A stretch of 26,299 nt of DNA, taken from positions 1 through 26,299 of IMG/VR virus record IMGVR_UViG_3300049733_000469, one strand, 5' to 3'. Positions within the stretch are counted from its first letter, which is position 1. The number at the start of each line of letters is the position of its first letter. Shown in pieces: positions 1-26,299 of the stretch. This DNA is from a virus. Position numbers and translations under genes: made by a program. The notes under the pieces are model-generated. The model was not told where the DNA came from and made no database searches. It saw only the letters and a list, made by a program, of their open reading frames with translations.

Positions 1-19
1 CACGCGCGGGACCATGGGA

Positions 20-89
20 TTGCCACGCCGCGCCATGCCCGACCTAGCCGGACGCTGCCATGCCGAGCCCTGCCGGGCCACGCCCAGCC
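20..89. repeat. GGCNN pentamer repeat array
   Basis: Read on the minus strand, these 70 bases divide into 14 consecutive pentamers, and 12 of them fit GGCNN (GGCTG, GGCGT, GGCCC, GGCAG, GGCTC, GGCAT and so on). Only the first three bases are fixed; the other two vary. The array begins 5 bases past the stop codon of the small gene at 95-355 and ends cleanly near base 20. Two of the three minus-strand frames are open through it, so it could be read into the start of a gene lying off the left edge (an ATG is present at 36-34). Confidence 0.75.
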
Positions 90-94
90 AAGAT

Positions 95-355
95 TCATTC
101 GAGGAGTCCATGCAGCCGTGATTCGATGCTCAGGATTGCGTCTACCCCGCCCAGCCCGTGCGCCATGATGCTCGAGGCCTCCGGTCGGCCCGCCACCTGC
201 GGACCACACACCCCCACCATCAACGATTCCCGGTGATCGGATAAGACGCGGAGCATCGCGGGAAACCGCGGATCGCGCATCAGGAGCGCCAGCGAGGATT
301 CGATCTGTTCGGGTGTTAGGATTCGTGCCCGCTCTTGGAGCTCAACAAAAGTCAT
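95..355 (-). CDS. Small helical protein downstream of portal, function unknown
   Basis: An 86-residue protein that follows the portal gene with a 20-base gap. The start is supported by a purine-rich AGGAAAGGAAGAAGAA stretch directly before the ATG, containing GGAAG at suitable spacing. The sequence is predicted mostly helical, has no membrane segment or signal peptide, and contains a single cysteine. Small proteins of this kind commonly sit between portal and scaffold/capsid genes in phages, but I do not recognise a named family. A packaging or head-assembly role is suggested by position only. Confidence 0.7.
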   Translation of the reverse strand: MTFVELQERARILTPEQIESSLALLMRDPRFPAMLRVLSDHRESLMVGVCGPQVAGRPEASSIMAHGLGGVDAILSIESRLHGLLE

Positions 356-375
356 TTCTTCTTCCTTTCCTCAGC

Positions 376-2571
376 TCATCCGGCCGCCCCCACTTGCGAG
401 CTCGGCATTGTTCCAATCCTGCCTGCCTGGGCGTTCACGGTCTTCTGTTCCACGGCGAACTGAAGCTGGGTTCGCCTCTTCTTGAGGAGCTCTGCCACCT
501 GGGGATTCTCGGAGGCGATCTGGAGGGCCCGACTGTTGGTTTGCATGATCTGGTCGAATGTCTGCAACCGAAGCGCATGAGCCTGGTTCGGTTGCACGTC
601 GTTATCGATGCCGTTGAGAAGTCCCGTGATGACCGCCCGCTCGGCATCAACCTCCGCTTGGGCCGCCCCTTGAGGATTCTTCAATAGCCGCTCCGCAAAG
701 GCCGGGTTGATTGCCTCGAGACCCAATCGGAGGAGTTGATCGCGATCCACCGTCCCGCCCATGTCCACCGCCTGGACAAACTGTATGAGCATCTCAAACT
801 GTTGCTTGAGGAGGTCCGGCTCGAGGCCGGCAATGTTGAATGTCAGGGAGAGATCGTACTTGCCCTGGATGTCCTCCCGGCTCGCCCGGATTGGCTCTCC
901 ATCGATCTGGCCAGTCACCCGGAACCAGAACACGTCCGGCTCGAATTGCTGGCAGAGAGCAAAGACCTGCTCAAGGACGTGAGTCCAGCAGGCAAGCCAG
1001 CGGCCTACCATTCGCATCCGCCGATTGCGGGCATAGGTCGGATCCGCATCGGGAGTGGGCCGTCCAAAGCTCCGGTCCGCCTGCAGGTGGATATCCTTTG
1101 AAACCTCGAATGAGGTTGCGGGCGGGGTTGGAACTGCCGCCCAATAATACTCGTTGGGCCGGATGTAAGGATGCTTTACCCCAGGACCCCACCTGGTCGG
1201 CGGCCGGCCGGCGGGATGCATGAGGGGAGGGATTGTCGAGAGATTGGTTGAATCGCTCCGGGAATCCGCCTCGAGCTTGAGGAGCTTCTGAAAGGTCGCG
1301 CCCACCTCCCCATAGCCCCGGGAATCGGTACAGCGCCGACTCAATCGCTCGCGGGGGAATTCCACGAACGGATATCGGCCATGATCATAATCGATGAGCT
1401 CAGAATAGGCGTAGATCTCCTTGCCATGTGAATTTGTGACGACGGGTGAAAAGACGGTGCAATAGATTCCAGGCACACCCCGATCATCCGATTTGCGCTC
1501 ATAGCAGTGGACGATCTCATAGAGGTTGTCGATATCGAGAAACGGATCACCCGGGGTTCGCCGACTATTCGAAATTCCCTGGGCCGATCGCTGCTCGAGA
1601 CCGGAGTACCAGGCAGCCGTGGACTGGCCTTTGCCTCGCTCCTTCACTTCCTTGACCCAATCTTCATCGTACCCCATCGCGAGCTGGCGATTGTCGAGCT
1701 CCTCGGCCGTGACGAATTCCCTCCGATACACTCGCCGCGCATCCTGGAGTCGTTGGGTGTCGTCGGGCAGAAAGAGATCGAGCCGATCCCGGAGCGCCGT
1801 TACACGCGGCTTGTTGCTTACAAGTTTGGGAACCACGATCGTCGTCCGACCGGTCTCCCGGAGTTCCTTGAGCCCTTTGCGAATATCCTCGCTCGACGGG
1901 TCAGGAATCTCCGTCTCATAAAGATCCGGAGTCGCAGCCTGCTGCTTGTAAAGCACCTTTATGATTTCAACCGAGGCCTCATCCCGATCCGGGTCCATGA
2001 GCGTCTGGGGAAGAGCCACGAGGAGTTGGAGATTCGGGTCGGGATCGCCCTGGGCCATTCGGAATTGCGCTTGCTGGGCGGCGTTGATGATGTTCTCGAT
2101 CGTCATCTCCTCTTCGGTGAGCTCGACCTTTCGCTCCCAGGTCACGGAGATATAAGCGATCCCATCTTCGAGCATTCCGTTGGCAAGGATCTCGACCTCG
2201 GCATCGATGTCCTCAATTTGAGAGCCCCAGAGCCATTGCAGGAACTGCGAGGTCCGTCTGGCCTTGGCGATGTCATCGAGGGCGACGGGCTTCGCCTCAG
2301 GCGTAGCCTGGGTGAAACTCAAACAAAGGGTGTCCACGTCCTCGTTGATATATTGATCGACCAGGAAGATCCGGCTGTCCGTGGCGCCTTCCCACGGGAC
2401 CACGTCCTGGCCGGCGGGTTGGTTCTTCTTCCACTTCTTCAGGTCGGACGATTGGCCAGACCAGACGCAATAGCGGGTGTTGTAGTTGAGCTGCCGGCGA
2501 GTTACGTCGTCCGCCGGGCCATTGATGAGTTCCTGGAACTCCGTGGAGATTTCACTAATGTCGGGTGTCAT
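376..2571 (-). CDS. Phage portal protein
   Basis: A 731-residue protein, close to the length of the P22 portal (about 725). Portals form the dodecameric ring at one capsid vertex through which DNA is packaged and ejected. The acidic N-terminal half, the central segment around residues 399-460 (RYPFVEFP, then RRCTDSRGYGE, a long polar helix and a STIPP motif) and the Gln-rich helical C-terminus are typical of large podoviral portals. It lies downstream of the large terminase, the usual order, although four small genes intervene. The ATG lacks a Shine-Dalgarno site and is preceded by a pyrimidine-rich leader found at two other virion genes. The call rests on size, pattern and position rather than a catalytic motif. 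Confidence 0.78.
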   Translation of the reverse strand: MTPDISEISTEFQELINGPADDVTRRQLNYNTRYCVWSGQSSDLKKWKKNQPAGQDVVPWEGATDSRIFLVDQYINEDVDTLCLSFTQATPEAKPVALDDIAKARRTSQFLQWLWGSQIEDIDAEVEILANGMLEDGIAYISVTWERKVELTEEEMTIENIINAAQQAQFRMAQGDPDPNLQLLVALPQTLMDPDRDEASVEIIKVLYKQQAATPDLYETEIPDPSSEDIRKGLKELRETGRTTIVVPKLVSNKPRVTALRDRLDLFLPDDTQRLQDARRVYRREFVTAEELDNRQLAMGYDEDWVKEVKERGKGQSTAAWYSGLEQRSAQGISNSRRTPGDPFLDIDNLYEIVHCYERKSDDRGVPGIYCTVFSPVVTNSHGKEIYAYSELIDYDHGRYPFVEFPRERLSRRCTDSRGYGEVGATFQKLLKLEADSRSDSTNLSTIPPLMHPAGRPPTRWGPGVKHPYIRPNEYYWAAVPTPPATSFEVSKDIHLQADRSFGRPTPDADPTYARNRRMRMVGRWLACWTHVLEQVFALCQQFEPDVFWFRVTGQIDGEPIRASREDIQGKYDLSLTFNIAGLEPDLLKQQFEMLIQFVQAVDMGGTVDRDQLLRLGLEAINPAFAERLLKNPQGAAQAEVDAERAVITGLLNGIDNDVQPNQAHALRLQTFDQIMQTNSRALQIASENPQVAELLKKRRTQLQFAVEQKTVNAQAGRIGTMPSSQVGAAG

Positions 2572-2573
2572 AT

Positions 2574-2593
2574 AGAGAGGGGTTAGGGATTAG
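2574..2593 (-). promoter_or_regulatory. Repeated pyrimidine-rich leader, copy 1 (portal)
   Basis: The minus strand reads CTAATCCCTAACCCCTCTCT and the portal ATG follows after AT. The same 20 bases occur exactly at 18502-18521 and with one mismatch at 20508-20527, each time 2 to 4 bases before the ATG of a virion-type gene. There is no purine-rich ribosome binding site. Its function is unknown; it could be a non-Shine-Dalgarno translation leader, a protein-binding site on mRNA or DNA, or a remnant of segment duplication. Confidence 0.65.
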
Positions 2594-2659
2594 GGGCAAG
2601 GGGCGGTTCCGGCAGCGGCATCTCGTACTCCCAGTACAATCCGTCCTGCCGGAGATTGC

Positions 2660-2681
2660 CCCCGGATCGAAAGGTCCGGGG
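2660..2681. other. Stem-loop between small gene and portal
   Basis: On the plus strand CCCCGGATC and GGTCCGGGG flank a GAAA loop, giving a nine-pair stem with one G-T pair. Read on the transcribed minus strand it has seven pairs, a mismatch, a further pair and a UUUC loop. It lies just past the stop codon at 2685 and before the portal leader. No U-run follows on the minus strand, so it is not a textbook terminator. It may be an RNA processing or stability element. Confidence 0.45.
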
Positions 2682-2684
2682 CTT

Positions 2685-2933
2685 TCATGCTTTTGGAGGT
2701 TCCTTGAAAAGGGCCGTGTCCAGGTCAACGACACGCCCCTTTCGAAAGTCGTCCATGGCATGGGTAAAGGCTTCGGGAACACCCTCCACCTTTCGGGTCA
2801 CACCCTCGCCCGAAGCGCCCAACGTATAGCGGATCATGATGATCTTCTCTTTAGGGGGTGGTGGTTGTGGTTTCTTTGGCGCGAAGAGTCCCAGAAGCGA
2901 TCCGGTGAAAAATTTACGGCGGTTAGTCTTCAT
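2685..2933 (-). CDS. 82-residue protein with Tat-like N-terminus
   Basis: The N-terminus MKTNRRKFFTGSLLGLFA resembles a twin-arginine export signal (RRxFx followed by a short hydrophobic stretch), then a Lys/Pro-rich linker PKKPQPPPPKEK and a soluble tail of about 50 residues. The hydrophobic stretch is short and no clear AxA cleavage site is seen, so export is uncertain. The start is the ATG two bases from the stop codon of the upstream gene. A second in-frame ATG (residue 33) would remove the signal-like region. I do not recognise the family. A DNA hairpin and the portal leader follow it. Confidence 0.6.
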   Translation of the reverse strand: MKTNRRKFFTGSLLGLFAPKKPQPPPPKEKIIMIRYTLGASGEGVTRKVEGVPEAFTHAMDDFRKGRVVDLDTALFKEPPKA

Positions 2934-2934
2934 A

Positions 2935-3204
2935 TCATTGTCGTCCAAGCAGCCGATCCAGCAGGCTTCGCTTTGGAGGTTTGGGGACCCAGCCCGAGAA
3001 ATTGATGTCGCAGGCGTCCCTATGCGAACGAGTGGTTGAGCAGAGAAAGCCGGAAAGTTGACATCGATCGAGGTCGTAAAAGACTGATTCCTGCCTGTGC
3101 CCACAAGTGGAACAGTTCCGAAGCGGGCCGGCTTGGGGTGGCGCCTGCCAATCTGTGTCTGTGGGTTTAGCTGAATCGCAATTGTGAGTGAAGCGGGGTT
3201 TCAT
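2935..3204 (-). CDS. Small Cys-rich (zinc-finger-like) protein
   Basis: An 89-residue protein with NCSTCGH in the middle followed by DRCQLSGFLCSTTRSHRDAC, that is CxxC, then C(x7)C and another C. Spacing like this is seen in small phage-borne zinc-finger proteins that end in a CSTTR/ACG-like segment; binding of zinc through these cysteines is inferred. It sits between a DUF2283 gene and the Tat-like gene. The start ATG at 3204 lies 12 bases past the preceding stop. The role is unknown. Confidence 0.6.
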   Translation of the reverse strand: MKPRFTHNCDSAKPTDTDWQAPPQAGPLRNCSTCGHRQESVFYDLDRCQLSGFLCSTTRSHRDACDINFSGWVPKPPKRSLLDRLLGRQ

Positions 3205-3216
3205 TGCTTGGGCGGC

Positions 3217-3396
3217 TCAGGTTTCAATCAACAATTCAACCCCAATCATTTGTCCGTCTTCGTCGAGGTCAAAGAGGCATTGGCGGACCTTGATTTCCTT
3301 GGTGCTGCAAACCTTGGCTTTCTGTTTAGTGCGGAAGTAGATGGTGTTGCGTTGGAAGTTGATTTCATAGGTGGCGGGTCGTTCTTTGGGTTTCAC
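3217..3396 (-). CDS. DUF2283-like small protein, GTG start
   Basis: A 59-residue protein starting at GTG, in a GTGA overlap with the stop of the upstream HTH gene. The sequence has the DUF2283 pattern: an early YxxNTIYFR strand, a middle TKEIKV strand and a final FDLDEDGQMIGVELL motif (D-x-DEDG-x-x-x-G-x-E). DUF2283 proteins are small and of unknown biochemical function, and are common in mobile elements. Its short length and non-ATG start make it easy to miss. The opposite strand is also open here, but only this strand carries a recognisable motif. Confidence 0.7.
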   Translation of the reverse strand: MKPKERPATYEINFQRNTIYFRTKQKAKVCSTKEIKVRQCLFDLDEDGQMIGVELLIET

Positions 3397-3569
3397 GGCT
3401 TAATCATTAGGAGAATATCGTCCCGCCAGTAACGCCAGTGGCCCCCAGGCGTCTTGCGGGACCTGATCCGGCCGCGGGAGCAGTAGATCCGCAGCGAATG
3501 GCGTCCTTCACCGAGGAGGTTCAACGCCTCCTTCGGCGTGAGCCAGGGACGAAAGCCCTCCACCACTAG
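3393..3569 (-). CDS. Small HTH (excisionase/MerR-like) DNA-binding protein
   Basis: The recognisable part reads WLTPKEALNLLGEGRHSLRI, then YCSRGRIRSRKTPGGHWRYW and DDILLMIK. This fits the HTH_17 excisionase-like winged helix: a TxxEA start, an R-rich recognition helix, GRI, a PGGHxR wing and a final acidic DDI helix. A GTG at 3569 is the most plausible start, just after the terminase stop; ATT at 3590 is a poorer alternative and the open frame continues upstream into terminase. There is no clear ribosome binding site. An HTH protein at this place might be a regulator or a DNA-recognition partner of packaging, which is only inference from position. Confidence 0.6.
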   Translation of the reverse strand, partial: LVVEGFRPWLTPKEALNLLGEGRHSLRIYCSRGRIRSRKTPGGHWRYWRDDILLMIKP

Positions 3570-3582
3570 CTGGAAGTGAGTG

Positions 3583-5580
3583 TTAATAAGTCCCTCCTCC
3601 GGTCCCGAGAAGGCCCTCCGCCCCCACGTAGGGCAGGTTCGCGAGGCACACATAGCGCAACAAGTCACAGAAATCTTTGCAGCCGCCCTTGGCGCCGCCC
3701 CGCGCGGTATAGGTTTGCATCGCCCAGATCACCTGCTCGCACTCCGCTGAAACGTATAGACGCGGCTCATTCACGCCCGGAACGAGGCCTTCGGGGTGCA
3801 GCGGATCCCAATCGAGCAGCTCGTTGACCTCGCTAAGGCCCGTTCCGATCTGGGCATTCTCGCCCGTGCCGAGTTGTCGGCCGCTATAGGCCGACTCCAT
3901 CGTCATCGGCTCAGAGACTGTGCCCTTAGCTCCCTCGACCCGCTCCGCAAAGAGCTCGATCACAGTCCTGGCGCCCTGCTCCTGGGCGTGTTGCGTGCCG
4001 GCCGCGCGTGGATCGATGTAGCGGCCCATGATCACCTCGCGCAGCGGTTCGGCCAGGTTGGCCCGGACCTCGCGCACATCCGCAGGATCCCAAAGGCCGT
4101 CCTCCCCTGGCTTCTTCCGAAAGCCTCGCATCACCTGGTCGCACCAATGCCGACGGTAAGGATCCTTCTCAGCCCACTCTCCAGAGCCCTCCGTGGTCAT
4201 CGAGATTGTCTCCCGATCGAGGAACAATTCCTTGTAGCCGGTGACCCCGAGGCCATCGCTCTGCTGGGCGGGTCCGGCGCGGCCGTCGGGCTCAGACTCT
4301 GAATCGCTCGGGACAGCCCAATCCCCAAAGAGGCGCTTGTGCGGCCAATCCCGGTAAATGAAGTGATAACCGCGCGGATCCACCCGGACCCAGATCGTGG
4401 CCCAGCGCCGAGCCCCGGCGGGATCGGTAAAGAGGTAGTTGGTTCCGTCCTTGGGCAAGTGCTCTGGCTTTACGATGTGAACCGCACCGAATTTCGGAAA
4501 TGCCCGGTGACGGATGTCCGTCGCCCAACCGTAGGAGTCGCGCATGATCACGGTCTCGGGCCGCGAGCGGATCTCGGCCGCGTGGGCCTCGTAACGGCCA
4601 AAGGGATTGTCCTTGCGGAAGAAGAAGACCGCGCGGGTCCGGTGCCGGCCGCACTCGACCACGCTCGGCATCTGGCCGGGCCGGCAGCCAGGGACGAGGA
4701 CGCGGTGATTCGGGAGGAGCTCCGCCTCGCGCTCCTCGAGGACCCTGGGGACACCGAGCATCTCCTTGATCGTTGCCGTGATCCCTTCCAGCGGTGAATA
4801 GGTCCAGAGGCCGCAGGATTGTAAATCCTGGGAGCGAGTTTCGGCCGTCTCGAGCCACAAGAGCGGCATATTCTCATCCGCCCACCAACCCATGTTGGGA
4901 AGGGAAAGCTCGCGACCGCCTGGAAAGCTGATCGTCGTTGGCTTGTGAACTTCACCCCCAAGCTTCCAGCCCTGGTAATGCTTTGGATCCTGAACAAAGC
5001 TGAGGAACTTCACGATCGTGGGCGGTTCGGTGGGCATCACGAGGAGATTATCTGAGAAGCCGCGGCCCTCAGCGTACTTGAGCTTGAAGTCGCGCGACTC
5101 CTTGGCGTTGAGTTCGACTCGCCAGGCTCGCGGCAGGTAACGCCAGATCGCGGGTTGCTGGATGTTTTGAGAGGAATTCTCGGTCTCACCCAGGACCCAG
5201 CGGCGGCCACCCGGATAGGCCAGGCACGATTTGACAAACAGCCAGGCTGCGCACTCTGTCTTGGAGGCCCGTTTACCCCCGCCGCAGTAGACCGTCCTGG
5301 CAAATTGAAATTGCTCGACCAGCTTGTACCAGGCATCGAGGACGAAGCCATGAGTGAGGGGTTCGCCGGTCCGTTCGTCTGCGTCCTCAATCCGCTTGGT
5401 GTATTCGGCAAAGAGGGCGGCGACAACATAGAGGCCGCTCTGGAGGGGCCGGCGCATCGCTGCCGCGACCTCCCGTTCGGTCGGCAGCCGCAGGATCGGA
5501 TGAGGCGGCGGGGCATGTTCCACGAGGAACTTCCGGGCCTGGGCAATGAGCCAGTCGTCATTGAGCGTCTGGGCAGTCAT
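3583..5580 (-). CDS. terL: Terminase large subunit (ATPase/nuclease)
   Basis: This 665-residue protein packages DNA into the prohead and cuts it. The ATPase half shows a Walker A-like GGGKRASKT at residues 100-108, a Walker B-type WWADEN with D235/E236, and a TYSPLEG coupling motif near 260-266. The nuclease half shows FTDPAG with D386 as the first metal ligand and, near the C-terminus, KDFCDLLRY with D636 and D639, which matches the terminal acidic motif of RNase H-like terminases. IGTGLSEVNELLDWD is also a typical terminase C-terminal segment. AAAGG lies three bases before the ATG. No small terminase subunit is recognised in the window. Confidence 0.93.
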   Translation of the reverse strand: MTAQTLNDDWLIAQARKFLVEHAPPPHPILRLPTEREVAAAMRRPLQSGLYVVAALFAEYTKRIEDADERTGEPLTHGFVLDAWYKLVEQFQFARTVYCGGGKRASKTECAAWLFVKSCLAYPGGRRWVLGETENSSQNIQQPAIWRYLPRAWRVELNAKESRDFKLKYAEGRGFSDNLLVMPTEPPTIVKFLSFVQDPKHYQGWKLGGEVHKPTTISFPGGRELSLPNMGWWADENMPLLWLETAETRSQDLQSCGLWTYSPLEGITATIKEMLGVPRVLEEREAELLPNHRVLVPGCRPGQMPSVVECGRHRTRAVFFFRKDNPFGRYEAHAAEIRSRPETVIMRDSYGWATDIRHRAFPKFGAVHIVKPEHLPKDGTNYLFTDPAGARRWATIWVRVDPRGYHFIYRDWPHKRLFGDWAVPSDSESEPDGRAGPAQQSDGLGVTGYKELFLDRETISMTTEGSGEWAEKDPYRRHWCDQVMRGFRKKPGEDGLWDPADVREVRANLAEPLREVIMGRYIDPRAAGTQHAQEQGARTVIELFAERVEGAKGTVSEPMTMESAYSGRQLGTGENAQIGTGLSEVNELLDWDPLHPEGLVPGVNEPRLYVSAECEQVIWAMQTYTARGGAKGGCKDFCDLLRYVCLANLPYVGAEGLLGTGGGTY

Positions 5581-5587
5581 TTACCTT

Positions 5588-5977
5588 TCACTTCGGCGGG
5601 TCGGGAAGGCCCATCCAATGGGTGACTTCATCATCTGAGTATTCAGATTGTTTGCCGACCCAGCCTCCGGCGGATCGCCTAACACCGATGTCCATTTCTC
5701 CTTGCCGCCAGTAGAAGAGCACCTTTGCATCAGATTCAGGCAGTCGATCCTTTACACTGATCCAATTCCCGCCCTCAGCCAGGAACGGGCTCGGCATCCA
5801 ATGGCTGACCGTATCGAGGGGATACCCATAGAGCGAAGGGCCCTTGCTGGGATACCACCTGTCGCCCATGCGCTTCATTTCCCCAATTCGTTCGTACCAT
5901 AAGGGGCGGCATACGAGGACGCTCTGCCGCTCCTCCGGCAGTTTATCTTTCACGCTGATCCAGTGAGTGTCTGGCAT
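5588..5977 (-). CDS. Tandem DUF551 protein
   Basis: The protein contains two copies of the DUF551 pattern. Each begins HWISVKDKLPE or NWISVKDRLPE, continues with a VLV/VLF strand, and ends with VSHWMPSP or VTHWMGLPDPP. DUF551 is a small family found in many phages and has no known function. The ATG at 5977 has GGAG nine bases upstream and starts just before the first domain; an ATG at 5992, directly after the preceding stop codon, would add five residues. The stop is seven bases from the terminase start, so the genes are probably cotranscribed. Confidence 0.8.
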   Translation of the reverse strand: MPDTHWISVKDKLPEERQSVLVCRPLWYERIGEMKRMGDRWYPSKGPSLYGYPLDTVSHWMPSPFLAEGGNWISVKDRLPESDAKVLFYWRQGEMDIGVRRSAGGWVGKQSEYSDDEVTHWMGLPDPPK

Positions 5978-5992
5978 GGTATGAGTCTCCAT

Positions 5993-6262
5993 CTAACGAG
6001 CATGTGCAGTTTTGGTTACCTTGGGAACTTTCCGCCGCGGCGGATCCACCGCCGGCGGGGGCTTCGGAACAATACGGGTGGGAGGGGGTGTTTTCGGCTC
6101 CACTCTCAATTCAGCAAACTTCTCGTGAGCAGTCTCGAGCCATTTGAGGGCATAGCGATGGCACTCGACGGTCGCTGGCGGAGCAGCTCCAGCGGAGTTT
6201 CTCAAGAGCGCGATGTTGTTGACGAACCAGGTCTCCAGGTCTTCTTCTCTATTGGCAGTCAT
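5993..6262 (-). CDS. Small helical protein with basic Pro-rich tail
   Basis: An 89-residue protein. The first ~55 residues look helical and include HRYALKWLETAHEKFAEL; the rest is a disordered Pro/Lys/Arg tail (PPPTRIVPKPPPAVDPPRRK). GAGG precedes the ATG with six bases of spacing. The tail suggests binding to nucleic acid or to another protein, but no family is recognised. It is the second of a tight chain of accessory genes between the glycosyltransferase and terminase. Confidence 0.6.
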   Translation of the reverse strand: MTANREEDLETWFVNNIALLRNSAGAAPPATVECHRYALKWLETAHEKFAELRVEPKTPPPTRIVPKPPPAVDPPRRKVPKVTKTAHAR

Positions 6263-6286
6263 ATTGTCCTCATTAATGTCATATAC

Positions 6287-6694
6287 TCACACACACATCT
6301 TGGGCGGCCTGGGAAAGTTCTCTCTGGAGTTTCGCCAGAGATGGAGCGTCGTGGAGTGATTGTTTACGTAGTCCTTCCGGGCTGGGTGAAATTGGACCAC
6401 CATCTCGTCCTCGTCCCAAAAGAGATCCTTCACGAGGCACATGAGCTTCCAGTTGGGTGTACGCTCCCTCCATTGCCCATTCTTCTGACGTTCCTCCATG
6501 TGGACACTGGCATGCTCCCACCACCACGTCTCCGGTGGCGTATCCGGATGCGATTCGGCCGCCGTCGCGATGATGACGAGCTTCATCTGCGAATTGACGG
6601 GAACGACAAAGGCCCCGAATCGATCACCTGGACGAGTTTTGTAAGTCCCGTCGATCACGCGCAGCGGATCCAAGTGTGTCCAATCCGTCTTCAT
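6287..6694 (-). CDS. Conserved phage protein (DUF7694-like)
   Basis: A 135-residue soluble protein containing WWWEHASVHMEER, then RTPNWKLMCLVKDLFWDEDE and VVQFHPARKDYVNNHSTTLHLWR. This pattern (WEH, RTPxWxxMCxxKDLFW, VVQFHPxxxxYVNNHxxxLHLW) is widespread in phages and I associate it with DUF7694; the family number is from memory. The biochemical role is unknown. The start overlaps the stop of the glycosyltransferase gene as ATGA, implying translational coupling. Confidence 0.75.
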   Translation of the reverse strand: MKTDWTHLDPLRVIDGTYKTRPGDRFGAFVVPVNSQMKLVIIATAAESHPDTPPETWWWEHASVHMEERQKNGQWRERTPNWKLMCLVKDLFWDEDEMVVQFHPARKDYVNNHSTTLHLWRNSRENFPRPPKMCV

Positions 6695-7470
6695 GTCTCC
6701 TTCTTCTCACGGTGCTGAGAGAACCACTCGAATTGACGGGCCCACGAACCACGGAGCCGGTCCGGGTTCTCATAGACGGCCTTGTGGGCAGCTTGGATGT
6801 CGAAGTCGAGCGAGGGTGCAATCCGATCGACGTAGGTCGCGCAATTCAGGTGATCGAACGACTCGATCTGCTCTCGGTTGAATTCCTGGCCGCCGAAGGC
6901 GTGCCAGGCCATCGCGAGCGTGTCGTAGAAGTAATTCCTTATTTGGCCAGTCCTCCGTTCGGGCTGCCATTGCTGGCGGACCAACTCGATCACAGGAAGG
7001 AAAGGGGTGACAATGACACGCGTCCTGTAAGCGGCCCTCTCGCTCCTGAACTTTTGCGGATCAATTCGCATCAGGCAGGTGTGAAGCCGTTCGCGGTAGT
7101 AGGCCTTGGTCCACGGCTCGTAGAATTCAGGCGTACGGACCCCGGCAATGGCCGAGCGATCCGGCTGGTGCTCGAAGCGTTTCCAAAAGACGACATCTGT
7201 GTCACAGATCCAGAAGGGCGAGGCCTCCACGTCGATCAGATGGTCGATCCATCGGTCATGCGGCTCGTATTCGGTGAAGTAACACTTGGCTCCCGCCCCG
7301 GTCGCGGCCTGGGCGATGTCATTCGCGCAGGCCTGAATTCTCGGTTGATACACGTACACCTTGGCATCCGGGAATCCGACCCGGAGGGTCTTGAAAACCA
7401 GGGTGGCCGCCGGCAGAAGCTCGGGCATGCGACAGGTGACCAGGATGTGAATGGGCTCATCCCTTCTCAC
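6691..7470 (-). CDS. Glycosyltransferase-like protein (GT-A fold, DTD motif)
   Basis: A 259-residue protein. An N-terminal ILVTCRMPELLPAATLVFKTL segment begins the nucleotide-sugar-binding fold, and WICDTDVVFWKRF carries a DxD-type motif at D90/D92 that in GT-A enzymes binds the metal and sugar nucleotide. A later IAGVRTPEFYEPW and a C-terminal NCATYVDRI...AHKAVYENP with a candidate catalytic-site histidine resemble GT8-like enzymes. It has no membrane segment. GTG is the start, with a strong GAGGAGGG ribosome binding site about six bases upstream. Which sugar and acceptor (DNA, virion or host surface) is not visible. Alternative: an inactive relative kept for another role. Confidence 0.72.
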   Translation of the reverse strand: MRRDEPIHILVTCRMPELLPAATLVFKTLRVGFPDAKVYVYQPRIQACANDIAQAATGAGAKCYFTEYEPHDRWIDHLIDVEASPFWICDTDVVFWKRFEHQPDRSAIAGVRTPEFYEPWTKAYYRERLHTCLMRIDPQKFRSERAAYRTRVIVTPFLPVIELVRQQWQPERRTGQIRNYFYDTLAMAWHAFGGQEFNREQIESFDHLNCATYVDRIAPSLDFDIQAAHKAVYENPDRLRGSWARQFEWFSQHREKKET

Positions 7471-7811
7471 TCCGCCCTCCTCTCTTCGAATTCCGAATCA
7501 CTCGCCCCGCAGCGGATGCATAGGAGCTCTTTCTGATTGGTCCCTGGCGGGATCGCACAATCGAGCTCATCACCACAACGGCGGCAAATGCTGATTCCCA
7601 CGATGAATCCTTCCCCGCGGTGGTAACGATCCGCTCTATTCCGATCAGACCAGCAACGACTCGGGCAGGACAGATTGTGGGACGAGTCGCGAAGTGATCT
7701 TCTCGAAGCCCACCAGAAACCCAATATAGGTCCCAGGCCGAATAGTCCGAATAGGAACCCCAGATATGGCCAAATGTTAGGATTCATCTCGCAATCACCC
7801 GTCCTATTCAC
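7467..7811 (-). CDS. Membrane-anchored zinc-ribbon protein
   Basis: The N-terminus has one hydrophobic helix, WPYLGFLFGLFGLGPILGFWW, followed by a polar linker and two CxxC knuckles: ICRRCGDE and LCIRCGAS, separated by about 20 residues, with a further CPSRC nearby. This is a membrane-tethered zinc ribbon. The start could be GTG at 7811 (GTGA overlap with the helicase stop) or ATG at 7787, which begins immediately before the hydrophobic helix; the two differ by eight residues. Function unknown; partners are not evident apart from cotranscription with the helicase and glycosyltransferase genes. Confidence 0.62.
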   Translation of the reverse strand: MNRTGDCEMNPNIWPYLGFLFGLFGLGPILGFWWASRRSLRDSSHNLSCPSRCWSDRNRADRYHRGEGFIVGISICRRCGDELDCAIPPGTNQKELLCIRCGASDSEFEERRAE

Positions 7812-9247
7812 GCAAGGGTGTCCAGTTCTCCTGCTTCCTGCTGCTGGTGCTCCCGGTGACGCTCGAGCCCTTCACGACTGCCTGTGTTCTCGTAACGATC
7901 CACGTACTTCAGGCTGCTCTTGAAGAACGTGAGCTGACATTCACCCGTGGGACCGTTGCGTTGCTTCACGATTTCGAGGCTGACCGGGACGGATTTCTCG
8001 TCGCTTGTCAGATCCTCCTCCTCTCGCTCGTCCTCTCGGTTGTGCCAAAGGATTCCGATGAGATCGGCCTTTTGCTCGAGGTTGCCGCTTCCACGAAGGT
8101 CCGTCATCCGGGGCCGGCGGCTCCTGCTTTTGGCCGCTTCGCTCTCGAATGTCCGGCTGAGTTGAGCAAGGCCAATCACGGGAACGCCGAGCGTCTTGGC
8201 AACGAAATGCAGCGCGAGGCCGGCCTCGGTCGCCTGGATTCGCTCGTCGCCGCGGGCCTCCGGCACATAGATCTCGTGGAGGTGGTCCAGGCCGACGATC
8301 TGGGCACCGTGGCCCTGGATGAGCCGGCGCGCCTTGCTCCGGACCTGGGCGGGCGTGATGCTCGGGGCGTCATCGATAAAGAGCGGAGCCGAGGCGAGGC
8401 GGACGGCCGCAGCCTTGAGCCGGTCCCGATCGACACGGGACAAGTGGCCAGTGCGCAGGTGCATCGAGTTTGCAAAGGCCAGCGAGCAAAGGAGGCGCAT
8501 GATGATGTCGTCGCGCGACATCTCGAGGCTCAGGAAACCGAATGGAATCTTCTGCTCAACGGCGATCGCGATGATCAAAGAGCAGAGCCAGGAGGTCTTC
8601 CCCATTCCAGGCCGGCCGCCGATGAACCAAAGCTCCTTCGACCGAATGCCACCCGTGAGTTTGTCCAGGTAACCAAAGCGGGTGCTAATCCCGGCCAGGA
8701 GCCCCTGGTTCCGATGTTCGTAAGAACGCTCGATGCTCTCTATGGCGCGCTCGACGAGCGCCGCCATCGGCTCGATGCTGGACCGATTGAGCGAATCGCC
8801 CGCGCCAACCACAAGCGAATCGACTCGATCCAGAGTTTCTTCCACTCCGCGAGATTCATCCTGAAGCAACAGGATCGCTTCACTGAGCGCGGCGATCTTT
8901 CTGCGGCGAGCCCAGTTGCCAGCGACAATTTCGAGGTAATGAGAGAGGTTTGCCGCACTGGGAGTTCGATCTGGTAGTTCCGCGAGGTAAGAGAGGCCGC
9001 CAGCGCGATCAAGTTGGGAACGGCTCTTCAACCAGGTGTTGGCGGTAAGCAGATCGATTGGGGTGCCCTGGTCCTCCATGGCCACAAACGACCCATAAAT
9101 CGTCTGATGACGCAGATCGTAGAACGCGGAGGCCTCCGGGAGGACCTCGCGGCACAACAGCATCGAGTTCTTCGGGTCCTGCAGGACACAGCCAAGCACG
9201 CCTTGCTCGGCTTCGACGGAGTGTGGTGGTAGGAGGTCAGTTTTCAA
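7808..9247 (-). CDS. dnaB: Replicative DNA helicase, DnaB family
   Basis: This 479-residue hexameric 5'-3' helicase unwinds the replication fork. It starts with the DnaB N-terminal signature PPHSVEAEQGVLGCVL. The ATPase core has Walker A GGRPGMGKTS (residues 210-219), FLSLEMS (238-244), and Walker B ending at D321. RPRMTDLRGSGNLEQKAD and KQRNGPTG correspond to the late DnaB motifs. The Walker B segment reads IVGLDHLHEI, where most DnaB proteins have an IDYLQL-type sequence, so it is a divergent copy. The start is TTG in a TTGA overlap with the loader stop, with TGGAG about nine bases upstream; no other start precedes the conserved region. Confidence 0.93.
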   Translation of the reverse strand: MKTDLLPPHSVEAEQGVLGCVLQDPKNSMLLCREVLPEASAFYDLRHQTIYGSFVAMEDQGTPIDLLTANTWLKSRSQLDRAGGLSYLAELPDRTPSAANLSHYLEIVAGNWARRRKIAALSEAILLLQDESRGVEETLDRVDSLVVGAGDSLNRSSIEPMAALVERAIESIERSYEHRNQGLLAGISTRFGYLDKLTGGIRSKELWFIGGRPGMGKTSWLCSLIIAIAVEQKIPFGFLSLEMSRDDIIMRLLCSLAFANSMHLRTGHLSRVDRDRLKAAAVRLASAPLFIDDAPSITPAQVRSKARRLIQGHGAQIVGLDHLHEIYVPEARGDERIQATEAGLALHFVAKTLGVPVIGLAQLSRTFESEAAKSRSRRPRMTDLRGSGNLEQKADLIGILWHNREDEREEEDLTSDEKSVPVSLEIVKQRNGPTGECQLTFFKSSLKYVDRYENTGSREGLERHREHQQQEAGELDTLA

Positions 9248-10002
9248 TCGAGTCGGCTCCAGTTGAAGTCAATGACAGCGTCGCTGTGCTCGATCCGAGA
9301 CATGATGCTCTCGGGCAGAAATCGCTCGATCTCCGTGAGGCTGTGATTGGAGATGAGAATCGTGGGCTTGCACGCGCCTTCACGCTCGGTGATGAGCTGG
9401 CGAAATATCCGGACATTGGCTTCGCTATCGATGCCGCCCGAGATCTCATCCAGGATGAGGAGCCAGGGGCCGCATAGGTCATCCAGGATCTCACGGCGGG
9501 AACGATCGGACTCCGGCTTCATCGATTCTTCGAAGTCGAGTCCTACCCGGAACCAGGTGTTATACAAAACCCGCTTCTTGCGGCGAATCATCAGGAGGCC
9601 GGCACCCGTGGCGAGGAGGGTCTTTCCCGTGCGAGTGTGCCCCGCCAGGAGGATGATCGGGCCCTGAACACCCCGATCGAGCAGGATGGTCCGAACGGCT
9701 TGCCAGGCAGCGTTCCACCTGGGAGCGGAGCTTGGGTCGGGTTCCTCGCAGGCGGGCTTGCCGAAGGCCTCGTTCCGAGCCTTCCACCATCGGACAGACC
9801 GAGCCTCCAAGAAGGCATCCCGGCGGAGCTGGCGGAAGAGTTCGTCGTCGGCGAAGGCCGATTGGTCTTCTTCGCTCAAAGGCAGGGCACTGATTCGCTC
9901 CAGGACCCGTTCGATATCCTTCGCGATGCCCAGGTCAGGGGCGTCGGTGTTACCATTGGCCCCGGCGCCGGACTCATGGGGAATGGGCGGGTTCTCAGGC
10001 AT
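9244..10002 (-). CDS. DnaC/IstB-type helicase loader ATPase
   Basis: A 252-residue AAA+ protein that should load the adjacent DnaB helicase. Walker A is GHTRTGKT (121-128), Walker B is LLILDEIS (D185/E186), and PTILISNHS fits a sensor 1 strand with an Asn. The N-terminal ~115 residues are helical and acidic and include a Trp-rich segment that may contact helicase. ATG at 10002 overlaps the initiator stop by eight bases. The frame stays open well upstream of this ATG, but that extension reads through the low-complexity part of the initiator and is not coding. Confidence 0.85.
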   Translation of the reverse strand: MPENPPIPHESGAGANGNTDAPDLGIAKDIERVLERISALPLSEEDQSAFADDELFRQLRRDAFLEARSVRWWKARNEAFGKPACEEPDPSSAPRWNAAWQAVRTILLDRGVQGPIILLAGHTRTGKTLLATGAGLLMIRRKKRVLYNTWFRVGLDFEESMKPESDRSRREILDDLCGPWLLILDEISGGIDSEANVRIFRQLITEREGACKPTILISNHSLTEIERFLPESIMSRIEHSDAVIDFNWSRLD

Positions 10003-10783
10003 CGAGTTTACGCGCTTTGAGCGTGATTCCGGTGCGGACTTCGCCAGCAAAGGCACGCTCGGCCGCGGTGGAGCGAGAAGCCGTAGCGGGTGAGCCGTTG
10101 GCCGCGCGTTGGCGGCTTTGAGTCCATCGCCAATGGACGATGCAATGATTCGCGAAGTCTGCGATCGGCCTTTTCGTGTCACACCCACCTCGAGATTTGG
10201 CCAGCCGCCACTGATCTTCGATGAAATCAGCCGGTATTGGCGGGGTGCCGACCTGTTGGGCGGAATGGACCAAAGCAATGACTTTCGGCCCGAATTCACG
10301 AGGGAACCCATGGGGAAGCTCGACAGGATCGGATGTGGCCGATTCCGCCTCCGATTTCGATTCCGATTCCGACTTCGTCTCCGCCTCCGACTCCGTTGCG
10401 GATGTCCGCCGATGCGTGCGCGTGACGGCATCCGCACGCGGATGCGTGCGCGTGACGGCATCAGGCGGCGGCCACTTGCTCTTTTTGGCACGCATTCGTT
10501 GGTCAAATTTCTCGATCTGCAGGTACTCTTTACCGTCAACAGCATAGACACGTACTAGCCCGGCTTCTTCAGTCGCCCGAATCCACGTTGCTAAGTCGGC
10601 GTCACGAATCTGTTCGAGTCTTAGAGGATACAATGCAGCCTTGAGAATCTTTGGCCTTCCGTCATAGCGCCCGAAGTCATCCACGATGCTCATGAGGCGT
10701 CGAAAGAACACTTCTTCAGGGTAAGAGAGCGTGTCGATGCTCTCGCTGGTGAGGATGCCCGGCCTGAGAATTCGCTCTGGCAT
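9995..10783 (-). CDS. Phage replication initiator / primosomal protein
   Basis: The N-terminal ~100 residues match the phage replication-protein pattern: RILRPGILTSESIDTLSYPE, FFRRLMSIVDDFGRYDGRP, KAALYPL and an ATEEAGLVRVYAVDG segment, probably a winged helix that binds origin DNA. A low-complexity Thr/Arg/Ser/Glu middle (residues 108-150) contains two DAVTRTH units ten residues apart. The C-terminal part, with FPREFG and ADFIEDQWRLAKSRG, probably contacts the helicase or loader. It lies directly upstream of loader and helicase, the lambda O/P-like arrangement. No ribosome binding site is obvious before the ATG. Confidence 0.75.
   Translation of the reverse strand: MPERILRPGILTSESIDTLSYPEEVFFRRLMSIVDDFGRYDGRPKILKAALYPLRLEQIRDADLATWIRATEEAGLVRVYAVDGKEYLQIEKFDQRMRAKKSKWPPPDAVTRTHPRADAVTRTHRRTSATESEAETKSESESKSEAESATSDPVELPHGFPREFGPKVIALVHSAQQVGTPPIPADFIEDQWRLAKSRGGCDTKRPIADFANHCIVHWRWTQSRQRAANGSPATASRSTAAERAFAGEVRTGITLKARKLDA
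10342..10404. repeat. TCCGA(C/T)-rich low-complexity tract in initiator gene
   Basis: A run of TTCCGA/CTCCGAC-type hexamers on the plus strand, such as GATTTCGATTCCGATTCCG. It encodes the Ser/Glu/Lys-rich stretch SEAETKSESESKSEAES of the initiator. Together with the neighbouring 30-base-period repeat it makes up a repetitive segment of about 120 bases. Confidence 0.7.
10411..10462. repeat. Two 22-base direct repeats, possible origin iterons
   Basis: The 22-base sequence beginning GATGCGTGCGCGTGACGGCA is present without mismatch at 10411-10432 and 10441-10462, a period of 30 bases. It lies inside the initiator gene and encodes the repeated DAVTRTH heptads. In lambda-type phages the initiator binds iterons placed inside its own gene, so this is a candidate origin; two copies is fewer than the usual four or so. 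Confidence 0.6.
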
Positions 10784-10837
10784 TGACTTGATAACCCGGC
10801 GTTGTCTCCGGGGATGGGGTTGGGGATCAGTGTTAGA

Positions 10838-11080
10838 TCATTTTTTCAGTGCGGACTGGACCTCCTGGCGGAGGTCCTTGAAATAGGTTTTCCCCAGGAT
10901 CACGTCCGGGGCGGGCAGCGGGGGCTGTGGGGCCGGCGTGGCCTTTTTCGGGGCAGGGCCCGGGCCGATCGAGCTGGGTGGGAGTTTCGATTCGCTGATC
11001 ATGAGATTCTCGAGGCCCACTCGGACCACATTGACCTGGGCGATGAGCTCCTTGAGCGTGTTGATTCGTGCGCAGTTCAT
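10838..11080 (-). CDS. Small early protein, Pro-rich centre
   Basis: An 80-residue protein: a helical N-terminus (INTLKELIAQVNVVRVGLENLM), a Pro/Ala-rich linker (PGPAPKKATPAPQPPLPAP), and a short C-terminal helix DLRQEVQSALKK. ATG at 11080 is chosen over the ATG at 11101 because AAAAAAGGAAAC gives it a good ribosome binding site at proper spacing. It lies between a conserved unknown gene and the initiator. No family recognised. Confidence 0.62.
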   Translation of the reverse strand: MNCARINTLKELIAQVNVVRVGLENLMISESKLPPSSIGPGPAPKKATPAPQPPLPAPDVILGKTYFKDLRQEVQSALKK

Positions 11081-11094
11081 GTTTCCTTTTTTCT

Positions 11095-11577
11095 TTACCA
11101 TCGACCCGGCCAGCGGGGCGGCCGCGGACCAACCTCGGGCCGATCCGGGTTTCCCATGAATTCCCAGGCGGAGCCCACGAGGGCTGGCCGCGCCAGGATT
11201 TTCATTCCGGGACGAAAGAGACGCGCATCCTTGACCCGCACCGGGATGGCACCGGCGTGGCCGTTATTTTCATGGATGGCATGCAATACACGAGTGTTAG
11301 GGAAGCTGGCTTTGACGACGCGGAGCGTTGTGAGGGGAGAGGGATCAGCGGGGAAAGCTGGATTTTCCGCGTTAGGTACGGGGACGGGCACAAGATGGGC
11401 GACCGCCTGGTCGGACCAGCAAATGGACGAGCCGATCTTTTCCCAGTCGGTTCCCTGGACGGAGCGAGCCCTCAGTTCCTTGAGCTCCCGCCGGGCGAGA
11501 CCAATCACCTGGACGAGGACATCCTCCCGCCAGGGGAAGGGGGAATCGGACGGGAGAGGCTGGGCGACTTGTGACAT
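11095..11577 (-). CDS. Early-region protein, unknown function
   Basis: A 160-residue protein without membrane segments. The N-terminal third is helical (ELKELRARSVQGTDWEKIGS), the middle has LTTLRVVKASFPNTRVLHA, and the C-terminus has VRVKDARLFRPGMKILAR followed by a short Pro/Arg/Trp tail RPPRWPGRW. The C-terminal pattern (VRVxDxRxFxPGMxI) gives the impression of a family recurring in phage early regions, but I cannot name it. It lies eight bases after the HTH regulator stop and 14 bases before the next start, so it is operonic. Confidence 0.6.
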   Translation of the reverse strand: MSQVAQPLPSDSPFPWREDVLVQVIGLARRELKELRARSVQGTDWEKIGSSICWSDQAVAHLVPVPVPNAENPAFPADPSPLTTLRVVKASFPNTRVLHAIHENNGHAGAIPVRVKDARLFRPGMKILARPALVGSAWEFMGNPDRPEVGPRPPRWPGRW

Positions 11578-11584
11578 AAGTTGT

Positions 11585-12373
11585 TCAGGGAAATGCGTCG
11601 CCGCTCCCGCCGCCGCGGGAAAGTTCGACCCCCCCCGCCCCCAGGAGGGCCACCTCGAGAGGCTCGGGCCGCCGATCGTTCACAAGGAAATCGCGGTTTG
11701 GTGTACTCTCTGGTGTACCCAATTCGGTGGATGTGTTGGGTGCAAGGTAGTTAGAAATGACTGCACCTGATTGTGGATCAGGAGGAGCTGGACTTATATC
11801 TACATTGTCTGCCGGGAACACCTGACGCAGTTTCCTTTCCCAGTCCGCCGCGTGATCCACGCTCGCTCTTTGTTCCACAATCTGCGTCGCCTGACCGGTC
11901 AATAGCTGCGACTTATCGACGGCGACGCCCATAAGTATAGATAACGATCTAATAGCCGCTGCACTTTGAGGAGACCAGTTGCCGTCTGCATCGACTATTA
12001 TGCGTTGCATCTCCTGAGCGCTGGCGCCCGCCAACTCCACCAGCGATGTTGCCAGCCTACGATGAGCGGAGGGGATACGTCCGGAAACCTCGAGGGCTCT
12101 CATGATCGCGGGAACCGTGGAGGCAGTGACGCCTGTCCTGCGCGATGTCTCACGATCAGACAAACCGCCGAGCTTGCACACGGCCACAGCCATTGCGGTG
12201 GCGTCGTCCTTACAAGCAATCTTTCCTGTCCTGGCAAATGTCTTCGCGCTCCGCAGCACTGGAATGTCAATAGGCAGTAAAGTTGCATCGAAAAGCTCGG
12301 GCTGCCCAGCAAGCTCTTCCGCGACCTTGATGCACGCGTTCCCGATTTCATCAACGCCTGGCAACCGTTCCAT
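11585..12373 (-). CDS. HTH transcriptional regulator-like early protein
   Basis: A 262-residue protein with a central helix-turn-helix, GLSDRETSRRTGVTASTVPA followed by a third helix (about residues 72-100). Upstream is TGKIACKDDATAMAVAVCKL; downstream is a helical segment with QLLTGQATQIVEQRA. The C-terminal ~70 residues are Pro/Ser/Gly-rich and probably disordered, and are encoded partly by an eight-G tract near 11634. ATG at 12373 is five bases past the stop of the upstream gene; TTG at 12379 (TTGA overlap) is an alternative. It most likely binds DNA in early control or partition-like functions; ParB homology is not demonstrable. Confidence 0.62.
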   Translation of the reverse strand: MERLPGVDEIGNACIKVAEELAGQPELFDATLLPIDIPVLRSAKTFARTGKIACKDDATAMAVAVCKLGGLSDRETSRRTGVTASTVPAIMRALEVSGRIPSAHRRLATSLVELAGASAQEMQRIIVDADGNWSPQSAAAIRSLSILMGVAVDKSQLLTGQATQIVEQRASVDHAADWERKLRQVFPADNVDISPAPPDPQSGAVISNYLAPNTSTELGTPESTPNRDFLVNDRRPEPLEVALLGAGGVELSRGGGSGDAFP

Positions 12374-12375
12374 AA

Positions 12376-12642
12376 TCAAAGGGGAGAGTTCTTAAGAAAA
12401 CTCAAAATATCGTCCACCGGGATCCGTAGGTGTCCGCCAGGCAACCTCACCGCACCCGGGAAACGATCCAAGTGGGTCTTAACCCAGTCAGGATGAACAG
12501 AAAGAGCGGCGGCCGCCTCTGCGACGGTGCACAGTTTAATGCGAGTGTTTACCAGCACTTGAAAACCGGCAGACCGTAAAATCTCGACAGCTTGGCCGAT
12601 TTCCCAAGGACCTGGTGGTGCAGCAGGTTCCTTTGTCTTCAC
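12376..12642 (-). CDS. Excisionase-like HTH protein
   Basis: An 88-residue protein whose second half shows the excisionase/HTH_17 pattern: LCTVAEAAAALSVHPDWVKT, a recognition helix, RLPGGHLRIPVDDILSFL. This domain binds DNA and is found in excisionases, antirepressors and MerR-like regulators. It starts with GTG in a GTGA overlap with the ribbon-helix-helix gene and has a strong GGAGGAGG ribosome binding site seven bases before. No integrase is in the window, so excisionase as a biological role is not supported. Confidence 0.72.
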   Translation of the reverse strand: MKTKEPAAPPGPWEIGQAVEILRSAGFQVLVNTRIKLCTVAEAAAALSVHPDWVKTHLDRFPGAVRLPGGHLRIPVDDILSFLKNSPL

Positions 12643-12845
12643 GCAGCAACCTCCTCCTGATCCACAATCCGTTGACCAGGGGGCGAATTCTGGGCTTCCA
12701 GTTCGCGCCTGAGCGCGCGCAAAACCCAGTTGGACACGGAACGGTCTTCCGCGGCTGCCGCGGCCTTGAATCGATTGAGATCTGCCAAGGGAGCAGTGAT
12801 TGTCAGTGTTCCCCGACGACCCACACGTTCATCAGATGCATTCAT
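12639..12845 (-). CDS. Ribbon-helix-helix (Arc/CopG-like) DNA-binding protein
   Basis: A 68-residue protein with a TLTITAPLADLNRFKAAAAA segment (beta strand then helix A) and SVSNWVLRALRRELEAQ (turn and helix B), typical of Arc/CopG/MetJ-type repressors. It is the first gene of the leftward early operon, next to the divergent control region. ATG at 12845 is preferred to TTG at 12899 because the domain starts right after it; no strong ribosome binding site is visible. A repressor role is inferred. Confidence 0.7.
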   Translation of the reverse strand: MNASDERVGRRGTLTITAPLADLNRFKAAAAAEDRSVSNWVLRALRRELEAQNSPPGQRIVDQEEVAA

Positions 12846-13089
12846 CTTGGGGATAATAACCTTTGGCAAGTTGCACGGATAAGACAAGGCAGAATGCAAA
12901 TGAAATTTAGGGACGGTCCAATAACAAATCCTGATTAGCGGTCAGTCTTTGGTCTCACTAAACTCCAGTACAGTAACAAATCAGGCTGGTTGAGTTTTGC
13001 TCAGGTACCTTTATTCATGGATTCAATCGAATTTGACATACATTCCTGCGTCTGGATCTGTACTAGTTAAAAATGAGGATAAGCGCAGA
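12846..13089. promoter_or_regulatory. Divergent intergenic control region with repeated ATAACAAATC motif
   Basis: This 244-base stretch lies between the leftward early operon and the only rightward gene and is visibly richer in A and T than its surroundings. ATAACAAATC (12921-12930) and GTAACAAATC (12973-12982) form a direct repeat 52 bases apart, followed respectively by CTGATT and AGGCTG, which are partly inverted relative to one another. They could be operators for the ribbon-helix-helix or HTH proteins. A small TGAG-TTTTG-CTCA hairpin lies at 12991-13003. TTGACA occurs at 13033-13038 for the plus strand, but with no well-spaced -10 box. Confidence 0.45.
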
Positions 13090-13692
13090 ATGAAAACATT
13101 TGTCGTGGTAATGATCGGCGTTTGGCTGGCATTGAAATTCCCAGTTCAGGTCGGATGGGGCTTCGCAAGCGGGATCTTTCTGATGGTTGCCATTACGCTT
13201 GTCTCAGGACTGCTCGGCAGCAAGAAAGTGGTGGACCCATTCGAAGGCCGCGCCGAGAAATACGGCAACTCGCCTGAATGGTGTTACATTGCTTGTAGCA
13301 CAAGCACCCGTTTCCACCGAAGCTATGGACCCTTTGGAGATCGAGAAGAAGCAGAACGCCGCGGCCCCATTGAGGCTCGTCAAGACCAGGACTATTTCCT
13401 GCCTAGGGTTGGGGAAGTGGCGGCACGGTTGGACCAACGGGAGAAGGAAGAGGGCGAGTGGAGGCGCAAAGTTCGGAAGAACAGAGAGCGATTCATCGCG
13501 CAACAGATTGAGTACAAGCGCCGCACCGGAAAAGATTACCCTGTCTTTGGGAATCCGGCACTACTGACAGCGGCCGGAATTCCTCCCGACTGGGAGCCGC
13601 CGGCCGCTCCGCCCGTCATCCCGAATCCCGCCATCCATGACATCGGGAAGGACGGAGAAATCATTTATCACCTACCTCCCGAGCGCTATTAG
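13090..13692 (+). CDS. Membrane protein of unknown function, only rightward gene
   Basis: A 200-residue protein. MKTFVVVMIGVWLALKF and a second hydrophobic segment, GWGFASGIFLMVAITLVSGL, indicate two membrane helices in the first ~45 residues, with a long soluble rest. The soluble part has a charged helical stretch (VGEVAARLDQREKEEGEW, RRKVRKNRERFIAQQIEYKR) and a Pro-rich end. ATG at 13090 with GAGG 11 bases upstream is preferred to TTG at 12997. Being alone on the opposite strand, ending in a 4-base overlap with the stop of the converging ORF, it may be a moron/lysogeny-expressed or superinfection-exclusion-type gene; this is inference only. Confidence 0.7.
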   Translation: MKTFVVVMIGVWLALKFPVQVGWGFASGIFLMVAITLVSGLLGSKKVVDPFEGRAEKYGNSPEWCYIACSTSTRFHRSYGPFGDREEAERRGPIEARQDQDYFLPRVGEVAARLDQREKEEGEWRRKVRKNRERFIAQQIEYKRRTGKDYPVFGNPALLTAAGIPPDWEPPAAPPVIPNPAIHDIGKDGEIIYHLPPERY

Positions 13693-14999
13693 CCGCCTTT
13701 GGTGCGGAGCCGGGTTCGCTTGCTCGCCGCCAATTGGAGCTTCGTCTTCGCTGCTTCCTTCGCGCCCTTGGTGCCACCTTTCAGCATCGCCTGGCTGATG
13801 GCAGCCAGATCGTCCGGACCCAGGCTCGCCATCAATTCACTGGCTCGCATTGCATAGGCGCGTTCGTGCGGAGCGGTCTTGCGTCGGACGACTCGCTCGC
13901 TCTGGGAGTAGGCCTCCTGGGCAATCTCTTGAGCCAGTGCGCGTGGAACGCCTGCAGTGATTAATCCCTGGCTCAGATCGACGGTGGACTGTGCCTTGAT
14001 GTGGTTTATTACCGCCGTCGGAGTGACCCCGGGACGCAGGGGGTTGCTTTCGGTCCCAGGAAGCGGCTTGGTCGCTCCGCCCGGCATCAAATTCTGCTTC
14101 ACCGCGTCGTAGTGGACAGGAAAGTTCTGACCGCTGGAGTCGGTCATTTGATTCAACCGATCGAGCCGGTAGCTGCGCCAGGGATTGTCGCGGCTGGATT
14201 TCGTGCTCAGTCGGGATTCGCCCAAGGCTCCCTTGGCCGCCTCACCTCCCAGAAGATCAGTGATAAGGTTCCGTTTCTGAACTGCCACGACGGGATCCCG
14301 ATCGAGGTGCAAACTGTTGGGAAGTCCCTGGCGCTGGTTATCGATATACTTGAATATATCGGCCATCACGGCCCTGTCATCACTCCATGCACCCAACCTG
14401 GACTTGATCTTCGGATCGTCCATCCAGCGTGCGAGCTTGCGTTCGAGCAGTCCAATGTCGAAAGCGTCAAACCCCATGCCGCCTTCCTTGTTGATAAAGA
14501 AAGCAAAAGGAACGGTCTCGTAGGCCTTACTGCCCATCGAGGCGTATTTGCGTTTGCCCGTGCGACCCTTCTCACGCGTGGCTGGATTGTAGTCGATGGC
14601 CTTGGCCGTGCCGGCACCGGATCGGACTGCGGCGTTGAGGTTCTTGATGTCCGCAAGCTGCCGAGGTGGGAGAATGTTCCTGGGGACCTTCTCAAGGGCC
14701 GCGAGTTGGGCATCGGTGTAGTAATGGCCTTTCCAGCTCACGCCATTCTCCTGAAGCTTCATCGGCTCAAGTTCACGGCCGTTCACGACCAGGTTGTCGT
14801 CTGGGCCCAGAGAAACGTCCTTGAGTGCCTCGCCAACGACCGCAATCCGTTGCTGGACCAGCCGGCGGACGGCGCCTTCATCCAATAGGACAGGTGTGCC
14901 ACGCGGGGTGAAATAGGACATTGCCATCGGCGTCTTTGGCGTAGGTGTCCGTGTTGCCGTGTAGATCCGGGCGATCACCTTAGCGTGCTTGCCCATCAT
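13689..14999 (-). CDS. Second ORF of the ejection/polyvalent protein block
   Basis: A 436-residue ORF. The middle, from about residue 140 to 260, holds YNPATREKGRTGKRKYASMG, AYETVPFAFFINKEGGMGF and SLHLDRDPVVAVQKRNLI, followed by NPWRSYRLDRLNQM; such a segment with a WRSYRLDR-type motif is familiar from the C-terminal regions of very large phage polyvalent/internal virion proteins. The last ~100 residues are Lys/Ala/Gln-rich helices. Tandem ATGs at 14999 and 14996 are the likely starts and overlap the previous ORF by about 20 bases; later ATGs at 14927/14921 are alternatives. It may be a separately translated half of what is one protein in relatives. No enzyme motif is recognised. Confidence 0.7.
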   Translation of the reverse strand: MMGKHAKVIARIYTATRTPTPKTPMAMSYFTPRGTPVLLDEGAVRRLVQQRIAVVGEALKDVSLGPDDNLVVNGRELEPMKLQENGVSWKGHYYTDAQLAALEKVPRNILPPRQLADIKNLNAAVRSGAGTAKAIDYNPATREKGRTGKRKYASMGSKAYETVPFAFFINKEGGMGFDAFDIGLLERKLARWMDDPKIKSRLGAWSDDRAVMADIFKYIDNQRQGLPNSLHLDRDPVVAVQKRNLITDLLGGEAAKGALGESRLSTKSSRDNPWRSYRLDRLNQMTDSSGQNFPVHYDAVKQNLMPGGATKPLPGTESNPLRPGVTPTAVINHIKAQSTVDLSQGLITAGVPRALAQEIAQEAYSQSERVVRRKTAPHERAYAMRASELMASLGPDDLAAISQAMLKGGTKGAKEAAKTKLQLAASKRTRLRTKGG

Positions 15000-17172
15000 C
15001 TCGGCCGGGACCCACAACACCCGTGGCACCCGCCATGTCATTCTCGCTGCCACCGCGGATCTCGACCCTCTCCACCGCGCGATCGCGCATGCGAAGCACC
15101 TGGCGAAGCTGGGCGGCCGTCCGGGCATCCATCTTCAACGGCCGGCCATCCAGGGTGAAGAGGGTGCTCCCACTGGGCCCGACCTTCTTACCGATCCGGT
15201 TGAGCAGGGGTATCCGCCCAATGAGCGCGCGCCGACCGCTCAGGATAAGCCGGTCCTTGAGGACCTGGGGACCACCCAGCTTCATCAGAAAATCAGATGG
15301 GCTATCCTTCAGGAGCGAGGTGAGGAATTCGGCGGTGACCTCATCCCGCAACCGCTGCAGGTGTTGCGAGCGGTCCATGGTGGAGCGGAGCCGATCCTGC
15401 TCAGCGCGATCGAGCTTGGAGAAGTATTGGTCGTAAAGTTTCTGCTGCTGCTCCGGACTGAGAAGTCCCGGGCCCTCCGTGAGCTGACGGGCGTCGGTCG
15501 TGAAGTCGGTACCTTTGCCCTTGGGGACTGTGAAGTCCGAGAAGAGCATCCGGTCGATCTCCCGGAATTGTTCTGGGTACAACGCCCGCAAAACATGGCC
15601 CGATTCATGGAGGACGGGAGTGCCATCGCCGACCTTCGCGAGGTTCACCTTCACAACTGGCCGATTGCCCGTCGAGGTCTGCAACGCCCTGGCGTCTGAC
15701 AAACCCTCTGCCTTCCATTGTTGAGGCGTCAGATACTTAAAATCCACGTCACCCAAACCCGAGATGAATTTCTCGGTGTTCATCACGCGTGCCTGCGCAT
15801 CGACGCCAGGCAAGGCGTAGTCGAGCAATGCGAGCTGCTCAGGTCTCAATCCCGATCTCCACCGGTGCAAGTCGGCATCCCGAGCCGCTCGTCGCGCCCC
15901 TGGCGTCATCCCGGCGGCCATCCGGCCCATTCCACCAAAGAAAGCCCCACCTCCCGCTCCGGAGATCAGCCCCTCTTCGCCCCCGGTAATGCCACCCACC
16001 GTGGCACCGATCGCCGCCCCGGGAATCGTTCCCTCAACAAAACGGCCGCCCGCGGAGATCACGGGATCCAGCGGTCGCCCAAAGCGGGCCGCGGCTCGCA
16101 CCCACTCCGCGGCATTCTTGTCCCGGGCAATGTTGGCCAGGAGGCCCAACTGCTCGCTGAAGGAGGGCTGAGCAATGTTCTTGCCGACCGCCTTCAGGAC
16201 TGGGCCAGCGCGCGTGGCAACGCTTTCCACCACCGGCGCGGCAGCCCACGCCCCTGCAAGGTAGGGAAGGGTGCCAGGATTCACGCCAGCGAGGTAGGCG
16301 GCACCCACCGTCGCTCCCCGTTTGAGGGTGCCTGCCAGCGCGGGAGCCTCATCGGTTTGACCCACGATTGCCTCGGCCGCCTTGGTGGCGAGTTTGCCTG
16401 GGAATTTACGAGTAGCTGTTGCGCCCCTGGCGAGCATTTCAGCACTCCGGCCCGCGAGTTCGATGGACTCGCCGGCAGCGCGGCGGATCACGGGCCCCGC
16501 CTTGCTCAGTGCTCCACCCCCCGCAGGCAATAAGTTCATCGGGTCGGCAACCATGGCAGTCGATTCGGCAATGGCTGGATCCACCTTCCGAGCATGGACT
16601 GGCAGCAACGTCTCTTCGCCGGCAGCCAGGCGGGCGCTCTTGTGTTCCTCCTCACGTCGCCGGCGGAATTCGGCACGGTCAAACGCCCGTTTCTCCTCAG
16701 CGCTCAAGGGCTCGCTCATGGGATCTCCAGGCATCTTGCTGGCGATCTCGGTCAACATTAACGCAGTGTTTCGAGCCCCGCGTGCAATTCCCTCCGCCCC
16801 GGACTGGGCCAGGACTCCCGGATCGCGCTCCAGGAAAGCCCGGCCGGCGCCCGACAGGAACTCTTTGCCGACATCCCAGCCCGCCTTCAGAATCTTGAGG
16901 CCCATTTCGGTGCCGAACGCCGGATCGCTCACAGAGCGCAAGACATCGGCCTGCAGTTTCGCCCTCTTGAGGTCAAGATAGCGGTCGATCTCTTCATCAG
17001 GCGGGATGTACTTTGCATCGCTGAATTTCGCCTGGAGCTCGTCCATGGAGAGGGGATCCACCAGGTCGAACTGGGGCGTTGATCCAGGATCAACCAGGTC
17101 GAACTTCGGAACAGTGCCCGCCCGTGGCGGGGTCTCCGGATCTACCAGGTCGAATTTAGGGCTTTCCGGCAT
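14980..17172 (-). CDS. Ejection-type virion protein with HExxH metalloprotease motif
   Basis: This 730-residue protein starts with three (K/Q)FDLVDP units (residues 6-40) like those seen at the N-termini of phage internal proteins. Residues 280-330 and 375-422 are Ala/Gly-rich and hydrophobic; the second, PGAAIGATVGGITGGEEG then GAGGGAFFGGMGRMAAGM, is a glycine zipper. At 519-526, PVLHESGH gives an HExxH zinc-binding motif (H522, E523, H526), and RDEVTAEFLTSLL at 609-621 supplies a candidate third ligand (E611 or E615). That fits a zincin metallopeptidase as found in polyvalent phage proteins. It overlaps the upstream gene by 17 bases. Proteolysis of host or self targets on ejection is inferred. 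Confidence 0.75.
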   Translation of the reverse strand: MPESPKFDLVDPETPPRAGTVPKFDLVDPGSTPQFDLVDPLSMDELQAKFSDAKYIPPDEEIDRYLDLKRAKLQADVLRSVSDPAFGTEMGLKILKAGWDVGKEFLSGAGRAFLERDPGVLAQSGAEGIARGARNTALMLTEIASKMPGDPMSEPLSAEEKRAFDRAEFRRRREEEHKSARLAAGEETLLPVHARKVDPAIAESTAMVADPMNLLPAGGGALSKAGPVIRRAAGESIELAGRSAEMLARGATATRKFPGKLATKAAEAIVGQTDEAPALAGTLKRGATVGAAYLAGVNPGTLPYLAGAWAAAPVVESVATRAGPVLKAVGKNIAQPSFSEQLGLLANIARDKNAAEWVRAAARFGRPLDPVISAGGRFVEGTIPGAAIGATVGGITGGEEGLISGAGGGAFFGGMGRMAAGMTPGARRAARDADLHRWRSGLRPEQLALLDYALPGVDAQARVMNTEKFISGLGDVDFKYLTPQQWKAEGLSDARALQTSTGNRPVVKVNLAKVGDGTPVLHESGHVLRALYPEQFREIDRMLFSDFTVPKGKGTDFTTDARQLTEGPGLLSPEQQQKLYDQYFSKLDRAEQDRLRSTMDRSQHLQRLRDEVTAEFLTSLLKDSPSDFLMKLGGPQVLKDRLILSGRRALIGRIPLLNRIGKKVGPSGSTLFTLDGRPLKMDARTAAQLRQVLRMRDRAVERVEIRGGSENDMAGATGVVGPGRDDGQAR
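17054..17155. repeat. Three 18-base direct repeats encoding FDLVDP
   Basis: GGATC(C/A/T)ACCAGGTCGAA(C/T) occurs on the plus strand at 17054-17071, 17088-17105 and 17138-17155, with two spacers of 16 and 32 bases. On the coding strand it gives (K/Q)FDLVDP at the N-terminus of the HExxH protein. The copies are nearly identical at DNA level, which suggests a recent origin or conversion. Confidence 0.75.
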
Positions 17173-18499
17173 GGGGAGATTTGAAACCGTGATTGAGGGC
17201 CTCGTCGTATTGCTCCGCAGGAATGTCCCGCAATTTCCCGTCCGGCGTGATGATAGGGAGATATTTCACCCCCGGCACCCGGGTGCCCGGCTTGGGGGCC
17301 GCCTTGTTCTCAGCGGACGCCCCAGCGCCAACCTTGAGCCTCTCCTTGACCCAATCCGGAAGATTGGGCGGGAGCCTCCCGCCATGGGTGGCTGACCAAT
17401 TCCTGATCCTCTCAACGGCCACGTCTTTCTGCGCCTCAGCAGCCGCTTCGCTGGTTGCCGTTGAAACTGTGCGACCCCAGGGAAACAAATTCGCCGCGGC
17501 CGCCTCGACCTCACCCTGCGTGATCTGGTTACCGGGATCCACCAACTTCGCACGCGCTGAAGCCAAATCGAATGTGAGCTGCTTCATTGCTGCCACCACC
17601 GGATCATTGGGTAGGTACGCGATCCCTTGCTCTCCCAACTCCCTTGCCTTGGTCTTGAATTTCTCCAGGAGATCGAGATAGGAGGGGGCTGTGGTCATGA
17701 ACATCTGATCCGCAGGGGTGACTTTGTCTTCCTCGCTCTCCGGCAGCATGTGCACGTCGCCCTGGTCATCCACAAAACCCTTGCCCACGCGATTTCCCTG
17801 GTCATCGAAAAGAGTGCGGGCGACGGGGTTGGGATTTACCGGGTTCTTGGCGGCTTGGAAGTGTGTCTGACCTCGGCCAGTGCCGATGATCCGCGAGCCG
17901 TCGGAAAGCGTGAGCTCCTGGCCAAGCCCCAAGCCGCCGCTTCGACTCTGGTTATTGTCAATGGTGTTGATGAGGTTCGTGATGTCCTGGTCGCCAAAGA
18001 GACCGGCCTCCGTCGCGTAGCGCGCAATGGTTTCGCCAGTGAACTCAGGTCGCGGGCCGGCCGCGCTCTTAAACATCAACGGAGGATTGAGGTGCTGACT
18101 GACTCTTCGACTGAATTCCTTCATCCTCCCCGTGCGGTCGAGTCGTTCCGCAGCCTCGCCCGCCTGCAAGTCCATCTGCTTCCTGAGGAGCTCCACTCGA
18201 TCGCGATCGGCCTGCTCCGCGGCTCTGAGGTGCCTTTCGTTGAGATAGGACGTGACGCCGCCGATGAGGCCCTGGACCTGGCCGGAGCTCATCTTCGGAG
18301 CCTGGGAAAGCTTCTCCCCGAACATCTCAATGCCTTGCGGATCATTGGCCAGGTAACGTCCGAGCGTCTCGGCCGTGCTGATATACCGGTCGCGTTCCTC
18401 GCGGTTCTGGCGCCAGTTCTGGATATTCTGAGCGATCCGCGGCCCCATCGCTGCGAAGTAATCGCCAGCGCGAGGTTCGACTCCAGGTGCGTATGGCAT
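17156..18499 (-). CDS. Internal virion/ejection-type protein
   Basis: A 447-residue protein. The first ~45 residues match the start of the 117-residue protein at 19271-19624 (DYFAAMGPRIAQNIQNWRQN against RSFASAGPQFRSNLSSWMQH). Residues 85-130 are charged and helical. The C-terminus KYLPIITPDGKLRDIPAEQYDEAL, then NHGF, is a motif often ending phage internal proteins (PDGxxxxIPxEQxxEAxxxGF). Position next to the HExxH ORF supports a role in the ejection apparatus. Its ATG has the pyrimidine-rich leader of 18502-18521 and no Shine-Dalgarno site. Confidence 0.7.
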   Translation of the reverse strand: MPYAPGVEPRAGDYFAAMGPRIAQNIQNWRQNREERDRYISTAETLGRYLANDPQGIEMFGEKLSQAPKMSSGQVQGLIGGVTSYLNERHLRAAEQADRDRVELLRKQMDLQAGEAAERLDRTGRMKEFSRRVSQHLNPPLMFKSAAGPRPEFTGETIARYATEAGLFGDQDITNLINTIDNNQSRSGGLGLGQELTLSDGSRIIGTGRGQTHFQAAKNPVNPNPVARTLFDDQGNRVGKGFVDDQGDVHMLPESEEDKVTPADQMFMTTAPSYLDLLEKFKTKARELGEQGIAYLPNDPVVAAMKQLTFDLASARAKLVDPGNQITQGEVEAAAANLFPWGRTVSTATSEAAAEAQKDVAVERIRNWSATHGGRLPPNLPDWVKERLKVGAGASAENKAAPKPGTRVPGVKYLPIITPDGKLRDIPAEQYDEALNHGFKSPHAGKP

Positions 18500-18501
18500 A
18501 A

Positions 18502-18521
18502 AGAGAGGGGTTAGGGATTAG
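18502..18521 (-). promoter_or_regulatory. Repeated pyrimidine-rich leader, copy 2
   Basis: Minus strand CTAATCCCTAACCCCTCTCT, identical to the copy before the portal, followed by TT and the ATG of the 447-residue protein. The TAA at its beginning is the stop codon of the preceding DDxxD gene. Confidence 0.65.
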
Positions 18522-18943
18522 TGCGGGCGGCCTTGTTCATCGTGGTTGGCGGTCCAGGTCTGGCGGCGGATGAGCGGGCTGATCTTTCGCATGTGTGCAT
18601 ACCCACCGCAAATTGCCGCCACCATGCAGTACATCTCGACACCAGCGAACCGAAGAACGTCCGCCATCGCCCGCTCTGGAGAGTCGCCTGACTTCTCCCA
18701 GGCGACGGAGTCAGCGTAAGCATTTGTGATGGCAACAACCAAAGGCCGAAGGTGGATGCAGTTTGCCAGCCAGAACGGATGGGCGTAGAGATCCGCAGCC
18801 TGGGCGAGGACCTCGAGCAGTGACTCAGGACCGCGCGCTTCATCAATAAGATCATCAACCGCGTGGCAATAGGCGTGCCACTTCTGGAGCCAGTCGGCTG
18901 CGCCCGGATTTCCACAGGTGAGCTCATGGATGGGAATCTCCAT
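18518..18943 (-). CDS. DDxxD-motif helical protein, paralogue 2
   Basis: A 141-residue, all-helical protein. Key segments are CGNPGAADWL, HAVDDLIDEA (D30, D31, D34; DDxxD), AHPFWLANCIHL, AITNAYADSVAWEKS and a final VAAICGGYAHMRKISPLIRR. The same segments, in the same order, occur in the 168-residue protein at 20524-21030, so the two are paralogues. DDxxD is the metal-binding motif of isoprenyl-diphosphate/terpene synthases, but this protein is much shorter than those enzymes and a shared fold is not shown. I believe such proteins occur beside tail-fibre genes in other short-tailed phages. Its stop codon lies in the leader of the next gene. Confidence 0.68.
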   Translation of the reverse strand: MEIPIHELTCGNPGAADWLQKWHAYCHAVDDLIDEARGPESLLEVLAQAADLYAHPFWLANCIHLRPLVVAITNAYADSVAWEKSGDSPERAMADVLRFAGVEMYCMVAAICGGYAHMRKISPLIRRQTWTANHDEQGRPH

Positions 18944-18947
18944 TCAT

Positions 18948-19274
18948 TCAAGCCAGTTGCAGGTCTCGAGCGGCGCTCGTGATCTCAGCACCGGGCACCC
19001 AGTGCTCCAGCGTCAGGAATAACGAAAAGGTCCGGGCACTCGCCCCGTGGACGACGCCGCGATTCACCCGTATCGGCCGCTTGGGCCCGACCATGAGCTG
19101 GCAGCGATCGGCTCGGCGCCAGATCATACATCCCCAGAGCAGTGTTAGCCACGCGTCGAGCCGGCCATGGGTGTGGTCGAGGATCTCGGCCCCGCGAGGC
19201 GCAATCCAAAGCTCGAGCCGCCACCGTTTCACTCGAAAGAGCGGGATCCCGGTGCAGTTGAAGATCCGGTTCAT
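18948..19274 (-). CDS. Small cupin-like protein
   Basis: A 108-residue protein with DHTHGRLDAWLTLLWGCMIW (H34, H36), then IRVNRGVVHG (H76) and FSLFLTLEHWVPGAEITSAA. The order HxH, glycine, later H and a strand-rich outline agree with a single-domain cupin that could bind a metal. Start ATG at 19274 overlaps the preceding stop as ATGA. No enzyme or substrate can be assigned. Such proteins appear near virion genes in some phages; that statement is from memory of families, not a search. Confidence 0.6.
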   Translation of the reverse strand: MNRIFNCTGIPLFRVKRWRLELWIAPRGAEILDHTHGRLDAWLTLLWGCMIWRRADRCQLMVGPKRPIRVNRGVVHGASARTFSLFLTLEHWVPGAEITSAARDLQLA

Positions 19275-19624
19275 AAAGAGCCAAGCTTGGCTTTCAGCCA
19301 GGCCTTTCCCAGGCTCGACTTGCCCGATGCCTTGTCGAGGAGCGAGTCATAGTCGAGGTCTGGTCCCCCATAAATCGGGTTGGCATTCGCGCCGGCCGGG
19401 CCTGCGCCTGCAAGGGGCGAACCGATCGGGAATTGTTCGCCCGTGCCCGCGTTGAGACTCGCCTGGACGGCATTCGGGTTGTTCTTCAGGGCCTCGAGGA
19501 GTTGCTGCCGGAGTCGCTCGTCCTCCTGATGCTGCATCCAAGAGGAGAGGTTCGAGCGGAATTGCGGACCGGCTGAGGCAAACGAGCGGTAGGCCGTGTC
19601 CGGTATGTTTGCGTTGTAAGCCAT
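19271..19624 (-). CDS. Small virion-type protein sharing an N-terminal module
   Basis: A 117-residue protein. Its first ~45 residues are the same kind of module as in the 447-residue protein (YRSFASAGPQFRSNLSSWMQ, then EDERLRQQLLEAL). The rest is Gly/Ala/Pro-rich (GSPLAGAGPAGANANPIYGG) and ends in a helix GKAWLKAKL. This suggests a virion protein or an adaptor that contacts the same partner as the larger protein. GGGAAG lies about ten bases before the ATG. No named family. Confidence 0.6.
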   Translation of the reverse strand: MAYNANIPDTAYRSFASAGPQFRSNLSSWMQHQEDERLRQQLLEALKNNPNAVQASLNAGTGEQFPIGSPLAGAGPAGANANPIYGGPDLDYDSLLDKASGKSSLGKAWLKAKLGSL

Positions 19625-19627
19625 AAA

Positions 19628-20503
19628 TTAAAGACTTCCCACAGCCGCGGAGGCGATTCCCGCCTGGGCATTGCCGATGGCAATGTTTCGCGCGGCCTGG
19701 GCGTTGTAGTTCGTGTTGAATAAATCCTGGGCATAGGGGTTGTACGGATCAAATCGGCTGTAAATGCCCTGGCTCTGCCCACCCATCGCCTGGCCTTGTC
19801 CTAGTAGACCGGACGCCGCGCTCGGAGTTGTCGCTTGCCGGCCAATGATCGCCATCCACGGGTCTGTTTGGGTCGCGGCGTTCAGGCCCGCCATCTGCAT
19901 GCCGCGCGCAAGGTTCTGGTTGCGCCACTGGTGCGCGGATTCACTCTGGGCAAGTGTCTCGGCATACGCATCGCTGGGACCAAAGCCGAGTCCTCGTGCT
20001 GCCTGGCCAGAGCGGGCCGATTGCGAGACCACATCCCGCAGACCCGAAGGCAGATTGTAGCCGGCCTGGACATCCCCGAGGGTCTGCTGATTCAGTGCAT
20101 CGAGCAGGGCCGTTTGCTCCGGGTTGATCGCTCGCATCGCCTCCCGGGCTTGCGGGCCCAGCCGCGCCACATCCGCAATGTCCGCCTCGCGCTGCGCCGC
20201 CGCCGCCTCGCGATCCAGGGTCGAAAGGCGCGGTGCAATGTCCTGTGTATAGACATCGAGCAAACCCCGCTGACCGTCCCCTCCCAGGAGAGCTCGGTTG
20301 AAGGATTGCAACTCGAGCTGGTCATAAAGCGGCCGGTATTGCGCCTCCACCGCGTAACGATTCGGGGCCAGATCAATTGCGGCCTGGAGCGACTCGCGCG
20401 ATTCTCCGGCCAGGTCGCGACTGCCGGGATCTTCGTAGGCACTCTCCGCGGCCGACTTCAACGGCTTCATCACGGGCGCGCTGATGACATCATAGAAACC
20501 CAT
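19628..20503 (-). CDS. Ala/Gln-rich internal virion-type protein
   Basis: A 291-residue protein, strongly helical up to about residue 200 (DREAAAAQREADIADVARLG and similar), then a Gly/Gln/Asn-rich C-terminal part (GLLGQGQAMGGQSQG, SRFDPYNPYAQDLFNTNYNA, AARNIAIGNAQAG). The region ANRYAVEAQYRPLYDQLELQ-like near residues 47-67 is typical of ejection/structural proteins in short-tailed phages. It follows the pyrimidine-rich leader at 20508-20527, with no Shine-Dalgarno site. It lies four bases before the next coding start. Confidence 0.66.
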   Translation of the reverse strand: MGFYDVISAPVMKPLKSAAESAYEDPGSRDLAGESRESLQAAIDLAPNRYAVEAQYRPLYDQLELQSFNRALLGGDGQRGLLDVYTQDIAPRLSTLDREAAAAQREADIADVARLGPQAREAMRAINPEQTALLDALNQQTLGDVQAGYNLPSGLRDVVSQSARSGQAARGLGFGPSDAYAETLAQSESAHQWRNQNLARGMQMAGLNAATQTDPWMAIIGRQATTPSAASGLLGQGQAMGGQSQGIYSRFDPYNPYAQDLFNTNYNAQAARNIAIGNAQAGIASAAVGSL

Positions 20504-20507
20504 ATAA

Positions 20508-20527
20508 AGAGAGGGGATAGGGATTAG
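20508..20527 (-). promoter_or_regulatory. Repeated pyrimidine-rich leader, copy 3
   Basis: Minus strand CTAATCCCTATCCCCTCTCT, one mismatch from the other two copies, followed by TTAT and the ATG of the 291-residue protein. Its TAA is the stop codon of the preceding DDxxD gene, just as in copy 2. Further upstream (to about 20590) are other CGCCCCTAATTCC and GAGGGGCGAGGGAC-like tracts. Confidence 0.6.
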
Positions 20528-21030
20528 GGGCTACGGGCGAGAGAAGAGGAATTAGGGGCGAGTCCATCGCCCTTAGTCCCTCGCCCCTCTTCTTGGTCCC
20601 AGTCGGGAGAAAGGAGCATCCGGATCCGGGGGCTCACGCTCCGGCGATGGAAATAGCCGCCCACAAGGCCCGCCACGACAAAGACCACTTCGTTGATCTG
20701 GTCGGACCACACCCGCGGGGCCACCAGGAGACCGTCCGGATCCATCTGGTTGGCGTCCTGCCATGCGTTGACCGCAGTGTCGTGTAAGGCAACGAGATGA
20801 GCCGCATGCTGGGCAAAGAATGGATTACGGGGCAGGGCCACCAGGAGCAGGTGAGCGAGATAGCCGACATCGACCGGGCCCGCATCCCCGTCGTGGAGGT
20901 CATCCAGCATCCGGATTGCCTGGGCGATCAAGGTTAGATAGGCCGCCGCGGCCGCGTTGTCCCCACAGGCCAGGGCGATCGCCTCCTGGACGGCGTGGTG
21001 GTTCTTCTCACGTTCTGCCGCGGTACTCAT
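20524..21030 (-). CDS. DDxxD-motif helical protein, paralogue 1
   Basis: A 168-residue helical protein. The key segments are ACGDNAAAAAYLTLIAQAIR, LDDLHDGD (D43, D44, D47; DDxxD), PRNPFFAQHAAHLVALHDT, VNAWQDA, and VFVVAGLVGGYFHRRSVSPRIR. These align in order with the 141-residue protein at 18518-18943. The last ~20 residues (GRGTKGDGLAPNSSSLARSP) are encoded by the repetitive leader region, so the natural C-terminus may once have been shorter. It directly follows the tail-fibre gene, four bases away. Function unknown; a fibre-assembly or host-modifying role is guesswork. Confidence 0.68.
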   Translation of the reverse strand: MSTAAEREKNHHAVQEAIALACGDNAAAAAYLTLIAQAIRMLDDLHDGDAGPVDVGYLAHLLLVALPRNPFFAQHAAHLVALHDTAVNAWQDANQMDPDGLLVAPRVWSDQINEVVFVVAGLVGGYFHRRSVSPRIRMLLSPDWDQEEGRGTKGDGLAPNSSSLARSP

Positions 21031-21033
21031 AAG

Positions 21034-22374
21034 CTATCCGATCACGAGGACGTTGATCCAACCGCTGTCGCGGTTCTCTCCCTCGTCGTCCGCGATCCCA
21101 ATGTCCACATAAGTCGTCGTCGGGACGGATCGATCCACGTCGAGCCACCCATAAGCTCCCTCGTTGTCACTATCAAAGGCCTTCCCGGCGGTGATCAGGG
21201 TCGCGTAGTTCGCTGAAGAAAGGGGAGTCGTGAAGCTGACCCGATACCGCCCGGTATTGCCATGCCCCGCAATGTTGTTCCGGACCACGGCCGAGACGTT
21301 CACCCCGCTGCGGATCGGGGCGGCCTTCCCCTTGGGCCACATGAAAAAGTAATACTCGTCGTCATTCGGATCGAGGACCTGCAAGCTCACCCGCTGCGAC
21401 TGGTCGCGCGTGAGGGCCCCCTGCTTCGTCCGGTACAATTCAAGGTTGGTCGAGCTCGCCGGATGGACAAAGTAGGGCGTATAAAATTCGATCCCGGGAA
21501 TGTCACGGCCCTCGTTCGTCCAGATGTAATCGCCCGCCTGGAGCCCGGTCGGCAGCGCGCCCCGCGGATCGTTCATCGCACGGGTCGAGAGGGTCTCGGT
21601 CGCCTTGAGAAATGCGACTCGGAAAAGGACATCCGTCTGGGACCCGTCGAAATTGACCCAGGCCTTGATCCCGCCCGCCTGGCTCAGGACATCGCCCAGC
21701 TTGATCCGTTGCTGCTGCGCCCCGGCGGTCCCGGAGATCCGCCGGATCAATAGCTCGTCATCAATCCGGTTGAGCGTCCCGGAAAAGGCCGGGGCATCCG
21801 CGATGAGGGTGTCCGTGACCGACCGGACGACCGTCGCCACCTTCCCCTTGCGGTTCTGGTTGCTCCCAGCGGCCGCCGAGGCGTCATACAAGAGAACCAT
21901 GTCCCCGAGCGGGTCCACGGGGCTCACCGAGGAGGTTGGACGTTCCACCGCGTTGACCAGTTCACTCTGGCCATTGATCGCCTCGCGAAGGGTGTCGCCA
22001 ATCGTCGCCTTCTTGTTCAACCCGCCCTCGGCCTGGATGATCCAGGCAAAATCGTTGAACTTCACCGCGCTGATCGCGGTAAGGTCCGGCGTGCTGAGGG
22101 CAAGGACCTGGCCAATCGTCGTCCGACGCAGGCCATTGGCGTCCACGCTGTGGTACATCAACATGTCCTTTGTCGCCGCGTTCAAGGGTGTCAGCCCTGT
22201 GATGAGACCCGGGCTCAGCTTGTCGCTCGTGATGCTCCCAGGGGCAATCGCGCTCGAGGAGAGGGCCCCCTGCAACTCGATCGTGGGCCGGCCGAGTTGG
22301 TTAAGCTTGGTCTGGGTCAGCTTCTCATTCTCACCAAACTGGTAGCCTGGAATCACTCGTAAGCTCAGTGCCAT
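21034..22374 (-). CDS. Tail fibre / receptor-binding protein
   Basis: A 446-residue protein. The N-terminus GYQFGENEKLTQTKLNQLGR and the central strand/turn-rich part are consistent with a fibre attached to the tail. AWVNFDGSQ (238-246) marks the start of a typical fibre C-terminal segment, interrupted by ~115 residues, and then VNVSAVVRNNIAGHGNTGRY, VSFTTPLSSANYATLI and the final INVLVIG match the AWVNFxG...YxVxFxxxLxxxNYxxx pattern of receptor-binding tips. AAAGG nine bases before the ATG is a good ribosome binding site. It follows the protease-containing protein. Host range is probably set here. Confidence 0.75.
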   Translation of the reverse strand: MALSLRVIPGYQFGENEKLTQTKLNQLGRPTIELQGALSSSAIAPGSITSDKLSPGLITGLTPLNAATKDMLMYHSVDANGLRRTTIGQVLALSTPDLTAISAVKFNDFAWIIQAEGGLNKKATIGDTLREAINGQSELVNAVERPTSSVSPVDPLGDMVLLYDASAAAGSNQNRKGKVATVVRSVTDTLIADAPAFSGTLNRIDDELLIRRISGTAGAQQQRIKLGDVLSQAGGIKAWVNFDGSQTDVLFRVAFLKATETLSTRAMNDPRGALPTGLQAGDYIWTNEGRDIPGIEFYTPYFVHPASSTNLELYRTKQGALTRDQSQRVSLQVLDPNDDEYYFFMWPKGKAAPIRSGVNVSAVVRNNIAGHGNTGRYRVSFTTPLSSANYATLITAGKAFDSDNEGAYGWLDVDRSVPTTTYVDIGIADDEGENRDSGWINVLVIG

Positions 22375-22378
22375 AAAT

Positions 22379-24046
22379 TCATACCTTTATTCCCATCTGC
22401 CGCTCGGTCTCCTGGAGTTCCAACTGGACGGCGCGCAATTCGAGGATCCCGGAGGTGTTCTCCAGGATCGCCTGGTGCCACCGCCCCCGCTGACGGACCA
22501 TCCGCAAGGGATGATTGGCCTCCTGCTTCAGGTCCACCGGCAGCCCCTTGTCCAGGTTCAACTCGATCGGCTGCGGCGCGAGGTCAAGCGACACCCCAAA
22601 ACTCACGTCGAGCGAAAAGGCCGGCGAGAGATCCAGCGGCGTGTCGCTCGATGGGAGCCAGATCGTGTAATCCTGGCGGAAGGGTGTGAAGAAATCGGCG
22701 TTGGAATTGTCCGGGACCCACCTCGGGACCCCCGCCGGTTTGTCGTACGTCCGGTGATCCCGCGACCGATCCTTGACAAGGGTCGCGAGCTCGCTCACTC
22801 CCTCGGTCCGCGTCGCCACGCTATAGACCGGGTCCAGGGTCGCCACGACGAGCCTCGCGAATTGCCCTGCCTTGAATCCAGCCGCCCCGCCGGTGTACCC
22901 GCGCGTCGTCGCCGAGATCGCGATCGGCTCGAGGCTCAGGTGGTTCCAGGCATCCGGCGCGAAAATCTGGTCGCCGGCATCCGACTCCTCATAAAGATTC
23001 AGGAAACCATCCTCCGTGACACAACACAGCCGCTCGATGCCGTCAATCGTCATCACGAACCACTCGCGGACCGCGAGGTCAGGCCCGCGGTGGATCGGCT
23101 GCCACTGGGCCGTCTGGTAATCGTACACAATGACGCCCGTGTTCACGTCCGTGAGAACCCGGCGCAAGGAGCTCTGGGCGGGCAGACCGGGCTCGGTCCC
23201 GGGCGCCGGCACCGGCTCGGGCGGTTCCTCGCCATTCTTCTCCGCGATCCAGGCGTTGTCGTGATAGGTGCAGGACCCGCTCAAACCCACCCTAAACTCT
23301 CCATTCTTGTACGGGTGCAGGTAGCCCATGGGTTCATTGACACCCCCGGCGATCACCCCGACAAAGACCCAGGGATCCTCCGGCGGACCGCAGTTGACGA
23401 ACGCGGCCCCCCCGGAATCCCCGCTGACGCAACACGCTGTTTCCGGGTGCCCGTCCGGGTCATCGTGATGGCGGGCGAGGCTCGTGAAATTGATCCACGC
23501 CGGCGGATCAGGCTGGGCCGGGTTGGGCGGGTAAACGCTGTCTTCCCCGATGACATCCGCGCGCGAGATGCCCCAACGCATGCCGTAAGAGGTGCCGTCA
23601 CTGGTGACGTAGGGCCACCCCTCGCCATCGACGAGGGAGGCGCCCCCGGAGGCCCCGGCGATCGTCAGGAAGAGGCTCTCGTTACTGACCGCTTCATTAG
23701 TGTACCGCTTGAACCACTGGGGGATGTCCCGATCGACCGTGCAGTAGACGAGGTCCGGGGTGTAGATGCTGCCAGATTCCCCCTCGATCCGGGCGGGTGA
23801 ATTCTCCCAGGCCGTGACAATCACCGTGATGCCCTGGATCTGGATTTGTTGACCCACGAATGCCCCAACATGCTGGGCACTCACAAGGAGCCGCGGGCCG
23901 ATCGGTGAATAGACGATGTCCAGTTCTGAGTTGAACGCGTAGCGACCGACGAGGTCCCACGGTTTACGAACCGATTCGTACAGACTTCCCACGGCAGGTT
24001 TGTCCGTGTTGTGCGTATTGTCGTAAGCCGGGTTGGTGAAGATCAT
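22379..24046 (-). CDS. Virion-associated protein with N-terminal trypsin-like serine protease domain
   Basis: A 555-residue protein. The first ~280 residues carry a complete chymotrypsin-type triad: LLVSAQHVG (H59), YTPDLVYCTVD (D98), and CCVSGDSGGAAF (S211 in GDSGG), with spacing close to trypsin's. WINFTSLARHH and a VFVGVIAGGV strand fit the second barrel. A Pro-rich linker (EEPPEPVPAPGTEPGLPA) leads to a beta-rich C-terminal half of the structural type (VLTDVNTGVIVYDYQTAQW) ending in a helix LELRAVQLELQETERQ. It overlaps the upstream structural gene as ATGA. The virion location is inferred from neighbours and the fused tail. No signal peptide is seen. Confidence 0.78.
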   Translation of the reverse strand: MIFTNPAYDNTHNTDKPAVGSLYESVRKPWDLVGRYAFNSELDIVYSPIGPRLLVSAQHVGAFVGQQIQIQGITVIVTAWENSPARIEGESGSIYTPDLVYCTVDRDIPQWFKRYTNEAVSNESLFLTIAGASGGASLVDGEGWPYVTSDGTSYGMRWGISRADVIGEDSVYPPNPAQPDPPAWINFTSLARHHDDPDGHPETACCVSGDSGGAAFVNCGPPEDPWVFVGVIAGGVNEPMGYLHPYKNGEFRVGLSGSCTYHDNAWIAEKNGEEPPEPVPAPGTEPGLPAQSSLRRVLTDVNTGVIVYDYQTAQWQPIHRGPDLAVREWFVMTIDGIERLCCVTEDGFLNLYEESDAGDQIFAPDAWNHLSLEPIAISATTRGYTGGAAGFKAGQFARLVVATLDPVYSVATRTEGVSELATLVKDRSRDHRTYDKPAGVPRWVPDNSNADFFTPFRQDYTIWLPSSDTPLDLSPAFSLDVSFGVSLDLAPQPIELNLDKGLPVDLKQEANHPLRMVRQRGRWHQAILENTSGILELRAVQLELQETERQMGIKV

Positions 24047-25701
24047 ACTGCCTCCTCCGCGCCATCACCCGGGACGACTCGCTTGATCCCGAAAAAGCTC
24101 TGGCCGTCCCAGGTGACCTGCGTGGCGCTCGAAATGGGATCTTGACCATTGACAAGGAGCCGTTCGCTGCCATCGGGCGCTGGATCCCAGCGCACCGTCA
24201 TCCCCGGGCGTATAAACCACAGCGTGCTAAGATCGAGCACCTCGGAAAACGAGATCCCTTCGAGCCAGTTCGTGCCCGCCACCTCGCTCACCCCCACGGG
24301 CGCCGCCAGGTAGATCGCGTCATTCCAGTACGCGAGCCGGATCTTGTCCGAAAGGGTCCAGTCAATCTCCTCGATCCAGGGCTGGACGGGATCGGAAAAG
24401 GCCCGTTCCACGCCCTGGATCTTGTTCTGGGCGGTCTGCTGAAGGGAGACCACTCCGCGGCGGGGCGAGACAAAGACCGCATCCCGCCCTGCCTCGGTCG
24501 CTGCCCTCGGGTTGGCAACGCCGTAATTGCGGATGATCATTTCAAGGGAAAGGGCCTCGAGGGTGTCGCCCGTCAGGTTCGTCAGGAGACCGACCGACTG
24601 CGATTTGAGGGTGAGGACCGAACTGTCCCCAATCTTCAGGAGGGACTGGAGCTCGTCGGCGCTCCCCTGATTGATCCTGAACTCGTTCTTCGGCGAGTAA
24701 CGGTAGTAATCGAGGACATAGCTCGCCGCGACGAAGTCGCGCTTGGCACCGTAAACGCCCGCCTGAAATTGGCTGTCCGGGATCCACGAGGTCGTCACGA
24801 GAAGCCGGTTGTTGACAAAGACCCCGTTGGTGCAGTTCGGCAAAATCAGGTACTCACGCTTCCAGCCCTCGCCCACGCCCGGTTCCTCGCCCACCGCGGG
24901 CTCGGTGTCCTCCTCGCTGTCGTCGTCCCAGGGCCCGGCAATCCAGTAATGCGAGTTGACACTCCACTCGAGGGTGCTGCTGACCGTGCTCACGTCGCTC
25001 GCCGTGAATTCAAAGGCGTATTCATCGACAACCTTGACCGTGTACCGGCCGTCCTGCTTCCCCCCAGAGGTGTTCCGGATTTGCACGTCCGATCCAGAGA
25101 TCAGGCCGTGCGGCGCCTGGGCCGTCACCCGGAGGGTCGCTCCCTCCGCCACCACGTCCCCATGCTTCCACGGGCCCCAGGCCACGAGGGCGCCCTCGTC
25201 ATACTCCTCGGCGGCATCCCAGCGGGCCACGAGGTCTTTAAAGCCCTCGTCCACGGTCTCAAGGACCAGGGGCGCCATCAGTTCACCCCGCAGCATGAAC
25301 ATCTTGTTGAAGGCCTGGACGAAGCTCACCTCGGTCTGGATCTTCACCCCCGCCGGCAGCGGGATCGCGAGCGGCGTGTTGTACGGACGCAAGGCAAAGA
25401 CCCCTTCATCCGCGGCGAGCATCAGCCACTCGATCCCGTTCGGATCGCGAAAGGGCTGCGGCTGCCCGTTGATCGTGTGCCAGGGCAGGACCTTGTCTCC
25501 ATCAAGCCGGTTCATCCAGGCGGGCTTCCAAAGGCCCCGCCGGGTCACAGGCCGGCCCGTCCGGCACCGGAGATTTGTCCCGTCCGCGAGGAGGCCCGCC
25601 GGCAACTGCGAGGGCTCGGCATTGAGGTAGACACCACTCCAGGCCACGTCGCCGACATCAGCGGGCGTGTCATCGCGCGGTCCATAAGTCCGGTATCGCA
25701 T
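24043..25701 (-). CDS. Head-completion/tail structural protein
   Basis: A 552-residue, beta-rich protein. The start (VYLNAEPSQLPAGLLADGTN, then GRPVTRRGLWKPAW) has the SxLPxG...NxRxRxGxxxxRxG pattern seen at the N-termini of P22 gp10-like stabilisation proteins. An acidic insert (DDDSEEDTEPAVGEEPGVGE) lies around residue 270. FVNNRLLVTTSW, YYRYSPKNEFRIN and WNDAIYLAA are blade-like strands of a propeller. In relatives this role may be filled by one larger protein; here the next gene, with the protease domain, may be its second half. Translationally coupled to it by an ATGA overlap. Confidence 0.68.
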   Translation of the reverse strand: MRYRTYGPRDDTPADVGDVAWSGVYLNAEPSQLPAGLLADGTNLRCRTGRPVTRRGLWKPAWMNRLDGDKVLPWHTINGQPQPFRDPNGIEWLMLAADEGVFALRPYNTPLAIPLPAGVKIQTEVSFVQAFNKMFMLRGELMAPLVLETVDEGFKDLVARWDAAEEYDEGALVAWGPWKHGDVVAEGATLRVTAQAPHGLISGSDVQIRNTSGGKQDGRYTVKVVDEYAFEFTASDVSTVSSTLEWSVNSHYWIAGPWDDDSEEDTEPAVGEEPGVGEGWKREYLILPNCTNGVFVNNRLLVTTSWIPDSQFQAGVYGAKRDFVAASYVLDYYRYSPKNEFRINQGSADELQSLLKIGDSSVLTLKSQSVGLLTNLTGDTLEALSLEMIIRNYGVANPRAATEAGRDAVFVSPRRGVVSLQQTAQNKIQGVERAFSDPVQPWIEEIDWTLSDKIRLAYWNDAIYLAAPVGVSEVAGTNWLEGISFSEVLDLSTLWFIRPGMTVRWDPAPDGSERLLVNGQDPISSATQVTWDGQSFFGIKRVVPGDGAEEAV

Positions 25702-25705
25702 GGTG

Positions 25706-25915
25706 TCACCCCAGGCCCAATAACAGGTTGATCAGGTACACGACCGCCAGGATCGCAATGATGATCTTGGCCACTTTGTTGAAGATGGGAGGGATCGGGG
25801 GCGTGCAAAAGTCCGCGAGCCACCACAGAAGGCCGGCCACAACGCCGACAATGATGATGCGAATGACAATCCGCATCATCTCCTGCTCACTCAATGCCGC
25901 GAGAATCATATTCAT
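25706..25915 (-). CDS. Small two-helix membrane protein, holin-like
   Basis: A 69-residue protein with membrane helices at about residues 15-33 (IVIRIIIVGVVAGLLWWLA) and 49-67 (AKIIIAILAVVYLINLLLGL), joined by a short CTPPIPPIFN loop. ATG at 25915 has a strong TGGAGGT ribosome binding site and overlaps the stop of the preceding 35-residue ORF as ATGA. Size and topology fit a class II-type holin, although small two-helix virion-neighbour proteins of other roles look alike, and no endolysin gene is adjacent. The open frame continues upstream but the signal favours this start. Confidence 0.68.
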   Translation of the reverse strand: MNMILAALSEQEMMRIVIRIIIVGVVAGLLWWLADFCTPPIPPIFNKVAKIIIAILAVVYLINLLLGLG

Positions 25916-26019
25916 TTGGGACCTCCAGGAGGTTTGCGATTGATCAGCCGAAAGAGAAACCAGGCGCCAAAAGCGATGGCGATCACCGCCATCACAATCC
26001 ACAGGGTTGTCATGTCCAT
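25912..26019 (-). CDS. 35-residue single-pass membrane peptide
   Basis: The peptide MDMTTLWIVMAVIAIAFGAW plus FLFRLINRKPPGGPK has one hydrophobic helix and a basic Pro/Gly tail. AAGGAA lies four bases before the first ATG (and ten before the second, residue 3), and the stop overlaps the start of the holin-like gene as ATGA. It could assist lysis, for example as a holin regulator or a small membrane partner. Its short length makes it easy to overlook; the membrane helix, ribosome binding site and overlap argue that it is real. Confidence 0.55.
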   Translation of the reverse strand: MDMTTLWIVMAVIAIAFGAWFLFRLINRKPPGGPK

Positions 26020-26117
26020 AAGGTTCCTTTCCCAAAGGGCTCCACCGGGAAGAGTCCCCCCTCGCGCAGCGAAGGCATCTGCCACTCAAACAGACGGATG
26101 GAGCCCGAAAGGGTCAT
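26010..26117 (-). CDS. Possible 35-residue ORF
   Basis: An ATG at 26117 six bases after the stop of the partial gene opens MTLSGSIRLFEWQMPSLREG then GLFPVEPFGKGTLWT, ending inside the start of the next peptide gene. There is only a weak GAAG before it. The tight fit between two genes argues for coding; the small size and missing family argue against it. Confidence 0.3.
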   Translation of the reverse strand: MTLSGSIRLFEWQMPSLREGGLFPVEPFGKGTLWT

Positions 26118-26123
26118 ATCACT

Positions 26124-26299
26124 TCACGGTGTTTTGGGTTGGACGTTCAGGGGATTGATGTCGAGTTGACGCGGGGCCGCGGAGACGGGCGCCCGCCGGC
26201 CGCTGCCCGACTGGAGAAAACCCAGGCTGAAGAGGGTCGTGTGGTTCGTCCGCTCGTTCAGGTAGACGGCGCCCACAGAGTGGAACATGCCGAGCCGGG
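26124..26299 (-). CDS. C-terminal end of an unknown gene, cut by window edge
   Basis: The frame is open from the right edge to a TGA at 26126-26124. The visible residues include MFHSVGAVYLNERTNHTTLF, SLGFLQSGSGRRAPVSAAP and a tail DINPLNVQPKTP. The following genes are small and tightly packed, so this is likely the preceding gene of the same late operon. It may be a structural protein, but the visible part has no recognised motif. Confidence 0.5.
   Translation of the reverse strand, partial: RLGMFHSVGAVYLNERTNHTTLFSLGFLQSGSGRRAPVSAAPRQLDINPLNVQPKTP

Follow-up and report, generated by a model that had tools for sequence, protein, structure and literature searches.

A host-type serine protease inserted into a split tail nozzle gene may be carried on the tail of a metagenomic phage

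Virion-borne enzymes that act during entry include tailspike depolymerases, the lysozyme-like gp16 of T7 and the peptidoglycan peptidase gp13 of phi29, which cut sugars or peptidoglycan, and nearly all virion enzymes known to us to open a phage's way act on glycan or peptidoglycan. In T7, the nozzle protein gp12 is hexameric, with a seven-bladed propeller as its base, one blade loop of which reaches into the nozzle tip; gp10 of P22 is predicted to be similar to it (PMC6702177). For one cluster of alphaproteobacterial phages, the literature mentions a trypsin-like protease, without structural context (PMC10783043). Here we describe a protease-bearing split nozzle from one metagenomic contig, IMG/VR record IMGVR_UViG_3300049733_000469, analysed over its positions 1 to 26,299 (26,299 nucleotides, hereafter the window), which probably stems from a phage whose short-tail module is of the P22/T7 type and whose host is among the Verrucomicrobiota. 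Both parts are of known kinds, and it is their combination, a protease and a split tail nozzle, that is unusual and, as far as the collections and papers searched show, new.

Table 1. Features of the split nozzle locus in the window.
Feature	Position	Strand	Remarks
ORF1	24043..25701	-	552 aa; nozzle N-terminal two thirds; ends 11 residues past the conserved WDGxSxxGIxR
AGGAGG Shine-Dalgarno	24051..24056	-	4 nt before the ORF2 ATG, within ORF1 codons for EEA
ATGA, ORF1 stop overlapping ORF2 start	24043..24046	-	from sequence
ORF2	22379..24046	-	555 aa; protease domain, linker and nozzle C-terminal third
Protease domain, chymotrypsin-fold serine type, without signal peptide	23252..24046	-	approximately residues 1-265; profile E 3.4e-10; AF2 pTM 0.70; Foldseek probability 1.00 to S1 enzymes
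Catalytic His59 codon	23870..23872	-	H in 58/58 family members
Catalytic Asp98 codon	23753..23755	-	D in 56/58 family members
Catalytic Ser211 codon (GDSGG)	23414..23416	-	S in 59/59 family members
Pro/Glu-rich linker, protease to nozzle C-part	23171..23245	-	approximately residues 268-292; from sequence; missing in relatives
Nozzle C-terminal third in ORF2	22382..23182	-	residues 289-555
Downstream tail fibre gene	21034..22374	-	phrog_11355, E 8.6e-8

ORF2 gives a stop-free translation, in which the initial annotation recognised an intact chymotrypsin-fold serine protease, with H59, D98 and S211 (in GDSGG) in the appropriate order and spacing, joined by a Pro-rich linker to a structural half. 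The translation confirmed the positions of the three residues and the linker: H59 lies in SAQHV, D98 in TPDLVYC and S211 in VSGDSGGAAF, and the Pro-rich stretch is EEPPEPVPAPGTEPGLPAQ. Besides this triad, ORF2 keeps Asp210 and the oxyanion residue Gly209. In trypsin, specificity is set by an Asp six positions before the catalytic Ser. ORF2 has C205 at this S1-pocket position, unlike the protease family described below, so that 'trypsin-like' denotes the fold rather than the cleavage specificity and the substrate is not predictable.

Direct searches with the ORF2 protein gave no significant match in Pfam, PHROG, PDB sequences or INPHARED, and the Pfam Trypsin profile (PF00089) gave none at E <= 1 or 10, the curated cut-off not being reached; the protease homology is thus visible only through bacterial intermediates. 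We scanned 85,000 genomes of bacteria and archaea with SGDSGG[AS]AF as the anchor and no phylum restriction, and obtained 42 candidates, one of which matched ORF2 by tblastn, a protein encoded in a Chthoniobacterales MAG (27% identity over 212 aligned columns). In the anchored scans, helper rows with altered residues steered the choice of pattern only; confirmation was done with the real sequence, and none of these rows was used in folding. The family to which the intermediates belong (L008-type) is present in 35 of 289 genomes of the phylum Verrucomicrobiota and in 57 of 384 genomes of the class. A profile built from 22 Verrucomicrobiota proteases, with the window left out, matched ORF2 at E = 3.4e-10, the next ORF of the window being at E = 2.3, and the match spans residues 1-231 of ORF2 (positions 7-237 of the stop-to-stop frame).

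Across 59 distinct family members, the columns aligned with H59, D98 and S211 are conserved (counts in Table 1, for members aligned at each position); of the residue losses in homologues that the initial annotation had named as speaking against its proposal, the only one seen is that of the Asp, in two members. An RWG motif is common to ORF2 and the family, its W158 and G159 being invariant, and three members (L016, L030 and L033) exceed the curated Pfam Trypsin cut-off. Part of the family (L008-L072) has the oxyanion Gly209 replaced by Y, K, N or other residues while keeping the triad. The members examined appeared to be exported, with N-terminal signal-peptide-like leaders and, in some, PEP-CTERM-like tails, as judged by eye. 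The ORF2 domain begins at the mature end, because the profile homology runs from residue 1, where the exported members follow their signal peptide. The window copy thus resembles the exported trypsin-like proteases of the Verrucomicrobiota (S1 type, distantly PF00089/PF13365) in its H-D-S triad, RWG motif, mature-domain start and predicted fold, whereas it differs from them in lacking a signal peptide and a PEP-CTERM or other C-terminal tail, in having two longer loops (approximately residues 83-96 and 168-190) and in its fusion to a virion protein. In the protease block GC3 is 0.78, against 0.82 and 0.84 in its flanks, which leaves room for an acquisition that is not recent.

For residues 1-275, the AlphaFold model predicted from the family alignment (pLDDT 68.7, pTM 0.70) is confident around H59 (93-96), less so around S211 and poor beyond residue 239, and the second barrel is incomplete in the model owing to this low confidence. 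All 50 PDB matches listed by Foldseek were S1/chymotrypsin-fold chains or complexes containing one, at probability 1.00, with E down to 3.7e-6 and, in a model that is weak past residue 239, TM of about 0.4-0.45. The initial annotation had proposed such a comparison of a predicted structure with chymotrypsin folds. A single-sequence AlphaFold run on full ORF2 was unusable (pLDDT 34), and a MAFFT alignment of whole ORF2 with protease and nozzle rows together misplaced the protease end and was discarded.

The remainder of the locus is best understood by comparison with three phage relatives (L001, L002 and L005), in which the nozzle is a single ORF of 825, 806 and 813 aa, respectively. ORF1 is 79, 68 and 68% identical to the first 550 residues of these proteins, and ORF2 residues 289-555 are 75, 69 and 68% identical to their last 267 residues. 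L001 and L002, both IMG/VR phages, have no counterpart of ORF2 residues 1-288. The protease block sits between WDGxSxxGIxR and PAxSxLRRV, in a linker of low conservation, its flanks corresponding to the nearly adjacent R550 and P559 of the L001 protein, and no protease of the Verrucomicrobiota family occurs anywhere in the L001, L002 and L005 records. Since the nozzle of the relatives is one uninterrupted protein, ORF2 represents the insertion of a protease that split a structural gene, not a simple fusion. On the evidence of these alignments, ORF1 and the C-part of ORF2 derive from a single ancestral protein. The initial annotation, in which the protease was fused to a virion-type half and lay between a head-completion-type gene and the tail fibre gene, holds as to the joining, the tail module and the kinds of the neighbours; what needs revision is that the virion-type half is the C-terminal third of the ancestral protein of the upstream ORF, and that the upstream gene (24043-25701) is the N-terminal two thirds of the same nozzle. 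The tail fibre gene is syntenic, directly following the nozzle gene in L001 (8807-10105), L002 (8809-10119) and L005 (8440-9747). A chimeric assembly was ruled out, as the sequences on either side of the insert come from a single gene and are almost contiguous in its protein.

Comparison with the relatives gave dN/dS of 0.12-0.24 for the C-part and 0.09-0.24 for both halves, similar to unsplit genes, values that are rough because synonymous sites are near saturation. As far as such ratios tell, purifying selection still acts on each half of the nozzle.

We read the structural protein as a tail hub/nozzle of the P22 gp10/T7 gp12 kind (head closure Hc3), a fold assignment that passes through intermediates. 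The direct match of the nozzle protein to an annotated 'phage stabilization protein' is weak (E 6e-4; hhalign probability 95), and the nozzle alignment (A12) had no match among PDB sequences. A profile of the three whole nozzle proteins found homologues in 3 of 384 Verrucomicrobiota genomes (E 4e-17, 4e-16 and 7e-14). The first two of these, L077 and L078, lead on to PHROG families: L078 matches phrog_578 'head closure Hc3' at E 1e-9 and L077 matches Hc3 at E 0.004, other virion families also being matched, and it is these matches that suggest the tail hub/nozzle reading. A fibre-type gene lies directly downstream of two nozzle homologues in Verrucomicrobiota genomes; one homologue is located in a prophage-like region of a 3.75-Mb contig, with the fibre gene (phrog_11355) immediately downstream. 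The window nozzle resembles P22 gp10, T7 gp12 and PHROG Hc3 in a probably homologous core recognised through intermediates, in its place before a tail fibre gene and in a length of ~800 aa in its close relatives, but differs from gp10 and gp12 in being encoded as two chains with a protease domain in a loop.

Between YYLAVP and NTLFLWNALNSQW, L079 has a loop of some ten residues, against ~90 residues in L001, L002 and L005. It is this loop, already long in those three relatives, that holds the window protease. The nozzle of L077 (6776-9082, in a Verrucomicrobiota prophage) likewise has an added stretch in this putative propeller loop, of an unrelated beta type that matches virion proteins, but there the stretch is non-enzymatic and the gene unsplit. 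A loop that is short in L079, expanded in three phages and filled differently in L077 points to an insertion-tolerant site to which domains have been added repeatedly. The site would be a propeller loop on the outside.

These features suggest that the particle may carry a protease at its tail. We consider it somewhat probable that ORF1 and ORF2 form a two-chain nozzle displaying an active protease that cuts host-envelope proteins at entry. To the fuller scenario, in which splitting of the nozzle gene re-targeted a host-derived exported protease onto the particle, with two chains and about six active proteases cutting envelope proteins at entry, we would give slightly less than an even chance. 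On the first of these readings, the phage would have acquired a host-type exported serine protease, which lost its signal peptide, and the mature domain would have been inserted into the surface-loop linker of the tail hub/nozzle protein. Translation of ORF1 would be coupled, through the ATGA restart at a strong ribosome site, to that of a product consisting of protease, linker and nozzle C-part, and the two chains would re-assemble into one nozzle protomer. If there are six protomers per tail, as in T7 gp12, about six proteases would project from the tail, held outside it by the Pro-rich tether. There, as the phage adsorbs and enters, they would most likely cut envelope or surface-layer proteins of the host, and attachment to the virion could serve, with the signal peptide gone, as an alternative route bringing an exported-type enzyme to the cell surface. 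Cleavage at the host surface is the function we prefer; on fibre maturation and the triggering of DNA release, both raised in the initial annotation, the data speak neither for nor against.

This reading presupposes that the break between the two ORFs is genuine. A one-base sequencing or assembly error at 24043-24046 could have created it, in which case the true product would be a nozzle of ~1,100 aa with the protease as a propeller-loop domain; the contig is of metagenomic origin, and in other nozzles of the family this loop has taken up insertions while the gene stayed whole. Such an error, however, must fall within ~20 nt between two stops and must by chance leave an ATG exactly where the protease homology starts, the ATGA overlap and an AGGAGG that is the only such site ahead of a start among the 16 window genes and 15 genes of relatives checked. 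Moreover, the ORF2-frame stop lies seven codons upstream, leaving six codons for a frameshift that joins the ORFs, and the only slippery-like heptamer nearby (CCCGGGT) is located immediately ahead of that stop, where a -1 shift would fail to join them. We therefore regard an error as decidedly unlikely. Origin of the break by an intein, an intron or frameshifting was ruled out, there being no Rfam match and no usable slippery site and the insert being a full protease domain. Shine-Dalgarno sequences are nearly absent from the genes of the window phage and its relatives, which suggests Shine-Dalgarno-independent starts in the host.

Granting two chains, the protease could act on the phage itself rather than on the host, by processing nozzle, fibre or ejection proteins in assembly, or by freeing itself or the nozzle C-part and so opening the tail. 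Phage assembly commonly involves proteolytic maturation, and the protease here lies in cis with a gate-forming protein. Nevertheless, the nozzles of close relatives (66-79% identical) have no such protease, so that assembly as common to the group contains no step needing it, and the donor family is exported and oriented to the cell surface; we hold this self-directed role to be unlikely. A catalytically dead domain with a binding or spacer role on the tail seems to us quite unlikely, given that the triad, Asp210 and Gly209 are all kept, the last even though it has been lost in part of the bacterial family. Protease scaffolds can nonetheless be reused without activity, and an inactivated protease paralogue of the scabies mite is among the fold neighbours. 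It might also be supposed that ORF2 is not packaged, its protease working inside infected cells or once they have lysed, with the nozzle C-part as a passenger, as the signal peptide is absent. A passenger would hardly be constrained as in unsplit nozzles, and the C-part completes a structural protein needed for the expected tail formation, which makes this very improbable.

The preferred reading, an active protease on a two-chain nozzle, would share with the known virion-borne entry enzymes a particle-carried activity opening the envelope, but differ in that the enzyme is a chymotrypsin-fold protein protease residing in the nozzle. No nozzle bearing a protease, and no chymotrypsin-fold protease inside a split nozzle, was found in IMG/VR, INPHARED, PLSDB or the literature searched, and the homologues fused to phage structural proteins that the initial annotation proposed to look for did not turn up in short-pattern scans of the three collections, which diverged copies would escape. 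Viral contigs yielded no relative of the protease, whether by a scan with the domain alone or by a GDSGG[APS]AF anchor; a scan for the family anchored on [NGD]SGW returned none, nor did INPHARED or plasmids. If the preferred reading is true, the enzyme would be a protein-cutting counterpart of the polysaccharide-cutting tailspikes. With a protein protease in its nozzle, a phage would cross the envelope by another route, which would hint at barriers made of protein on Verrucomicrobiota. The locus also pinpoints a loop of the nozzle that tolerates foreign domains and even a chain break, useful for protein display on short tails.

Some other features of the window and its relatives are worth recording. 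A repeated leader, TAATCCCTAACCCCTCTCTTT, occurs on the minus strand at 2570-2605, 18498-18533 and 20504-20539, directly before the ATG of three genes; with up to three mismatches allowed, it was not found in the examined parts of L001, L002, L005 and L077. The genes at 18518-18943 and 20524-21030 are paralogous, both belonging to phrog_21390 and to the same tail/ejection module. A tRNA-Ser (GGA) predicted on the plus strand at 14106-14180 falls within an ORF of the minus strand and could be spurious. Upstream of its nozzle gene, L005 encodes a 1,407-aa repeat protein (1-4224) with repeats such as NIYTSDGTLTGPRQV.
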